NCBI RefSeq assembly: GCF_003668555.1
Contig: NZ_RCWN01000002.1
Coordinates: 90,123 to 154,122 of the forward strand
Direction: 5' to 3'
Length of the DNA stretch: 64,000 nucleotides
Source of the DNA: Notoacmeibacter ruber
Lineage (GTDB): Bacteria > Pseudomonadota > Alphaproteobacteria > Rhizobiales > Rhizobiaceae
Numbering within the stretch: position 1 is the stretch's first letter; every line of letters starts with the position of its first letter. Of this stretch, positions 1-64,000 are shown piece by piece. Both the position numbers and the translations under genes were made by a program. Below the pieces are notes generated by a model that ran no database searches, had not been told where the DNA came from, and saw only the letters and a program-made list of their open reading frames with translations.

Positions 1-1067
1 TCGTAGCCCAGTTGCAGCACCAGCGGCAGGACCACGGGCACGGTCAGGATCAGGATCGCGATCTGGTCCATGAAGAAGCCCAGGATCAGATAGCCCAGCA
101 GGATCACCGCCAGGATCACCCAGCGAGAGGTCTCCAGCCCACCGACCCACATGGTGAGGTCGTTTGTCACCCGGGTCAGGGTGAAGAAGTATCCGAAGAT
201 ATGCGCGCCCATGATGATGAACAGCACCATGCAGGTCGTCTGCGCCGCCGAGCGCAGGGCGCGCAGGGCATTGGCAGGGGTCAGCTGGCGTTCCCAGGCG
301 GCGATCAGCATGGCGCAGAAAGCGCCGATGCCCGAGGCCTCGGTGGGGGTGGCGATGCCGGAATAGATCGTGCCGGTGACGGCAAAGAACAGCACCAGCA
401 CCAGCCAGACCCGCTTCAGCGAGGCGAGTTTCTGACCGAAGGAATAGGATTGGCCGGCCGGTGCCGATTCCGGGTCGCGCCAGACCAGATAGGCGATGGT
501 CAGGATGATGGTCAGGGTGACGATGATGCCAGGGATCACGCCGCCGACCAGCAGCGCCCCGATCGGGATGTCGGCGATGATCCCGTAGAGGATCAGCGCG
601 ATCGACGGCGGAATCAGCATGGCCAGCGTGCCCGAGATGGCGACCACGCCGCAGGCCAGCTTCGGCTCGTAGCCTTCCTTCAGCATCGCCGGGATCGAGG
701 TCGAGGCCAGGGTGGCCGCCGCGGCGGTCGAAGAGCCCGAGATGGCGCCGAACCCCGCGCCCGCCAGGGCGGTGGCCATGGCGACCCCGCCACGCAGCCG
801 CCCGACCCAGACGGTCGCGGCGCGGAACAGGTCGTTGGCCACGCCCGAGATGATGACGAATTCCGCCATCAGCAGGAACATCGGAATGGTGATGATCTCG
901 TAGTCATTGGCGGTCGACAGCGGCGTCGTCTTCAGGATGCCGCGCAGGATCGGCCAGCCGCCGAAGAGGTAGAGGCCGACGGCGCCGGAGACGCCCATGG
1001 CCAAGGCGACCGGCAGGCCGAAGACCAGCATGGCGACGAGAACGACAAGGGCGATGGTCACGGTCAT
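1..1067 (-). CDS. dctM: TRAP transporter large permease (DctM family), C-terminus outside window
   Basis: Large membrane subunit of a tripartite ATP-independent periplasmic transporter, which couples solute uptake to a sodium gradient. The protein starts MTVTIALVVLVAMLVFGLPV and is a run of hydrophobic helices. Family-typical stretches are the IPMFLLMAEF segment, the GAGFGAISGSSTAAAATLAS segment and the SGTLAMLIPPSIALILYGI segment. The ATG at 1067 overlaps the stop of the small permease gene by four bases (ATGA), so the two are translationally coupled. About 355 residues are visible; the family is usually about 425, so the C-terminus lies beyond position 1. Substrate inferred from neighbours: a small dicarboxylate. 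Confidence 0.93.
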   Translation of the reverse strand, partial: MTVTIALVVLVAMLVFGLPVALAMGVSGAVGLYLFGGWPILRGILKTTPLSTANDYEIITIPMFLLMAEFVIISGVANDLFRAATVWVGRLRGGVAMATALAGAGFGAISGSSTAAAATLASTSIPAMLKEGYEPKLACGVVAISGTLAMLIPPSIALILYGIIADIPIGALLVGGVIPGIIVTLTIILTIAYLVWRDPESAPAGQSYSFGQKLASLKRVWLVLVLFFAVTGTIYSGIATPTEASGIGAFCAMLIAAWERQLTPANALRALRSAAQTTCMVLFIIMGAHIFGYFFTLTRVTNDLTMWVGGLETSRWVILAVILLGYLILGFFMDQIAILILTVPVVLPLVLQLGY

Positions 1068-1651
1068 TCTGTGGGCTCCGTCGTCGGCCGCGCGGTGACC
1101 GGCGGCGGGGGCGTTTCGACCATGTCGCGGCCGGACGCGGCCGAGGCCGTGTGAAAGAGCGCCCGGTAAAGGCAGCGCAGCACCAGCACCCCCATGCCGA
1201 GGGCCAGCACCGCATGGGCCACCCATATCTGGAAGGGCACGACGCCGGCGATGCGGTCATCGGCCATGAACGCCTCTTCCGCCTGCCAGAATTCCAGCCA
1301 GGCGATCGCCGCCAGCAGCACCGTCCCGGCGCCGAAGCCTAGGGCCTGGCCCGCGTGGCGCAGGCGGTGCGGGATCAGCGGCACGAAGACATCCAGCGCG
1401 ATATGGCCGTGATTGTGCATCGTGTCCGACAGGGCGAAGAAGAAGACCGCCCCGACCAGGTAGAGGCCGATCAGGTCAAACGACCAGATCAGCGGGGCGG
1501 CGAAGACGTAGCGCAGGATCACGTCCAGCATGACGATGCACATGATCGCCGCCATCGCCAGCGCCGACAGCGTGACCAGCGCGCCTTCCAGACGCGTCAG
1601 TCCGGCGGATAGCGCGTTCAGTGGTTCTTGGTTTCCTCCCGGTGCGGCCAT
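1064..1651 (-). CDS. dctQ: TRAP transporter small permease (DctQ family)
   Basis: A 195-residue inner-membrane protein with four predicted helices (about residues 25-48, 55-75, 98-120 and 138-160), which is the plan of the TRAP small subunit. The segment VMLDVILRYVFAAPLIWSFD matches the first two helices of DctQ proteins. The C-terminal tail of about 35 residues is Pro/Thr-rich and probably cytoplasmic. It lies 12 bp after the lyase gene and overlaps dctM by 4 bp, so it belongs to the same operon. The periplasmic binding subunit is not in the visible part and may lie beyond position 1. Confidence 0.9.
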   Translation of the reverse strand: MAAPGGNQEPLNALSAGLTRLEGALVTLSALAMAAIMCIVMLDVILRYVFAAPLIWSFDLIGLYLVGAVFFFALSDTMHNHGHIALDVFVPLIPHRLRHAGQALGFGAGTVLLAAIAWLEFWQAEEAFMADDRIAGVVPFQIWVAHAVLALGMGVLVLRCLYRALFHTASAASGRDMVETPPPPVTARPTTEPTE

Positions 1652-1663
1652 GGTCTCCTCTCC

Positions 1664-2521
1664 TCAGCCCGTCTGTCCGGCCATCGCCATGATCTTGCGC
1701 GCCGCCCGTTCATGGGGCTTGTCGATCATCTGGCCGTCGATGCGCACGACCCCGGCGGCGGGATCGGCGGCGAAGGCGTCCAGCACCTTCCTGGCCCAGG
1801 CCAACTCTGCCTCGCCCGGGGTGAAGACGGTGTTGACCGCCGCCACATGTTTTGGATGGATCACCGCCTTGGCGCCGAAGCCGTCGCGACGCGCCTCGCG
1901 CGCCTCCGTCTCGACCACCGACAGGTCATCGAGGACGGCACAGATGCTGTCGACGGGCACGACGCCCGCCGCCGCCGCGCCCGCGAGGCAAAGGTTGCGC
2001 GCCAGGCGGAAAGGCTCGTGATAGCCTTGTCTGGCGCCGTTTTCCTGCGCCCCCAGCGAGGCCGCCAGATCCTCGGCGCCCCACATCATGCCCCAGAGCC
2101 GCTCATCCGCGCCGGCATAGTCGCCGATGGTGAAGAGCGAGGCGGCGGTTTCCGTCGCGATGGCCAGGATGCGCACCGGCGCCAGGCCATGGGTGGCTTC
2201 GAAGGCGGCCAGGTAATGCGCCACCCGGTCCAGATCGGCGGGGCCTTCGCATTTCGGAAGGACGATCCCGTCGGGGCGATGCGGCATGACGGCGGACAGA
2301 TCGGTCAGGGTCAACCCGGTGTCCAGCGCGTTGATCCGCACGAACAGGGCCTTGCCGTTCCGCTCGCCCGCCAGCATCTGGCCGACCGTCTGCCGCGCCT
2401 CCTCCTTGGCGGGCAGGGCGACACTGTCCTCCAGGTCGAGGATCAGCGCGTCTGCCTCACCGGCGACGGCCTTGTCGAACTTACGCCGGCTGTCGCCGGG
2501 GACGAAGAGGAAGGACCGCAT
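1664..2521 (-). CDS. HpcH/HpaI (CitE-like) CoA-ester lyase
   Basis: Predicted aldolase-type lyase that splits a beta-hydroxyacyl-CoA such as citramalyl-CoA or malyl-CoA. At 285 residues it has the usual CitE-like length. It carries SFLFVPGDSRRKFDKA at the N-terminus, the acidic LILDLEDSV metal-site strand, the VRIN strand, the LPKCEGPADLD motif and the ATETAASLF strand. The start at 2521 is chosen because it gives the conserved MRSFLFVPG N-terminus and an ATGA overlap with the MaoC gene; the frame is open further upstream but only as antisense of that gene. Together with the CoA-transferase and the hydratase it completes a transferase-hydratase-lyase module. Confidence 0.9.
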   Translation of the reverse strand: MRSFLFVPGDSRRKFDKAVAGEADALILDLEDSVALPAKEEARQTVGQMLAGERNGKALFVRINALDTGLTLTDLSAVMPHRPDGIVLPKCEGPADLDRVAHYLAAFEATHGLAPVRILAIATETAASLFTIGDYAGADERLWGMMWGAEDLAASLGAQENGARQGYHEPFRLARNLCLAGAAAAGVVPVDSICAVLDDLSVVETEAREARRDGFGAKAVIHPKHVAAVNTVFTPGEAELAWARKVLDAFAADPAAGVVRIDGQMIDKPHERAARKIMAMAGQTG

Positions 2522-2979
2522 CACGCCGCCTCCGGTCGCATCCGCATCAGTGCCATGCGCTTGCAGCGGGCGACCACGGTGTCGTCCTGCTTCAGGCAGA
2601 TATGCTCGAACTCGACCAGGCCCTGCGTGGGGCGCGATTTCGACGGGCGCACCGACAGCACGGTGGTTTCCGACCGCAGGGTGTCGCCGTTGAACACCGG
2701 CGCGGGAAAGGTCACCTCGGAAAAGCCGAGGTTGCCGACGGTGGTCCCCAGGGTGGTGTCCTGTACCGTCATCCCCACCATGATGGCGAAGGTGAACATC
2801 GAGTTGAACAGCGGCTGGCCCCATTCCGTCGACTTGGAGAAATGCGCGTCGATATGCAGGGGCTGCGGGTTCATCGACATCAGCGAGAAGGTGATGTTGT
2901 CAGATTCCGTCACCGTGCGTGTCAGCTCGTGGCGGAAATGCTGTCCTTGGTGGAATTCTTCGAACCAGAGTCCGGCCAT
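2521..2979 (-). CDS. MaoC-family hydratase
   Basis: Single hot-dog-fold enoyl-CoA hydratase of 152 residues. The hydratase signature appears as DNITFSLMSMNPQPLHID, with the catalytic Asp and His positions of the (R)-hydratase motif in the DN..F and N..P.H elements. The start at 2979 is preferred over an upstream in-frame Met because an AAAGGA ribosome site sits about 10 bases before it and family members begin with a short GLWFEEF-like segment. It overlaps the lyase start by one ATGA and follows the acyl-CoA dehydrogenase by 11 bp. Expected role: hydrate the enoyl-CoA formed by the dehydrogenase to give the hydroxyacyl-CoA for the CitE-like lyase. Confidence 0.9.
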   Translation of the reverse strand: MAGLWFEEFHQGQHFRHELTRTVTESDNITFSLMSMNPQPLHIDAHFSKSTEWGQPLFNSMFTFAIMVGMTVQDTTLGTTVGNLGFSEVTFPAPVFNGDTLRSETTVLSVRPSKSRPTQGLVEFEHICLKQDDTVVARCKRMALMRMRPEAA

Positions 2980-2990
2980 CTTCTTGTCCT

Positions 2991-4157
2991 TTAATACGAC
3001 TTCGGCAGGCCCAGCACGCGCTCTGCGATATAGCACAGTGCGAGTTGGGGAGAGATCGGGGCGATCCGCGGGATCAGGCTTTCGCGCAGGTAGCGTTCGA
3101 CGTGGTATTCCTTGGCATAGCCAAAGCCGCCGTGTGTCATCACCGCCTGCTGACAGGCGTTGAAACCGGCCTCGCCGGCGAGGTATTTTGCCATGTTGGC
3201 CGAGGCGCCGCAGGGCAGGCCGTTGTCGTATTCCCAGGCGGCCTTCATGGTCAGCAGCCAGGCCGCCTCGAGTTCCGACTGGCAGATCGCCAGGGGATGC
3301 TGGATCGCCTGGTTCTGCCCGATGGGCCGGTTGAAGACATTGCGTTCCTTGGCATAGCCCGTGGCCTTGCGCAGGGCGGCAAAGCCCAGGCCCACGGCCT
3401 CGGCGGCGATCAGGATCCGCTCGGGGTTCATGCCTTGCAGGATCATGCGGAAGCCCTCGCCCTCTTCGCCGATGCGGTCGGTCTCGGGGATCTCGAAATC
3501 CTCGAAGAACAGCTCGTTGGAATCCACCGCCTTGCGGCCCATCTTCTCGATCACCGACACCTTGATCCGCTCCCGGTCGAAGGGGGTGTAGAAGAGCGAC
3601 AGGCCCTGCGTCGGCTTGCTGACCTCCTCCAGCGGCGTGGTGCGTGCCAGCAGCAGGATGTTGTCGGCCACCTGCGCGGTGGAGATCCAGACCTTCTGAC
3701 CGTTCACCACGTAGCGGTCGCCGCGTTTCTCGGCGCGCAGCTTCAACTGGGTGGTGTTGAGCCCGGTATTGGGTTCGGTCACCCCGAAACAGGCCTTTTC
3801 CCGGCCCTCGGCCATGGGGAGGATCATCCGTGCCTTCTGGTCCTCGGTGCCGAAGATATCGACCGGCTTCAGCCCGAAGATATTGATATGCACCGCCGAG
3901 GCGCCCGACAGGCCCGCGCCGCTTTCGGCGATGGTGCGCATCATGATCGCCGCCTCGGCGACGCCCAGACCGGCGCCGCCCTGGGCCTCGGCGGTGCAGA
4001 TGCCCAGCCAGCCCTCGCTGGCCAGCGCCTCGTAGAAGTCATCGGGGAAGCCGCCGTCGCGGTCCTTCCTCAGCCAGTAGTCGTCCCCGAACCTGTCGCA
4101 GATGCGCTCGATCGCGGCCTTGATCGCCTGTTGATCCTCGGTCAGCGTAAAATCCAT
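2991..4157 (-). CDS. acyl-CoA dehydrogenase
   Basis: FAD-dependent acyl-CoA dehydrogenase of 388 residues, full length for the family. Visible family elements are the N-terminal helical domain (FTLTEDQQAIKAAIERIC), the beta-domain signatures KACFGVTEPNTGLNTTQLKL and YVVNGQKVWISTAQVAD, and the C-terminal segments RPIGQNQAIQHPLA and MTHGGFGYAKEYHVERYLRE. It is separated by a single base from the CoA-transferase gene upstream. In this operon it probably oxidises the acyl-CoA made by the CaiB-like enzyme to the enoyl-CoA used by MaoC. Substrate chain length cannot be read from sequence; the dicarboxylate idea rests on context. Confidence 0.93.
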   Translation of the reverse strand: MDFTLTEDQQAIKAAIERICDRFGDDYWLRKDRDGGFPDDFYEALASEGWLGICTAEAQGGAGLGVAEAAIMMRTIAESGAGLSGASAVHINIFGLKPVDIFGTEDQKARMILPMAEGREKACFGVTEPNTGLNTTQLKLRAEKRGDRYVVNGQKVWISTAQVADNILLLARTTPLEEVSKPTQGLSLFYTPFDRERIKVSVIEKMGRKAVDSNELFFEDFEIPETDRIGEEGEGFRMILQGMNPERILIAAEAVGLGFAALRKATGYAKERNVFNRPIGQNQAIQHPLAICQSELEAAWLLTMKAAWEYDNGLPCGASANMAKYLAGEAGFNACQQAVMTHGGFGYAKEYHVERYLRESLIPRIAPISPQLALCYIAERVLGLPKSY

Positions 4158-4158
4158 C

Positions 4159-5361
4159 TCAGGCCCTCTTCGGTAGTGTCACGGCGCCCGCGTCTACAAG
4201 CGCGGCAATATCGGTGTCGCTGAACCCCATCCGGGTCAGCACCGCCTCTCCGTCCGCCCCGAGGCGGGGCGCGGGTTTCTCGGGCCGGGCCGGGGTGCGC
4301 GAAAAGCGCGTCGGCACCGCCATCTGGCGCAGGCGGCCTTCGGTCGGATGGTCGAATTCCTCGAAAAAGCCGGTCTCGCGCAGGTGCGGATCCTCCAGCG
4401 CGGATTCGAAGCTGTGCATCGGCATGGCGGGCACGTCGGCGCGGTCGAACAGCGCCAGCCACTCGTCGGTGGTGCGCGTCTTCATCAGCTCGCCCAGCTC
4501 GGCATAGACCTCGTCGATATGCTCCATCCGGGCGGCAAAGCTGACATAGCGGGGGTCGGAGGCGGGCATATCGGGACGGCCCAGCTCGCGGAAGAAGCGT
4601 TCCCAGTGGCCGTCGTTGTAGATCAGGGCGCAGACATAGCCGTCCTTGGTCTGGTAGGGGCGGCGGTCGGGCGACAGGTGGCGGCGGTAACCGCCCGCGT
4701 CCAGCGGCGGCTCGAAGGTCAGCCCCTGCATGTGGTCGGCCAGGATCATCGACAGCATGGTCTCGAACATCGGCACTTCGATCTTCTGCCCCCGGCCGGA
4801 GCGGGCGCGTTCGATGATCGCCGCCAGCACGCCGTTGACGGCCGACATGCCGACGATGCGATCGGCGATGGCGGAGGGAACATAGGCGGGGGCCTGGCCT
4901 GCGCGCTGGAAAGCGTAGGGAATGCAGGCGCCGCCCTGGATCAGGTCGTCATAGGCAGGCCGCGCGGCATAGGGCCCGGTCTGGTCGAAGCCGACCAGCG
5001 CGGCGTAGATCAGCCGCGGGTTGGCCTCGCTCAGCACCTCCCAGGTCAGCCCCAGGCGATCCATCTTGCGCGGGCGCACGTTGGTCAGCAGGACATCGCT
5101 GTCGGCCACCATGCGCAACAGCGCCGCGCGCCCCGCCTCCGTCTTCAGGTTCAGCACGATGCTGTCCTTCGAGCGGTTGGAGTTGAGGTAGATCGCCCCC
5201 ATCCCCTCGTGCCGGGCGGGCCGGATTTCCCGGACGAGATCCCCTGTCGGCGCCTCGACCTTGATCACCTCGGCGCCATAATCGCCCAGGATCTGCGTCG
5301 CGTAAGGCCCCATCAGAACAGAGCTGAGGTCGAGGACACGTATCCCCTCCAGCGGTCCCAT
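4159..5361 (-). CDS. CaiB/BaiF family CoA-transferase
   Basis: Class III CoA-transferase of 400 residues, which moves CoA between carboxylic acids. It starts MGPLEGIRVLDLSSVLMGPY and has the family motifs DYGAEVIKVEAPTGD, NRSKDSIVLNLKTEAG and YDDLIQGGACIPY; the Asp in the YDD element corresponds to the catalytic aspartate of the formyl-CoA transferase family. A GGGAGGAG ribosome site lies just upstream. It is the first gene of the minus-strand operon and is divergent from iclR. Its leader is short and abuts the palindrome at 5382-5403, so IclR-type repression of the operon is likely. Confidence 0.92.
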   Translation of the reverse strand: MGPLEGIRVLDLSSVLMGPYATQILGDYGAEVIKVEAPTGDLVREIRPARHEGMGAIYLNSNRSKDSIVLNLKTEAGRAALLRMVADSDVLLTNVRPRKMDRLGLTWEVLSEANPRLIYAALVGFDQTGPYAARPAYDDLIQGGACIPYAFQRAGQAPAYVPSAIADRIVGMSAVNGVLAAIIERARSGRGQKIEVPMFETMLSMILADHMQGLTFEPPLDAGGYRRHLSPDRRPYQTKDGYVCALIYNDGHWERFFRELGRPDMPASDPRYVSFAARMEHIDEVYAELGELMKTRTTDEWLALFDRADVPAMPMHSFESALEDPHLRETGFFEEFDHPTEGRLRQMAVPTRFSRTPARPEKPAPRLGADGEAVLTRMGFSDTDIAALVDAGAVTLPKRA

Positions 5362-5381
5362 CTTGTCGTCTCCTCCCTATA

Positions 5382-5403
5382 TTTGTACATATATATGGAC
5401 AAA
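5382..5403. promoter_or_regulatory. near-perfect palindrome, candidate IclR operator
   Basis: A 22-bp inverted repeat with arms TTTGT and ACAAA around a CATATATATG core; only one base pair is mismatched. It lies about 20 bp upstream of the CoA-transferase start and about 90 bp upstream of iclR, in the only space shared by the two divergent units. IclR-family proteins typically bind short palindromes near their own promoter. Assignment to this IclR protein is inference. Confidence 0.65.
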
Positions 5404-5494
5404 TACATCAACATTGAGGACAACTAACGCCAAGCCGTCGTACCTTGTCAACTTCGGACTTTCATTCGCGTATCAGTTGAAGGCAGAAACATTC

Positions 5495-6265
5495 ATGGCA
5501 GTCAGACAGATCGAAAACCTCATCGCGCTTCTGGAATATTTTGCCGAGCGGCAGGAGCCTGCGACATTGGCCGACATCGCGCGCGATTTCGGATGGCCCC
5601 GGTCGAGCGCCCATAACATCCTGATAACACTGTCATATGCCGGATATCTCTACGAGCCGAAGGCGCGTGGCGGCTACTACCCGTCCTCGCGCTGGACCCA
5701 GCTTGGCCAGGCCTTTTCCGATGGCGAACCGCTGCCCGAAGCGCTGCGCAACATCATCGTCGACCTGGGCAAGCGGACGGGGGAAACGGCCTGGATCTCG
5801 GCCCCCTCGGGGCTTTACGCGGTCTTCCTGGCGGTGGTCGAATCCCTTGCGGCGGTGCGCTACGCGGCGCAGGTCGGCAACCGGGTGCCGATCCACATCA
5901 CCGCGTCGGGGCAGGCCCTGATGTCGCAGATGCCCGAGCGCGACCGGGAGATTCTGTTGCGCAAGGCTTCCTACGGCAACTGGGGCCGCAATGCCGCGCG
6001 CAGCATCGAGGAGGTGCGCCAGCAGATGGCCGAGGCCGCCGAGCGCGGCTGGTTCAAGTCCGCCTCCTACTTTTCGCCCGACCTGGGTGGGGTGGCGGTG
6101 CCGATCGTGCTGGGCAGCCGGGTCTTCTCGGTCACCGTGGCCGGGCCGATCTACCGCATGGAAGACCGCTTTGCCCCCTATGCGGAAGAGATCTACGCCG
6201 CCATCGCGCGCGAGCTGGGCGCGGATCATTGCGCCCGCACGCTGAAGGGGATCCGACTGCCCTGA
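5495..6265 (+). CDS. IclR-family transcriptional regulator
   Basis: Regulator of 256 residues with an N-terminal winged helix-turn-helix (about residues 5-65, IENLIALLEYFAERQEPATL to SAHNILITLSYAGYL) and a C-terminal IclR effector-binding domain (GETAWISAPSGLYAVFLAVV, HITASGQALMSQMPERDRE, LGGVAVPIVLG). The start at 5495 is chosen because it begins right before the helix-turn-helix; an upstream in-frame start would add 44 residues over the operator. It is divergent from the CoA-transferase operon, so it most likely senses the substrate or a CoA ester of that pathway. Confidence 0.9.
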   Translation: MAVRQIENLIALLEYFAERQEPATLADIARDFGWPRSSAHNILITLSYAGYLYEPKARGGYYPSSRWTQLGQAFSDGEPLPEALRNIIVDLGKRTGETAWISAPSGLYAVFLAVVESLAAVRYAAQVGNRVPIHITASGQALMSQMPERDREILLRKASYGNWGRNAARSIEEVRQQMAEAAERGWFKSASYFSPDLGGVAVPIVLGSRVFSVTVAGPIYRMEDRFAPYAEEIYAAIARELGADHCARTLKGIRLP

Positions 6266-6274
6266 AGGCCCTGC

Positions 6275-6826
6275 CTAGAGCGGCATCGAGGTCAGGCAGC
6301 GCACCAGTTCCAGCGAATTGCGCACGCCGAACCGGGTCATCAGCCGGTTCTTGTGGACATGCACCGTGCGCGGCGAGATCTCGAGCCGCCGGGCGATTTC
6401 CTTTGCCGTCAGTCCCTCGACCAGCAGCACGCCGACCTGCCGTTCGCGGCGCGACAGGGCGGCCACGGGGCGTTCGCGCGACAGATCGGCAAAGCTCCAG
6501 ACGGCGCGGGCCAGGGGCGCGGCGGGGTCCAGCGCCTGGCCCCGCACCCGGCACCAGAACAGCGCGCCATCCTTGCGGCGCATGATCCGTTCATCGGCGT
6601 AATCGCCATGCTGACCCAGCTCGCGCGTCCAGTGCGCGCCGGTCTGGGTGAAGTCGTCCGGAGACGGATAGAGCAGCGCCAGCGAGGCGCCCTCCAGCTC
6701 GGCCACCTCGTAGCCGAAGATCGCCGCGAAGCGGGCGTTCAGCCGCAGCATCTGGCGGTTCTCGGTGTAGACCAGCCCGACGGGCGCATGGTCGAAAATG
6801 GCGCTGTCTGCGATCTGGCCGGTCAT
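6275..6826 (-). CDS. PAS domain plus LuxR-type HTH regulator
   Basis: A 183-residue two-domain regulator. Residues about 8-115 form a PAS domain (FDHAPVGLVYTENRQMLRLNARFAAIFGY, then MRRKDGALFWCRVRGQAL and a FADLSRER end). Residues about 120-180 form a LuxR/FixJ-type helix-turn-helix (LSRRERQVGVLLVEGLTAKE followed by IARRLEISPRTVHVHKNRL). There is no receiver domain. It converges with iclR (9 bp between stops) and is divergent from the thiolase gene. The ligand or cofactor of the PAS domain is not evident. Confidence 0.88.
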   Translation of the reverse strand: MTGQIADSAIFDHAPVGLVYTENRQMLRLNARFAAIFGYEVAELEGASLALLYPSPDDFTQTGAHWTRELGQHGDYADERIMRRKDGALFWCRVRGQALDPAAPLARAVWSFADLSRERPVAALSRRERQVGVLLVEGLTAKEIARRLEISPRTVHVHKNRLMTRFGVRNSLELVRCLTSMPL

Positions 6827-6908
6827 CGGTGGGTTCCGGATTAGGTAACTTTGCGGACTACCCGCGCGCCGCGGCAGGGATAGGATCCGGCGCCAAAGGG
6901 AGGATCAC

Positions 6909-8069
6909 ATGCAACCATGTATTGCTGGCTGGGGCCACACCAAATTCGGCGCGCTGAAGGATCAGGGGCTGGAGGAGCTGATACAGGCCGCCGCGCGGGA
7001 GGCGCTGGATCACGCTGGCGTGGCGCCCGGTGATGTCGACGGTGTCTGGCTGGGGCATTTCAACTCGGGGCTTGTGCCCGACGGCTTTCCCTCTTCGCTG
7101 GTGCTGGGGCTGGATGACGCGCTGCGCTTCACCCCCGCGACCCGCTGCGAGAACGCCTGCGCCTCGGGCTCTGCCGCCATCTGGTCGGCGCTGAACGCCA
7201 TCCGCGCGGGCGAGGCCAGGATCGCCCTAGTGGTCGGGGCCGAGAAGATGACCGACCTCGACACCGCCGGGGTGACCAAGGCGCTGTCCGGGGCGTCCTA
7301 CCAGAAGGAAGAAGCGGGGGTGTCCTTCCCGCAGATCTTCGCGCGGATCGCCGGGCAGTACTTCCAGAGCTACGGCGACCAGTCCCGGACGCTGGCCCGT
7401 ATCGCGGTGAAGAACCATGCCAATGCCATGGCCAACCCCTTGGCACATATGCAGAAAGTGGTGACGCAGGACTTTTGCAACACGATCTCGGAGAAGAACC
7501 CGATGATCGCCGCGCCGCTGCGCATGACCGATTGCTCGCTGATCACCGACGGAGCCGCCGCGCTGGTGATCGTCGCGCCCGAGCTGGCCGGGTCATTCCC
7601 CCGCGCCGTCACCTTCCGTGCCGCGGCGCAGGTGAATGACGTGCTGCCCATGTCGCGCCGCGACATGACCGAGCTGACCGGCCCCCGCGTGGCGTTCGAG
7701 CGCGCCTTTGATCAGGCCGGGGTGGGCCTCGGGGATATCGGTTTCGCCGAGGTGCACGATTGCTTCACCATCGCCGAGCTGATGATCTACGAGGCCATGG
7801 GCCTGACGCCCAAGGGGCAGGGCGCCCGGGCCGTCGCCGAGGGCACGGTGATGAAGGGCGGGCGCATGCCGGTGAATCTCTCCGGCGGGCTCAAGGCCAA
7901 GGGCCACCCGGTGGGCGCCACCGGCGTGTCGATGCATGTGATGGCCGCGCGGCAGGTCACCGGCACCGCCGATGAGATGCAGGCCGAACGCGCCGATCTG
8001 GGGATGGTCTTCAACATGGGCGGCTCCGGCGTGGCGAACTACTGCTCCATCCTGGAGGCGGTGAAATGA
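6909..8069 (+). CDS. thiolase family protein (acetyl-CoA acetyltransferase/SCP2-like)
   Basis: Thiolase-fold enzyme of 386 residues. The nucleophilic Cys lies in ATRCENACASGSAAI, the catalytic His in GLKAKGHPVGATGV, and the second Cys near the C-terminus in GSGVANYCSIL. This spacing is that of SCP2-type thiolases. A GGGAGG ribosome site precedes the ATG. The stop overlaps the acyl-CoA synthetase start (ATGA), giving a two-gene unit. Likely role: thiolytic cleavage or condensation of an acyl-CoA supplied by the adjacent synthetase. Confidence 0.9.
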   Translation: MQPCIAGWGHTKFGALKDQGLEELIQAAAREALDHAGVAPGDVDGVWLGHFNSGLVPDGFPSSLVLGLDDALRFTPATRCENACASGSAAIWSALNAIRAGEARIALVVGAEKMTDLDTAGVTKALSGASYQKEEAGVSFPQIFARIAGQYFQSYGDQSRTLARIAVKNHANAMANPLAHMQKVVTQDFCNTISEKNPMIAAPLRMTDCSLITDGAAALVIVAPELAGSFPRAVTFRAAAQVNDVLPMSRRDMTELTGPRVAFERAFDQAGVGLGDIGFAEVHDCFTIAELMIYEAMGLTPKGQGARAVAEGTVMKGGRMPVNLSGGLKAKGHPVGATGVSMHVMAARQVTGTADEMQAERADLGMVFNMGGSGVANYCSILEAVK

Positions 8070-9586
8070 ACCCGGCGGAGTGGCTGGCGCGGATCGCGCG
8101 CGTGACCCCCGACGCCCCGGCTCTGTTTCTGGGTGACAAGCTGGTGGCCGATTACGGCGCCTTCTCCCGGGATGCGGCGGCCATCGGCGCGGGGCTTGTG
8201 GCCCGCGGCATCGGCCCGGGGGACCGGGTGGCGCTGTTCATGCCCAATTCCATCGATTACCTGCCGATCTTCTACGGCATCCTCTACGCCGGGGCGACGG
8301 CGGTGCCGGTGAACGGCAAGCTGCACGCCAGGGAGGCCGCCTGGATCGTGGCCCATTCCGACGCCCGTCTGGTCTTTGCCAAGGACCCGCAGGCCCTGCG
8401 CGCCACCGGCGACATCGCGGGCGTGCCCTGCCTGGCGCCCGGAGGGGAGGAGATGGCGGCGCTGCGCGCCACGCCGCCGCTGGCAGCGCCCGCGCCGATG
8501 CAGGTCGAGGATCCGGCCTGGCTTTTCTACACCTCCGGCACCACCGGGCGGCCCAAGGGTGCGATCCTCAGCTGCGGCAACCTGATGGCCATGTCGCTGA
8601 GCTATTTCGCCGATGTCGACGAGGTCGCGGCGGGCGATGCCGCGCTCTACGCCGCGCCGCTGTCGCACGGGGCGGGGCTGTACAATTTCGTCCATGTCCT
8701 GCGCGGCGCGCGCCACGTGGTGCCCGAGAGCGGCGGCTTCGATCCGGCAGAGATCTTCGCTTTGGCGCAGACGCTGGGCAACGTGTCGATGTTCGCCGCG
8801 CCGACCATGGTCAAGCGCATGGTGGACCATGCCCGCGCGGGTGGCGGTACGGGCGAAGGCATCAAGACCATCGTTTATGGCGGCGGGCCGATGTATCTGG
8901 CGGACATCAAGGATGCGCTGGCGGTCATGGGTCCGAAATTCGTGCAGATTTACGGCCAGGGCGAGGCGCCAATGACCATCACCGCGCTCAGCCGCGCCGA
9001 CATCTCCGACCGCGATGCCCCGGGCTGGGAGAGGCGCCTGGCTTCGGTCGGGCGCGCCCATGCGGTGGCCGAGCTGCGCATCCTGGATGCCCGGGGCGCG
9101 CCGCTGCCGCCGGGCGAGGCCGGCGAGATCGCCGTGCGCGGGCCACAGGTGATGCAGGGGTATCTCGAGAATCCCGAAGCCAGTGCAAAATCGCTCCGAG
9201 ATGGCTGGCTGATGACGGGCGATCTGGGTCATCTGGACAATCAGGGCTACCTGTTCCTGCATGACCGCGCGAAAGATCTGGTCATCTCGGGCGGATCCAA
9301 CATCTACCCGCGCGAGGTCGAAGAGGCGCTGTTGACCCACCCCGGGGTCAGCGAGGTGTCCGTGATCGGCGTGCCCGACACGGAATGGGGCGAAATCGTT
9401 GTGGCGTTTGTCGTACCTGTCGGCGATGGCCAGCCCGAAATGACCGAGCTGGACGATACCTGCACCTCGCTGATTGCAAGGTTCAAGAAACCCAAGCGCT
9501 ACATCTTTGTCCCTGAACTGCCGAAGAACAACTACGGCAAGGTTCTGAAGACCGATCTGCGCGCCCGGATGCAGAACGGATCCTAG
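8066..9586 (+). CDS. AMP-forming acyl-CoA synthetase
   Basis: ANL-superfamily ligase of 506 residues. The adenylate-forming P-loop is LFYTSGTTGRPKGAILS (about residue 152). Further motifs are the YGQGEAPM segment, the MTGDLGHLDNQGYLFLHDRA hinge region, the SGGSNIYPREVEEALLTHPG motif and the catalytic Lys in NNYGKVLKTDLR. It is coupled to the thiolase by a 4-bp overlap. The last three codons lie exactly where the neighbouring decayed insertion sequence begins, so the C-terminal few residues may have been supplied by the insertion. Acid substrate unknown. Confidence 0.92.
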   Translation: MNPAEWLARIARVTPDAPALFLGDKLVADYGAFSRDAAAIGAGLVARGIGPGDRVALFMPNSIDYLPIFYGILYAGATAVPVNGKLHAREAAWIVAHSDARLVFAKDPQALRATGDIAGVPCLAPGGEEMAALRATPPLAAPAPMQVEDPAWLFYTSGTTGRPKGAILSCGNLMAMSLSYFADVDEVAAGDAALYAAPLSHGAGLYNFVHVLRGARHVVPESGGFDPAEIFALAQTLGNVSMFAAPTMVKRMVDHARAGGGTGEGIKTIVYGGGPMYLADIKDALAVMGPKFVQIYGQGEAPMTITALSRADISDRDAPGWERRLASVGRAHAVAELRILDARGAPLPPGEAGEIAVRGPQVMQGYLENPEASAKSLRDGWLMTGDLGHLDNQGYLFLHDRAKDLVISGGSNIYPREVEEALLTHPGVSEVSVIGVPDTEWGEIVVAFVVPVGDGQPEMTELDDTCTSLIARFKKPKRYIFVPELPKNNYGKVLKTDLRARMQNGS

Positions 9587-9589
9587 GCG

Positions 9590-11020
9590 CTGCCACTGCC
9601 CTCGACCTCTTGCTGAAGCTCGAGAGCGCGACGGGCGGCGCCCCAGCCCGACAGGTGATGCGCCCTGAGCATCTCGCGCAGCAGGGCGCCTGCGCCCAAC
9701 GCTCGGGATCGCGGTATGAGCCTTGATCCAGGTCAGCACTTCGCCGAGCCTTTTGTTCTCGGTGACCGCCGTGTGTGTAACGCGTTGCTCCTTATCGAAA
9801 ACGGTGTAGGGCAGGGGGCACGCTTTCCATCGAACATTCAGCAGGCCGTTGGCAAATTCGTAGATATCGACGTATTTGCCGACCAGCCCGCGCGAAAGCT
9901 CGTTCTTCTCGAGAATGATTTGCCTGCGCTCGTAGGAGAACGACAGCTGCTGGCCGACATAATGCTGTTCCCGCTTGCACAGCACATCACGCAGACGATC
10001 CGGGGCAACATTCAGCGCGCGATGCAGATTGTCCGGTCGGGCAGGAACTTGGCGAATCTCTCGTTGAAGTCAGCCATGAAGGCTGGCAGGAACGCATTGG
10101 CCGCCTCGATGTTCGATATGCCGGCGAGGCGCAGTTCCTTCACAAGCCGATCCTGCAGCGTTCGATTGACCCTCTCGACCCGGCCTTTGGCCTGACTTGA
10201 GTTGGCGCACAGGATCTCGATATTGTGTTCCGCCAGCGCCCGGCCGAACTGCGTCATGCCGCGGCCAGCCCTCGCACCCTGCTTGGCGACGCGAAACACT
10301 GTGTGCTTGTCGGAATAGAACGCCACTGGGCACCCGTGCGCCTTCAGATACAGCTCCAGCGCCTCAAAGTAGCTGAATGTGCTCTCCGACTTCACAAAGC
10401 GCAGTTGCTGAAGCTTGCTCGTCGCATCATCGATGAAGACGAGCAGGGTGCAAGGATCATTCCGCTCCTCGAACCAACGGTGATCGCTGCCGTCGATCTG
10501 GACCAGTTCGCCGTATGACTCTCGCCGCAATCTCGGCTGATGGAACGTCTCCGGTGCTGCTTGCGTGACAGCCAGATCCCGGCTTCCACCATCCACTTGC
10601 GCAAGGTCTCGCGCGAAACAATCAGGCCGTGATTCGTCGCCAGCTTCTCAGCCGCCAGGGTTGGCCCGAAATCGCAATAGTGTTCTTGAACCAACCAAAC
10701 CGCTAGCTCTCCGACGCCGGCGACATATCGATGGTTCGGTGGTCTTCCTCGAGCCTTGTGCCGAAGTGCTGCAGCGCCTTCGTCTCGGAACGCCTTCATC
10801 AGGCGCTGCACTTGGCGTTCACTCGGATCCAGAACACGTGCCGCCGACACGACCCTCATGCGCCGTTCCAAAACCCCTGAAAGCACCTCGATACGCTGTA
10901 ACTCGCGTTCGCTCATCAAAATCAGTCCCAATCGGAAGCCTCCCATGCCGTAGAGGTGGACACTGGCACCTCAACGACAGGAGCGACATTCCTACTTTGC
11001 AGAAACAGGACATTCTAACG
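9590..11020 (-). mobile_element. decayed ISNCY-type insertion sequence, left end missing
   Basis: The block contains a frameshifted transposase (next entry). At its right side there is a non-coding end resembling the terminal region I associate with ISNCY-type elements (about 10947-11020, including GACAGGAGCGACATTCC and AACAGGACATTCTAACG). A matching inverted copy of that end is not seen near 9590, where the transposase frame runs straight into the end of the acyl-CoA synthetase gene. I infer loss of the left terminus by deletion. Exact boundaries are approximate. Confidence 0.6.
9600..10916 (-). pseudogene. ISNCY-type transposase, two frameshifts
   Basis: Three frames together read as one DDE transposase. 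The N-terminal part (from MSERELQRIEVLSGVLERRM at 10916) carries a helix-turn-helix. The middle part has YGELVQIDGSDHRWFEER, LLVFIDDATSKLQQLRFVKS and the NRTLQDRLVKELRL region typical of the integrase-like core (Asp, Asp, Glu elements). The C-terminal part reads RPDNLHRALNVAPDRLRDVL and then KREQHYVGQQLSFSYERRQI. Frame changes are needed near 10545-10560 and near 10040-10050, and no proper stop is seen before the acyl-CoA synthetase gene. It is therefore non-functional as it stands. Confidence 0.8.
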
Positions 11021-11080
11021 TTGCGCCTATATGGGGCGATTGCATAATTTATCTTATGGAACTAGGTCGTATTTTTCTTT

Positions 11081-11245
11081 ATGATTTCTGTATCTTATAA
11101 AGTTGATCAAAGCCTGCGCAGTGCGCTGATTGGCCTGCCCTTCGTGTTGGTCCCCGTCTTCTGCTGGCTCTATCCCCTGCCCTTCTTTGCTGCGATGGAC
11201 AGGACGGACGGGTTTGGCGAGCGCGGGGTCAACATCTACGTCTGA
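11081..11245 (+). CDS. small hydrophobic ORF, unknown, possibly a remnant
   Basis: A 54-codon frame starting MISVSYKVDQSLRSALIGLP with one hydrophobic segment (about residues 14-38) and ending ERGVNIYV. I do not recognise it. The surrounding DNA is debris between an IS remnant and a broken globin gene, so it may be the tail of a membrane-protein gene rather than a real small gene. No clear ribosome site precedes it. Confidence 0.25.
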   Translation: MISVSYKVDQSLRSALIGLPFVLVPVFCWLYPLPFFAAMDRTDGFGERGVNIYV

Positions 11246-11326
11246 ATGCGGATCGGGGAATCGCCCTGGCTTTTCGGAAAAGTGGCCGCAAGCGCCGGCC
11301 AATGCATTGGTCACCATGTGCCCATG

Positions 11327-11491
11327 TCAGCGTTCATCCGGAACCCGGGCGCGGAAAACAGGTCCGATCACCGGGTCCTCACGCGCGGCGGCATAGAAAT
11401 TATAGACGACCTCGCGGATCATCGCCTCGTCGAGGCCCTCGGCCACCGCTTCGGGGAAGCGAGGCACGGGCTGGGTATTGCGAGCAGCCAT
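11327..11491 (-). pseudogene. truncated haemoglobin (group III-like), N-terminal fragment
   Basis: Reads MAARNTQPVPRFPEAVAEGL, then DEAMIREVVYNFYAAAREDP and VIGPVFRARVPDER before a TGA at 11327. The pattern of an N-terminal acidic segment, a helix with VYNFYAAAR and DPVIGPVF matches the start of group III truncated globins, which run to about 130 residues and need a distal His/Trp region and a proximal His later on. Those parts are absent. The ATG overlaps the stop of the regulator gene (TAATG), so the gene was once co-transcribed with it. Confidence 0.6.
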
Positions 11492-12153
11492 TAGGTAACC
11501 TCTCGGATGACGTAGGTGCAGCGCCGGCCTCCGCCGACGATATGCTCCACCCGCTCGACAGAGACGCCGTCGCCCAGAACGTCCTCGAACACCGCTTTCT
11601 CGGCACGGCAGAAACCTTGGCAGAACGTCGCCGCGGCGCAGATCGGGCAGTGATTTTCTACCAGCAGAAGCTCCCCGTCCGCGCCCTCTTCAGCGGTGGC
11701 CATGTAACCCTCGGCGTTTCGCAGCTCGGCGAGCTTTCCGACGCGGTCGCCGAGGGTCATGCAGTCCGCCATCGCCTCTTCGTAGAGCGCCTGCGTCGTC
11801 GACTCGCGCGCATGGATGATCCGGTCCAGTGCATGCTCGCCCAGAACGACCGAGATGCTGCGCAGAATGTCAACGGTCAACGCGGCGTGGGTATCGGGAA
11901 ACCGGGCCTGCCCTTTTTCGGTTAGGTGCCAGTGAAACGCCGGCCGTCCCCGCCCGGCGGACTTGCGTTCGTCCGACACGAGGCCGTCCTCGGCCAGCTT
12001 CACGAGTTGCTGGCGCGCGGCCTCTCCGGTCGTGCCAAGGCGCGCGCCGACCTGCGCCGATGTCAGCGCGCCATGCATCTTGAGCGCCATGAGGATGCGT
12101 TCGGCGGCGGAGCGTGGCGACCAGTTCGTTTTTTCCAAGTCATCACTTGACAT
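11491..12153 (-). CDS. SufR/COG2345-type winged-helix regulator with C-terminal cysteines
   Basis: A 220-residue regulator. Residues about 10-75 are a winged helix (AAERILMALKMHGALTSAQV and EDGLVSDERKSAGRGRPAFH with the GRGRP wing). The C-terminal domain ends with NHCPICAAATFCQGFCRAEK, four cysteines in the arrangement used by SufR-like proteins, some of which bind an iron-sulfur cluster. The start at 12153 is chosen over an upstream in-frame start because it begins just before the winged helix. It is divergent from the superoxide dismutase gene with 87 bp between the starts, so it is a good candidate regulator of that gene and of the ferredoxin. Confidence 0.8.
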   Translation of the reverse strand: MSSDDLEKTNWSPRSAAERILMALKMHGALTSAQVGARLGTTGEAARQQLVKLAEDGLVSDERKSAGRGRPAFHWHLTEKGQARFPDTHAALTVDILRSISVVLGEHALDRIIHARESTTQALYEEAMADCMTLGDRVGKLAELRNAEGYMATAEEGADGELLLVENHCPICAAATFCQGFCRAEKAVFEDVLGDGVSVERVEHIVGGGRRCTYVIREVT

Positions 12154-12240
12154 ATTTGCCCAAGAGTTTTCAAAGCTGTTGTTTGCATTAATAGCGTGCC
12201 GCATAACGCGGCGCAACCACATCACATGAAGGAGCCCCAC

Positions 12241-12843
12241 ATGGCCTTCGAACTGCCCGCCCTGAACTTCTCACATTCTAGCCTAGAAGACCGCGGCATG
12301 AGCACCGAGACGCTCGAATTGCACCACGACAAGCATCACCAGGCCTACGTCACGGCGCTCAACGGCTTCGTCGAGAAGAACGCCGACCTGCAGGGTAAAA
12401 CGCTGGAGGAGATCGTCACCACAACCTACGGCGATGCCGATCGCGAGGGCATCTTCAACCAGGCGGGCCAGCATTGGAATCACATCCACTTCTGGAATGC
12501 GCTGTCGCCCGACGGCGGCCGCCTCCCCGGCGCGCTCGAGACCAAACTGAACGCGGATTTCGGCTCGGTCGATACGTTCAAGCAGGCGTTCAAGACCGTC
12601 GCCACCGGCCAGTTCGGCTCGGGCTGGGCATGGCTGATCCAGAAGCCGGATGGCAGCCTCGGCGTGACCAAGACGCCCAATGGGGTGAACCCGCTCGCCA
12701 CCGGCGAAGGCACTGCGCTTCTCGGCCTCGATGTGTGGGAGCACAGCTACTACGTCGACTTCCGTAACCGCCGGCCGGACTACGTCGATAACTTCCTGGG
12801 CCGGCTCGCGAACTACGAGTTCGCCGCGGCCAACCTCGCCTGA
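12241..12843 (+). CDS. sodB: superoxide dismutase (Fe/Mn family, probably Fe)
   Basis: A 200-residue cytoplasmic superoxide dismutase, full length for the family. Metal ligands are seen in LELHHDKHHQAYV (first His), NQAGQHWNHIHFWNALSP (second His) and LDVWEHSYYVDFRNRRPDY (Asp and last His). The start MAFELPALNFSHSSLEDRGM is preceded by AAGGAG. There is no signal peptide. It is divergent from the Cys-rich regulator and followed by a ferredoxin gene. Confidence 0.95.
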   Translation: MAFELPALNFSHSSLEDRGMSTETLELHHDKHHQAYVTALNGFVEKNADLQGKTLEEIVTTTYGDADREGIFNQAGQHWNHIHFWNALSPDGGRLPGALETKLNADFGSVDTFKQAFKTVATGQFGSGWAWLIQKPDGSLGVTKTPNGVNPLATGEGTALLGLDVWEHSYYVDFRNRRPDYVDNFLGRLANYEFAAANLA

Positions 12844-12852
12844 TGCTTTGAT

Positions 12853-12877
12853 CCATGCGCGCGTTAGGCGCGCATGG
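12853..12877. terminator. perfect 10-bp hairpin between sodB and the ferredoxin gene
   Basis: Arms CCATGCGCGC and GCGCGCATGG pair perfectly around a GTTAG loop, nine bases after the sodB stop. There is no T-run, so it could be an attenuator or mRNA-stabilising stem rather than an intrinsic terminator. Confidence 0.5.
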
Positions 12878-12903
12878 GCCTTGTCCGAACCCGCGAGCCC
12901 GCC

Positions 12904-13248
12904 ATGACATACATCGTCACCGAGAACTGCATCGCCTGCAAATACATGGACTGCGTCGAAGTCTGCCCCGTCGACTGCTTCTACGAGGGAGAGAACACGC
13001 TGGTGATCCACCCCGATGAGTGCATCGATTGTGGCGTGTGCGAACCCGAATGCCCCGCCGAGGCGATCCGGTCCGACACCGAGCCGGACAGCGAGCGCTG
13101 GGTCGAATTCAATCGCAAATATGCCGAGATGTGGCCTGTCATTACCGCGGCCGGCGATCCGCCTGCGAATGCCGAGGCGATGGACGGCGTGCCGAACAAG
13201 CTCCAGACGCATTTCTCGCCGGAGCCGGGGCAGAAGGGCGCGTCATGA
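12904..13248 (+). CDS. fdxA: seven-iron ferredoxin
   Basis: A 114-residue ferredoxin with a [3Fe-4S] and a [4Fe-4S] cluster. The N-terminal Cys pattern is [20 protein letters not shown] and the second is [18 protein letters not shown]. The long C-terminal extension ([13 protein letters not shown]) is typical of FdxA. The start at 12904 gives the canonical MTYIVTENC beginning; an upstream in-frame ATG would read through the hairpin. It overlaps the flavin reductase gene by 4 bp, which points to an electron-transfer partnership. Confidence 0.95.
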
Positions 13249-13748
13249 CTGCCACCGCACAGTTGGACGAAACGGCGAGCGCGTTCCGCGAGGCCATGGC
13301 GTCGCTCGCCGCGACGGCCTGCGTGGTCACGGCCGCCGTTGGAGACGAACGCGTGGGACGCACGGTGACGGCGGCGCTGTCGCTGGCCGTCGACCCGCCC
13401 TCGCTGTTGGTGTCTATCGATACCAACGCGCACCTCGCATCGCTGATCCGGGAGTGCAGCGGCTTCTCGTTCGCGATGCTGCAGGCCGGACAGCAGACAG
13501 TCGCCGAGGCCTTTGCCGGGAAGGTTCCGCGCGACCAGCGCTTCGAGCACGGCGAATGGGAGGCGTGGCCTTCCGGTCATCCCCGCCTTCGCAGCGCGAC
13601 AGTGGCGATGGACTGTGCCCTCGTCGAAAATATCGTGACCGAGGATCACGTCCTCTTCGTCGGGCGGCCGCTTGCCATCGACCTCGCCGAGAACCGCGCC
13701 CCGCTGATCTGGCACGACCGTCGTTTCACAACAATCCGTCCGCTCTAA
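13245..13748 (+). CDS. flavin reductase domain protein
   Basis: A 167-residue flavin reductase-like (FMN-binding split barrel) protein. Family features are the N-terminal helix [20 protein letters not shown], the [20 protein letters not shown] strand pair and the C-terminal [13 protein letters not shown] strand with a terminal WHDRRFTTI. It probably reduces free FMN or FAD with NAD(P)H. It is co-translated with the ferredoxin gene (ATGA). Confidence 0.88.
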
Positions 13749-13790
13749 GCGAGCTGTCCAATCCTCCAGATACGAACCTGAGGACGATCC

Positions 13791-14147
13791 ATGTCCATGA
13801 TCCCCTGGCGCCACGTCTTCGCTGGCGCGCTTGCCGTATTCTTCCTGCTGGGTGGCACCTTGAACATCTTCGCCAGCCAAGAGATCCGGGCCAACTATGA
13901 CCGGTGGGGCTACCCCGACTGGTTTCCCTACCTCACCGGCCTGCTGGAATGGACCGCGGCTGCTCTGATCGCGCTTCCCCGAACACGCCTGTTTGGTAGC
14001 ATCCTTGCAGTCTGCGTCATGGGGGCCGCGTCCGCGACCGTTCTTCTGCACGGAGAATTCGGTCACGCCGTGCCGCCACTGGTCACACTTGCTCTTGTCG
14101 CGGCGAACGGATGGTTGACAAGAAAACGACAAATCGCGGTCGTCTGA
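13791..14147 (+). CDS. DoxX-like small membrane protein
   Basis: A 118-residue protein with four hydrophobic segments (about 8-26, 45-62, 68-86 and 92-108) and the DoxX-family look (GTLNIFASQEIRANYDRWGY, then PDWFPYLTGLLEWTAAALIA). DoxX-like proteins are often near redox-stress genes; the biochemical role is not settled. It follows the flavin reductase by 42 bp and closes the oxidative-stress group. Confidence 0.8.
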   Translation: MSMIPWRHVFAGALAVFFLLGGTLNIFASQEIRANYDRWGYPDWFPYLTGLLEWTAAALIALPRTRLFGSILAVCVMGAASATVLLHGEFGHAVPPLVTLALVAANGWLTRKRQIAVV

Positions 14148-15055
14148 TATGAATCACCGCGAAGACTTTCCGATGGTCCAGCGTCCGCCGCAACCGGCGG
14201 GCTCTTGATTTCTGGCTGTCCAAGATACGCAGGCATCCGTGTCCAGACGCCATAACCGGCGAACGGTGCAGGCGTCCGTCGAGCGCTCGATGACCCGAAT
14301 TGTCATTTGCCGAGCGAACGAGCGGCAGGTTCGGCGCAGCAGAGACGTCGAATCGGGGCAGTCACGCAACTAAGGGACGTAGCCGCCTCCCCATCAGACC
14401 ATGTCCACCTGCCGCGCATTGCGCCAATTCGAGCGAGATACAGCATTTGCAAGAATGGGCTCTAAGCCGAGTTCGCCGCAGATTAGATGAACAGCTGTTT
14501 TGCGCCGCATTTCTGCCATTCAGGAACCCGCCGCATCCTCTTGAAAGCTGCCAGTCGGCCGATTCTCTGCATCGTCTTGGACATGGGTGGTGAGTGGGAA
14601 GTCCGGTTTCTGCCTGGAAAAGGTAGTAAGCTGACCTTCTGTTACGAATCATATGACCAGTAATATAGATGACCCCGCTCATACACAGCGCCCTCTCCGC
14701 TATTAGGTCCCCAGCCTGCCGCGGGCGGAAAGCCCTCTTCGAAAGCGACGGTCTTGGTTTCAAAATGAGGAGACCAGAAAGGTGCCTTACACCCAGTGTG
14801 CACCTGCGTTGAATCGACCGACACACCGATTGAGGATCGGTCGAAGGATTTTCGCAGAAACTCGGCAACCTCATCAGGACTCAAATCGACGCGCGACGAT
14901 AAATGCCAGCGCTGCGGTAATGGCGGCCTGTATGGATGTTGATAACGTGGGAGAAGAGAAGTGTCTTCCATGTCGGACAATCACAGGAAAGGTATTTCCC
15001 GTGGGCACCATAGTTTATCGACCGCGCGATACGCCTGACCTGAGACCCGATCACC
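14148..15055. other. gene-poor stretch
   Basis: About 900 bp without a convincing gene. The longest plausible frame is on the minus strand at 14642-14971 (about 109 codons, ending RGHLYYWSYDS). It has no clear ribosome site and no family that I recognise, so I do not call it a gene. Confidence 0.5.
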
Positions 15056-15480
15056 ATGCGGGTGACGGTCAATCTCGGGGAAACGCCCCTCACCCGCCTC
15101 CGTGGACAATGACCAGCCCGAAGCGGGCCTGCGCATGCGGGAATATGACGAGCGCCTCGCCATCTCGCTGCGGGGCGGTGCCGCGATCTAGGGTAGGTTC
15201 GGGGGCGGGGGGTGGCGACGTCTTAATCGAAGCCCACGCCCATGCCGGTCACATGCTGATGGACGCTAAGAGGGTGCTCGACCGCGTTCACGGCCCCGGA
15301 ATGTATCCTCTGATCATTGCGATCTGCGGTGAGGGACAGGCCATCGTAGCCGTTGCACGGCGCATGCGCTGCCGTCATCACGCCGGCGCTTGCCGCCGGC
15401 CTCGGCACGCTCGCCGACCATTGGCGCATCGGGCGTGGCGTTTCAGGCGGACGATCGAGGATCCGCAGCGAGCGAATTCA
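15056..15480 (+). pseudogene. decayed gene, possibly a DUF6456-like regulatory protein
   Basis: The frame from ATG 15056 reads MRVTVNLGETPLTRLRGQ and stops. A second frame continues EAGLRMREYDERLAIS. Further on, one frame reads VLDRVHGPGMYPLIIAICGE and another AAVITPALAAGLGTLADHWR. In that order these pieces resemble the start, middle and end of the short DUF6456 domain found in alphaproteobacteria. At least three frame breaks are needed. The assignment is by memory of the family pattern and is weak. Confidence 0.35.
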
Positions 15481-15812
15481 TCCGTTCGATGGGTAAGCCG
15501 CGGGTAAGCCCGACTCTTTCGCGTCCTTTTCAACAGGGCTTTACTCGCGACGTCACCCGGTTGCTCGATCGCAAGAGCGCGGATCGTTTTGCTGATGGCT
15601 CAATTTAATGGACAATCAAAACGACCAATAGTTTTTATTGCGAGGCAAAAACAATCTAACGTTACATTGCCGTTCAAAAATACATCTTTCGACAACTTAT
15701 AGTCTCGGCTGTGCAGAAAGTGAAATTACGGCTGAGACATTATTGCTGTTTTCTCAAAAAGCATTATCAGCTACCCGGACTGTAAGAATTTTGTCCTAGG
15801 TGGAGTGGAATC

Positions 15813-18800
15813 ATGCGCAGTGGGATCAAATCCTCATGCCTCAGATTGGCGCAATGGCATGCACTTCTGTTCATCGCTCTTACCTTTGTTTGCGTCGCCC
15901 CTCACTCCGCCTCCGCCGCAGGAACCGGCGTGCGAGGCTGGGGTTGGAATGGAAGCTATTACGCGACCGCCAAAGAAGCCTGCTATGCCCAGTGGAAATG
16001 GGCCGGAATGGACAATGGTCGAAGCCGCTTCATTGGAGCGCTCGATCGAACAGATACCCCTTTTTACAAGAGGTGTGAGTGGACTAGATATCAGTATCTA
16101 TGCGGCCAGGAAGGCGGTAGCGGCTCGTGCGGCACTGTTATTCCAGTGAGCGTCCATTATTCCTGCGCATACGGTTACGTTCGAAAATTTCCTTACGCAT
16201 GCGTGAAAGAAGCAGATTATCGGCCCGAGCGCCCGGTCTGTCGCATTGCCAATGGAGGACGGCTGAACCCGGTAGTCGGAAATCCCATCATTCTGAGCAC
16301 GGGAACGAAGTACCACTCGGTTACGGATTTTGCTTCGAGTGATGGAAAACTCGTCATTGCGCGAACATATCGCTCCAATCCTCTCGGCCGAAACAAAAGT
16401 GCCCGGAACCTTCCTCTCGGCCTCGCTAGGGGATGGCAGTTCAATTTCGCCATGGAGCTGCAACTCGGTACTTTCTCCGGTTCTCCATCGTCGCCGAATG
16501 CGAATGTAACGCTGATCGCGCCGGACGGCTCCGCCTACGATTTCAAGCTGAACAGTGACGGTGAATGGGTTGGCGATACGGCCTCGGGGCCTGCGTCGCC
16601 AGACTATTCAATCACACATGTCGGCTCCCTGCCCGCTGATCTTTCGCAGATCAAATCATCCAGCAGCGATTGGGCTGTTGCCGGTTCTGACGATAGGCTG
16701 TGGACGTTGAAAACGTTCGCACACGTCAACACTCCCAACCGCTATGACGTCGCCCGGCCGCTAACGGCAGAGGAAAAGGGCGGCTACACCTGGACATACG
16801 AATACGACCCCGATGATCACAGGCTCCTTACGATCACGGACAGCTACAGTCGAACTGTGAGTTTCGACTGGAGCTATTTCTATACGACGACACTGAGCGG
16901 GATTTCCGGAGCCCTGCCCTATCCGGAAGCAATTTCAGAAATAGAGCTGCCGGATGGAACGAAGGTTGCCTACGATTTCGATCCACCGCCCGCGACCTCG
17001 GCGCCTTCAACGAGCGCGATAGAGCGGCTTGTCGGTGTGGAGTGGAGAGACAGCAGCGACGCGGTGGTGAATAGCGAAACCTACCACTATGAGAACGCAG
17101 ATTATCCGTTCGCGCTGACGGGGATCACCGACCACCGCAATATTCGGGTTGCTACTTACACTTATGATGGACGGGGCCGCGCGACGGCCACTGCCGGGGC
17201 GTCCGGCAGCGATGCCTATATCGTCACCTATGGCTCAAGTGGTTCGCTGGATACCCGCACCGTCACGAATCCGCTTGGCAAGGAAGCCATCTACAATTTC
17301 GCTCATTCTGGTTCGACGGCGTTTTTCACGCGATTTGCCGGCGTGGATGGTCAGGCCAGTGCGAACTGCGCGGCGTCCGACACGGATTTCACTTACGATT
17401 CGAGAAATTTCATCGCGACTGTCAGCGATGAGGAAGGTCGCGTCACAAGCTACGTCCGGGATGGACTTGGCCGACCCTTGCAGATCACGGAGGCCACCGG
17501 TACGGCCGACCAGCGCGTTACGACCGTGACCTGGCACGGCGTTTTTAACGTGCCAGTTTCCGTCGAGCGGCCAGGTCTGACAACGACCTACGACTATGAC
17601 AGCACGGGTCGCCTTATCTCCAAGACGGAAACAGACACCACCACTCATACAGCCCCCTATGCGACATCGGGCCAGTCGCGCACATGGACTTATACCTATG
17701 CCGCTAACGATCAGGTTGCGACAATTGATGGCCCGCTTTCGGGAAGCGGCGATACGGTGTCCTACACCTATGGAACGGACGGCTACGCGGCGACCTTCAC
17801 CAACGAAGTCGGGCATGTCTACACGATCCTATCGCGGAACGGACGAGGTCAGCCCACCGAGGTCGAGGGACCAAACGGCGTCACCAGAGAACTCGCCTAC
17901 GATGCGATCGGCCGCCTGGTGTCGGATGTTCTGGATCCCGGAGGGCTCGGTGCAACGACTTCCTATGATTACGACGCTGCCGGCAACATCAGCAAAATCA
18001 CACGGCCCAATGGTGCATTCTTAAGTCTCTCCTATGACGGCAATGACCGCTTAACCGAGATCGCGAACAATTCGGGAGAGACCATCTCCTATGATTACGA
18101 CGCAATGGGCAATGTCACCCTGTCGGAAACCCGCAACGCCAATTCCGATCTCTATTTCACCCAGTCCAAGAGCTACGATGAACTCGGACGTCTGCTGACG
18201 ATCCTGCGCGCTGGCTCAGCGCAATGGAGCTTTGGCTACGACAAGGTCGACAATTTGATATCGACGACCGACCCGAACGATAATGTCGCGGCGCGGACCT
18301 ATGACAATCTCGACCGGCTTGCCGCCTTCGAGGACGAGCGCGATTCGACCACCACCTGGAATTATGGCACGACCGAGAACCCTATTTCGACGACCGATCC
18401 GCATGCAGTCACCACGACATATGTTCGCAATGGCTGGGGTGAAGCCATCCAGGAGACGAGCAACGACATCGGCACGGTCGTCTATACCCGTGACGAAAAT
18501 GGTGAAATCGTCTCTCGGACAGATGCGCGCAACGTCACAACCAATCTGACCCGGGATGGATCCGGACGCGTTCTTGCGGTCGACTACCCTGGTGAGACTG
18601 GCTCCAATGTCACCTATACCTACGACACCGGGACCAACGGTATTGGTCAGCTCACCGCGGTTACCGACGCTGCCGGAACGCTCACACGCGAATATGATGC
18701 CCTTGGACGAGTTGTGCAGGAAACGCGCGTCATCGGCGCCCGAACCTATGTCACCGCCTTCCGGTGGGACGATGCCGGAAAGCTGACAGAGATAACCTAT

Positions 18801-20414
18801 CCATCCGGTCATATCGTCAATTTCGGCCGCGATGCGAATGGTAACATCGCCAATGTCGACTTTAAAGAATCGTCGGCGGGTCCTGTTGTCGGTCTCGCCT
18901 GGTGGGTGAGTCACACCCCATTCGGCCCTCGCCGTGGCTTGTTGCACGGAAACGAGCTTGTCGATTGGCGAACCTACGATGGGGATAGGCAGCTTGCCAG
19001 GCAGACCCTGACCGACGAGACCGTGACACCGGCGAACGTTCTGCTGGATCGATCCTATGCTTACCAGCACAACCGCAATCTCACCGCGATCACCGATAAT
19101 CTGGATAGCGGACAGAGCGAAATCTACTGGTATACGCCCAATGGCTTCCTGCAAAATGCTGACGGACCTTGGGGCAGCCTCATTTTCTACGTGGACGGGG
19201 CCGGCAACCGAACGCACCGCATATCCACCGTCAATGGTGTAACGACGACCATAGCCTTCGGCATACCGTTCGATTCCAACCGCCTCGACGGCGTCATCAC
19301 GGATGGCACGCCAACCCGGACCATTACCTCGGACGCGGCAGGCAACATCGTCTCAGATGCCGATCTTACCGCCGGCGTTACCCGCAGCTATGATTACAAC
19401 GCTCCCGGCCAGCTCGCCTCGGTCAGCACCGGCGGTTCACTGGCCGGGCAATACAGCTACGACTACCTCTCGCGCCTGACAGTGCGCACCCTACCCGCCA
19501 GTGGCACGACACTACATTACATCCACGATCTCGATGGCAACATCATCGCCGAATATGATGCATCGGGAACAGTGCTCCGCGAATATGTCTGGCTCGACGA
19601 GCGTCCTCTGGCAGTCGTCGCTGATGCGGGCAGCGCAGCGCCATCGATCTGGCATGTTCATACCGACCATCTCCAACGGCCGGTGATGATGACGGACGAT
19701 ACACGAGCCGTCGTTTGGCAAGCGACGTGGCTGCCATTTGGCGGAGCCCATTCGATCACCGGATCGGCCAGCCTCGACCGTCGTTTCCCGGGGCAGTGGT
19801 TTCAGCTTGAGTCAGGTCTTTTCGACAATTGGCACCGCCATTACGATCCAACCACCGGTCGCTACCTGCAGCCCGATCCGATCGGTATGCCCGATGGGCC
19901 CAATAGATGGGCGTACGCCATGAACAGCCCGTTGCAGTTCACTGATCCCAACGGTTTGTTTGCTCCTATAGCAATTGTCGGCGTATGCAGTGCCGGGGGC
20001 TGCGAGATCGGAGCAGCAGCGTTATTGGCTGCGTTTTGGTACGGGATAAATAGCCATCCCCTTCCGGTAGAAATTACCCCGCCCCGGCCGCAAGATATGA
20101 CCCCGCTAGAAGAACGACAGTATGATAAATATTGTGCGGGAACGGATGATCCCTGTCAGGCGCTGAAGGCTGCAGTCAACCAAGCAATTGGTCAAGCACG
20201 CATTAAGATGAATGCGATGTTGCGCGATGAAGGTGGATTGTTTCTCAAGGCGGGCAAGCCGGGTTGGATTACCCATGCGGCCGACATGGCTGGACGATTG
20301 AATGCAATACGAGCAATGATATCGCTGGGACAGAAAATGGGCTGTGATATGAGTGAGGAAGCGAAGATGGCTGCAGACTTGGTAATTCCGGCAAGGCCGG
20401 CGAGACCGCAATGA
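15813..20414 (+). CDS. secreted Rhs/YD-repeat protein with variable C-terminal tip
   Basis: A 1533-residue protein. Residues 1-36 form a Sec signal peptide (HALLFIALTFVCVAPHSASA then a likely cut after SASAA). Residues about 40-150 are Cys-rich. From about residue 150 it has the Rhs N-terminal region (NPVVGNPIILSTGTKYHSVT) and then many YD repeats (for example YDYDSTGRLISKTE, YDYDAAGNISKITRPNG, YDYLSRLTVRTLP). The Rhs core ends at about residues 1323-1382 with YDPTTGRYLQPDPIGMPDGP and FTDPNGL. The last 150 residues are unlike the core, which is where polymorphic toxin domains sit. They hold a hydrophobic stretch, then an Ala/Met-rich helix region, GWITHAADMAGRLNAIRAMI, a GCDMS element and a Pro-rich end. 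I cannot name the toxin activity. The gene overlaps the next gene by 4 bp. Confidence 0.88.
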   Translation: MRSGIKSSCLRLAQWHALLFIALTFVCVAPHSASAAGTGVRGWGWNGSYYATAKEACYAQWKWAGMDNGRSRFIGALDRTDTPFYKRCEWTRYQYLCGQEGGSGSCGTVIPVSVHYSCAYGYVRKFPYACVKEADYRPERPVCRIANGGRLNPVVGNPIILSTGTKYHSVTDFASSDGKLVIARTYRSNPLGRNKSARNLPLGLARGWQFNFAMELQLGTFSGSPSSPNANVTLIAPDGSAYDFKLNSDGEWVGDTASGPASPDYSITHVGSLPADLSQIKSSSSDWAVAGSDDRLWTLKTFAHVNTPNRYDVARPLTAEEKGGYTWTYEYDPDDHRLLTITDSYSRTVSFDWSYFYTTTLSGISGALPYPEAISEIELPDGTKVAYDFDPPPATSAPSTSAIERLVGVEWRDSSDAVVNSETYHYENADYPFALTGITDHRNIRVATYTYDGRGRATATAGASGSDAYIVTYGSSGSLDTRTVTNPLGKEAIYNFAHSGSTAFFTRFAGVDGQASANCAASDTDFTYDSRNFIATVSDEEGRVTSYVRDGLGRPLQITEATGTADQRVTTVTWHGVFNVPVSVERPGLTTTYDYDSTGRLISKTETDTTTHTAPYATSGQSRTWTYTYAANDQVATIDGPLSGSGDTVSYTYGTDGYAATFTNEVGHVYTILSRNGRGQPTEVEGPNGVTRELAYDAIGRLVSDVLDPGGLGATTSYDYDAAGNISKITRPNGAFLSLSYDGNDRLTEIANNSGETISYDYDAMGNVTLSETRNANSDLYFTQSKSYDELGRLLTILRAGSAQWSFGYDKVDNLISTTDPNDNVAARTYDNLDRLAAFEDERDSTTTWNYGTTENPISTTDPHAVTTTYVRNGWGEAIQETSNDIGTVVYTRDENGEIVSRTDARNVTTNLTRDGSGRVLAVDYPGETGSNVTYTYDTGTNGIGQLTAVTDAAGTLTREYDALGRVVQETRVIGARTYVTAFRWDDAGKLTEITYPSGHIVNFGRDANGNIANVDFKESSAGPVVGLAWWVSHTPFGPRRGLLHGNELVDWRTYDGDRQLARQTLTDETVTPANVLLDRSYAYQHNRNLTAITDNLDSGQSEIYWYTPNGFLQNADGPWGSLIFYVDGAGNRTHRISTVNGVTTTIAFGIPFDSNRLDGVITDGTPTRTITSDAAGNIVSDADLTAGVTRSYDYNAPGQLASVSTGGSLAGQYSYDYLSRLTVRTLPASGTTLHYIHDLDGNIIAEYDASGTVLREYVWLDERPLAVVADAGSAAPSIWHVHTDHLQRPVMMTDDTRAVVWQATWLPFGGAHSITGSASLDRRFPGQWFQLESGLFDNWHRHYDPTTGRYLQPDPIGMPDGPNRWAYAMNSPLQFTDPNGLFAPIAIVGVCSAGGCEIGAAALLAAFWYGINSHPLPVEITPPRPQDMTPLEERQYDKYCAGTDDPCQALKAAVNQAIGQARIKMNAMLRDEGGLFLKAGKPGWITHAADMAGRLNAIRAMISLGQKMGCDMSEEAKMAADLVIPARPARPQ

Positions 20415-20758
20415 CAGATTTTTTGGCCGGAAAACATACAGTATATATCGACTTCTCCTTATTCTATGAGAATGTAGCGTTTGGATATGTATCTGGCAAT
20501 ATTGAATTGATAATCATACCGCAAATCGGTGATAGCTTTTCATTTAATTTTACGGGCATCGAATTGCCATCCGATGTACCAAATTCACTTTTTTTAAAGG
20601 TAACAAATAGAATAATACCACTCGTAGACGATGATATTATTTCAATATCTCTGGATGACGCCTGGCTTTCATCTGAAAAGGAAGCCAGATACACGATCGA
20701 AGCATTGGAAAAGAAGTACAATTTGTTCGGCAATATCTACGACGTAAGTTCGACGTAG
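20411..20758 (+). CDS. candidate immunity protein for the Rhs C-terminal tip
   Basis: A 115-residue acidic protein (starts MTDFLAGKHTVYIDFSLFYE) with no signal peptide. It is much richer in A and T than its neighbours, which is common for recently exchanged immunity genes. The ATGA overlap with the Rhs stop gives strict coupling, the usual arrangement for toxin and cognate immunity protein. No family is recognised; an alternating strand pattern (NIELIIIPQIGDSFSFNFTG) suggests a mainly beta fold. Immunity function is inferred from position only. Confidence 0.6.
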   Translation: MTDFLAGKHTVYIDFSLFYENVAFGYVSGNIELIIIPQIGDSFSFNFTGIELPSDVPNSLFLKVTNRIIPLVDDDIISISLDDAWLSSEKEARYTIEALEKKYNLFGNIYDVSST

Positions 20759-20912
20759 TTGGCCACTGGTCGCATCTCTTAATCGGCGCGATTCGCCGTA
20801 CTCGCGATATTCTTTCGCTCAAGCCATCCGCCTCGGACCTAGCCGCCGAAAGCGCTTGAAATAGCCCTGTTGACAAAGCAGGCCACGAGAATGCACTCAA
20901 CGTGTCATTGGG

Positions 20913-20946
20913 AAGGACCGCGTCCGGCAGAGGCCGACCGGTCCTT
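20913..20946. terminator. hairpin with T-rich tail
   Basis: Arms AAGGACCG and CGGTCCTT flank an 18-base loop that can form a small inner GC stem; TTCTCGTTT follows. This resembles an intrinsic terminator and lies in the 332-bp gap between the immunity gene and the phage tail gene, which otherwise holds nothing I recognise. Confidence 0.5.
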
Positions 20947-21090
20947 TTCTCGTTTCGAGACCAACGTCTATTCAGCCCGCTGCGGACGGCACCCCGCTGC
21001 GTGGCGGATGCGGCCCTGTCCGGCCACGCGCCGTCCGCTCAGTCCTCCAGCAGGGCGGGCGGCGCTCTTTCTTTCCCGCGGGGTGACATC

Positions 21091-21447
21091 ATGGCGACGC
21101 TGAGCCTGGTCATTCGCGGAGATGGCATCCCGCGCTTCGAAAAAGCTGTCGAAACGCTTGGCAGCAGGGCCAAGGCCACCCGCGCCTTTCGCCGTGGTCT
21201 CAACCGCGTCAACGCCACAGCTTTTACCCGCACGAAGCGGGCACTGGCGCCGCAGGTCGGCTTGTCTCAGGGCAAGCTTGTCCGCCTTGGCGCGATGAAG
21301 AAAGTCGGCGCGCGGGGCACGAACCTCGAAGCGAAGATCGTATCGCACGGCAATATCCCGGCAAAGGCCGGTGATGAGGTCGGCTTGCGGGTTCAGCCGC
21401 GGAACGTGCATCTGTTCGCGCAAGCCGGAGTGGCCATGGCCATCTAG
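21091..21447 (+). CDS. phage minor tail protein Z-like, probably truncated
   Basis: A 118-residue basic protein starting MATLSLVIRGDGIPRFEKAV and continuing with FRRGLNRVNATAFTRTKRAL and GLSQGKLVRLG. The run of Arg/Thr-rich helix followed by a VGLSQGKL element resembles the N-terminal half of minor tail protein Z. Full proteins of that type are near 190 residues, so this is likely a remnant of a Mu- or lambda-like prophage. No other tail gene is present beside it. Confidence 0.55.
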   Translation: MATLSLVIRGDGIPRFEKAVETLGSRAKATRAFRRGLNRVNATAFTRTKRALAPQVGLSQGKLVRLGAMKKVGARGTNLEAKIVSHGNIPAKAGDEVGLRVQPRNVHLFAQAGVAMAI

Positions 21448-21577
21448 GACAATGGCCTCAACCGCCGCGAACCGGCTTTGCTTCTACGCCGCCACCACTC
21501 TCAGGCTGCAAGTCCGGACGAACCTGATCGATCGCGACGCGGAAGAGACCCGTCGGCTCAATAAACAACATGGTCCG

Positions 21578-22159
21578 TCACCCCTCGGATCGTGCCGCCT
21601 TGGTGGCGTGCCCCCACCAGGTGATCTCGTCCAGCAAGTCATTTGCACTGGGCAGGATCGCCGGCTCAATTTCCGTCATCGGCTGCCGCTGGTGCACCAC
21701 CTTCACGTACTCGCCGCCGCCGATATGTACGGCTGCCCGTACCGGGACCATCTGCAGCTCGACCGCGATGACCCGGGCGTTCTGGATCGCGAAGGCGCCC
21801 CCGACAGAGCCGTAGCCGACGAAGCCGATGGGCTTGCGGTTCCATTCCAAGTAAGCTTGGTCGAAGGCATTCTTCATGGCGCCGGTCAGCGAGCGGTTGT
21901 ATTCGGCCATGGCGACGATGTAGCCATCGAAATCACCAATCTTCTTCTGCCAGGCGATGGCGCGTGGGTCTTCGCTCGGCAGGATGCGGTTGGTCATCTT
22001 TTCATTAAAGAAAGGCAGGTCGTAGTCCCGCAGATCGACCACCTCGATGTCCAGTTCTTCGCGTTCGCGCGCGATCCCTGCGATCCACTCCGCGGCGACC
22101 GGTCCAAATCGTGTATCGCGCGTGCTGCTGATAATGACGGCGATCCTGAGCTTTGCCAT
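21578..22159 (-). CDS. NADPH-dependent FMN reductase
   Basis: A 193-residue flavodoxin-fold reductase. The FMN phosphate-binding loop is IISSTRDTRFGPVAAEWI near the N-terminus, and the second signature is AEYNRSLTGAMKNAFDQAYL with KPIGFVGYGSVGG. The start at 22159 has AAAGGA six bases upstream; earlier in-frame codons lie in the shared promoter. It is divergent from a MarR regulator gene with 94 bp between, a common pairing for redox or xenobiotic-responsive reductases. Confidence 0.92.
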   Translation of the reverse strand: MAKLRIAVIISSTRDTRFGPVAAEWIAGIAREREELDIEVVDLRDYDLPFFNEKMTNRILPSEDPRAIAWQKKIGDFDGYIVAMAEYNRSLTGAMKNAFDQAYLEWNRKPIGFVGYGSVGGAFAIQNARVIAVELQMVPVRAAVHIGGGEYVKVVHQRQPMTEIEPAILPSANDLLDEITWWGHATKAARSEG

Positions 22160-22205
22160 GGCGTATCCTTTCTGATTGCGATCAAGGGTTGAACGCTTGT
22201 GGACC

Positions 22206-22217
22206 CACATATATGTG
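22206..22217. promoter_or_regulatory. perfect 12-bp palindrome, candidate MarR operator
   Basis: CACATATATGTG lies between the divergent FMN reductase and marR-type genes, 46 bp from the first start and 36 bp from the second. MarR proteins bind short palindromes in such intergenic spaces. A looser pair CGCTTG / CAAGCG flanks it at 22194 and 22232. Confidence 0.6.
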
Positions 22218-22253
22218 TGCGCATGCATGTTCAAGCGCTTGGATTTAGGCTTC

Positions 22254-22751
22254 ATGGTTGGTCCGGATCAACACAGTTATGAGGGATGTGTTCGAGCCTA
22301 TACCGGGCTCGCGGATGCAGCCGATGCTGTGACACGGCACCTGCAAGAGGCGCTGGCCCAGGGCCCGGGTCTGAGCATCGTGGAGTTCGACGCCCTTCTG
22401 ACTATCGGCAACGATCTGGCGGGGCGGATAGGCCTGTCCGAGGTATCCAGGAATGTGCGTCTCAGCCAGTCGGCGCTCAGTCGCCTTGTTGATCGGCTGG
22501 TCCGGCGGGGTCTGCTGCGCCGCGTCGCATTCGGATCGGACCGTCGCAGCGTAGGGATCGAGATCACTGCCATGGGTCGCGCGCTGCTGAATGAGGCGGT
22601 GCCGGTCCATGCGGAATGCATCCGCGCGTCCCTGCTCGACCGGCTGACGGTGGAGGAGCGGACCGCCCTGAAATCCATTCTTCTGAAGATCGCCCCGAAG
22701 TCTCAGGAGCAGGACAGATGGATACCGATCCCCGAAACGACGCAGGACTGA
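22254..22751 (+). CDS. MarR-family regulator
   Basis: A 165-residue winged-helix repressor. The recognition region reads FDALLTIGNDLAGRIGLSEV, RLSQSALSRLVDRLVRRGLL and the wing FGSDRRSVGIEITAMGRALL. The start at 22254 avoids translating the operator; ATG 22227 in the same frame is an alternative and would add nine residues. Neither has a strong ribosome site. It probably controls the divergent FMN reductase. Confidence 0.88.
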   Translation: MVGPDQHSYEGCVRAYTGLADAADAVTRHLQEALAQGPGLSIVEFDALLTIGNDLAGRIGLSEVSRNVRLSQSALSRLVDRLVRRGLLRRVAFGSDRRSVGIEITAMGRALLNEAVPVHAECIRASLLDRLTVEERTALKSILLKIAPKSQEQDRWIPIPETTQD

Positions 22752-22989
22752 GGCGATCCTAGACTTGGGCAGCGGCAGTTCTCGCTGGATAGACGTGACG
22801 TGGATGACGACGAGCCTTTACCGATCACCCGTCTTGCCAGTGTTCAAGGATTGCGTCGAACCAGCGTCAGTCGCCGAGATGATAGACGGTCTCGCGATGC
22901 GGCCCGACGTGGCGCTCGCTCCGGCCTTGCGGCCAAACCCGATCGCACGAGATAGCTCGCGGCAGTTGATCGGGTAAAACTGCCGGTCT

Positions 22990-23625
22990 TCACGCCGGAT
23001 CGGCATCAGCCCCCTCCCCGGCTTGCAGCGCCTCGCCCGACGCAATCTTTTTATAACTGTCGCGGGCGCGCGTGATGGTGAGACGGCTGACGCCATAATC
23101 GCGGGCGAGCCTTGTGATCGAGGCGCCGTCCTGAAGCTTGGCGACGACGGCCCGTTTTTGATCGGCGGTAAGACGAGGCGGACGGCCAAGGATCTTACCC
23201 TCGGACTTCGCACGGACGAGGCCGGCCTGGGTGCGCTCGATGAGAAGATCACGCTCGAACTCAGCGACGGCGTTGATGACGCCCATGGTCATGCGGCCTG
23301 CCGGGCTAGTCAGATCGACACCGCCGAGGGCCAGACAATGAACCTTGATGCCCAGCTCGTCGAGCTGGTCGACGGTCTTGCGCACATCCATGGCGTTGCG
23401 GCCCAGCCGATCGAGCTTGGTGACGACGAGGATGTCGCCCCCTTCCAGCCGGTCGACCAGTCTGGCAAAGCCCGGCCGCTCGGAGGCCGCGATCGAACCG
23501 GAGATGATCTCGGTGACGATGCGCCGTGGCTGGACCTGAAACCCGGCAGCGCGGATTTCACCGAGTTGGTTCTCGGTGGTCTGCTCGATGGTCGAGACAC
23601 GGGCATAGGCAAAAATGCGAGACAT
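22990..23625 (-). CDS. serine recombinase (resolvase/invertase family)
   Basis: A 211-residue small serine recombinase. The catalytic Ser is in [20 protein letters not shown]. Other active-site elements are [24 protein letters not shown] residues before [16 protein letters not shown] (the DRLGR motif) and [19 protein letters not shown]. The C-terminal DNA-binding domain is [20 protein letters not shown] followed by [20 protein letters not shown]. The start at 23625 gives the canonical N-terminus. No transposase accompanies it, so it may be left from a transposon or serve plasmid multimer resolution. Confidence 0.92.
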
Positions 23626-23670
23626 GGAGCGCGGCGGACGGCAAAACTGCATCAAAAAGGTGATGAATAC

Positions 23671-23690
23671 TATTGCGCAAGCTCGCAATA
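23671..23690. repeat. inverted repeat upstream of the recombinase, candidate res subsite
   Basis: TATTGCG and CGCAATA pair perfectly around CAAGCT, 46 bp upstream of the recombinase start. Its size suits a binding site for a dimeric recombinase or repressor. The same half-site recurs at 23894-23913. Confidence 0.45.
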
Positions 23691-23893
23691 CCCACAAGCT
23701 ATTTTATGAGCGTTTACGGTAAATGTGCTCAAAAACGGTCGCTTCTGCGCATGGTAAGGAAAGCAGCATCAGGCAAACTGCCGTCTCGGGCCCTTGCGGC
23801 TCGCCTTGTGCCTATTATGAAATCATGAGCAATGAAAGTTTCGTAGCCATATAGAATATATTAGGTCAATGATCAATCTGTGCCATATTATTC

Positions 23894-23913
23894 CGCAATG
23901 GCTATTTATTGCG
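23894..23913. repeat. second TATTGCG/CGCAAT inverted pair
   Basis: CGCAAT and ATTGCG are separated by eight bases, in the opposite order to the 23671 repeat. It lies 82 bp upstream of the antitoxin gene in an AT-rich stretch. The rest of the 369-bp gap between recombinase and antitoxin shows nothing else that I recognise. Confidence 0.4.
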
Positions 23914-23994
23914 TTATGGGGTAATTGTGATCTGAGGTGCTTTTTCGCCTGAACCGCACCATGACTGACGCCGACCCTTCGTGAGGAGAATGGT

Positions 23995-24291
23995 ATGAAA
24001 CTCTACGAATTGCCGATGCAGGAGAATGGCCGCGTCGTATTGCCTGCAGACTTGCGTCGATCCCTGGGCCTCGCCAAAGGCGACAAGGTTCTGATCGAAG
24101 CTGATGGCGATGCGATTACATTGACCACCGCAAAACTCCGCCGCAAACGCGCCCAGCTCATCGCCAAGAAATATGCACGGCCTGGCGTAAGCGTCGTCGA
24201 TCAGTTTCTTGCCGAAAAGCGTATCGAAGCCGAGCAGGAAATCGATCGAATTGAGCCTGGGGGCGAGGCTAACGGAGGTGCCAATTCATGA
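23995..24291 (+). CDS. vapB: AbrB/SpoVT-type antitoxin
   Basis: A 98-residue antitoxin with an N-terminal swapped-hairpin DNA-binding domain (MQENGRVVLPADLRRSLGLA and KGDKVLIEADGDAITLTTAK) and a helical, charged C-terminal tail that would wrap the toxin. A GAGGAGAATGGT ribosome region precedes the ATG. It overlaps the PIN toxin gene by 4 bp. Antitoxins of this class usually repress their own promoter with the toxin. Confidence 0.85.
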   Translation: MKLYELPMQENGRVVLPADLRRSLGLAKGDKVLIEADGDAITLTTAKLRRKRAQLIAKKYARPGVSVVDQFLAEKRIEAEQEIDRIEPGGEANGGANS

Positions 24292-24680
24292 GCGCCTGCG
24301 TCATCGATACATCGGCTATTCTTGCTTACGCATTCGCTGAACGTGGTGCCGCGAAGGTCGAGCGCTGGATCGATGCCGGGGCGGCAGTCTCGACCCTGAC
24401 AGTTCAAGAGGCCATCTCGAAGTTCTGCCAAAGCGGCATGAGCCGATCGGAAGCAGAAGAGCTTATACTTTCTCTAGGGTTGAACGCCGTCGCGCTGGAT
24501 CTCGAACTTGCTTTCGCAGCCGGAGCGATGTTTGCATTCACTAAGCCGTTTGGCCTGAGCCATGGAGACCGCGCCTGTCTTGCGCTGGGACAGAAGCTAG
24601 CTGTTCCAATCGTCACCGCTGACAAAGCCTGGACGAAGGTCGCTGGCCCACTTGAGGTGAAAGTGGAACAGTTTCGCTGA
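24288..24680 (+). CDS. vapC: PIN-domain toxin (VapC-like ribonuclease)
   Basis: A 130-residue PIN domain nuclease. The acidic metal site is visible as Asp in CVIDTSAILAYAF, Glu in TVQEAISKF, Asp in LSHGDRACLALG and Asp in PIVTADKAWTKV, so the toxin looks intact. The size is normal. It is coupled to the antitoxin by an ATGA overlap. Confidence 0.9.
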   Translation: MSACVIDTSAILAYAFAERGAAKVERWIDAGAAVSTLTVQEAISKFCQSGMSRSEAEELILSLGLNAVALDLELAFAAGAMFAFTKPFGLSHGDRACLALGQKLAVPIVTADKAWTKVAGPLEVKVEQFR

Positions 24681-25096
24681 TCCAAGTCGCGCCTACCGAT
24701 CTCCCCACCAGAAAAGGCAGGCGAACGAGCGGCCGAGGGCGCCGGCAGCGGACTGTCGGCTACTGGCGCTGAGACGGCGAAAACTGTCATCGAGCCTATT
24801 CGCTCACGATCAGCCTACTGGACAGCTTGCGGTCCCGCTCCTGCGATCAGTTTAATGACAAAGTGCGATGCCGGACCTTTCCTGGCGGTTGGTCGTAGAC
24901 GGAGCCGTGACCCAAATAGGCGGCGCGATCATGGACGGGGTGAAATCTGCCGGCAGGGCGGAGGAAGTGTCCTGACCTCAACGCGTCGTACACGGTGATA
25001 CGATAGTCAGCCATCGTCTACTATCCGTCATGCAAGCGTCCCAGAACTCGCCATGAATATTGGCAGCCAACAAGTCGAACTCTCACGCGACCTTGA
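24681..25096. other. gap without recognisable gene
   Basis: About 415 bp after the PIN toxin. I see no coding frame with a plausible start and no clear terminator. Confidence 0.5.
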
Positions 25097-25150
25097 TTTT
25101 TACGTGACTTTGAGTATTTACGTAACATAAGCATTTTGCGTAGAGGCATA
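25097..25150 (+). repeat. three 18-bp phased repeats upstream of the unknown two-gene cassette
   Basis: Three 18-base units (25097, 25115, 25133) share the pattern TTTTTACGT / TATTTACGT / ATTTTGCGT at the same offset. The middle unit contains the palindrome TTACGTAA. They end four bases before the ATG at 25155, so a bound protein would block transcription or translation. Candidate autoregulatory operator. Confidence 0.5.
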
Positions 25151-25154
25151 TCCA

Positions 25155-26093
25155 ATGGAATTTCGCTCCCCCACCGCCGCCTTTCAGCAAAACGCGAAGG
25201 CGATGACCTACCTCACGAAGAGCCTGAACAATCCCGATGCAGGCCGTGTGGTGGTTGAGCAACTCATCAGAGAACTCGGCAACGCGGTAGATCATTATCC
25301 TGACTGGCACCCGATCCTGACCGCGCCGCCCCGTAATGGCGCCGGTCACATTGGCTGCCTCTCGCAGCTGGAAACATATGAGGAGCTCGATCACACGACA
25401 GAGTTCGTACGGGGGTTCGTCACCTGCCCCTATTCGGATGGTGGGGCTGACAGGCTCGTGGCGGCAGTCAATCAGGTGCCAGGTCTTTATGCGCATCGCC
25501 TCGATCAGCCGCTTTACGCCGAAAGTGCGCAGCCCGTCGTCGTAGTCGCCAACGCAGTTGAGCTCGAGGCTGATGGCACCATCCGCAGCCGCGACGCCCT
25601 CGCTTGGTTCGCGCAGCAGATGGCGGCAGAAGCGAGCAGTGCCCAAGTGGCCGAGACGTGGTGGAATATTCGATCTAACCTACTTGGCGGCCCGCATGGC
25701 TCGCGATCCTCACTGTTCGTGAACCAGCATACCGGCAGTCACATGCGCAAGATCCTCGAGGCAATGAACGCCAGCGGGATGTTCGGGCCGGTCAAGGAGT
25801 CGTCCCTCGATATGCTGTCGCAGAAGAAGCGGGACGCGATCAGCGAGAACCTGATTCGCGCCGCCGTTTCTGAATGGGAGAATGAAAGGCGCCAGTCCTT
25901 TAAGTTCGAGATGCGCGGGGAAACCTGTCAGGCGTCTATGCGCGATACCTGGGGTGACAATCACGAGCTGTCGGTGCGGGTGCGGATTCGCGAGTTCGAC
26001 CTTGACATCACCGGCTTCTACTATCCCGAGGATCGCAAGATCACGCATTCCGATCCCCGCGGGAAGCGCGAGCTGGCGGAGAAGTTCCTTTGA
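25155..26093 (+). CDS. protein of unknown function, first gene of a two-gene cassette
   Basis: A 312-residue protein without signal peptide or membrane segment. I do not recognise a family. The N-terminal half contains DHYPDWHPILTAPPRNG and CLSQLETYEELDHTTEFVRG. The middle has ETWWNIRSNLLGGPHGSRSS and SHMRKILEAMNASGMFGPVK. The C-terminal part has MRDTWGDNHELSVRVRIREF. The stop overlaps the next gene by 4 bp. It sits between a toxin-antitoxin pair and mobile debris and may work with the HEPN-like partner as a toxin-antitoxin or defence unit. Confidence 0.75.
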   Translation: MEFRSPTAAFQQNAKAMTYLTKSLNNPDAGRVVVEQLIRELGNAVDHYPDWHPILTAPPRNGAGHIGCLSQLETYEELDHTTEFVRGFVTCPYSDGGADRLVAAVNQVPGLYAHRLDQPLYAESAQPVVVVANAVELEADGTIRSRDALAWFAQQMAAEASSAQVAETWWNIRSNLLGGPHGSRSSLFVNQHTGSHMRKILEAMNASGMFGPVKESSLDMLSQKKRDAISENLIRAAVSEWENERRQSFKFEMRGETCQASMRDTWGDNHELSVRVRIREFDLDITGFYYPEDRKITHSDPRGKRELAEKFL

Positions 26094-26968
26094 CAAAAAT
26101 CATCGAGATGGAGTTCGTGCGCCGGCTCGACGACCAACTGATCGCGCAGGGCCTGATTCTGCATCAGCGGCCGTTCCACGTCGCAATGGCCTGGATGAAA
26201 GCGGAGGGCATCGTTGGCGACATGTTCGGCAAGGCAACGTGGGATCCGCTCATGGCGATCTACCACGCGCTTTATCCGGCGGGCGATTTCTCGATGCCGG
26301 CGATGCTCAAGGGCGGTGTAGCGCTGCGCGACCAAATGTACCCGGTTAGGGTCGCCGTCGCTTCCGGCACCGTCGCGGTAAACCCGGTTGACTGCATTGA
26401 GATGCCGCGCGAAGAGTTGGAGCTCATCTTCAAGCACTATCCCGAACAAGGCTGGCGCGCATTTTACGGCGTCGCTGATCTGTGGGATTTTGCCTACGGC
26501 GTCAGTGATCTGGCGCACGGGATTGGAGATGCGCCCCCGCTTCTTGCCAATGCGCGCTCTTCGCTCGCGGCCACCGCTCGCATCCTCTCCGGTGACATCG
26601 ATATCGATGCTGCGGTTCAAACTATCTGCCTGACTGCCGAACTGGCGTTGAAAGGGGCACTCGCCGCGCAGGGCTGGACCGAGCCGCAATATCGCAAACT
26701 ATCGCATCACCTCGATAAGCTCGCCGAGGCGCTGATCGGCGCAGTGTCTACCGCACACGACGATCGCCTTCGCGGCGCCGTCGCGCATTTCCCCAACTAT
26801 GTCGGTACCCGCTATGGGTCGCACGGTATGACCAGGACAGAGCTGATGGAGTTCGCTATGCGCGCCCAATTTGTAGCAGCCGAGGCGTTGCGCCGGGTGT
26901 CCGGTCGCGATCTCGCGTCAAAGCTGGAAACTGATCCCGGTACTTCGCCGCGGCCAACTCTTTGGTAG
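26090..26968 (+). CDS. unknown protein with a HEPN-like C-terminal helical region
   Basis: A 292-residue soluble protein. Residues about 1-165 are unrecognised (RRLDDQLIAQGLILHQRPFH, KATWDPLMAIYHALYPAGDF). Residues about 170-215 read ICLTAELALKGALAAQGW and then RKLSHHLDKLAEALIGAV, the helix-helix pattern of HEPN domains; RKLSHH supplies an R-x4-H like the HEPN ribonuclease motif. It is translationally coupled to the first gene. An RNA-cleaving toxin is possible but the R-x4-H lacks the usual polar residue after Arg, so catalysis is uncertain. Confidence 0.7.
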   Translation: MTKIIEMEFVRRLDDQLIAQGLILHQRPFHVAMAWMKAEGIVGDMFGKATWDPLMAIYHALYPAGDFSMPAMLKGGVALRDQMYPVRVAVASGTVAVNPVDCIEMPREELELIFKHYPEQGWRAFYGVADLWDFAYGVSDLAHGIGDAPPLLANARSSLAATARILSGDIDIDAAVQTICLTAELALKGALAAQGWTEPQYRKLSHHLDKLAEALIGAVSTAHDDRLRGAVAHFPNYVGTRYGSHGMTRTELMEFAMRAQFVAAEALRRVSGRDLASKLETDPGTSPRPTLW

Positions 26969-27360
26969 CGGCGAAGTAGCGCGCGGCAAGATAAGATTCG
27001 ACGACCATCAATCGCTGATCTACCGACGCTGCTGATTAGACGAACAAACGCTTCCGAACTTCTGATCGTCATCAGCGCTGTTTTACCGACGAAGTAACCG
27101 TTCGCCAGCGTGGGATCAGCTACCGGTTCTTCGATCACATAGCCTGCCTGAACGAAATTCCGCTCTGGCGAGACCCCGAGCAGCGTGACGACCGAAAGGG
27201 CGGCGCACTGCCGACGCTCATTACGCCCTATCAACTGTCCGCTTGGAGCCAATGCTGCCGTTAGTCGTCGAGCGAACATGCCGTCAAAAGCAGACATTCC
27301 TGCAATTGCTGGTTTGAGAACACTTGGATAGCGCGCCATTCGGCAAAGCGAGCGCTCGCT
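26969..27360. other. gap without confident gene
   Basis: About 390 bp. A minus-strand frame from about 27299 (starting MSAFDGMFARRLTAALAPSG) is open and includes LSVVTLLGVSPERNFVQAGY, faintly like helicase-associated AlbA-type regulators. It could be a fragment, but I cannot support it. Confidence 0.4.
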
Positions 27361-28011
27361 CCTGTTGCGCCGGGAGACTTTATCCCCATTGCCGAAGCAT
27401 CGGACCTGATCGTGCCAATCGGCGCCTGGATCATTCGACAGGCGTGCCGGACAACGGTCGACAGGCTGAACGATGCGACCATCAGCGTGAAAGTCAGCCC
27501 AAGGCAATTCCGCGATCCGAACCTGCTGTCCAATATCCGCACCGCCTTGGACGAGACGGGATTGCCGCCGTCGCGTCTCGAACTGGAGATCACCGAAGGT
27601 ATTCTGATCGATGATGATCAACTGGCTCTTCGCTTGCTATCGACGATCCGCCAGCTGGGTATCCGCATCGCCCTCGACGATTTCGGTTCCGGCTATTCTT
27701 CGCTCAGCTATCTGACCCGCTTCTGCTTCGACACGATCAAGATCGATAGAAGCTTCGTCCAGTCCACCGACGAGAAGGCTTGGCATGTCATTCGGTCGGT
27801 CGTCAGCATGGCGGAAGCGTTAGGTGCATCTGTCGTTGCCGAGGGTGTTGAGACGGCTGAGCAAATGCACCGTCTGGCTTCGGAGGGTTGTCACGAAATT
27901 CAAGGCTTCTTCATCGCCCGACCGACTCCCGTCGACGAAATATCACCGAATTTGCCTGCCGATGCGCAGCACGCCCTCCTAGCAATCCAGAAAAAGCGAA
28001 TGGTGGCCTAG
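27361..28011 (+). pseudogene. EAL-domain c-di-GMP phosphodiesterase, N-terminus missing
   Basis: The recognisable part begins at APGDFIPIAEASDLIVPIGA and continues through LELEITEGILI, IALDDFGSGYSSLSYL, IKIDRSFV, VVAEGVETAEQM and IQGFFIARPTP, so two thirds of an EAL domain remain. The E-x-L motif with its catalytic Glu is absent, because the frame upstream has no homology and then a stop. The usual metal-binding Asn of the VNVS element is Lys (ISVKVSPRQF). An internal ATG at 27412 could still drive a 199-residue product, but it should lack hydrolase activity. Confidence 0.8.
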
Positions 28012-28184
28012 GTCACCGGACAACAGCGGATCGGTGTCCTTCCGTCCAGTCTAGAGCTCTAGCCTTATCGACGACTTCCAATTTCCCGGACGTTCGCGCT
28101 TCTATTCTGTTCACGCCGCCGGAGGAGACCGGAATGTGAAGCCACTCCAATGAAAAGGTTGCTCATGCTCGGATCCCAATAAAA

Positions 28185-28220
28185 GCTATGGGTATCAAAG
28201 AAAAGTTTGATACCCATAGC
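28185..28220. promoter_or_regulatory. perfect 15-bp inverted repeat with a third half-box
   Basis: GCTATGGGTATCAAA at 28185-28199 and TTTGATACCCATAGC at 28206-28220 pair without mismatch around a six-base spacer. A third GTATCAAA lies at 28230-28237. The nucleotidyltransferase-fold gene starts at 28276. This is either a strong operator or a translated stem in the 5' leader. Confidence 0.7.
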
Positions 28221-28275
28221 CGATTGCGTGTATCAAACTTATGTTCGATGCACACGAACGATGCATAGGTTGCAG

Positions 28276-29295
28276 ATGGAGCCGATATCGCACTCCCGTT
28301 CTGCCCAGGTGGCATATCAGGACTTGCTGCGCATGCATCTCGAAAAAGCGGCGTCGGAAGTTGTGGGCAGCATTGAAGAGCGTCACCGCAACGGGCGAAC
28401 TTACCTCTACTACCGGTTTCGGGTCGGGACCGAGATGAAAAGTCGCTATCTCGGCGAGGATACTCCCACCTTGCGCGATCGTCTGGCACGCGCGGCTGAT
28501 CTGAAGAAGAAGGCACAGGAGCGAAAGGCGCGCATGTCGCGTTTGGCGCGCGTCTTGAGGTCCGAAGGGATGATCGGAACCGACCGGGAGACAGGCTCAC
28601 TGCTGCTGGCCTTCGCGCGTGCCGGCGTTTTCCGGCTGGGCGGCACGTTGATCGGAACAGCAGCCTACGCACTCTATCAGGGAGAGCTTGGTGTTCGCTT
28701 CGACTCTGAAGAACTTGCCCAAACGGGGGATATCGATTTCACGAGCTTCGAGCGGTTATCGCTAGCTTTGGGCGACCGGGTCGAGGAAGAGCCGGGGGAT
28801 ATTCTTCAGTCGATGAAATTCGACGCCGTACCGGGTATTTTCGACCGTCAAGTCTGGAAGTGGCGTCAAAGCGGTGGCGAGGCCATGGTGGAGTTCCTGA
28901 CGCCGGCTTTCGGCGGCGAAGGCGTCAAGCCGCTTCCGGCGCTAGGCGTGAGTGCTCAGGCGTTGAACTACCTCAATTTCCTGATCGCGGAGCCCATTCA
29001 CGCGCTGGCACTCTACCGGTCCGGTGTCCTTGTGCAGATTCCACGCCCCGAGCGCTTTGCGATCCACAAGCTGATCGTCGCCAGCAGGCGGCAAGACGGC
29101 CCGGAGGCGGTGAAGGCGCGCAAAGACAGGGCCCAAGCCGACTTCCTGATCCGCATTCTCGTGGAAGATCGACCAGACGATCTGGCCGAGGCCTACGAAC
29201 ACGCCCTCTCCCAGGGCCCCCGGTGGCGCGATCGGATTTCCTCAAGCCTTAAACGCATGCCGGCAACAAGGGAACTCCTAAGCGGGCTTTCGTGA
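28276..29295 (+). CDS. GSU2403-family nucleotidyltransferase-fold protein
   Basis: A 339-residue protein. The N-terminal 110 residues are charged and helical. The central part has RLGGTLIGTAAYALYQGELG and then AQTGDIDFTSFERLSLALGD, where the Gly-rich loop and D-I-D pair fit the nucleotidyltransferase fold. The C-terminal part has AIHKLIVASRRQDGPEAVKA and ends in a helical tail. The start at 28276 has AGG about eight bases upstream; ATG 28261 is an alternative. The activity is unknown; related folds occur in antitoxin/toxin systems of the AbiEii kind. No partner gene is adjacent. Confidence 0.75.
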   Translation: MEPISHSRSAQVAYQDLLRMHLEKAASEVVGSIEERHRNGRTYLYYRFRVGTEMKSRYLGEDTPTLRDRLARAADLKKKAQERKARMSRLARVLRSEGMIGTDRETGSLLLAFARAGVFRLGGTLIGTAAYALYQGELGVRFDSEELAQTGDIDFTSFERLSLALGDRVEEEPGDILQSMKFDAVPGIFDRQVWKWRQSGGEAMVEFLTPAFGGEGVKPLPALGVSAQALNYLNFLIAEPIHALALYRSGVLVQIPRPERFAIHKLIVASRRQDGPEAVKARKDRAQADFLIRILVEDRPDDLAEAYEHALSQGPRWRDRISSSLKRMPATRELLSGLS

Positions 29296-29715
29296 TATTG
29301 TGCGGAGGATAGTGCTTCGCGGACCGAGAGATTTACTCTGCGGAAAAGGGTGGCGTAGCTGGCAGGGAAAGAAAATTTCGGTCCACCGTCGCGACAAGCC
29401 GAGCTATTGCGTCCTATGACACACGATCGGAGATGTATAACTTCTCAGGACGACATGCGTGCCATCCGAACCCGTTTTGCTGGCCATGGTGCGGCTCGTC
29501 TGATCGCTATGAGACGCCGGCAATAGACGGCCGATTGCCACCGCGACAGCCGCCAGAATGGTCAAGGACCGCAATGCAAGACGAAAAGTCGCGCTGGACG
29601 TCTGTATTTTGCCGCTTGCGAGGTATCGGAAAATTCCTGATTATTCGAACGTCGTGGTAGAAGCCTAGTCGGGGCAGCCGGCGACGTGCGTCACCAGACG
29701 ACCGAGATCACTGAA
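29296..29715. other. gap without recognisable gene
   Basis: About 420 bp between the nucleotidyltransferase gene and the convergent diguanylate cyclase gene. I see only short frames and no clear terminator. Confidence 0.5.
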
Positions 29716-30909
29716 TCAGGCGATACGGTAGACGTTGTCATCAATGTCCGGACGATCTGCCCCGAACACGACTTCCACTCGATTTTTCCCGCCACGTTTC
29801 GCCTTGTAAAGCGCCAGGTCCGCCTTGGCGATAACCCCATCCAATCCCTCGGTCTCCTGCAGCAGAGCAAGGCCGATGCTGGTGGTGGCCTGGATGGGAA
29901 GCCCGTCGACACTTCGGCCACGGTCATGGAAATCGGAACGGATTCGCTCGGCAATTTCGGTTGCGCTCCGAATGGTGGTGTTTGGCAACAGGGCGACGAA
30001 TTCCTCCCCGCCAATGCGGGCCGCCAAGTCTCCTGACCGAAGACCGGTGGTAAGAACCTCAGCGAAAAGCCGGATCACCCTGTCGCCGACGGGATGGCCG
30101 AACCTGTCATTGACGGATTTGAAGTCATCGAGGTCGAACGCAAGCGCGGCAAGTCGGCTCCCGCTCATATGCATCTCGTCTACAAGACGCTCGCCGCCGG
30201 ACCAAAGGGCGCGGCGGTTTGCCATGCCGGTAAGCGGGTCGGACCTAGCCGCTTCCCTGTGGAATTCCGTTTCACGCTCATTGATGATCAGAACGATGAC
30301 AACCGCACTGCCGACGGCATAGATCGGTCCGACAAAGTGGATCAGATCGGTGCCGCTGGTCGCTCTGAACCACTCTATGCCGGGCTGAGGCACAACGCTC
30401 AACGACATGATGATCAGAGCCAGCGACAGAAGGCCGAGCATAGCCATGAGCGGAAGACGTCTGGACAAATGCGGAACTTTCGACTTCCGCAGTTCTGCAA
30501 TCGCCATCACATAGAAGGCGGCGGACGCCATAATGTGAACTGCTAGTCCCGGCGCGTACGCCGCGAAGGCTGTGGCGGTCGCCAGCGCCGTTACAACGGT
30601 GATCGCGCCAACAGCGATCCATTCACGGTTGAGCGAACCCTGGCCCAGAAGCCGTGCTGCCATCCATGTCAGCGGCGCCGAAATACCAAGAAACGGATAG
30701 GCCAGCGCACTTATCCAGACCTTATCCGGCATCGCGCGAGCAACCGCGATCAGGACAACACCCGCACCCATGCTGGCATTGGCGATACCCCAGGCACAGG
30801 CCGCCTTCGCTCCCCAGCGCTTTTGAAAATAGAACAGGATCAACATGAAGCCGCTCGCCAGTGAAGCGATGCCACCCGCCAACATGATCGTTGTAGCGTC
30901 GATCACCAT
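29716..30909 (-). CDS. membrane diguanylate cyclase (GGDEF)
   Basis: A 397-residue protein with six or seven membrane segments in residues 5-206 and a GGDEF domain in residues about 220-385. The domain opens with DPLTGMANRRALWSGGERLV, has the metal-site LAALAFDLDDFKSVNDRFGH and the active-site RIGGEEFVALLP. An inhibitory site R-S-G-D lies five residues before GGEEF, so product inhibition by c-di-GMP is expected. All catalytic residues are present. The membrane part is a probable sensor of unknown signal. Confidence 0.92.
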   Translation of the reverse strand: MVIDATTIMLAGGIASLASGFMLILFYFQKRWGAKAACAWGIANASMGAGVVLIAVARAMPDKVWISALAYPFLGISAPLTWMAARLLGQGSLNREWIAVGAITVVTALATATAFAAYAPGLAVHIMASAAFYVMAIAELRKSKVPHLSRRLPLMAMLGLLSLALIIMSLSVVPQPGIEWFRATSGTDLIHFVGPIYAVGSAVVIVLIINERETEFHREAARSDPLTGMANRRALWSGGERLVDEMHMSGSRLAALAFDLDDFKSVNDRFGHPVGDRVIRLFAEVLTTGLRSGDLAARIGGEEFVALLPNTTIRSATEIAERIRSDFHDRGRSVDGLPIQATTSIGLALLQETEGLDGVIAKADLALYKAKRGGKNRVEVVFGADRPDIDDNVYRIA

Positions 30910-31233
30910 CGAATAAAATGCTCCATCGCGGTCGTGTTTTAAAAAGGCCCGAATACCGGAATCGCGTTAACACCCGACAAAGAAGGAAGCTCAAATACGC
31001 CGGTAGGTCTGCTACCCTGCGACTGAAGGGCCGCATCATTTATGAAGCGAAGCATGATCGCTCGTGATAATCTAATGCGGTTTGCAGGAAGCATCCCACC
31101 CTAGGAGCAACCGAGCGAACACCAGACAAGCTTCAAAGAAGCCGCTGATCGAAACGGAATGGCGAGAACGAGCCCATTCCAACGCTCCTCGATATTCCGT
31201 ATCATTGGACCGTGTCACGATCGGAGCAGATCC
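30910..31233. other. divergent promoter region, no gene
   Basis: 324 bp between the cyclase and the first LysE gene. No gene and no strong repeat seen. Confidence 0.5.
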
Positions 31234-31860
31234 ATGCCAATTGAGACTAATCTTCCGCTGATCCTGCTGGCGGCCTTAATCGCAACCGGCAGTCCCGGCC
31301 CGGCGACGCTGGCAATCGCAGGCACGTCCATGACATCCGGTCGCTCCGCCGGCCTGCCCATCGCGTCCGGCATCACGGTCGGATCGCTCATGTGGTCGAT
31401 TGCTGCGGCGCTCGGATTGGGCGCCGTCATGCTTGCGAATGCATGGGTTTTTGAAGTGATACGGTACGGCGGTTCGGCTTACCTGATGTACCTTGCCTTC
31501 AAGTCAGCCCGGTCCGCCGTTTCGCGAAAGGATGTCCCGATGAAGTCGATGACGGGACGTCCGCCCGCTCTCTTCGCGAAGGGACTCATGCTTCACGTCA
31601 CCAATCCCAAGGCGATCCTGTTCTTCGGGTCGCTTTATTCTATCGGCATCCCGGCCGGTACTTCGGCCTCGCAATTGGCGATCGTCATCATCGCTGTGGG
31701 ACTTCAGAGCTTTATCGTGTTCCATGGATACGCCTTGCTCTTCTCCTCGCAGGCGATGACTCGTCTTTATCTACGCCTGCGGCGGATTTTCGAGGGTGCT
31801 TTTGCGATCGGCTTCGGGTTTGCCGGCACGAAGATTCTCACGGCACGGCTCCAGCACTGA
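31234..31860 (+). CDS. LysE-family exporter
   Basis: A 208-residue inner-membrane exporter of the RhtB/LysE type, with the N-terminal signature LLAALIATGSPGPATLAIAG and the loop motif GLMLHVTNPKAILFFGSLYS. Six hydrophobic segments are visible. The start at 31234 follows a weak GGAGCAG site; an upstream in-frame start would precede the conserved N-terminus. Typical cargo is amino acids or derivatives; the actual one is unknown. Confidence 0.9.
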   Translation: MPIETNLPLILLAALIATGSPGPATLAIAGTSMTSGRSAGLPIASGITVGSLMWSIAAALGLGAVMLANAWVFEVIRYGGSAYLMYLAFKSARSAVSRKDVPMKSMTGRPPALFAKGLMLHVTNPKAILFFGSLYSIGIPAGTSASQLAIVIIAVGLQSFIVFHGYALLFSSQAMTRLYLRLRRIFEGAFAIGFGFAGTKILTARLQH

Positions 31861-32115
31861 AAGCGTCAGTTTCGCGGACTGGTCATTCAGGCACGCAGCT
31901 GCGGGCTGCAGCTCTGAACCCAATTTACATTGGTGCTACCGGCAGTATGCACCTCGGCGTCAGCAGGCCTGCGCCGCGGGTACACCCTGCAATCTCCTCT
32001 TGTCCAAGACCGACCGCCTACGTGTTCTGGTAACGAATCAGATACTCTAAACCTTGCTAAGCTACGTTTGATCCAGGACGCTAGCTGAAGATCCACTTAT
32101 GAGAAATTTGTCGCT

Positions 32116-32754
32116 ATGATCTCGATTTATGCTTTGACTTGGCTGGGTGTTCTGGCCACCCAGATTTCTCCGGGTCCCAACCTCGCAGCGGTCGCCTCTG
32201 TTGGCTTGGCGCAAGGTAGACGACCAGCACTATTCGTCGTAACAGGCATTTCTTCGGGTATGCTCGTCTGGTCGATGGCGACGGCCTTCGGCCTTGGCGC
32301 ACTCATCGAAGCATTCCCATTGTCTCTCCTCGTGCTGAAGTTCCTGGGGGGAGGCTATCTCCTGTTCTTGAGCATCAAAGCAGCGCGAGCGACCTTTCAG
32401 GGCAGCGCGAAGACCAGTTTCACTCCCGATGCGCGACCATTGAGCGACAAACAAGCGTGGCGACGCGGTATCCTCGTTCTGCTCACCAATCCGAAGGCTG
32501 CGCTCATGTGGGCAGCTGTCGCGTCCTTCCTGTTTGGCCAGGGGTTGAGCTCTTGGCATGTGCTCGCATTCGGTCCGATGGGTGCGCTCTCGGGGTTGGT
32601 GATTTACGGAACCTACGCATGGCTCTTCTCGACCGGTGTGGCGATGCGTGGCTACACACGGTTCGCCAGGTGGTTCGAGGGCGTCTTCGCCGCTACTTTT
32701 GGATTGATGGGCGCAAGCCTGCTCTGGGCAGGAATGCGCGAGGTTCGGCACTGA
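32116..32754 (+). CDS. LysE-family exporter, second copy
   Basis: A 212-residue paralogue of the exporter 255 bp upstream (MISIYALTWLGVLATQISPG with the SPGPNLAAVASVGLAQGRRP motif, and GILVLLTNPKAALMWAAVAS). The two differ widely in sequence, so this is not a recent tandem copy. Six membrane helices are expected. Cargo unknown. Confidence 0.9.
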   Translation: MISIYALTWLGVLATQISPGPNLAAVASVGLAQGRRPALFVVTGISSGMLVWSMATAFGLGALIEAFPLSLLVLKFLGGGYLLFLSIKAARATFQGSAKTSFTPDARPLSDKQAWRRGILVLLTNPKAALMWAAVASFLFGQGLSSWHVLAFGPMGALSGLVIYGTYAWLFSTGVAMRGYTRFARWFEGVFAATFGLMGASLLWAGMREVRH

Positions 32755-33080
32755 CGGCCATCTGGGGAACCGGACATTCAATAACTCTGTTCGAACGGCA
32801 GTTCCGTCCGCCGTCAGGTAACCGAGGCAGGCAACGTCGGACGGCAGCTTTGAGCACTTGAGCGCCGCATTTTGATCAATGCCCGGAAGGCGCGAGTGAT
32901 TCTGCTCCCCTTTTTATCAGCGTGACGATTCGACATTCTTCCAGAAAGAAAGAATGAGCCGCGTGAATTTTTACTTCTCAGCGGTACCTGATGAAGATCT
33001 CCCGGTTGCTGACGAAACTGCCTTCGCTTTGCCGTCGCTCAACGTGAACAAGGCGCTGACCACGATAATACAGCCACGAG
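32755..33080. other. gap without recognisable gene
   Basis: About 325 bp leading into a block of gene fragments. Nothing coding recognised. Confidence 0.5.
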
Positions 33081-33281
33081 CTACGAGCGGAGCGAGGGCA
33101 ATTCTCCGTAGACCAGGAAAACGATCAGCGCCGCGTAGATCTGCGATACGTAGACGAATGGAGAGATATAGCTGGCCTCTGCCCGTCTGGCGGCCGCGAC
33201 GACACGGCGTTGACCCAGCGCGGCGGCGATACCAACCAGAGCCAGCAGGGCAAATTGGTCACGGTTCGGATTAACGGCCAA
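33081..33281 (-). pseudogene. EamA/DMT transporter fragment
   Basis: The frame ends RRAEASYISPFVYVSQIYAA and LIVFLVYGELPSLRS, which is the eighth to ninth helix region of an EamA (DMT superfamily) transporter, where A-x-A-S-x-x-S-P-F-x-Y and a G-E-x-P element are typical. Only about 50 homologous residues remain of a normal 290. Confidence 0.55.
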
Positions 33282-33332
33282 GAAGGCTCACCAAAGGAAA
33301 AGGCCGGCGCACAGCCCGTCGGCCAAGAAGGT

Positions 33333-33413
33333 TCATTTGGTGGTGTAACCGCCGTTGACGAGAATAGTCTGGCCGGTCATCCACCACCCGCCGGAGACCA
33401 TGAAGACCTCTTT
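33333..33413 (-). pseudogene. short-chain dehydrogenase C-terminal fragment
   Basis: Reads EVFMVSGGWMTGQTILVNGG and then YTTK before a stop. The W-x-T-G-Q-x-I-x-V-x-G-G end is diagnostic of classical SDRs. The rest of the gene is absent. Confidence 0.6.
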
Positions 33414-33449
33414 GGAAATGCAAAAACTCAAATCGTCACTACTTCCGTC

Positions 33450-35630
33450 CTAAACCTCGGGCATGCGGTCTATGAACTTGTCCAGCGTCACCGGATATTC
33501 GCGCACCCGCACGCCGGTCGCATTGTAGACCGCATTGGCGATTGCGGCGGCAACGCCGCAAATCCCCAATTCGCCCACGCCCTTGCATTTGAGCGGGGAG
33601 GAGACGCCGTCGAGCGTATCGAGAAACACCACCTCCTGCTCGGGAATGTCCGCGTGAACGGCAACCTCATATCCGGCAAGATCGTGATTGGCGAACATGC
33701 CCCTACCGGTATCGAGCGCCATCTCCTCGGAAAGCGCTGCACCAACCGCCATGACCATGCCACCGATCACTTGGCTGCGCGCCGTAACCGGATTGAGAAT
33801 ACGCCCTGCATCGCACACCGCCAGCATGCGACGGACATGCGTTTCGCCAGTCGCCGCATGCACGGCCACTTCGACGAAATGCGCCCCGAAGGTCGCCATC
33901 AGATAGGCCTCGGTCTGAAAATCCCCGAAATTCATAGAGTCCTCGGCGGTGAATTGGCCATCGAGGTCAGCAAGCGCCGTGGTGGTATCGCCGGCAACCA
34001 CATTGCCGTTTTCGAACTCGGCATCCTCGACGCCAAGCTCGTCGGCAATCTTTTCCCGCAAGGCGACGCAGGCGGCATAAACGCCGGCAGTCGAGCTCGT
34101 TGCGCCGAACTGCCCGCCCGAACCCGAGGACACCGGCCAAGCGCTGTTGCCGAGCTTGACCTCGATATCGTCCATGGTGAGGCCCATCGTTTCGGCGGCG
34201 GTCTCGGCCAGAATAGTATAAGAGCCCGTGCCGATATCGGTCATGTCGGTCTCGATAACGAGCTTGCCGCCCGAGAGCATGGCGCGGGCGCCCGATTTCA
34301 TCGTCATATTGCCGCGATAGGCTCCCGCGACCCCATGCCCAATGAGCCATGCTCCCTCGCGCATACCTCCGGGCGTGGTGTTGCGGTCGGCCCAGCCAAA
34401 CCGCTCGGCGCCCGTTTCAAGGCATTGAACGAAATGACGGCCCGAGAAGGGAATTTTCGGCTTGCTTGGGTCGACCTGGGTGTCGTTGACGATGCGGAAC
34501 TCGACCGGGTCCATTTCGAGGGCTTCGGCCATCTCATCCATGGCGATCTCGAGCGCCATCAGGCCCGACGCTTCGCCCGGCGCCCGCATGTCGGACGCCT
34601 CGGGCAATTGCATTTCGACGATGTGGTGTTTTACCCGCATACTGGGTGTGGCGTAGAAATGCGGGGTCTGGGCCGTCGCGTCCTCGCCGCGCCCCCCGGG
34701 CAGCGAATGGGACGCCGCCTCGTGCCAGATGCCCGTCAGCTTGCCATTGGCATCGGCTGCGAGCCGGATGCGCTGCACGGTTTCGGACCGGTGGGTCGTG
34801 TTGTTCATGATGAAGGGGCGCGGCAGCGCCATTTTCACCGGCGCGCCAACCTCGCGCGACCCGATGGCTGCGAGCACCGCATCGGCCCTGAGCCAGAGCT
34901 TGCCGCCAAAACCACCCCCGATATAGGGGCTCTCGACCCTGATCCGCTCCGCAGCGATGCCGAAATTGGTGGCGAGCGCCTGCTTGTTCCAGTTGATCAT
35001 CTGGTTGGAGGTCCAGACGGTCATATCCTCGCCGTTCGACCAGTCGACGATCGAAGCGAAGGGCTCCATCATAGCATGAGTTTCCGACGGCGTGTGATAC
35101 ATCTGATCGACCACCGCCGCCGCATCGCGGAAGGCCGCGTCGACATCGCCGACCATGGTACCCGGCTCTCCCGTGCCTTCCAGACGCTCGAAGGCGGCAC
35201 GCAAATCGTAATCGCCATCATCCTGCTCGTACTCGGCGGTGACGAGCGCGGCGGCGGCCCGCGCCTCTTCGAACGTTTCCGCGACCACGACTGCAATAGC
35301 CTGATGATAATGCTCGACCACATCACCGCCAAACAGGCGCGCGACATTGAAATTCCAGATGTCGAGAGGGTCGATTTCGAGTGTCGTGACGACGGCACGC
35401 ACGCCGGGCGCCGACCGCGCCGCCTCGGCATCGATGGATACTACACGACCTTGGGCGATGGTTGCGCCGACAGGAAAGCCGACGAGCTGTCCCTCGACGA
35501 CATCGTGGCGCTCGTAGGCATAGGGCGCCGTGCCCGTGACCTTCAAAGGCCCATCGATGCGCAAATGCTTCTTGCCGACGATCTCGGCATTATCGAAAAG
35601 ATTGGTTTCGGCAGGCTTGTCGAAGTCCAT
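33450..35630 (-). CDS. paoC: xanthine dehydrogenase-family molybdopterin-binding subunit (PaoC-like)
   Basis: Large catalytic subunit of 726 residues, close to PaoC. It has the N-terminal a/b-hammerhead region (VTGTAPYAYERHDVVEGQLV) and the cofactor segments ESPYIGGGFGGKLWLRADAV and MRAPGEASGLMALE. Further on are DIGTGSYTILAETAAETMGL and SGSGGQFGATSSTAGVYAAC, and the active-site Glu in CKGVGELGICGVAAAI. Third gene of the operon, four bases after the FAD subunit. Likely a periplasmic aldehyde oxidoreductase. No XdhC-type maturation chaperone is in the window. Confidence 0.92.
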   Translation of the reverse strand: MDFDKPAETNLFDNAEIVGKKHLRIDGPLKVTGTAPYAYERHDVVEGQLVGFPVGATIAQGRVVSIDAEAARSAPGVRAVVTTLEIDPLDIWNFNVARLFGGDVVEHYHQAIAVVVAETFEEARAAAALVTAEYEQDDGDYDLRAAFERLEGTGEPGTMVGDVDAAFRDAAAVVDQMYHTPSETHAMMEPFASIVDWSNGEDMTVWTSNQMINWNKQALATNFGIAAERIRVESPYIGGGFGGKLWLRADAVLAAIGSREVGAPVKMALPRPFIMNNTTHRSETVQRIRLAADANGKLTGIWHEAASHSLPGGRGEDATAQTPHFYATPSMRVKHHIVEMQLPEASDMRAPGEASGLMALEIAMDEMAEALEMDPVEFRIVNDTQVDPSKPKIPFSGRHFVQCLETGAERFGWADRNTTPGGMREGAWLIGHGVAGAYRGNMTMKSGARAMLSGGKLVIETDMTDIGTGSYTILAETAAETMGLTMDDIEVKLGNSAWPVSSGSGGQFGATSSTAGVYAACVALREKIADELGVEDAEFENGNVVAGDTTTALADLDGQFTAEDSMNFGDFQTEAYLMATFGAHFVEVAVHAATGETHVRRMLAVCDAGRILNPVTARSQVIGGMVMAVGAALSEEMALDTGRGMFANHDLAGYEVAVHADIPEQEVVFLDTLDGVSSPLKCKGVGELGICGVAAAIANAVYNATGVRVREYPVTLDKFIDRMPEV

Positions 35631-35634
35631 GATA

Positions 35635-36585
35635 TCAGTCCTCTGCCAGCATGGCGGCGAGCGTGCGCTCAGCCAAGGTCACCTTGAAGGCGTTCTCCTC
35701 GGTCGGCTCGGCGCCTTCCAGAAGGCGCCGCATCACCGCGCGGGCGCCATTGGGCAATTCCGCATCGGCCTCCTCGGACCGCCAGGGTTTGGGTGCAACG
35801 CCACCAAGCGCCACCCGGCCCGTCCCATCCGCCTGGCGGATGAGGGCCACCGAAACCAGCGCAAACGCATAAGAGGCGCGGTCGCGCACCTTGTGGTATT
35901 TTTGCGTGCCGCCGACAGGCGCCGGAAGGGTCACCGCCGTGATCAACTCGCCTGGCAAGAGAACCGTCTCTTCCTCCGGCGTGTCGCCGGGCAAGAGATG
36001 AAATTCCTCGATGGGAATGGTCCGCATCATGCCGGTCGACGTGACGGTCTCGATCACCGCATCGAGCGCCCGCATGGCAACCGCCATGTCGGAAGGATGG
36101 GTGGCGATACACTTGTCGGATGTTCCGATGATTCCGAGCTGGCGCGAAAACGCGCCTTGGCTGAGTGCGGCGCAGCCCGCACCCGGCTCGCGTTTATTGC
36201 ACGGCATCGCTGTGTCGTAAAAATAAGGGCATCGCGTGCGCTGCAACAGATTGCCGCCCGTTGAGGCCTTGTTTCGCAACTGCCCCGAGGCGCCGGCGGC
36301 GATGGCGCGGGTCAAGACGGGATAATCGCGGCGAATGCGCATATCGGCAGAAAGCGCGGTATTGGTCACCATGGTGCCGATGCGCAAGCCGCCACCCTCG
36401 GTTTCGGTAATCTCATCGAGCCCGAGACCCCCGACATCGATCAGATGCACCGGCGTTTCGATATCGAGCTTCATCAGATCGAGAAGATTGGTGCCTCCGG
36501 CAATGAATTTCGCACCCGCAATTTCCGAGGCGCGTGCTGCAGCTTTTGCGGCATCGGCAGGTTTTTCGAACGAAAAGCTTCTCAT
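35635..36585 (-). CDS. paoB: FAD-binding subunit of molybdenum aldehyde oxidoreductase (PaoB-like)
   Basis: A 316-residue FAD-binding subunit with the pyrophosphate loop [20 protein letters not shown] and the second FAD loop [21 protein letters not shown] Cys-containing insertion [20 protein letters not shown] recalls PaoB-like proteins that carry an extra [4Fe-4S] cluster. The start at 36585 overlaps the stop of the iron-sulfur subunit (ATGA); a longer frame upstream is only antisense of that gene. It passes electrons between the iron-sulfur and molybdenum subunits. Confidence 0.9.
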
Positions 36586-37229
36586 GACCGCTCCTCTGCG
36601 ACCTGGGTAATGGCGGCCAGAATGTTGGAATAGGCACCGCAACGGCAGATATTGCCCGACATCCGCTCGCGGATTTCCGCGTCGGTGACGGCGATCTCGG
36701 CGGTCAAATCGTCGGTCACATGGCTCGGGATTCCAGCGTTGATTTCCTCGAGCACGGATTTGGCCGAATTGATCTGCCCCGGCGTACAATAGCCGCACTG
36801 AAACCCGTCATACTCGACAAAAGCTTCCTGCATCGGGTCCATCGCGTCCGGTGAACCTATCCCCTCGATGGTCTGCACCTCGTCGCCATCATGCATGACC
36901 GCGAGACTGAGACACGAATTGACCCGCTCGCCATTTACGGTGCAGGTGCAGGCCCCGCATTGGCCGTGATCGCACCCCTTTTTGGTGCCGGTAAGATGGA
37001 GGTGCTCGCGCAGCGCGTCGAGCAAGGTCACCCGATTGTCGAGGGTTAGTTCGCGCTCTCTACCATTGATCGTCAGAGTTACGGTCGAGGTTTCCGGACC
37101 GGCGGGCCGTGCGGCGGCCGTCGCCTCCTGTGCAACGCCCCGGCGGGCAAAGCCTACGGCAACGGCTGAGGCGGCGCTTGCGGCCAAAAGGGTCCGGCGG
37201 CGGAGTTTAAATTCGATGGGTCGGCGCAT
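36582..37229 (-). CDS. paoA: 2Fe-2S subunit with Tat signal (PaoA-like)
   Basis: A 215-residue subunit. The N-terminus [20 protein letters not shown] is a twin-arginine signal, so the whole complex is exported folded. The plant-type [2Fe-2S] motif is [20 protein letters not shown], and the second cluster uses [10 protein letters not shown] and [11 protein letters not shown]. It is the first gene of the three-gene operon; the promoter lies between 37230 and 37450. Confidence 0.92.
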
Positions 37230-37450
37230 TTGGCACTCTCCTGGCCGATCGGCGATTGACTGGACGGTCTCAGTTTAACTGCTGTGAGAGGGGATGGTTC
37301 ACTCCAATCTTGGATTTCTCGGTCGCAAAGCAGACCCTTCATGCACCCGATCCACGAAGGTGCAACGCCGCCGCTGGGTGGGCCTGTTGCTGGAGACCTA
37401 TGAGGAACACGGCGTTCCCAACTCCTGATTGAGACCCATGCCGAAGTGGG

Positions 37451-38341
37451 TTGGGCGAAGTCGACGGGCTCGATGACGATGTAATTTTCGGTGATGCTGG
37501 GGATGACACTATCATCGGCGGATACGGTAACGACTACCTCGACGGCGGTGCCGGCGATGATGAGTTTTATATTTACGGTAGCGGTAGCTATGACCAGTTT
37601 GTCGGCGGCGACACAGAAGAAGACGGGTATGGAGATGTTATCTACATCGCAAATCCCCAAGGCACAGGAGCGTACTCCTTTGTCAGCGTCGGCATCACGT
37701 CGATTCACGGCATTGAGGCGATCGAGAACATTTCAAGCTACGATGCCTATATCTATGCGAAAGGCGAGGTCGACCTTTCCGACACCAAACTCATCGGCAT
37801 CGAAGCGATCCGCGGATCAAGCGGCGCGGACATAATTACCGCTGGCGCTTATTACGATGACATCGCCGACACGACGGCTTCTTCAGGTGCGACGGTCGAA
37901 GCAGGCTCTGGCAACGACGAAGTTTATGGCACCAGCTACGGTGACTTCATTTATGGCGGGTCAGGTAACGATCTACTTTTCGGCAATGGCGGAAGTGACG
38001 TTATCTCTGGTAACGCAGGAGGTGACACGATCTATGGAAACGACGGAGCGGACACGCTCGATGGCGGCGCTGGCATCGACTATCTGCTCGGCGGGACAGG
38101 TAACGACTTTCTGACCGGAGGCGCAGACACCGACTATTTCTGGTTTGAAGAAGATGAAGGATCCAACATTGTCACCGACTTTGAAGATGGCACGGACTAT
38201 CTCGTTGTCGGTTCGACAGTCGATGCCGTGAATGTCTCCGATTATAATGGCGACGCGCTGCTAACCTTCGACGACACCTCTATCCTTCTCAGTGGTGTCT
38301 CAACGTCGGCGGTCGATGCGAGCGACTTCCTCTGGGCGTAA
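37451..38341 (+). CDS. RTX-repeat calcium-binding protein, probably N-terminally truncated
   Basis: A 296-residue acidic protein made largely of Gly/Asp nonapeptide repeats, for example GDAGDDTIIGGYGNDYLDGG near the start and SGNDLLFGNGGSDVISGNAG, YGNDGADTLDGGAGIDYLLG and GTGNDFLTGGADTDYFWFEE later. The C-terminal DFEDGTDYLVVG and VDASDFLWA resemble the end of type I secreted RTX proteins. The frame opens with a TTG that has no good ribosome site, and repeats begin almost at once, so an N-terminal domain is likely missing. Confidence 0.8.
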   Translation: MGEVDGLDDDVIFGDAGDDTIIGGYGNDYLDGGAGDDEFYIYGSGSYDQFVGGDTEEDGYGDVIYIANPQGTGAYSFVSVGITSIHGIEAIENISSYDAYIYAKGEVDLSDTKLIGIEAIRGSSGADIITAGAYYDDIADTTASSGATVEAGSGNDEVYGTSYGDFIYGGSGNDLLFGNGGSDVISGNAGGDTIYGNDGADTLDGGAGIDYLLGGTGNDFLTGGADTDYFWFEEDEGSNIVTDFEDGTDYLVVGSTVDAVNVSDYNGDALLTFDDTSILLSGVSTSAVDASDFLWA

Positions 38342-38350
38342 GCTTGAATT

Positions 38351-38386
38351 AAAAAGGCGGAGCAGCTTGCTCCACCTTTGCTTTAT
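38351..38386. terminator. intrinsic terminator after the RTX gene
   Basis: AAAAA, then GGCGGAGCA, a GCT loop, TGCTCCACC and TTTGCTTTATT. The nine-base stem has one mismatch. A-rich before and T-rich after suggest it works for both strands, which suits the facing genes. Confidence 0.8.
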
Positions 38387-38502
38387 TCGATGCCGGGAGC
38401 TCTGAGGTCACGCAATCGATCGGTCGTATAAGACTGACACCTATCTTGCGGTTGAGACGGCAACGCAGGCGGATCCGTTTATTCGACGGACAATAGTGCT
38501 GC

Positions 38503-39048
38503 TTAGAACTCGCTATAGGCGTCCTGCACGCTCAGCTGGCCAGTCGAACTCGACACGGAGATATCGGCGACGCTTCCTGACGCTCCAGTCGCTTGCTCGG
38601 CCTGGTGCTTTTCGTAGGTCGCAAGGTAATTGTCATAAATCTTTCGTTCGGACTTGATAACCGCTTCCAGCGTCCGTTGAAAATTCGAAAAGTTCCCTAG
38701 CTTTCGAGCTTTCGTCGCCGCATCCATGGTACTGTCATTGGATACAGCATCGCGCATTTTGTCCCAATCCTGTAGGGAAGCCTCTAATCGCTCCATCCTA
38801 GCGGCGTATTCGCTATTCATTTTGTCGCGATAATCGCCGGAAAAGAAGTCCACTTCGTCATCTTGCGACTGTTGTTCGGCTTGTCGCGCGCGCTGGGCAT
38901 CCATACGCGATGCATGTTCGTCTCTCTGGTTGCTGACGGCCTGCAACATCTCGGAATTCTGACCATTCCCATCTGGTCGGGAAAAGGACGCGACCGGCGT
39001 CAGAAGCGTCAGAGCAATATTGGAGCCCATAGACGAAATCGAACTCAT
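38503..39048 (-). CDS. hypothetical protein with helical, Gln/Glu-rich middle
   Basis: A 181-residue protein starting MSSISSMGSNIALTLLTPVA. The central region (residues about 30-150) is rich in Glu, Gln, Arg and Ala (DEHASRMDAQRARQAEQQSQ, RKLGNFSNFQRTLEAVIKSE) and is probably coiled-coil or helical. The tail is Ser/Gly-rich. There is no signal peptide that I would trust. I do not recognise it. It stands alone between the RTX gene and the amino-sugar regulon. Confidence 0.6.
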   Translation of the reverse strand: MSSISSMGSNIALTLLTPVASFSRPDGNGQNSEMLQAVSNQRDEHASRMDAQRARQAEQQSQDDEVDFFSGDYRDKMNSEYAARMERLEASLQDWDKMRDAVSNDSTMDAATKARKLGNFSNFQRTLEAVIKSERKIYDNYLATYEKHQAEQATGASGSVADISVSSSTGQLSVQDAYSEF

Positions 39049-39206
39049 CTCAGCCTCTCTTTATGTCTCGTTTCAGACCGCCATTTCGAATCATCGCCAT
39101 CATAGGAATATTTCCTTTAAGAAATGGCAACTCTTGGCATCATAACCGATTGAATTGACTTTCACGGCGTCCTGCATCGCTCGAACTCGTCGGGAAACCA
39201 AGAGAC

Positions 39207-40043
39207 CTACAAATGTTTGGAAATGATCGTATCTGTCGTCAACTCCACATGCTTGCGGATGGATTCGTTACGATTGTAAATATCGATATAAATGCTGTCT
39301 GCCAGGGCGATCTGGCTAATCACGCTCGCTCCTGAGCCACTTGTGACTGGAGAATCCGATGCGACGGCGACGAGATGAAATGTTGAGTATTTCTCGACAG
39401 GGTTTTTGCGCCGACTGGTGATCCCGACTATCGGGGTCTTGGATTTCGTTGCCAGCCCGCAAATATCGACAATGTCGCGCGTGGCGCCCGAAGCGGAAAA
39501 GACGATCAGCAGATCCTTTGGTCCGAAACTGCTCGCCAGCATGGTCGCGAGATGCATGTCCATGGGGCGGTGGCAGACAATGCCCGCCCGAGAGAACTTA
39601 TAGTGGAGGAAGCTCGCCCCGATACCGGAGGCCCCTAGCCCGACGACCATGATGCGGTCAGATCTTAAGATCAGGTCGGTCACAGAGGCCAGCGTCTTTG
39701 CATTGAGGAAACTGCCGGTTTCGCGGACCTTCTCGGCATATTCGTCAAACAGCGTGTGGGCTGGCTCGCCATCGCTATCCGGGCTGCCATCCCTGACCTG
39801 CGTCGACAGTTCGCGAGCGATCGCCAGCTTAAGATGTGAAAACGTCTGGTAGTTCATTTCGCGGCAGAAACGGTAAACGCTCGCGATGCTCACCTTGATA
39901 TGCGTCGAAAGCTCCTCGACCGACATCTGCGTTGTTTCTTCAGGATGATCGAGAACGAAGGCGGCGATGCGCTGCATTGTCGGCGTCATGTTCGGCGCGC
40001 TGATCTTGATGTTGGGCAGCACGGGCGTGTGATTATTCAGCAT
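39207..40043 (-). CDS. RpiR-family regulator (HTH plus SIS sugar-phosphate domain)
   Basis: A 278-residue regulator. The N-terminal HTH_6 domain (residues about 18-85) includes PTMQRIAAFVLDHPEETTQM and HIKVSIASVYRFCREMNYQT. The SIS domain (about 120-260) includes IMVVGLGASGIGASFLHYKF and DLLIVFSASGATRDIVDICG. It is the last gene of the first ABC operon, 83 bp after a permease. RpiR proteins usually sense phosphosugars, so a GlcNAc-6-P-like effector fits the neighbouring NagA, NagB and NanE. The 44-bp elements at 43207 and 52246 are candidate binding sites. Confidence 0.92.
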   Translation of the reverse strand: MLNNHTPVLPNIKISAPNMTPTMQRIAAFVLDHPEETTQMSVEELSTHIKVSIASVYRFCREMNYQTFSHLKLAIARELSTQVRDGSPDSDGEPAHTLFDEYAEKVRETGSFLNAKTLASVTDLILRSDRIMVVGLGASGIGASFLHYKFSRAGIVCHRPMDMHLATMLASSFGPKDLLIVFSASGATRDIVDICGLATKSKTPIVGITSRRKNPVEKYSTFHLVAVASDSPVTSGSGASVISQIALADSIYIDIYNRNESIRKHVELTTDTIISKHL

Positions 40044-40126
40044 GGGACATGGTCATCCTGTTTGCGGGCTCGTACCACCGCGTTGAACGGCTTCCGGCAG
40101 GCGGCCGGCCTTGGCAAGCATGCAAA

Positions 40127-40957
40127 TTATTTGATCCCCCCCAATGTCATGCCCCGAACAAGATAGCGCTGAACGGCGATTCCGAGAATCAGCATGGGTG
40201 TCATGATAATCGTACCCGCCGCTGACATCGCCCCCCAATCGGTACCTTGAAAAGTAAGAAAGTTGGTGATGGCCACAGGCAAAGTCTGGGTGTTCTGTCC
40301 AGTCAGCACAAGAGCAAGAAGGAACTCGTTCCAGCTAAACAGAAGTACCAGAATCATCGTCGCGGTCAGACCGCCGCTGACGAGCGGCGCCATCACCTTG
40401 CGAAAACACAGCCACTCGCTGCAGCCGTCGATCAGCGCCGCTTCCCTGATTTCGCCAGGGACATCCTCAAAGAAGGTCAGTAGAAGCAGGATCGCGATGG
40501 GCAGGTTCATCACCGTGTAGACGGTAATCATGATCAGGTGGCTGTCCCGGATCCCGATATTCACGGTGAGATAGAAGACCGGCAGGGCGAAGATGATGGC
40601 CGGGGCGACGCGCAGCGAGAGGAAGAAGGTGATGATACCCTTCTTGCGCGGCAGGCCGAAGAACACCAGCGCATAGGCTGCCAGCGCCGCCATCCCCACT
40701 GAGATCACCGTCGATGTCCCGGCGATGACGATGCTGTTGAACAGCGCTCGCAGGAACTGGTCGTTTCCGAGCAGCGCCTGGTAGTTCTCAAGGGTCGGCG
40801 TGAAGATCAGCTTGGGCGGTAACGCGAAGGCGTCTTTCGGCAGCTTGATGGAAGTGGAGACCAGCCAGAGCGGTGGACCCAGGAAGAATATGAGTAGGAC
40901 TGCGATGCCGCTATAAAAGAAGACCGTCCTTAGAGGCTTGGACCAACTTTCCGTCAT
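40127..40957 (-). CDS. carbohydrate ABC transporter permease (MalG type)
   Basis: A 276-residue inner-membrane permease with six helices. The EAA loop is DVPGEIREAALIDGCSEWLC and the C-terminal end is AVQRYLVRGMTLGGIK, typical of CUT1 MalG-like subunits. The start at 40957 overlaps the upstream permease stop (ATGA); an earlier in-frame codon lies inside that gene. Confidence 0.92.
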   Translation of the reverse strand: MTESWSKPLRTVFFYSGIAVLLIFFLGPPLWLVSTSIKLPKDAFALPPKLIFTPTLENYQALLGNDQFLRALFNSIVIAGTSTVISVGMAALAAYALVFFGLPRKKGIITFFLSLRVAPAIIFALPVFYLTVNIGIRDSHLIMITVYTVMNLPIAILLLLTFFEDVPGEIREAALIDGCSEWLCFRKVMAPLVSGGLTATMILVLLFSWNEFLLALVLTGQNTQTLPVAITNFLTFQGTDWGAMSAAGTIIMTPMLILGIAVQRYLVRGMTLGGIK

Positions 40958-41826
40958 GATTCCCTCGCGATGCGGCTGTAGAGCCACGTCATGCCGATGG
41001 AGACGATCAGCGTCATGACAAAGCTCATGGCGACTGCTTTGCCTAGATTGAAATTGTTGAAGGCCTCGATATAGGCGTACATGTTCAAGGTTTCCGTCGA
41101 CAAGGCTGGCCCGCCCCGCGTCATCACGAAAATGAGGTCGAAGACCTTGAATCCGTCAATGGCGCGAATCAACCCGCCGATCACGAGGGTCGGCATCAGG
41201 ATCGGCAGGGTGATCATCCGAAAGATCTGCCATTCCGATGCGCCATCAATCATTGCCGCCTCGATGGGATCGGTCGGCATGTTGTCCAGCGTCGCCATGC
41301 AAATCAGGATGAAGAACGGCGTCCACTGCCAGATTTCCGCGAACATCAGCGCGCCTAGCGCGATCGAGGGATTGCCGAGCCAGTCCATGTTCGAGATACC
41401 GATGGTCGACCCGAGCAGCCAGTTGATGATCCCGGCGTTCGGGTCGTAGAAGAGCCGCCACACCAGCCCCACGACGACGGGCGTCATGACCAGCGGTATC
41501 AGCAGCAGGGCGCGCACGAGGCGGCGACCAAAGAATTCGCGGTTGAGGTAGATTGCAATCGCCAGTCCGAGGACCAGCTGGACCGTTACAGATCCAAAGA
41601 CATAGACGAAGCTGCGCCAGACCGCCGCCTGCGCACGTGTCGACGTTAAGACATCAATGAACTGCGACAGGCCGACAAAGTCATAAGGCGGGCGTTTCAG
41701 AAGCGAGACGTCGTAGACACTCAAATAGATCGAGTACCCGGTCGTATATATGGCGACCGCCGCCATCACGATGATCGAGGGCCACAGAAACGCGCGTGAC
41801 TGATCGATGTGAAAGCGGCGGGACAT
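40954..41826 (-). CDS. carbohydrate ABC transporter permease (MalF type)
   Basis: A 290-residue permease with six helices and the EAA loop MPTDPIEAAMIDGASEWQIF. The start at 41826 (MSRRFHIDQSRAFLWPSIIV) has GGAAAG seven bases upstream; ATG 41841 is an alternative without a site. It pairs with the MalG-type gene and with the binding protein 22 bp upstream. No ATPase gene is in this operon half; the one at 44367 is divergent. Confidence 0.92.
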   Translation of the reverse strand: MSRRFHIDQSRAFLWPSIIVMAAVAIYTTGYSIYLSVYDVSLLKRPPYDFVGLSQFIDVLTSTRAQAAVWRSFVYVFGSVTVQLVLGLAIAIYLNREFFGRRLVRALLLIPLVMTPVVVGLVWRLFYDPNAGIINWLLGSTIGISNMDWLGNPSIALGALMFAEIWQWTPFFILICMATLDNMPTDPIEAAMIDGASEWQIFRMITLPILMPTLVIGGLIRAIDGFKVFDLIFVMTRGGPALSTETLNMYAYIEAFNNFNLGKAVAMSFVMTLIVSIGMTWLYSRIARES

Positions 41827-41848
41827 GTCGGGACTTTCCATGAAAGCG

Positions 41849-43147
41849 TCAGTTCAACGCGTCATTGTTTTCTGAGTTGGCCGTAGCCAATGCGCTGGCG
41901 GCATCCTCGGTGCCGGCGATCACCTTGGAGATAGCAATGCCGGTATTGTTGATGATTTCGTTCGCCGCCGGCACATTCGGCAGATATTGCGTGTTGCCAC
42001 GTGAAACCGCGGTCACCATGGCGTCGGCGAATGTGCCGTAGCGCGACTGAAAGGCCTCGGAATCCATGGCCGACTGGGATGTCACGCCCGAATGCGGCTT
42101 GATCTCGATCGCGGCCGCCTGCTGCTCCGCAGCCGTCGCCCAGCTCATGAACAGCCAGGACGCTTCCTTCGCATCGCTGTTCTCGTTGAGATAGAAACCA
42201 TGGATGGCGAGCGAGGAACTGCCGCCCTTCAGATCGTCGGTCGAGACCGGGACCGGCGCGTAACCGACCTTACCGACGATATCGGATTCGGATGGATCTT
42301 CGGCAAACGCGCCGTTGACTGTCGCGTCAATTGTCATCGCCGCCTTACCCTGCTGGAACTGCAGGCGGTTCTCCTGCCAGCCGAAATTGGCCACTCCGGT
42401 CGGACCGTAATCCTTCAGGAGGTCACCGAAGAATTCGAGCGACTCGACGGCTTCGGGCGAGTCGATGGCCGACTGCCCGTCCTCATCGAACCACTGGCCG
42501 CCAAATCCCCATAGGAAGCCAGACCAGACATAGACGTTCTGTATGCCCTGCTCGCCGCGCATAGTGATGCCGGCGACTTCGCCGTCCGTGCCTTCCTGGA
42601 TGGTCTTGGCTGCCTCGCGCAGCTCTTCAAAAGTCTTAGGGACCGCGATGCCGTACTCTTCGAACAGGTCCTTGCGATACATCAGGAAGGTACTTTCGCC
42701 ATAGACTGGCACGCCATATTGGGCGCCTTCGTAGCTCATCGTGTCGAGGTAGGCCGGCACGAAGTCGGATCTGTCAAAAAATCTCGTTTCGCTTGCCATG
42801 AATTCGTCGAGCGGCGCGATAAAGCCGGCATTGGCATATCCGATGGCCTTGACCCAGTCGTCCATCACGACGTCGTAGCGGCCCGAGCCAGTGGAGAATT
42901 CGAGCAGCGCGCGCGACGTGAGATCGCTGTAGGGGACGGTTTCGGGCTCGACCTTGATACCGGTCTCTTCCTCGAACTGAGGCAGCATCTCAATGATGGC
43001 TTCGGTCGACGGATGCCCCTCGAGCAGAACCGTGATTGTGGTCCCTTCATAGGGCTTGTCTTGCGCGACCGCCGCTCCCGCGACCGTCGTGGTGACGATT
43101 GCTGTGCCAGCCAGTAATTTCAATAGACGATTTGAACAGGATCTCAT
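41849..43147 (-). CDS. ABC transporter sugar-binding protein
   Basis: A 432-residue periplasmic binding protein. Residues 1-28 are a Sec signal (LLKLLAGTAIVTTTVAGAAV, cut near VAQ). The mature part is a CUT1-type extracellular solute-binding protein (FEEETGIKVEPETVPYSDLT, DVVMDDWVKAIGYANAGFIA, GKAAMTIDATVNGAFAEDP). The start at 43147 has GGAGAATTCCTG upstream; a longer frame has none. First gene of the minus-strand operon from the 43.2-kb promoter. Confidence 0.92.
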   Translation of the reverse strand: MRSCSNRLLKLLAGTAIVTTTVAGAAVAQDKPYEGTTITVLLEGHPSTEAIIEMLPQFEEETGIKVEPETVPYSDLTSRALLEFSTGSGRYDVVMDDWVKAIGYANAGFIAPLDEFMASETRFFDRSDFVPAYLDTMSYEGAQYGVPVYGESTFLMYRKDLFEEYGIAVPKTFEELREAAKTIQEGTDGEVAGITMRGEQGIQNVYVWSGFLWGFGGQWFDEDGQSAIDSPEAVESLEFFGDLLKDYGPTGVANFGWQENRLQFQQGKAAMTIDATVNGAFAEDPSESDIVGKVGYAPVPVSTDDLKGGSSSLAIHGFYLNENSDAKEASWLFMSWATAAEQQAAAIEIKPHSGVTSQSAMDSEAFQSRYGTFADAMVTAVSRGNTQYLPNVPAANEIINNTGIAISKVIAGTEDAASALATANSENNDALN

Positions 43148-43206
43148 CAGGAATTCTCCCTTACCTTCTACGAAGCGATGGCCGTTCCGGGTCTCGCAAT
43201 AATAGA

Positions 43207-43250
43207 TAATTATCAGCAAAATTTTTTCTTGTCAAAATTTTTTGTCATAT
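43207..43250 (+). promoter_or_regulatory. 44-bp AT-rich element A in the divergent promoter
   Basis: Begins TAATTATCAGC and ends TTTTTTGTCATAT. CAAAATTTTTT occurs twice, 16 bases apart (43217 and 43233). It matches the element at 52246-52289 at 40 of 44 positions in the same orientation. Both lie between a binding-protein gene and a plus-strand enzyme gene. Candidate RpiR operator. Confidence 0.75.
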
Positions 43251-43285
43251 GTAAAATATGCTGATGGCAACCATGGGGGCATCCG

Positions 43286-44269
43286 GTGAAGAAGACCAAA
43301 ATTGGATTGATTGGATACGGCGAAATAGGTCGCGCTCACGCCGCTGCTCTGGCGCAGATCACCGAATCCGAGTTGACGGCGATCGCCGATCCGTCTCAGG
43401 CTGCGATCAAGGCAGCCGAGAGCAGTGGCACGAAAGCGATTGCGGACTATCGGGAGCTGCTTGCCGATCCGGAAATTGAGGCCGTGGTCATCGCAACCCC
43501 GGACCACTTGCACGGCGAACCCGCTATAGCGGCGGCAGCCGCCGGCAAGCACATCCTGCTTGAAAAACCGATCGCGCCGACGATCGAGCAAAGCCTCAAG
43601 ATCCGGCAGGCGGCTGACGAGGCGGGCGTAAAGCTGATGATCGGCCACACGTTACGTTTCTTTCCAGAATATCAGTTTGCCAAGGAGCGGGCCGCCAGCG
43701 GCGATCTGGGACGGCTGGTCAGCGTGTTTGCGCGCCGCACGAACATCATTACCCAGTCCCGGCGGATCCAGGGCCGCATCTCCGTGCTTGGTTTCCTCGG
43801 CGTTCACGACTTCGACGTTCTGCGCTGGGTGGTCGGCGCCGAGCCGGTCCGCATCTTCTGCGAGAATGCCACCAGCGTCACGCACGGATACGATGTGGAG
43901 GACGAGACCTTCACGACGATCCGCTTCGACAACGGTGTGGTCGCATGTCTGCACTGCGGCTGGTTCGTGCCAGAAAACCACCCGTCAGGCTTTGACTTCA
44001 AACTCGACATCACCGGCGACAAGGGGATCGTGAATCTCGACTTTGCCAATGCGGTGACAACCCTTCACGGGACCGGCGGCACCAAGCAGCCGCTTTTGAC
44101 TCCGGCACTGGTCAACGAAAACCGCGCCTTCGTGACCGCGCTCAGGCAGGATGCATCGGTCCCGGTTTCCGCCGACGACGGCATGGCCGCGGTCGCAATG
44201 GTCAACGCTGCAGAACAATCCGCCCGAACGGGAAAGCCCGTCGATCTCGATGCCGACGCCTGGAGATGA
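43286..44269 (+). CDS. Gfo/Idh/MocA-family oxidoreductase
   Basis: A 327-residue NAD(P)-dependent sugar dehydrogenase-type protein. The Rossmann loop is IGLIGYGEIGRAHAAALAQI and the conserved Lys motif is AGKHILLEKPIAPTIEQSLK; the C-terminal domain has GFLGVHDFDVLRWVVG. The start is a GTG at 43286 with GGGGGC upstream. Substrate unknown; in this context an amino sugar or an anhydro or keto derivative of one. First gene of the plus-strand operon. Confidence 0.9.
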   Translation: MKKTKIGLIGYGEIGRAHAAALAQITESELTAIADPSQAAIKAAESSGTKAIADYRELLADPEIEAVVIATPDHLHGEPAIAAAAAGKHILLEKPIAPTIEQSLKIRQAADEAGVKLMIGHTLRFFPEYQFAKERAASGDLGRLVSVFARRTNIITQSRRIQGRISVLGFLGVHDFDVLRWVVGAEPVRIFCENATSVTHGYDVEDETFTTIRFDNGVVACLHCGWFVPENHPSGFDFKLDITGDKGIVNLDFANAVTTLHGTGGTKQPLLTPALVNENRAFVTALRQDASVPVSADDGMAAVAMVNAAEQSARTGKPVDLDADAWR

Positions 44270-44366
44270 CGGTCACCCCTGACCGTCACGCGCTACATGC
44301 GGATGTAAAGGACCTTGCCGTGGCGACGTGCACGCGTCGAACTCGGCCCACAAGGAGAATAAGTGA

Positions 44367-45440
44367 ATGGCAGATGTCACGATCGACCGCGTCAACAAGG
44401 AATTCGGTGCCGTCAAGGTTCTGAAAAATATCGAGTTAGAAATTCGGGACGGGGAATTTCTTGTCCTTGTCGGCCCGTCGGGCTGCGGCAAGTCCACGCT
44501 TTTGCGGATGATAGCCGGTCTGGAGTCTGTCACCGCCGGCAACATCAGCATCGGTGGCGCCAAGGTGAACGGCGTGGCACCGAAGGATCGCGACATCGCG
44601 ATGGTGTTCCAGTCCTATGCGCTCTATCCGCACATGAATGTCCGCAAGAATCTGTCCTTCGCCCTGCGCATCCGCAAGGCTTCGGAGGAGGAAATCGAAA
44701 AACGCGTCAAGCTGGCCAGCGAGATTCTTGGCCTGTCGGAACTGATGGACCGTCTTCCCAAGCAGCTTTCCGGCGGCCAACGGCAGCGCGTCGCGATGGG
44801 CCGCGCCATCGTGCGCGATCCGCAGGTCTTCCTGTTCGACGAGCCGCTCTCGAACCTCGACGCCAAGCTTCGCATTCAGATGCGCAAGGAGATCAAGGAG
44901 CTTCACCAGCGGCTGAAGACCACGTCGATCTACGTCACCCACGACCAGATCGAAGCCCTGACGATGGCCGACAGGGTCGTCGTGATGCGCGACGGCGTGA
45001 TCGAACAGGCCGGTCCGCCGCTCGAACTCTATGACCGCCCGGCCAACATCTTCGTCGCCGGCTTCATCGGCGCGCCCGCGATGAACTTCATCAAGGCCCG
45101 CGTCGATCGAGGCGAAGTCGCCCCCCGCCTCCTGGTCGGCAATGAAATGCTCCTGCCCATCCCGGAAGGGGCAGATATCGGCAGGGACGACGTCACCCTC
45201 GGCATCAGGCCCGAGCACATCACCATTTCGGAAACCGAGACCGGCGCGACCGCGATCGTGAAAGTCCTCGAACCCACTGGCAACGAAACCCTGCTGGAAT
45301 GCGATCTCGATGGCACCCGCATTGACGTCGTCATTCGCGAACGCACCGACATCGCTCCGGGCGCTTCGATAAATCTTGCCTTCGACCCCGCTAGATTGCA
45401 CCTTTTCAGCCCGGAAAGCGGGCTGCGCCTGAACGCATGA
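44367..45440 (+). CDS. ABC transporter ATPase of the MsmK/UgpC type
   Basis: A 357-residue ATPase: Walker [14 protein letters not shown], signature [20 protein letters not shown], Walker [13 protein letters not shown] and a C-terminal TOBE-type domain ([20 protein letters not shown]). AAGGAG precedes the ATG. It is the only ATPase gene near the two sets of permeases, so it probably energises both importers, as single MsmK-type ATPases do elsewhere. Confidence 0.93.
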
Positions 45441-46360
45441 ATTCGGACCGCACATTACCCGCCAGACTGAGCGGGGCCGCGCTGGATATCGGCGGCACCA
45501 AGATCGCCGCCGTCCGCTTCGAGAACGGTGAGGTCGCGGAGCGTCTCACCGAGCCGACCAATCGCGCCATGAGCGGAACAGACCTTGTCCGCAGCTGCGA
45601 GCAACTCCTTTTGCGCCTCGATGCGGAACCGGAAGGCCCGCTTGGGGTTGCCGCCACCGGGCGCGTGACGAACTCCGGCCTCTGGTCGGCCGTCAACACC
45701 GGGACGCTGCCGAATATCGAGAACCTTCCTTTGGCGGAGATGCTGTCCGGGGCCCTCGCCCGCCCGGTCCACGTGCTTAACGACGCCGCCGCCGCGGCAT
45801 GGGCCGAGGCCCGTTGGGGCGCTGCCGCTGAGGCGGCCTCGATGGTTTACGTGACCATTTCGACGGGCGTCGGTGGCGGCTTCGTCTTCGGCGGTACATT
45901 GTTGCGGTCCGAAAACGGTCTCGCCGGACATGTCGGCTTCATGAGCGCCCGCGAATCCGACCAGATCTGCGGCTGCGGTCGGTTCGGCACCGTTGAATCC
46001 GTGGCCTCGGGTTTGGCTATCGCGGAGCGGGCGAAGGCGCTCGGGCACCCGGTCACGACAAAGGAGGTCTTCGAGCAGTGGCGCGCCGGGACGCCCTGGG
46101 CAGAAGAACTGGTCCACGATTCGGCACGCACCATTGCTGATCTCGGTGCCAGCCTGCGTGCCGGTCTCGGCCTTGATTGCATGGTTCTGGGCGGCAGCGT
46201 TGGCCTGTCGGGCGGTTATCATGATCTCGTCGCAAGCTATCTTGCAAGCGAACCTTCGATGTTCCGCATAAAGACCGCCATTGCCGCATTCCGGCACGAC
46301 AGCCCGCTGATTGGCGCGCTGCTTTTCGCCGAAGAGCGACCGAAAGGCGAATGCACATGA
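45437..46360 (+). CDS. ROK-family sugar kinase (ManNAc/GlcNAc kinase-like)
   Basis: A 307-residue ROK kinase. The phosphate loop is [20 protein letters not shown], the catalytic Asp lies in [17 protein letters not shown], and the sugar-site segment is [17 protein letters not shown]. The zinc motif is [20 protein letters not shown] followed by G-T where a Cys is usual, so one zinc ligand is missing. It overlaps the ATPase and nagB genes by 4 bp each. Expected to phosphorylate the imported N-acetyl amino sugar. Confidence 0.88.
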
Positions 46361-47154
46361 AGGTCCTCATCTGCACGGATACAAATGCCGCCATTGATCG
46401 GGCCGCGCACCTGATGACGGACCGTCTGCGCGACAAACCGAAATCGGTCTTCGGCCTCGCCACCGGCTCGACCATGGAGCCGCTGTACGACCGATGGATC
46501 GCGATCGCAGGAGATGAAGGCTTGTCGTTCGCGCGGGCGCGCACCTTCAACCTCGACGAGTATGTCGGCCTTCCGGCGAGCCACCCGCAATCCTACCACC
46601 ATTACATGGAGCGGTTTTTCTTCGACCGCATCGACATCGACAGGGCGAACGCCCATCTCCCAAATGGAGCCGCCCCCGACCCGGCTGCGGAGGCCAAAGC
46701 GTACGAAGGCAGGATCGCCAATGCCGGTGGCATCGACCTCCAGCTGATCGGCATAGGCCGGAACGGGCATATCGGCTTTAACGAACCCACTTCCAGCCTG
46801 ACCTCGCGGACACGGTTGAAGACGCTGACCCGCAGCACGCTGGAAGCAAACGCCGCGCATTTCCCGCCAGGCGAAACACCACCCCGCTACGTCATCACCA
46901 TGGGCATCGGCACCATTCTGGAATCGCGCGCCTGCCTGCTTCTCGCGACTGGCGCGGGAAAGGCGGAAGCAGTGGAACGCATGATCGAAGGTGCAGTTAG
47001 CGCCGCCTGCCCGGCCTCCGCGCTTCAGTTCCACCCGTCGGCGACAATCGTCCTCGACCCCGAAGCGGCGTCGTGCCTCAAACTGCGCGACTATTATGAG
47101 CAGGTCCACCCGGCAGGCCGGGAGACCACCGTCGAAGGAGCACGCGGCGCATGA
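46357..47154 (+). CDS. nagB: glucosamine-6-phosphate deaminase
   Basis: A 265-residue deaminase that turns GlcN-6-P into fructose-6-P and ammonia. Signatures are FGLATGSTMEPLYDRW, TFNLDEYVGLPASHPQSYHH, GIGRNGHIGFNEPTSSL and the ALQFHPSATIVLD end. ATG 46357 (ATGA overlap with the kinase stop) is chosen over ATG 46351. It overlaps nagA by 4 bp. Confidence 0.93.
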   Translation: MKVLICTDTNAAIDRAAHLMTDRLRDKPKSVFGLATGSTMEPLYDRWIAIAGDEGLSFARARTFNLDEYVGLPASHPQSYHHYMERFFFDRIDIDRANAHLPNGAAPDPAAEAKAYEGRIANAGGIDLQLIGIGRNGHIGFNEPTSSLTSRTRLKTLTRSTLEANAAHFPPGETPPRYVITMGIGTILESRACLLLATGAGKAEAVERMIEGAVSAACPASALQFHPSATIVLDPEAASCLKLRDYYEQVHPAGRETTVEGARGA

Positions 47155-48299
47155 CAATATTCCGCAGTGGCCGCCTGTTCGACGGGACCCGATTGCTGGA
47201 GCGTCACGATCTGATCGTCGATAACGCGGCTGTGACCGCCGTGCGTCCCCGCGACGCGACCGCCTCCGGTGACATCGTCGACCTAGGGGAGGACGCGCTG
47301 ATCGCACCTGGTCTGGTCGACATCCAGGCAAATGGAGGGGCGGGGCTCCTGCTCAATGAGGCGCCGGACCTCGCGACCATTGAGGCAATGTGCCAGAGCC
47401 ACCTGATGGCTGGAACGACCGCGCTGCTGCCGACCCTCATCACCTCCGACCCGGAGGCGACGACCAGGGCCGTGGTCTCCGCGGTGGAGGCCGCGCGCAC
47501 CAGTATCCCCGGTTTCGCCGGCCTCCATCTTGAGGGGCCGCATCTCGATCCCTTGCGCAAGGGCGCCCATGATCCGGGGCTCATACGACCCATGCAGCAG
47601 GAAGATCTGGACCTCCTGCTCTGGGCCGCGCGCGAGTTGCCGTCCCTGCTCGTGACGCTTGCGCCTGAATCCGCCAACGTCCGGCAGATCGCGGCGATCG
47701 CCAAGGGCGGGGCCGTCGTAGCGCTTGGACACACAAACACGGGCTTCGATGCCGCCAATGCAGCGTTCAGGGCTGGCGCAAGCATGGTGACGCACCTGTT
47801 CAATGCCATGAGCCAGATCGGTAACCGTGAACCGGGCCTCGTCGGCGCCGCCTTGCGGCGCGACAGTGTCTATGCCGGGCTGATCGCCGATGGCATCCAC
47901 GTTCATCCTGCCAACATCGCTCTGGCGGCTGGCGCTACCAGCAGGATCGCCCTCGTCACCGATGCGATGGCGTGTTTTGGCACAGATGATGAGACGTTCT
48001 CGCTCAACGGTCGTGACGTGATCCGCAAGGACGGCGCATTGCGGTTGGCGGACGGCACGCTCGCTGGCGCAGACCTCGATCTGCCGACGGCCATCCGCAA
48101 CTATTCTGCGATGTCCGGGCTGGGCCTGGAAGCCGCGCTTGCCGCCGCTACGGCGACCCCGGCGCAAGCCCTCGGCCGGTTTCCCGAATTGGGAAGTCTC
48201 AGCCCCGGGGTTCCGGCGAGCTTCGTGTGTCTCGATCCCGACCTGGTGCTGTCGGGCGTTTGGTATGAAGGCCGCCCCGTCACCGCATCCGCAGCGTAG
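47151..48299 (+). CDS. nagA: N-acetylglucosamine-6-phosphate deacetylase
   Basis: A 382-residue amidohydrolase-fold deacetylase making GlcN-6-P for NagB. Motifs are ALIAPGLVDIQANGGAGLLL, GLHLEGPHLDPLRKGAHDPG, VALGHTNTGFDAANAAFRAG with SMVTHLFNAMSQIGNREPGL, and LVTDAMACFGTDDETF. The first metal motif is D-I-Q-A-N rather than D-x-H-x-H, a variant seen in NagA-type enzymes that bind a single metal. Last gene of the plus operon; it converges with an SDR gene. Confidence 0.93.
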   Translation: MTIFRSGRLFDGTRLLERHDLIVDNAAVTAVRPRDATASGDIVDLGEDALIAPGLVDIQANGGAGLLLNEAPDLATIEAMCQSHLMAGTTALLPTLITSDPEATTRAVVSAVEAARTSIPGFAGLHLEGPHLDPLRKGAHDPGLIRPMQQEDLDLLLWAARELPSLLVTLAPESANVRQIAAIAKGGAVVALGHTNTGFDAANAAFRAGASMVTHLFNAMSQIGNREPGLVGAALRRDSVYAGLIADGIHVHPANIALAAGATSRIALVTDAMACFGTDDETFSLNGRDVIRKDGALRLADGTLAGADLDLPTAIRNYSAMSGLGLEAALAAATATPAQALGRFPELGSLSPGVPASFVCLDPDLVLSGVWYEGRPVTASAA

Positions 48300-48320
48300 A
48301 CAGGGAGCATCCGCCGCCAG

Positions 48321-49109
48321 CTACCAGATGGACCAGCCTCCATCCACCTTGAATTCCGCACCGGTGATGAAGGAGGCGCCCGGCGTCGCCAGAAAGTGGA
48401 CCATCGGCGCAATATCCTCGGGCTGGCCCATCCGTTGCAGCGGCGTCGCCTTGGCGAGCTTCGCCTCGATATTCGCGCCGAGCGGGTTCGCCGGCACCTT
48501 GATCATGCCCGGAGTCACAGCGTTCACGGTGATGTTCCACTTGCCTATGGCGGTTGCAAGGTCTCGGGTGATCTGCAGCACCGCCCCCTTCGAGGCCGCA
48601 TAAGCGAATTCGCGCGTCGGACCTCGGTGTTCGGCATCGTCCCAAGGCAGCTTGCCTTCGTAAAAGTCGTTATTGATCCCGAGCGATCCATAGACAGACG
48701 CAATATTGATAATCGCGCCACCACCGCGCTCGCGCATCGCGGGAATAGCCAGTTGGGCAAGGAAGAACCCCGCCTCGACATTGGTCTGCATCACGCGGCG
48801 CCAATCCTCGACGGTGTAGTCCAGCAAGGTCTCGGTTGCGCTCACCCCGGCATTGTTGACCAGGGCGTGTGGTGCCCCAAACCGGGTCACACATGCTTCG
48901 TAGCAAGCCTGCCGGTCTGCGGCGTCGGTGCTGTCGCCGGCATAAAACGCAACCTGTCCATTGCCCGGATTCAGCTCCGCTACCAGCGCTTCGAGTGGCT
49001 CGGCCCGCCTGCCCGTGATCATGCAGTTCCAGCCGTTTCTGGCGAATTCCCGGGTAATAGCAGCACCGATGCCCGTGCCGCCGCCAGTGATCAGGACGGT
49101 GCTACTCAT
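48321..49109 (-). CDS. short-chain dehydrogenase/reductase
   Basis: A 262-residue classical SDR. The nucleotide-binding motif is STVLITGGGTGIGAAITREF, then NNAGVSATETLLD, the catalytic Ser in IINIASVYGSLGINN, YAASKGAV (Tyr and Lys) and the GASFITGAEFKVDGGWSIW end. The start at 49109 is preferred because it begins right at the Rossmann strand. Last gene of the second ABC operon; the substrate is probably a sugar or amino sugar. Confidence 0.92.
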   Translation of the reverse strand: MSSTVLITGGGTGIGAAITREFARNGWNCMITGRRAEPLEALVAELNPGNGQVAFYAGDSTDAADRQACYEACVTRFGAPHALVNNAGVSATETLLDYTVEDWRRVMQTNVEAGFFLAQLAIPAMRERGGGAIINIASVYGSLGINNDFYEGKLPWDDAEHRGPTREFAYAASKGAVLQITRDLATAIGKWNITVNAVTPGMIKVPANPLGANIEAKLAKATPLQRMGQPEDIAPMVHFLATPGASFITGAEFKVDGGWSIW

Positions 49110-49140
49110 GATGGTCTTACTCTTCGCGGCTGTGTTGAAT

Positions 49141-49968
49141 TCATCCCTTGACGGAGCCCGACGCGAGACCGCTGACAAGGTAGCGTTGGCCGAAAACAGC
49201 GAACATGATCGGGATGACGACCGAGAGCATCACGCCGGCTGAAACATCACCCCAGAGGATGCCGTAGCTGGTGACGAACTGCGACACACCAACGGTGACG
49301 GTGCGCGCCTCCGAGGTGGTGACGATGATCGCGAAGATGTAGTCGTTCCAGGTGAAGAGAAAGGTGATCAAAGCTGCGGCTGCGATCGAAGGCGCCAGCA
49401 GGGGCAGGATCACGGAAGTGAGGATCCGGTAGGCCGAAGCCCCGTCGATCTTCGCCGCCTCCTCTATCTCGATCGGCACGTCGGCCACTCCGCGAGCCAG
49501 GATCACCATCGCAATCGGCAGGTTGAGGAACGTATCGACGATGATCATCGCCCAGATGGAATCGAGCAGCCCCGCTGTCGAGAGCATCACGAAAAACGGC
49601 AGCACGAAAAACATCGCCGGCAAGAGCCGCATCGCGGCCACGGCATTGAGCAGCCACTGCCCGCCGAGCTTGAGGCGGACGATGGCGTAGGCGGCAGGAA
49701 CGGAGATCAGCGTGACGAGGACGACGGTTCCGAACGCGATGGCCGCGCTATTGCGGAAGAACAGCGGAAAGTCGTAACCGGCTCGGTAGAGAACGTTTTC
49801 GTAGTGCTCCAGCGTCATCGGCAAGGGTAGGCCGAGCGGCTGATTCACGATTGCCCCGTCCGTCTTGAAGCTCGTCAAAAGCGCGCCGATGAGCGGAAGG
49901 TTGACGATTATCGCGACGATGGCAACGGCCAGGGTTATCAAAAGTGGCGATATGCGGGGGCCTGTCAT
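49141..49968 (-). CDS. carbohydrate ABC transporter permease (MalG type), second set
   Basis: A 275-residue permease with six helices and the EAA loop VPIEIEEAAKIDGASAYRIL; the C-terminus GQRYLVSGLASGSVKG is typical of MalG-like subunits. It overlaps the partner permease by 4 bp and is followed after 31 bp by the SDR gene. Confidence 0.92.
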   Translation of the reverse strand: MTGPRISPLLITLAVAIVAIIVNLPLIGALLTSFKTDGAIVNQPLGLPLPMTLEHYENVLYRAGYDFPLFFRNSAAIAFGTVVLVTLISVPAAYAIVRLKLGGQWLLNAVAAMRLLPAMFFVLPFFVMLSTAGLLDSIWAMIIVDTFLNLPIAMVILARGVADVPIEIEEAAKIDGASAYRILTSVILPLLAPSIAAAALITFLFTWNDYIFAIIVTTSEARTVTVGVSQFVTSYGILWGDVSAGVMLSVVIPIMFAVFGQRYLVSGLASGSVKG

Positions 49969-50840
49969 TGGACGTCTCCGACCTGAGTTGTAACCCGTCG
50001 AATGACAAGCGGGATCAGAGGCACGACCATCAGCAGGACCAGCATCGCTGCCGCTGAGGCGAGGCCGAAGCTGCCCTCGATGAAGGCCTTCTTGTAGATG
50101 TAGATGCTGAGCGTGCTGGTCAGCGTTCCCGGCCCGCCGCCGGTCAGCACGAAGATGACGTCGAACGTCCTGAGCGCGTCGACCGCGCGCAGGAATCCGG
50201 CAACGAAGAAGGCCGGCACCATCAGAGGAACGGTGATCTGGAACGTTGTCCGCCAGGCCGACGAGCCGTCAATCGCCGCCGCCTCGAACACGTCCTGCGG
50301 CAGGGCCTGCAGCCCCGCATAAAGGATCAGGAAGGTGAACGGCGTCCACTGCAATACCTCAAGGACGACCAGCAGGTTGACGACGAAATGCGGGGAAAAG
50401 AGATAGAGGTCGAGCCCGAAGCGGTTCAGCACCGCGGGAACGAGGCCGATATCGGCATTGAGTACAAGACGGAACATGATGCCCATCAGCGCCGGCGCCA
50501 CCATGATCGGTAGGATAAGGACGGTCAGCAGCACCGTCTTGCCGGGAAACTTTCGGTTTACCAGCAGGGCAAGGAGGAAGCCGAAGACCAGCGTCGCGAT
50601 CGTGGTGATCAGCGTGAATAGCGCCGTGAAGCGCACCGCGCTCCAGAATTTTGGGTCGGAGAGTGTCTGGAAGTAGTTGGACAGTCCCACGAAATCGATG
50701 GTCGTCGAAAGAATGGAGCGATCGGTGGCACTGATCCACGATCCGAGGATGAGCGGAAAAACCGCAAAGACCGCGAGGAAGATCAGGAGGGGGGCGCTCA
50801 ACACCCAGCGCGCAAGCGCCCCCGTTGTGGTCGATGTCAT
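49965..50840 (-). CDS. carbohydrate ABC transporter permease (MalF type), second set
   Basis: A 291-residue permease with six helices and the EAA loop LPQDVFEAAAIDGSSAWRTT. The start at 50840 (MTSTTTGALARWVLSAPLLI) is chosen because the frame upstream lies within the binding-protein gene. It works with the MalG-type partner and the binding protein encoded 25 bp upstream. Confidence 0.92.
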   Translation of the reverse strand: MTSTTTGALARWVLSAPLLIFLAVFAVFPLILGSWISATDRSILSTTIDFVGLSNYFQTLSDPKFWSAVRFTALFTLITTIATLVFGFLLALLVNRKFPGKTVLLTVLILPIMVAPALMGIMFRLVLNADIGLVPAVLNRFGLDLYLFSPHFVVNLLVVLEVLQWTPFTFLILYAGLQALPQDVFEAAAIDGSSAWRTTFQITVPLMVPAFFVAGFLRAVDALRTFDVIFVLTGGGPGTLTSTLSIYIYKKAFIEGSFGLASAAAMLVLLMVVPLIPLVIRRVTTQVGDVQ

Positions 50841-50865
50841 GCAATGCCTCCCGGCGAAGACCTGA

Positions 50866-52197
50866 TCAGCGCTCCAGCAGCGCTTCGAGGCGCGAATTGG
50901 CCTGCTCGAGAGCGGCATCGATATCCGTAACGCCGACCCAGCCGCCGCTGAGTTCTTCCGTCAGCGCGGTCATGGCCTCGAATGTGCCCGGGAAGATCGG
51001 AATCGAATAACCGTATTGCTGGACATGGGCTGCGATCGCGTCGAAGGCCGGGTTGATGTCGGTATTATCCTTGAGCACGGCTGGCTGCGAAGGAATGCCT
51101 CCGGCTTTGGCGTAGGCGTCCATCGCCTCGGGCGTGGCGAGGTAGGCCATCCAGGTCTTAGCCGCTTCCTTGTTTTGCGATTCCTTGTTCAGGGAGATCG
51201 CCAGCGTGTGGACGTGGGTGCTGTGGGGATCGCCGGGCATCGGCGCAACAGCGATCTTGTCATAGACTTCGGGAGATCGCTCGGGATCGGTAAGCTCCGC
51301 ATAGGCCGCGGACCACTGCAGGGCGAAGGCGGCGCTTCCCGCCTGGAGTGCGGCATTGGTCTCGCCATATTCCCACTGCGCCGAATCCGGGGACGTGTAG
51401 CGTTCCTCGTAGATGGTCCGGAATATCTCCATCGACCGTTCGGCTTCGGGGGAGTGGAGATTTGCCGAACCGTCTTCGGCAGTCCAGCTGCCGCCAAGGC
51501 CCCAGAGCAGGTCGTCCCAAAGTGTGATGTTGAACGGCGATGTCTTCGCCTGCAGCACAGTGCCGTAGCGCGTAGGAGAATCTTCATTTTCGGCGCGCGA
51601 GAAATATGCTGCGGCGGCGAGATAGTCGTCAGTATCCCATTCTTCGGGCGCCTTGGGGTCGCGCGCTTCGCCCAGGACCTTTTCGGAGATATCGCGAAAC
51701 TCTGCAATCTGCTCCTCGCTTCCGAGCAACTCCTCCATCAGGTCCGAACGATAATAGAGGAAGTGGTTCGATACATCCAACGGCAGCCCGTAGAGCGCGC
51801 CGTCGATGGTCAGGCCATCGATCGCAGTCGGAAAGTACAGCGACGTGTCGAGGCCGATATCGTCGATGGATTGAAGCCCCCTGGCGAAGAAGCCGACATT
51901 GTAAGTCGCGGTGAAATAGATATCGACATTCGACGATCCAGTGGCGATTTCGGTCGCTTCCTTGGCGAAGGTGTCGTCTCGGCTGAGCAGGACCATTTCG
52001 ACATTGATCCCGTCTTCGGTGCCCTGCCCTTTATTATAAGTATCCACCACCTTCTGCATGGCGTCGCCCTCGGGTCCGGGCCACAGAACCATTCGAACAT
52101 TGGTCACGTCCTGGGCGTGGGCCTGCATCGCGATGGAAAACATCGCCGCCGCCGCGCCCGACCTTAGCAGGCGCTTGCCGAATTTACCGTTCACCAT
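50866..52197 (-). CDS. ABC transporter sugar-binding protein, second set
   Basis: A 443-residue periplasmic binding protein with a signal peptide (LLRSGAAAAMFSIAMQAHAQ). The mature protein shows CUT1-type features (YNKGQGTEDGINVEMVLLSR, FALQWSAAYAELTDPERSPE, YAKAGGIPSQPAVLKDNTDI). It is only distantly similar to the binding protein at 41849, so the two importers likely take different glycans. First gene of the minus operon from the 52.2-kb promoter. Confidence 0.92.
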   Translation of the reverse strand: MVNGKFGKRLLRSGAAAAMFSIAMQAHAQDVTNVRMVLWPGPEGDAMQKVVDTYNKGQGTEDGINVEMVLLSRDDTFAKEATEIATGSSNVDIYFTATYNVGFFARGLQSIDDIGLDTSLYFPTAIDGLTIDGALYGLPLDVSNHFLYYRSDLMEELLGSEEQIAEFRDISEKVLGEARDPKAPEEWDTDDYLAAAAYFSRAENEDSPTRYGTVLQAKTSPFNITLWDDLLWGLGGSWTAEDGSANLHSPEAERSMEIFRTIYEERYTSPDSAQWEYGETNAALQAGSAAFALQWSAAYAELTDPERSPEVYDKIAVAPMPGDPHSTHVHTLAISLNKESQNKEAAKTWMAYLATPEAMDAYAKAGGIPSQPAVLKDNTDINPAFDAIAAHVQQYGYSIPIFPGTFEAMTALTEELSGGWVGVTDIDAALEQANSRLEALLER

Positions 52198-52245
52198 GCC
52201 ATAATTTCCTTCTTTAAGACCCGTTCAGCACTCGAGAATGACAAG

Positions 52246-52289
52246 TAATTATCATCAAGAATTTTTCTTGTCAAAATTTATTGTCATAT
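52246..52289 (+). promoter_or_regulatory. 44-bp AT-rich element B in the divergent promoter
   Basis: Begins TAATTATCATC and ends TTTATTGTCATAT; 40 of 44 bases equal element A at 43207-43250. It lies 49 bp upstream of the binding-protein start and 95 bp upstream of nanE. Candidate second operator for the RpiR regulator at 39207. Confidence 0.75.
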
Positions 52290-52383
52290 TTATATTCAGC
52301 CTTCGGAGGCTGATGGTGAATCCACGTAGAGGTCGGATTTGACGCATCGGCGGAACCACCCATCCTCGAATAGAAGGCCCGTA

Positions 52384-53067
52384 ATGACGCTTTTTCCCCC
52401 GACCCTCCAGCGGCTGCATCACGCACTCGTCGTTTCGGTACAGCCCATCCCAGACGGACCGATGGATCGCGACGAGATCGTCGTGGCCATGGCGCGCGCC
52501 GCGATCGAAGGCGGAGCTGCCGGACTGCGCATCGAAGGGATCGAACGTGTCAGGCAGGTCCGGACCGCGCTCCCGGGCGTGCCGATCATCGGCCTCGTCA
52601 AGCGAGACATGGAAGAAACCGCCGTGCGCATAACGCCGATACCCGAGGACGTTGACGGGCTGATCCGGGCGGGCGCCGACATCATTGCAATCGATGGCAC
52701 CGATCGGCCGCGTCCTCACACGTTTTCCGCGCTTGCAGCCAGGACGGCGGAGGCTGGCCTCGTCGTCATGGCGGACATATCCACCGTGGCAGAGGCAAAA
52801 TCCGCTATCGCGGCCGGGGCGGCGATCGTCGGCTCGACCCTGTCAGGCTACACGCAGGACCGGGAACCGAGCGAGCCTGACCTGCAGCTGCTCGAAAATC
52901 TGCGCGACGAGAACTGCTTCCTGATTGCCGAAGGACGATACACCAGCCCCGAACAATGTGCCGAAGCTATGGCCCATGGCGCGGACTGCGTGACCGTGGG
53001 TTCAGCCCTGACCCGCTTGGAACTTGCAACGAAGCGGTTTTCAGACGCGATCAGTTCTCGGTGTTGA
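52384..53067 (+). CDS. nanE: N-acetylmannosamine-6-phosphate 2-epimerase
   Basis: A 227-residue TIM-barrel epimerase that converts ManNAc-6-P to GlcNAc-6-P. Family segments are LRIEGIERVRQVRTALPGVP, PIIGLVKRDMEETAVRITPI (the catalytic Lys in LVKRD), GADIIAIDGTDRPRP, VMADISTVAEA, GAAIVGSTLSGYT and IAEGRYTSPEQCAEAM. The start at 52384 is the ATG that gives a normal length. It feeds NagA, which implies that ManNAc or sialic acid derivatives are among the substrates. No NanA lyase is in the window. Confidence 0.92.
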   Translation: MTLFPPTLQRLHHALVVSVQPIPDGPMDRDEIVVAMARAAIEGGAAGLRIEGIERVRQVRTALPGVPIIGLVKRDMEETAVRITPIPEDVDGLIRAGADIIAIDGTDRPRPHTFSALAARTAEAGLVVMADISTVAEAKSAIAAGAAIVGSTLSGYTQDREPSEPDLQLLENLRDENCFLIAEGRYTSPEQCAEAMAHGADCVTVGSALTRLELATKRFSDAISSRC

Positions 53068-53418
53068 GACGCCCGGGCATCACGCAGATGAGTTTCCAAT
53101 TCAAGCACTTCAGGCTTCCAGAACCGGCGGTGTTCATGCTGAACGGATGCATCCATGCGCATTCGATACACAGAGGGCGATCCTGAACTCAGTTGAAAGA
53201 GGCACTGCAGCAAGCGCGAGTATTCATTGCCGATGAGTATATTAGGTCGGATCAGCGCAGAAATCGCTTTTCGTTCTGTTTAACCGCCTCCATTTTTTGC
53301 AAACGGAAGATTTCCGAGACCGGTACGATTTCGGTATCAGCGTTCTGGATTCCTCTATCTTCTACAGCTCTCTTCCATGATGGCTTCCCATGTCTGCGGA
53401 ACCTGCGACAAGGCGCTT
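53068..53418. other. gap with one tiny frame
   Basis: About 350 bp. A 32-codon plus-strand frame (53089, MSFQFKHFRLPEPAVFMLNG) is open but too short to name; it might be the start of a lost gene. No terminator recognised. Confidence 0.4.
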
Positions 53419-54030
53419 TCATTTCGTCCCGCGATAACGCAGCCCGTCGACGAGCAAGGCCACTAACAGACGAGCTTGCGCCGGATCGTCGTCACCGGCT
53501 GGTCGACATAGATTGGCGACCGCGCGCAGCAGTTCGTTGGGCGAAACATCCGCGCGAATCTCCTTCGACGCGGCCGCAGCATCGATAAGCGCCTGCAAGG
53601 CGGGTTCGAGATGCTTGTCGAAATAGGTCGGCAGCCCCTCATAGGCCGCTGCGCCCGAATATAGCGAGGAGGCAAGTCCCCGCTTGGCGACGATGAAATC
53701 GACATAGCGTTGCATCCACCGATCGAGCGCTTCGCCGGGCGCGTATTGTCCCAACAATTGAGCGGCGGCGGCGGCGCAGGCATCCACCTCGTGCCGGAAC
53801 ACGGCGGCGATAAGGTCCGCGCGCTGGGGAAAATGGCGATAGATCGTACCGACACCGACGCCGGCCTCTGTTGCGATCTCCCGCATCGGCGCGTCGACCC
53901 CGGACTCGGCGAACACTTTCCGAGCCGACTGCACCACCGTGTCGACGTTCCGGCGAGCATCTGCACGCAAAGGGCGCTCCGATGAGCCTTGGGCGCCGGC
54001 AATCGTGTTTTTCTTCGTCGCTGTCATCAT
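53419..54030 (-). CDS. TetR-family repressor
   Basis: A 203-residue regulator with an N-terminal TetR HTH (RNVDTVVQSARKVFAESGVD, MREIATEAGVGVGTIYRHFP) and a C-terminal ligand-binding domain (RYVDFIVAKRGLASSLYSGA). ATG 54030 is chosen; ATG 54027 and an upstream GTG are alternatives. It is divergent from an SDR gene across two palindromes, so it likely represses both. Confidence 0.9.
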   Translation of the reverse strand: MMTATKKNTIAGAQGSSERPLRADARRNVDTVVQSARKVFAESGVDAPMREIATEAGVGVGTIYRHFPQRADLIAAVFRHEVDACAAAAAQLLGQYAPGEALDRWMQRYVDFIVAKRGLASSLYSGAAAYEGLPTYFDKHLEPALQALIDAAAASKEIRADVSPNELLRAVANLCRPAGDDDPAQARLLVALLVDGLRYRGTK

Positions 54031-54045
54031 CACTCACTTGCTATC

Positions 54046-54084
54046 CGGAACAATGTTCCGTATATGAAGCGGAAGGCCATTCCG
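54046..54084. promoter_or_regulatory. two palindromes, candidate TetR operators
   Basis: CGGAAC-AAT-GTTCCG at 54046-54060 is a perfect six-base inverted repeat. CGGAA-GGCCA-TTCCG at 54070-54084 is a perfect five-base one. Their centres are 24 bp apart. They lie in the 109-bp space between tetR and the SDR gene, the classic position for a self-repressing TetR. Confidence 0.65.
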
Positions 54085-54139
54085 TTTACGGCATATATCA
54101 ATGAACGGGAGTTGGCCAGAGATGAAAGGATATCGAAAA

Positions 54140-54886
54140 ATGGTGGACAAACGCGTCGCTCTCGTAACCGGGGCGAACAAGGGGATCGGTTTGCAGATCG
54201 CGAAGGAGCTTGCCGCCAAAGGGCTGACGGTGCTGGTCGGTGCCCGAGATCTTGCAAAGGGCGATGCCGCAGTGAGCGAAATCGATGGTAACGCGCACGC
54301 AATCCAGATCGACGTGACTGACCAGGGCTCGATCCAGGCGGCGGCCACGCGCATCCGCGAGGAGTTCGGCCGCCTCGACATCCTGATGAACAATGCCGGT
54401 ATCTCGCGCGCCGATCCGACCCAGCCCTTCGAGGAAGCGGTCAAGACCAACCTTCTGACCGACGCCTCGATAGACGAGGTGCGCACCGTGTTCGAGACCA
54501 ACGTATTCGGCGTCATCGCCGTCACCCAGGCGATGCTGCCGCTACTGCGCGAGGCGCCGGCGGGCCGCATCGTCGTCACCGGCAGCTCGGGCGGCTCGCT
54601 GACCCTCAATTCCAATCCGGCGAACGAGCATCGCCGCATGTACGGCAATTATTCGGTCTCCAAGGCGGCGGCGCACGCCGTCATGCTGTCCTTCGCGCTT
54701 ACGCTCGAAGATACCAACATCAAGGTCAACGCGGCCTGCCCCGGCTTCACCGACACCGCCCTCAACAACCACAACGGCACGCGCAGCGTGGAGGAAGGCG
54801 CACGCGAACCGGTGCGCCTTGCGCTGATCGGCGAAGACGGTCCGACCGGCACCTTCTCCGACGAGGACGGAACCGTTCCATGGTGA
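54140..54886 (+). CDS. short-chain dehydrogenase/reductase
   Basis: A 248-residue SDR related to carbonyl reductases. It has KRVALVTGANKGIGLQIAKE, LMNNAGISRADPTQ, IVVTGSSGGSLTLNSNP, Tyr and Lys in YGNYSVSKAAAHAV, and a NAACPGFTDTALN segment. ATG 54140 follows AAAGGA by ten bases; ATG 54122 and 54101 are alternatives. The TetR regulator suggests induction by a reactive carbonyl or xenobiotic. Confidence 0.88.
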   Translation: MVDKRVALVTGANKGIGLQIAKELAAKGLTVLVGARDLAKGDAAVSEIDGNAHAIQIDVTDQGSIQAAATRIREEFGRLDILMNNAGISRADPTQPFEEAVKTNLLTDASIDEVRTVFETNVFGVIAVTQAMLPLLREAPAGRIVVTGSSGGSLTLNSNPANEHRRMYGNYSVSKAAAHAVMLSFALTLEDTNIKVNAACPGFTDTALNNHNGTRSVEEGAREPVRLALIGEDGPTGTFSDEDGTVPW

Positions 54887-54932
54887 CGATCCAAAGCGCC
54901 ATAGACGTTTTCAATCCAGAAAGGGATATCCG

Positions 54933-55811
54933 ATGCGCGTTTTTCTGACAGGTGCGACCGGTTTCGTCGGGTCCGCCATCGTGCCCGAGCTGATCGGCGC
55001 GGGGCACGAAGTCCTCGGCCTCGCTCGTTCAGATGCGGCGGCTGAGACCTTGGCCTCAGCGGGCGCCGAGGCGCATCGCGGCGACCTGACCGACGCCGAC
55101 AGCCTGCGCGAAGGGGCGCGCCTTTGCGATGCGGTGATCCATGCCGCGTTCGAACACGATTTCGCGAACATGGCGGCGGCTTGCGAGACCGACCAACGCG
55201 CCATCGACGCGATCGGCGACGAATTGGCGGGGTCGGGCAAGCGTTTTGTGGTCACTTCGGGTTTGCCGCCGCTTTTCGGTCAGGTCGCGACCGAGGACGA
55301 CGTGCCGCCCGCCGATGGCGGCGGCATGCCCCGCCGCTCGGAACAGACGGCTATGGCACTGATCGAACGCGGCGTTGCCGCGATGGTCATCAGGATGTCC
55401 CAGGTCCACGATCGGGCGAAGCAGGGCTTCGCGACTTATCTGCTCGATCATGCACGCGAAAAAAGCGTTTCGGCCTATGTCGAGGATGGAGCCAGCCGTT
55501 GGCCAGCGGTCCACCGCCTCGATGCGGCGCGCCTCTATCGGTCTGTTCTTGACGAGGGTATCGCGGGTCAACGCTATCATGCCGTCTGCGAAGAAGGCGT
55601 GCCGGTGCGGGCAATTGCAGAAGCCATTGGCGACCGTTTGAGCGTTCCTGTTACTGCGCTATCGGCAGATGAGGCTGAGAGCCATTTCGGCTGGCTCGCC
55701 CGTATCGCGACGATGGACGTGCCCGCATCAAGCACGTTTACACAGGACAGCCTGGGCTGGTCGCCGTCCGATACCAATGGCTTCTTGGGCGATATTGAGG
55801 CTAGCCTTTAG
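54933..55811 (+). CDS. NAD(P)-dependent epimerase/dehydratase-like (atypical SDR)
   Basis: A 292-residue extended SDR-like protein. The Rossmann loop is MRVFLTGATGFVGSAIVPEL, followed by the acidic AEAHRGDLTDADSLREGARL and the VIHAAFEHDF strand. The usual Y-x-x-x-K is not obvious, which is normal for atypical NmrA/epimerase-like members. It follows the SDR by 46 bp, probably in one transcript. Function unknown. Confidence 0.85.
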   Translation: MRVFLTGATGFVGSAIVPELIGAGHEVLGLARSDAAAETLASAGAEAHRGDLTDADSLREGARLCDAVIHAAFEHDFANMAAACETDQRAIDAIGDELAGSGKRFVVTSGLPPLFGQVATEDDVPPADGGGMPRRSEQTAMALIERGVAAMVIRMSQVHDRAKQGFATYLLDHAREKSVSAYVEDGASRWPAVHRLDAARLYRSVLDEGIAGQRYHAVCEEGVPVRAIAEAIGDRLSVPVTALSADEAESHFGWLARIATMDVPASSTFTQDSLGWSPSDTNGFLGDIEASL

Positions 55812-56147
55812 CGGTGCCAACGACCCCATCGGTCATGATCTCGATCTCGGACAAAAGCAAGTGCTCAGGCATATACCTAAGTGTCCGGTCGAAAAGGGGT
55901 CGGTTCACATCGGCATTTCCTGGTGAGAAAATGGGAACTGCCCATCTGGCAGATGCGTCGCATAGGGATGTTCGAGGCGGCCATTCTATGCGCGACCTTG
56001 GGAGCTACCAGCCCAAAACTTACTAGCCGGATTCCGGCCCGCGATTATTCGGCACGCCGGGAGCTAACGTGCCGAGCATCTGCCGCCTGCGGACGCAAGT
56101 CACGATAAAGCCCGGAAGACGACGGCATCTCACTTCGAGGCTGTGGA
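55812..56147. other. gap before the IS3 remnant
   Basis: About 335 bp with no gene recognised. Short frames only. Confidence 0.5.
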
Positions 56148-56276
56148 GTTGCCGCACTCGAATGGGTCGAGGGGTTCAACAACACACGGCTTCTCGAGCC
56201 GACCGACAACAATCCCGACAGCCGAAGCCGAGCAACGCGACTAAGCCTCTCTGACGAGCAGACCATGGCGGCGTAA
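56148..56276 (+). pseudogene. IS3-family transposase, C-terminal remnant
   Basis: The frame reads VAALEWVEGFNNTRLLEPTD and ends DEQTMAA, the typical end of IS3-family integrase-core proteins, in which W-V-x-x-F-N-N-x-R-L-L-E-P is near the C-terminus. The region after the stop (LRQCRGGSV in frame) recalls the inverted-repeat side of such elements. Only about 40 residues survive. Confidence 0.65.
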
Positions 56277-56456
56277 CTCACATCAACCGGCCTCCGGCAA
56301 TGCCGGGGCGGTTCAGTATCGAAACGATTCTCGCTATCGCTTTGTTAATCTTTTAGACATGATGTAAAGCCAGCAGAAATCATACATTGCTTCGTCATTT
56401 TGCTGTCACCGGAATAGAGTTGGGTGAGGCGCAGATGCCATTTGGGAGCATCGGCG

Positions 56457-56465
56457 TGATATAAT
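56457..56465 (+). promoter_or_regulatory. extended -10 promoter for luxR
   Basis: TG-A-TATAAT, a perfect -10 hexamer with the TGn extension, 40 bp upstream of the luxR start. No good -35 box is seen, which is usual for extended -10 promoters. Confidence 0.5.
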
Positions 56466-56504
56466 ACAATCAGGAAACAAGCCGCTGCTGGGGGGATACC
56501 GAAG

Positions 56505-57203
56505 TTGGCAAATGTCACGACCGCGGAATATGTCGAATCGCTGCAGACAATTGTCGAAAGCGTTCTACTGAAACTCGATTTCGACTATTATGCGGTGTGT
56601 TCGATCAATGCCAACGATTTCGGGCTGTGTAATTCCCTGCCAATTGCTCATACGACCAACTATCCGAATGAATGGCTAAAACACTATATATCAAATCAAT
56701 TGCATAATTTCGATCCCGTGATGTATTTCGGGCGAATGGTCTCCTATCCAGTGTCCTGGGAAAAGCTCGAACTGGCCTCCGGTTTCAGCAAGGACCATCG
56801 CTCGGTTCTCAATTGCGCCAGAGATTTCGGATTGCGTTCCGGCATCTGCATGAGCATCCACAATCTCGATGGCAGTTTGATGATCGTTTCACTGGCGTCA
56901 TCCGGCGAGCGAACGCTGAACAATATGGTCATCAAGGAGGCGGCCAATTCTGTACAGGCGCTTTCCACGATCGGCCCCTCCCCCGCTGCCATCGAGAGCG
57001 GATGTTTCGACCTCACGCAGCGAGAGGTCGAGTGCCTCAGCTGGTGCGCTCTCGGCAAGACGTCCAACGACATCTCGGCGATCCTCGAAATCAGCAGCAA
57101 TACCGTCGATTTTCATCTGAAAAGCGCCATGCGAAAGCTTTCCGCCAGTAGCCGGACCTTCGCCATCGTCAAGGCCATGCGCAACGGGATCATTCCGCTG
57201 TAA
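56505..57203 (+). CDS. luxR: LuxR-family quorum-sensing regulator
   Basis: A 232-residue regulator. The autoinducer-binding domain (residues about 15-160) has DYYAVCSI, YPNEWLKHYISNQLHNFDPV (Trp, Tyr and Asp of the acyl-homoserine-lactone pocket) and YPVSWEK (second Trp). The LuxR HTH (about 168-228) is LTQREVECLSWCALGKTSND, ISAILEISSNTVDFHLKSAM. It starts with TTG at 56505 behind GGGGGGATACC; no in-frame ATG lies close. It converges with luxI (32 bp between ends), the usual pairing. Confidence 0.92.
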   Translation: MANVTTAEYVESLQTIVESVLLKLDFDYYAVCSINANDFGLCNSLPIAHTTNYPNEWLKHYISNQLHNFDPVMYFGRMVSYPVSWEKLELASGFSKDHRSVLNCARDFGLRSGICMSIHNLDGSLMIVSLASSGERTLNNMVIKEAANSVQALSTIGPSPAAIESGCFDLTQREVECLSWCALGKTSNDISAILEISSNTVDFHLKSAMRKLSASSRTFAIVKAMRNGIIPL

Positions 57204-57235
57204 GGCCCCCTCCTCAGACGAAGGTCTTGCGGCCA

Positions 57236-57850
57236 TTACGCCGTTCGCGCCGGGGTATCGTATTGCCGCATCTCCGGCAGCAGCAATTCGGGATCGGCAG
57301 CTCTGTCAGCTTTGATGGACACCTTGCCGAGACAAGTCAGAACACCGTCGATCTTACGACTGTCGCCGATATATTCGACGCAATAGCCGTTCGGGCGGAT
57401 CAGGCGCTCGAAGATGAATTTCGGCATCACCATCATATAACTCTCAATGCCGTGATCCTGGCCGAAAGTGTAGATTTCACGGAACAGCACCCGGATGGCT
57501 TCCTGCCGCTGGGCATGGGTCAGGTGAGCGGAACACCCGAACCGACTGGCCTCCCACACCTTCATGCTGTGCGGGCAACCATCGTAAGGCCAGTCCGGCC
57601 ACAGCTCCTCGATCATGTACCGGACGGTGGTCGGCAGAAGCCGTGACACCGCACAGACCCGGTCGTCGTCATCGATGGTCAGCACGTAATGCGCGGCGGG
57701 CGTGTCGAAACAGTCGAATTCCAGTTCATCCGTGCATGGCAGTTCCCAGCCGAGACGGTCGACGAATATCTCGCGGCGCAGGCGCAGATGATCCAACCAG
57801 TATCCGTGATTGCGCCCCAGATTGTAGGCGTCGATGATGAGCGTTCGCAT
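57236..57850 (-). CDS. luxI: acyl-homoserine-lactone synthase
   Basis: A 204-residue LuxI-type synthase that makes an N-acyl-homoserine lactone from S-adenosylmethionine and an acyl carrier. Conserved residues are present: LRREIFVDRLGW (Arg, Phe, Trp), ELEFDCFDTPAAHYVL (Glu, Asp, Asp), VCAVSRLLPTT (Arg) and KVWEASRFGCS (Glu and Arg). The start at 57850 has AAAGGA seven bases upstream. It is divergent from the doxX operon; the acyl chain cannot be predicted. Confidence 0.93.
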   Translation of the reverse strand: MRTLIIDAYNLGRNHGYWLDHLRLRREIFVDRLGWELPCTDELEFDCFDTPAAHYVLTIDDDDRVCAVSRLLPTTVRYMIEELWPDWPYDGCPHSMKVWEASRFGCSAHLTHAQRQEAIRVLFREIYTFGQDHGIESYMMVMPKFIFERLIRPNGYCVEYIGDSRKIDGVLTCLGKVSIKADRAADPELLLPEMRQYDTPARTA

Positions 57851-57964
57851 TTCGGGGTCCTTTTCTGCATGGGCATTTGCAGATCGAATTGAGCGGTCGC
57901 GGCGCATTCCCTTGGGTAATTCGCGCGCGTAACCGACCCTCAACATTGGTCCCCACCATCAGCA

Positions 57965-58083
57965 ACTGCCGAAATTGGTTATTGACCGCCTCTGGCGAGG
58001 CACTCCCCGGGGAAAATCGCCTAGAGGAAAGAATTTCCTATTTCTAATCATCAACTTGCAGGAAACCTACCGATTTCGGCAGT
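57965..58083. promoter_or_regulatory. divergent luxI/doxX promoter with two oppositely oriented 14-bp motifs
   Basis: ACTGCCGAAATTGG at 57965-57978 and, on the other strand, ACTGCCGAAATCGG at 58070-58083 (13 of 14 equal). The second is part of a 21-bp partial palindrome (58066-58086, arms CCTAC / GTAGG). These are candidate LuxR-type sites, one toward luxI and one toward the biosynthetic genes. Otherwise the 337-bp region shows no gene. Confidence 0.5.
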
Positions 58084-58187
58084 AGGAGCGAGCCGAGTTT
58101 TCCATAGTCTCCGCGCCGAGTTTGACGCCGCGAATTCGCATCGGTTTCACGCTGCGAATTGCGGGAGTTCAGGGGTGGGATGACGCG

Positions 58188-58619
58188 ATGGCAACCGGTC
58201 GTCGATATGATTGGGTGGACTATGCCCGGCTCGCATCCGGCGCGCTGTGTCTCGCTGCCGGTATCGCCAAGGCCTTTCCGCGAATCGAGGACGTCGCCGA
58301 GACGCTCCGCCAGATGGCGGAGGCGAATGAAGGCACCGCTCTCGCGCCGCTCAGCAATCTCATCGCCGACAATCTGACGGCGGCGGTCTGGCTCGTCGCA
58401 ATCGCTCTGGCCGCCTCCGGTCTCGCCTTCCTTTTCAACCGGTTCGTGGTGCCGGCGGCGCTTGGCCAACTGGTCATGTTTTCCCTCTTCATGACGCTAC
58501 TGTTCCGGTTCCAGCCGGCCATCATCGCCATCGACCTGCCCTTCATCGCGGTCGATCTGCTCGTGCTGCAACGCGCCTTCCAACGCCGCCACGGTTTGGG
58601 GAGTGCACAAAAATGCTAG
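58188..58619 (+). CDS. DoxX-like membrane protein
   Basis: A 143-residue protein with four predicted helices (about 11-28, 62-80, 84-104 and 110-128) and a DoxX-like start (ARLASGALCLAAGIAKAFPR). The ATG at 58188 follows a GGGGTGGG stretch. It overlaps the FAD-oxidoreductase gene by seven bases. Role unknown; it could be a membrane partner or quinone-linked helper of the oxidoreductase. Confidence 0.75.
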   Translation: MATGRRYDWVDYARLASGALCLAAGIAKAFPRIEDVAETLRQMAEANEGTALAPLSNLIADNLTAAVWLVAIALAASGLAFLFNRFVVPAALGQLVMFSLFMTLLFRFQPAIIAIDLPFIAVDLLVLQRAFQRRHGLGSAQKC

Positions 58620-60235
58620 CCGATCCAGATTCGATCCGCATCGAAGACCCATGCCAAAATGCTGGGGACCGGCCTCGCATCATCGTGGTCGGCGCGGGTC
58701 TTGCCGGCCTCAGCGCAGCGCTCGACCTGCACGATCGCGGCGCAAGGATCGATATTCTCGAAGCATCGGACGAACCCGGCGGGAACGCCTGGTACGAGAC
58801 GTGGCGCGATATCAGGCAGCCGACAGCCGGATCCTGTTTCCGCTCGCCGCTGCCCGGCGGCCATGTCGAGCGTTTGCTCGAACGGTTCAATCTGGCAACG
58901 GATTGGCGCTCGACCGGCTCCGCCATGCAGGTCTTGTTCCGGACCGGCGCCCTTCTGGGCAATCTGCACGAAGTGAGCGCGGCTTTTCTGCGTCATCCGT
59001 CATGGCTGCTGAAGCCGAAGGTCTGGGGCCTGACCGGCGGATTGCTGACGGCAGCGCTGACCGGCCGCCCTCTCGTCCCCGCTGCAAAGGCGCTGGGCGA
59101 GCCGATTTTCACCGAGCTCTATCGCTTTCTCGACCGTCTCGGTCCCAATAAGGATCGCTTCCCGGCTGTGCCATGGACGCCCGATTGCGGCATTGCCCGC
59201 GCCGAGATGGAAGCGCTCGATCGGATGACCATCGGCCAGTTCCTCTTCGAGCCATCCACCACCCGGCAACTGCCGGAAGACCTCCGCCCGCCGCGCCGTC
59301 TCGGTCGTCTCGTCAGGCTTGCAGTGACCACGACACTGGAGGTCGAGGGACTGCTGCTCGACAACTGTTCAGCCTATGTGGGTCTGCATTTTCTGGTCGG
59401 CTATCTTCACGGCGATCTGGTCGCACTGCCCGGCGGCAACGGCGCGGTGTCAAAAGCGCTCGTCGACCATCTTGAGAGCCAGCCGGACGTCACCCTCTCG
59501 ACCGAAGCGCGTGTCAGAGGCATCCGCGCGACGGACCGTGGCTACCGTGTGGCGTTCCAGAGCGGCAACCGGACCCGAACCCTGAATTGTGACGGCGTCA
59601 TCGTGGCGACACCCAAGGAAGCGGCGCTGGCCTTCCTTCCCGACCTGCCCACCGCCCAGCGCGAAGCGATGGCCGAAATAGAATATTCTGACTACGCCAT
59701 TGCAAATGCGCGGCTTAAGCGGCCCGTCTGGACCGAAAATTTCGGCGGCTACTTCATCGGCGACAAACCCGGCAAGCGGGCCAAAACGGGCTTTTGCCGC
59801 GCTGGCGGCGTGGTCAATGCGGGCTGGCGCGCCCTGCCCGGCACCAAAGAAGCCGGCGGGCTATCCTGCCTGAAGCCCGTTCCCCAGCGCGCCGATCAAG
59901 GCAAGCTGACAAATACGGACGAAACGACCCTGCGCGCCGAGGCGGAAGCGGAAATACGCCGAACGCTGATGGCCATCGGCGCCGATCCGTCTGTGCTGGA
60001 TGACGTACGGCTTCATCTGTGGCCGCACGGTCTCGTTTCGCCGCGACCAGGCCAGATTGCGGATGATCTCTTCGTCCGCGCAAGCGCGCCGTTTGGAGCA
60101 ATCGCCTTCGCCAATCAGGACAGTATCGGCGTCGGTTGCCTGGAAGCGGCGATCGAAAGCGGCCATCGCGCCGCCGCCCAACTCACGCAGGCCATTCCGG
60201 TGGCCACGTCGAACCTCACCCGCCAAGCAGGCTGA
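58613..60235 (+). CDS. FAD-dependent oxidoreductase (phytoene desaturase/amine oxidase superfamily)
   Basis: A 540-residue flavoprotein. The dinucleotide-binding motif is PRIIVVGAGLAGLSAALDLH (about residue 21) with the partner acidic residue in IDILEASDEPGGNAW. A second stretch reads LVALPGGNGAVSKALVDHLE, and the C-terminal FAD contact region is SAPFGAIAFANQDSIGVGCL. The overall plan is that of phytoene desaturase/hydroxysqualene-type oxidases. GGGGAG lies upstream. It is followed after 19 bp by the dikinase-like gene. Substrate unknown. Confidence 0.88.
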   Translation: MLADPDSIRIEDPCQNAGDRPRIIVVGAGLAGLSAALDLHDRGARIDILEASDEPGGNAWYETWRDIRQPTAGSCFRSPLPGGHVERLLERFNLATDWRSTGSAMQVLFRTGALLGNLHEVSAAFLRHPSWLLKPKVWGLTGGLLTAALTGRPLVPAAKALGEPIFTELYRFLDRLGPNKDRFPAVPWTPDCGIARAEMEALDRMTIGQFLFEPSTTRQLPEDLRPPRRLGRLVRLAVTTTLEVEGLLLDNCSAYVGLHFLVGYLHGDLVALPGGNGAVSKALVDHLESQPDVTLSTEARVRGIRATDRGYRVAFQSGNRTRTLNCDGVIVATPKEAALAFLPDLPTAQREAMAEIEYSDYAIANARLKRPVWTENFGGYFIGDKPGKRAKTGFCRAGGVVNAGWRALPGTKEAGGLSCLKPVPQRADQGKLTNTDETTLRAEAEAEIRRTLMAIGADPSVLDDVRLHLWPHGLVSPRPGQIADDLFVRASAPFGAIAFANQDSIGVGCLEAAIESGHRAAAQLTQAIPVATSNLTRQAG

Positions 60236-60254
60236 AGCCTCAAGGAGAAGACGA

Positions 60255-62963
60255 ATGTTCGTTACGAAACTCGATGGCAATGCCCAGGGCGGACGCGAAA
60301 TTCTGGGCGGCAAGGCGATGTCGCTCAACCAGATGGTGGCCGAGGGTATGCCCGTCCCGGAAGCGTTCTGCATCACGACCGAGGCCTTCGCGCACTTTCT
60401 TGAGAAGAACGGGCTGGACAAACCCGGCCTCGATAATCTTGCCAATGCGATTGCCGGAGGCGTCATGCCGGCGGATCTGGAACAGCAATTGCGCGCGATC
60501 TGCGACGAACTGGGCGATGCGCCGGTCGCGGTCCGTTCTTCCGCCGCAGCAGAGGATTCCGACCAGAGTTCCTATGCTGGCCAGTTTCTGACCCGTCTGA
60601 ACCTGCGCGGGACCGAGGCGATCATCGCCGCCGTCAGGGAATGCTGGGCCTCGCTCTTTGCCAATCACGCGCTCAGCTACGCAACGCAGCGAGAGGAAAG
60701 CTGCGCGAAGCCGGCCATCGCGGTGGCGGTGCAGCGCATGGTCGATGCCGACGTGGCGGGCGTTCTTTTCACCATCGATCCGATGGGCGAAAACGATGAG
60801 TGCATGCGCATCGAAGCGGCATGGGGCGTCGGCGAAGGGCTGGTGTCCAGCCAGGTCAGCACCGACAGCTTCATCGTCCGCCGCGACGATCTGAGCCTTG
60901 CGTCCAAGGTGATCCGGGGCAAGGCGATGTCCACACTGTGCCAGCCCGATGGCGGTATCGCACTGGTGGAAACCGATGAAGACAAGATCGATGCGCCCAC
61001 ACTGACCGCCGCGCAGGTCCACGAACTGGCTGAAATGGCAAAGCGCTTGTCGGCCAGCGAGTCCTATCAGGGTCAGGAACTGGATATCGAGTGGGCGATG
61101 CATCGCGGCGAGATGTGGATTCTGCAAGCCCGCCCAATCACCACCGCCAGAGCGGAGACGGTTAAGGTCTATGCCGATACCGAAGAGACCGATCCGGTGC
61201 GGCGCGACAACGCGCTCTTCTCGCGGATGGATACCGGCGAGATCGTCACCGGTCTGATGTCGCCGCTGGGCCTCTCCTTCTGCCGGTTCTACCAGAACGA
61301 AATTCACGGTCCCGCGGTCAAGACGATGGGCCTGCGCAAGATGATGGCGCCGCACACTTTCATGGGCTATGTGCGCGGCCACGTCTATCTCAACATCTCG
61401 GCCTCGGCGCATATGCTCACGCAGTGTCCGCCGACGCGCGATCCGCTCAAATTCACAACGCGTTATGCGACCGACGAGGTCGACCTCGACACCTATCGCA
61501 ATCCTTACGGCACGCCGCCCAAGGGGATCGATTACGGGTTGAGCGCGACCTACTGGACCGGTCGTCAGGTCTATAATCTGACGACGGCCGAGCGGACAGC
61601 CAAAAAGATGGAACAACAGCGCCGTCGCCGCACCGAGCACGCACTCGGGCTGGACCTTTCGTCCATGACCCGCGAGGAGCTGAACAGCGAACTGGAGCGG
61701 ATCGACACCGCCTTCCGCGATGCCTGCGCCGCTTATATGCCATTCTTCCTGCAGAGCTTCGCGCTTTACGACGCGCTGGCCGAAAAATGCGAGACGCTTT
61801 TCGAAGGCAAGGGCAACGGCCTGCAGAACCGCATCAAGGCATCGCTCAACAATCTGCGGACAATCGAGGTCACGCGCGGAATATTGAACCTGGCTGAGAC
61901 GGTTCGCCAGAAGCCTGCGCTGGCGAGAATAATAAAAGCGACCCCGACCCACGAAATCGTCGAGACACTGCAACAGAGCGAGGACGGTCGCGCTTTCCTC
62001 GATACCGACTTCGCCGCTTTCCTGAAGGAATTCGGCGCGCGCGGTCGTCAGGAATTCGAACTGACGATTCCCCGCTGGGCCGATGACCCGCGCTACATCT
62101 TCGACGTGATCCGGCTCTATCTGGTGAACGAGGTCGAGTTGGAAAAGAAGATGGCCGACAGCGAGGCGGAACGCGGCAGCGAAACCGAACGCCTGCTCGC
62201 AAGCCTTCCATCCAAGGAACGGTTCGGGCTGAAATTCATCATTCGGTCCTACGCCAAAATGGCCGATCTGCGAGAACGCGTCCGCCCCGCCTTTATCGCC
62301 GAGACATGGTTCTACCGCCGCATCATCATGGAAATGCTGGAACGGCTGGAACGCCGCGGCGTGCTGAAAGTCTCCGACTTCCCCTACATCGATTTCAACC
62401 GTTTCCGCGACTACATGGCGGGCCGCATGGATGAGCAGGAAGCGTTCAGTCGCGAACTGATCTTCAAAAACCGCCGCGAGAACCTCATCAATCTGCGTAG
62501 CGAAGAGCCGCCGATGAGCCTTATCGGAGGTTATGTGCCGAAACCCGCCTCGGCCGTGCCCGCCATGGACAATGACGGTCAGGTTCAGGGCCTCGGCGCA
62601 AGCCCCGGCATCGTGGTCGGTCCCGCACGCGTCATCACCGACCTGCCCAAGCAGGCGATGAAGTTTCGGAAGGGCGAAATCCTTGTCGCCCGCTTTACCG
62701 ATGCCTCCTGGACGCCGCTCTTCACACTGGCTGCGGGCGTGGTGACCGACATCGGCTCCGCCCTGTCCCACAGCTCGATTGTGGCGCGCGAATTCGGCAT
62801 CCCGGCGGTGGTGAACACACGCATCGCGACGGCCCGCATCCGCACCGGCGACATCGTCACAATCGATGGCGACAGCGGAACCGTCAGCTTCGAATCCTGC
62901 CAGGGAACCGAAGCGCCCGCCGCCATGCCTGAAGAGGCCGAACCCGCCGCCGCCACGGCCTGA
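60255..62963 (+). CDS. PEP-synthase-like ATP-grasp/His-domain phosphotransferase
   Basis: A 902-residue protein. The N-terminal ATP-grasp domain of the PPDK/PEPS type (residues about 1-320) includes GGKAMSLNQMVAEGMPVPEA, VAVRSSAAAEDSDQSSYAGQ and WGVGEGLVSSQVSTDS. The C-terminal swivelling domain (about 775-885) includes GLGASPGIVVGPARVITDLP, ILVARFTDASWTP and the phospho-His motif GSALSHSSIVAREFGIPAVV. Between them lies a long unassigned region (about 330-775). No PEP/pyruvate-binding TIM barrel follows, so it resembles rifampin phosphotransferase (ATP-grasp, substrate domain, His domain, about 865 residues) rather than PEP synthase. Predicted to transfer the ATP beta-phosphate to a small molecule. 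Confidence 0.85.
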   Translation: MFVTKLDGNAQGGREILGGKAMSLNQMVAEGMPVPEAFCITTEAFAHFLEKNGLDKPGLDNLANAIAGGVMPADLEQQLRAICDELGDAPVAVRSSAAAEDSDQSSYAGQFLTRLNLRGTEAIIAAVRECWASLFANHALSYATQREESCAKPAIAVAVQRMVDADVAGVLFTIDPMGENDECMRIEAAWGVGEGLVSSQVSTDSFIVRRDDLSLASKVIRGKAMSTLCQPDGGIALVETDEDKIDAPTLTAAQVHELAEMAKRLSASESYQGQELDIEWAMHRGEMWILQARPITTARAETVKVYADTEETDPVRRDNALFSRMDTGEIVTGLMSPLGLSFCRFYQNEIHGPAVKTMGLRKMMAPHTFMGYVRGHVYLNISASAHMLTQCPPTRDPLKFTTRYATDEVDLDTYRNPYGTPPKGIDYGLSATYWTGRQVYNLTTAERTAKKMEQQRRRRTEHALGLDLSSMTREELNSELERIDTAFRDACAAYMPFFLQSFALYDALAEKCETLFEGKGNGLQNRIKASLNNLRTIEVTRGILNLAETVRQKPALARIIKATPTHEIVETLQQSEDGRAFLDTDFAAFLKEFGARGRQEFELTIPRWADDPRYIFDVIRLYLVNEVELEKKMADSEAERGSETERLLASLPSKERFGLKFIIRSYAKMADLRERVRPAFIAETWFYRRIIMEMLERLERRGVLKVSDFPYIDFNRFRDYMAGRMDEQEAFSRELIFKNRRENLINLRSEEPPMSLIGGYVPKPASAVPAMDNDGQVQGLGASPGIVVGPARVITDLPKQAMKFRKGEILVARFTDASWTPLFTLAAGVVTDIGSALSHSSIVAREFGIPAVVNTRIATARIRTGDIVTIDGDSGTVSFESCQGTEAPAAMPEEAEPAAATA

Positions 62964-62994
62964 AACGCTTTCCTGCCTGTCTGGAGCCCGGAAT

Positions 62995-64000
62995 ATGGAT
63001 GTCTGCGTCAGCATTATCGTCGTTACGCGCAACGCCGACTTTTTTCAGGCGGGCGCGTCGGTGATTTGCGATTTGCAGAATGCCCTGTTCGACGAAGTCA
63101 CCATCGATAGCGACTGGGACGTGCCGCTGCCTGCCATGCCGCCGCCCGGTCCGCACTATCTGAAGGCCCGCGACCGGGCGATGCGCTTTATCAAGGGCGG
63201 AGAGGACCGGATTTCGCTGCACGTCGTGCAGGCTCCGAGCCTTCCTAACGCGGTCGACAGGCTAGCTTCGGTGCAACGGAACCGTGACGTCCACCATGTC
63301 GGCATGGCCTATGTCGACTATTCCGGCCCCTATCATGCGGAACGGTCGATTGCCGAGATCGACCGGGACTTGCGTGATTTTTACGCCGCGCTGCGCGAAC
63401 GCCACGTGACCGCATTCGAAACCCCGTCATCGACTGCCGTTTTCCAGCCGCAGCAACCCCTGCCCTATCAGGTCCACCCGATGAATTTCATCCGGTGCGT
63501 GCTGCCAAGCGATCCCGACATACTGCGCGCGCAGCTTCTCTGTCTGTGGATGGATTTCTACGAGCTGAGCCTGGTCAACCGCCGCATCCGCGCCGGCGAC
63601 AGGGCAAAGCCGACAAGCGCGCTGGCCGATCTGATCGGCAACTTCCTCGATGAACGGACGGACCGGCGCTGGACGCTGCAATATTACACCGGCTCGCTTG
63701 TCTCCAGCCTGATCTCGGCTTTCGAGACACTCGCGGAAGAGCGCGGCGTTCCTGTTCTGCGAGGGCCGAGTGAGCATTCTCTGGCCTGCGGCGCGATGGC
63801 CAACTGGCAGCTCTACGAGATGCCCTCCGTCACCATCATCACATCGGGCATGATCGATGAGTTTCGCGGCACATTGGCCAATTTGTGCGAAGCGCGCGCC
63901 CGCGGCTTCGTGATCTGCGCAGAGCAGAAGCCGGCGCAGTGGTACGCCTTTCAGTCGACCATCACGCCGGAGAACGACAGCCGAGAAATGTTGCGCGCCC
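62995..64000 (+). CDS. ThDP-dependent-enzyme-like protein, cut by window edge
   Basis: 335 residues are visible and no stop is reached. Residues about 1-240 are unrecognised (MDVCVSIIVVTRNADFFQAG, RDVHHVGMAYVDYSGPYHAE). From about residue 240 it reads LAEERGVPVLRGPSEHSLAC, GAMANWQLYEMPSVTIITSG and then MIDEFRGTLANLCEARARGF, which follows the pattern of a ThDP-enzyme Pyr domain (the Glu in PSEHS would be the ThDP activating residue). It follows the dikinase gene by 31 bp in the same direction, so it is part of the operon. Assignment is moderate. Confidence 0.6.
   Translation, partial: MDVCVSIIVVTRNADFFQAGASVICDLQNALFDEVTIDSDWDVPLPAMPPPGPHYLKARDRAMRFIKGGEDRISLHVVQAPSLPNAVDRLASVQRNRDVHHVGMAYVDYSGPYHAERSIAEIDRDLRDFYAALRERHVTAFETPSSTAVFQPQQPLPYQVHPMNFIRCVLPSDPDILRAQLLCLWMDFYELSLVNRRIRAGDRAKPTSALADLIGNFLDERTDRRWTLQYYTGSLVSSLISAFETLAEERGVPVLRGPSEHSLACGAMANWQLYEMPSVTIITSGMIDEFRGTLANLCEARARGFVICAEQKPAQWYAFQSTITPENDSREMLRA

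Follow-up and report, generated by a model that had tools for sequence, protein, structure and literature searches.

The locus at the end of the 64,000-nucleotide stretch analysed here (the window, C2:90123-154122 of the host assembly) is very probably the beginning of a complete prodiginine (pig) cluster that is carried on a plasmid and has its own acyl-homoserine lactone (AHL) quorum-sensing module. Prodiginines are antibacterial, antialgal and cytotoxic pigments. Judging from the gene matches, the identity of the pathway as prodiginine is close to certain. Direct control of the pig genes by AHL is likely. A first-pass annotation had proposed a dedicated, antibiotic-like small molecule beside LuxR/LuxI, which the pig matches support well, but it knew of no described pathway with such a gene set. 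The set is pigB-pigC-pigD of prodigiosin biosynthesis, and that initial reading of an unknown pathway is corrected here to a known product class. In the window, the locus comprises the following features:

56505..57203, + strand: luxR, predicted AHL-responsive regulator of 232 aa, TTG start, convergent with luxI
57236..57850, - strand: luxI, predicted acyl-homoserine-lactone synthase of 204 aa (Pfam Autoind_synth 71.8 bits, cut-off 24)
57963..57981, - strand: lux-box-like site A, oriented towards luxI and centred about 122 bp upstream of its start
58067..58085, + strand: lux-box-like site B, oriented towards pigB1 and centred about 112 bp upstream of its start
58188..58619, + strand: pigB1, DUF6041 protein of 143 aa corresponding to the PigB N-terminus (Pfam DUF6041 101.1 bits)
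58613..60235, + strand: pigB2, FAD amine-oxidase-type H2MAP oxidase of 540 aa corresponding to the PigB C-terminus (Pfam Amino_oxidase)
60255..62963, + strand: pigC, prodigiosin ligase (condensation of MAP and MBC) of 902 aa (NF052631 1445 bits, cut-off 1300)
62995..64000, + strand: pigD (start), ThDP enzyme, continuing at C2:3-1784, 810 aa in total

The arrangement is the one originally described: luxR (56505-57203, +) and luxI (ending at 57236, -) face each other, and luxI is divergent from a tight four-gene operon with spacings of -7, 19 and 31 bp. The assignments of the operon genes, in turn, can be made more precise. (i) The gene first taken for DoxX is correctly placed but belongs to Pfam DUF6041; its product, starting at ATG 58188, covers positions 9-125 of the PigB model with 86.6 bits (NCBIfam cut-off 850). 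(ii) The FAD oxidoreductase is confirmed as a Pfam Amino_oxidase protein that matches the C-terminal part of PigB, with 519.9 bits over model positions 151-658 (cut-off 850). (iii) The third product has the 902 residues given for it, and its domains, first read as ATP-grasp and histidine domains, are refined to PPDK_N and PEP-utilizers (Pfam). Its His839 is invariant in all 13 aligned proteins and aligns with a histidine of 5hv1 and other solved relatives that bear the title phosphoenolpyruvate synthase; we take these relatives to be rifampin phosphotransferases and the aligned residue to be their swivelling-domain histidine. (iv) The ThDP-like last gene is pigD, whose window part scores 520.3 bits against NF053552 over model positions 1-334.

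The splitting of PigB into two genes was considered as a frameshift artefact, a possibility ruled out by the separate PigB1-like frames present in all nine alphaproteobacterial loci as well as in Hahella, Zooshikella and a Thiosymbion MAG; the actinobacterial loci L084 and L085 likewise have such a frame. A further 13 loci, from Serratia, Prodigiosinella, Vibrio, Pseudoalteromonas and a Cellvibrionales MAG, encode PigB as one fused protein. The Serratia rubidaea locus L044, with broken-up frames, is an exception to the fused form. Neither a single-chain PigB nor a PigJ above its NCBIfam cut-off is defining for pig clusters; the known producer genus Hahella (PMC7484904) has a split PigB too.

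Contig C2 is 154,122 bp long and ends at window base 64000; hence, the window ends within pigD because the contig does, not for a biological reason. The last 357 bp of C2, and of the window, are identical to its first 357 bp, and this exact terminal overlap suggests that C2 is circular, with a true length of 153,765 bp (~153.8 kb); from its size and separateness, it would be a plasmid. Joined across the contig ends, the pigD frame encodes 810 aa without a stop, and the part at the start of C2 (PigD model match at C2:3-1760) scores 999.5 bits (cut-off 950). The extension past 64000 recommended in the first-pass annotation accordingly leads to the start of C2, where pigD and the rest of the cluster resume. 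The terminal overlap rules out a truncated or partial pig cluster, and the genes D-E-F-G-H-I-J-K-L-M-A-N lie at this opposite end of C2, those after pigD being:

C2:1786-4323: pigE (PigE model 1344.9 bits, cut-off 850)
C2:4332-5351: pigF (by domain, order and Thioclava comparison)
C2:5370-5621: pigG (by domain, order and Thioclava comparison)
C2:5646-7295: pigH (by domain, order and Thioclava comparison)
C2:7288-8898: pigI (by domain, order and Thioclava comparison)
C2:8895-11381: pigJ (PigJ model 292.5 bits, below the NCBIfam cut-off of 900)
C2:11372-11686: pigK (HapK/RedY-like, 116 bits)
C2:11689-12390: pigL (by domain, order and Thioclava comparison)
C2:12387-13457: pigM (by domain, order and Thioclava comparison)
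C2:13467-14606: pigA (PigA model 533 bits, cut-off 500)
C2:14655-15413: pigN (by domain, order and Thioclava comparison)

Counterparts are present for all pig functions A-N. PigC, PigD, PigE and PigA exceed their NCBIfam equivalog cut-offs, and the scores of PigC and of both PigD parts lie far above chance level. HapK, PP-binding, nitroreductase, DUF1295, ketosynthase and aminotransferase parts identify other pig proteins; the letters F, G, H, I, K, L, M and N were given from domain, order and comparison with Thioclava instead of equivalog models (the search queries for pigF and pigM began a few residues early). The MAP branch is complete, with PigD, PigE and both PigB parts. In the MBC branch, PigA is identified by its equivalog model, and PigF, G, H, I, J, L, M and N by their domains, their order and the Thioclava counterparts that phmmer finds. 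One carrier domain is recognised in the PigH of the host (549 aa) and of Thioclava (545 aa); in the 709-aa PigH of Methylocystis, Pfam also recognises one, and phmmer with the host PigH matches its carrier region to two stretches. The host PigH likely has one carrier domain fewer.

By homology to the pig pathway, PigD would add a pyruvate-derived acetyl group to a medium-chain enal-type acceptor, PigE would aminate and cyclise the product, and the split PigB would oxidise the result to MAP. Proline, malonyl-CoA and serine would yield MBC via PigI, G, A, J, H, M, N and F, and PigC would finally join MAP and MBC.

The closest PigC proteins are those of Notoacmeibacter sp. MSK16QG-6 (97% identical; L021) and Notoacmeibacter marinus (96%; P0001), which points to a Notoacmeibacter as the host. 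With the host's own genome included in each set, PigC occurs in 2 of 61 relatives, in 2 of 397 genomes of the order (Hyphomicrobiales) and in 1 of 385 genomes of the class; one of two same-genus genomes has it (G815, not G814). A profile search of genome contigs with a 13-row PigC alignment returned 88 stretches, 80 of which were kept (78 distinct loci), the farthest of them being only 29% identical (L098). Six plasmid records have a PigC match (three from Thioclava, two from Methylocystis and one from Pseudoalteromonas), and four of them (L019, L129 and L130 from Thioclava and L020 from Methylocystis) were examined.

The search for the same gene order in other alphaproteobacteria, also recommended at the outset, finds that order in Thioclava, Methylocystis and, as far as the stretch reaches, Pseudovibrio. 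The refutation proposed in the first-pass annotation, a gene order kept in no other genome, does not hold. The alphaproteobacterial order B1-B2-C-D-E-F-G-H-I-J-K-L-M-A-N is complete in the window plus the rest of C2, L019, L020, L129 and L130, and it is kept in L021-L024 to the end of each stretch. The split pigB is followed by C-D-E-F-G-H-I in all of the Thioclava, Pseudovibrio and Methylocystis/Methylosinus loci, as in the host, and J-K-L-M-A-N come after these wherever the stretch is long enough. pigA precedes pigB in those gammaproteobacterial and Massilia-type loci in which it was seen. A PigC tree of 25 chosen rows places the marine alphaproteobacterial proteins in a seven-row clade (100/100), whose sister is formed by ten methanotroph-type rows (100/100).

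With regard to the regulatory genes, the luxR product contains Pfam Autoind_bind (93.1 bits) and GerE (64.1 bits) domains and has all nine key residues W57, Y61, D70, P71, W85, G113, E174, L178 and G184 (TraR numbering), presumably the positions conserved in AHL-responsive regulators. Its best solved relative is 3szt, titled quorum-sensing control repressor. LuxI, in turn, retains the catalytic-core residues R25, F29, W35, E44, D46, D49, R70, E100 and R103. The open frame of luxI extends to 57946, but its true start is most likely 57850, since the predicted starts of all nine aligned relatives fall there. A second LuxI is encoded on the host chromosome (C1:2614788).

A LuxI profile was searched against the open frames of all 83 loci that encode a PigC relative (the window, L019, L020, L021-L098, L129 and L130), most of which span 10 kb on either side, five being shorter than 15 kb and others being cut on one side. 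luxI was found in five (the window, L021, L019, L129 and L130), in each case divergent to pigB1; all are alphaproteobacterial and belong to two orders (genera Notoacmeibacter and Thioclava), and the three Thioclava plasmids, as near-copies, count as about one observation. No luxI was found in the sequence examined at four of the nine alphaproteobacterial pig loci (L020, L022, L023 and L024). The Pseudovibrio contig has only 1.8 kb of sequence upstream of pigB1. Of 39 genomes or records searched whole (L019, L020 and those behind 37 of the 78 loci from the scan), 23 contain a PF00765 match, which exceeds the cut-off in 22. The matches include the linked copies of L019 and L021; the remaining ones fall outside the pig-locus stretches examined. 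The pig-bearing Pseudovibrio Ad37 (G398), Methylosinus Sm6 (G400) and Methylocystis plasmid (W02) contain no PF00765 match anywhere.

The pig-linked LuxIs of Notoacmeibacter and Thioclava are 56% identical. Together with the database relatives P0121-P0132 they form one 15-row clade (100/99), which includes neither the chromosomal LuxI of the host nor the LuxIs of other genomes with PigC, in a tree whose deep structure is made unsafe by long branches outside this clade. The quorum-sensing module appears to be conserved between two genera of different alphaproteobacterial orders. A profile of the pig-type LuxI matches 7 of 385 class genomes at E 1e-30, with 364 bits for the host's own copy and 165 for the next. 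Regarding the database relatives, LuxI P0122 and PigC P0005 are each encoded on a jgi contig that is 19,444 bases long, probably the same one; for Sagittula, the source of LuxI P0124 (S175), there is no PigC row among the 120 matches listed. The 12.6-kb stretch around the Leisingera LuxI (42%) contains no pig genes.

The region between luxI and pigB1 holds a 15-nt inverted pair (57965-57979 and 58069-58083), 93% complementary and 89 nt apart, within sites A and B; site B is itself partly palindromic, with 12 of 16 positions equal to its own reverse complement. The consensus ACCRATTTYGGYRGT has two exact matches in the 3.25-Mb genome, both between luxI and pigB1, and these are partly so by construction, as the consensus was drawn after seeing all three sites (Thioclava included). 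Four one-mismatch copies lie elsewhere in the genome, and the reversed control pattern has no match in it. In Thioclava, mismatch counting was indecisive (the site is among 10 matches at 3 mismatches in the 42.6 kb of L019), and matrix rank was used instead. With a matrix made from the two window sites only, the Thioclava site L019:17789-17807 ranks first of 85,238 positions, and its equivalent upstream of pigB1 ranks second in L129 and L130, below an unrelated position. Since the element is short, as the 10 matches in L019 and the four one-mismatch genome copies indicate, its support comes from rank and position. The annotated pigB1 starts differ among the Thioclava plasmids: that of L130 (17801) would fall inside the site, and those of the other two are 17888 and 17909. 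Measured from 17909, which aligns with the start of the window's pigB1, the site is centred about 111 bp upstream, a distance like that seen in the window.

The 19-bp form of the element (up to 4 mismatches) has no match in L020, L022 and L023, all of them without linked luxI, and a single one in L024, far from pigB1; L021 carries both sites A and B, as expected of a close relative. No second, mirrored element was found near the Thioclava luxI with the 19-bp pattern at 4 mismatches, and no sigma-70 promoters or terminators were recognised in 57800-58300.

This arrangement is best read as joint control of luxI and pig by AHL-LuxR through a single shared region. LuxI would produce an AHL to be bound by LuxR, and the complex would bind the two inverted lux-box-like sites in the luxI-pigB1 intergenic region, so that luxI (positive feedback) and the pig operon would be switched on together at high cell density. 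A further-reaching proposal, to which about an even chance is given, is that, in marine alphaproteobacteria, luxI, luxR, the element and pig are a co-inherited, self-contained plasmid module, with one bidirectional promoter region through which AHL-LuxR directly activates prodiginine synthesis as well as the production of its own signal. To our knowledge, the timing of prodiginine production is known mostly from Serratia. If the proposal is true, the module would be unlike Serratia, whose dispensable quorum-sensing control works through a negative regulator. Besides, it would explain how marine alphaproteobacteria could acquire pathway and regulation jointly; and having signal gene, receptor, sites and pathway in one plasmid module would make direct quorum-sensing control of prodiginine testable with one promoter region.

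The host cluster matches Serratia pig (pigA-N) in all functions A-N. Nevertheless, it differs in that (i) pigA is near the end, after pigM, instead of first; (ii) pigB is two genes; (iii) PigH has one recognised carrier domain; and (iv) luxI/luxR are physically linked to pig. According to PMC6433178, class I and II luxI of S. marcescens are at named loci other than pig; among 35 genomes of this species, luxI is present in 25 and pig in 7, with only 2 carrying the two together. The same paper describes the control of pig by quorum sensing in Serratia as dispensable and SpnR as a negative regulator of prodigiosin; in consequence, the sign of the regulation could be negative here too. The Hahella/Zooshikella hap/pig loci share with the host the split pigB (L079, L025 and L039) and the HapK family to which the host PigK matches, whereas pigA is first and no luxI lies within the stretch examined. 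As to the plasmids of Thioclava, they have the divergent luxI and the shared element of the host, but their luxR is located at the far end, after a DevC-type exporter, while the host luxR is convergent with luxI. A tblastn search with the Thioclava MacA-like and DevC proteins, which covered C2, C4 and C3 up to 60 kb, found neither of them and matched only generic ATPases. The stricter setting failed to detect even the MacA-like gene annotated in L020; with the limit relaxed to E 0.01 this gene was found, and there was still none on the host plasmid.

Three other readings have to be weighed. It is unlikely, though the most plausible of the three, that the pig genes are genuine and luxR/luxI are mere neighbours which regulate other genes (e.g., those for plasmid transfer), pig being under other controls. 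The luxI-free loci (L020 and L022-L024, four of nine in the stretches examined) and two of their genomes, G398 and G400, devoid of any PF00765 match, indicate that pig can exist without luxI; the Pseudovibrio and Methylocystis pig loci thus lack the linkage seen in the host. Likewise, some Serratia strains are pigmented without luxI (PMC6433178). Against this reading, the same LuxI subfamily is divergent to pigB1 in two orders, and the element is on the pigB1 side in both genera, its exact form being nowhere else in this genome.

Far less probable is that a PigC-like ligase with a variant partner makes a different bipyrrole, for instance a tambjamine or some new analogue, instead of a prodiginine. 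PigC homologues do occur in clusters where no PigB or PigD was found, and PigJ and PigH differ from the gamma forms; yet pigB, pigD and pigE are all present here, PigD and PigE surpass the cut-offs of their equivalog models, and the prodigiosin-ligase model gives PigC 1445 bits. PMC6667630, which covers the pig pathway steps and the tam/pig comparison, describes the tam cluster as having no pigB or pigD homologues; an MBC branch without PigB and PigD is not what the host has, as both are present. Finally, the idea of a quorum-sensing-linked pathway of undescribed type, suggested by a domain set that looks unusual when viewed without databases, has a negligible probability and is ruled out by the PigB, PigC and PigD family matches of the operon, with the other pig counterparts on the same contig.

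A prodigiosin cluster has already been reported in this genus: PMC9605435 gives 12 antiSMASH clusters for the antibacterial Notoacmeibacter sp. HMA008, including homoserine lactone and prodigiosin (38% similarity). What is new here is the regulatory part; a search covering part of the literature found no published account of luxI beside an alphaproteobacterial pig cluster. Among other producers, PMC7484904 names heptylprodigiosin as the major component in the alphaproteobacterium Pseudovibrio denitrificans, and the prodigiosin entries seen in PMC4882561 concern sponge-associated Serratia. Autoinducer-binding LuxRs are also carried by at least two other loci of the scan, L065 and L066.

The last bases of the window (63644-64000) are identical to C2:1-357, i.e., an exact terminal overlap of 357 bp left untrimmed in contig C2 and, therefore, the genes at the window's end carry on at the start of C2.

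Downstream of pigN, the Thioclava (L019) and Methylocystis (L020) plasmids carry the following:

L019:38801-41495, MacA/DevC-type exporter, 3' of pigN
L020:37912-38670, MacA-like gene, 3' of pigN

On C2, the plasmid to which the window belongs, neither a MacA-like nor a DevC-like counterpart was detected. In five Massilia and Rugamonas loci (L028, L029, L032, L042, L045), a single open frame of 1461 aa encodes PigB2 fused to PigC; a search of these loci for a frame resembling PigB1 gave none.

A cluster with a divergent PigC-like protein (39% identity) occurs in two other genera:

L144 and L145 (G423:C7), together with L066, Paucibacter
L065, together with L146 (G422:C385), Cupriavidus
L145:17727-18491, minus strand, Paucibacter luxI, at one cluster end
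L144:10346-11137, plus strand, Paucibacter autoinducer-binding luxR, at the opposite end

It contains genes resembling pig G, H, I, J, A, E, M, K and L, but nothing in it matched PigB or PigD. This cluster looks tambjamine-like and bracketed by quorum-sensing genes, apparently independently of the alphaproteobacterial case (luxI divergent to pigB1).

The host itself encodes a second LuxI, only distantly related to the pig-linked one, which is a possible source of cross-talk:

G000:C1:2614788-2615300, second LuxI, on the host's largest contig
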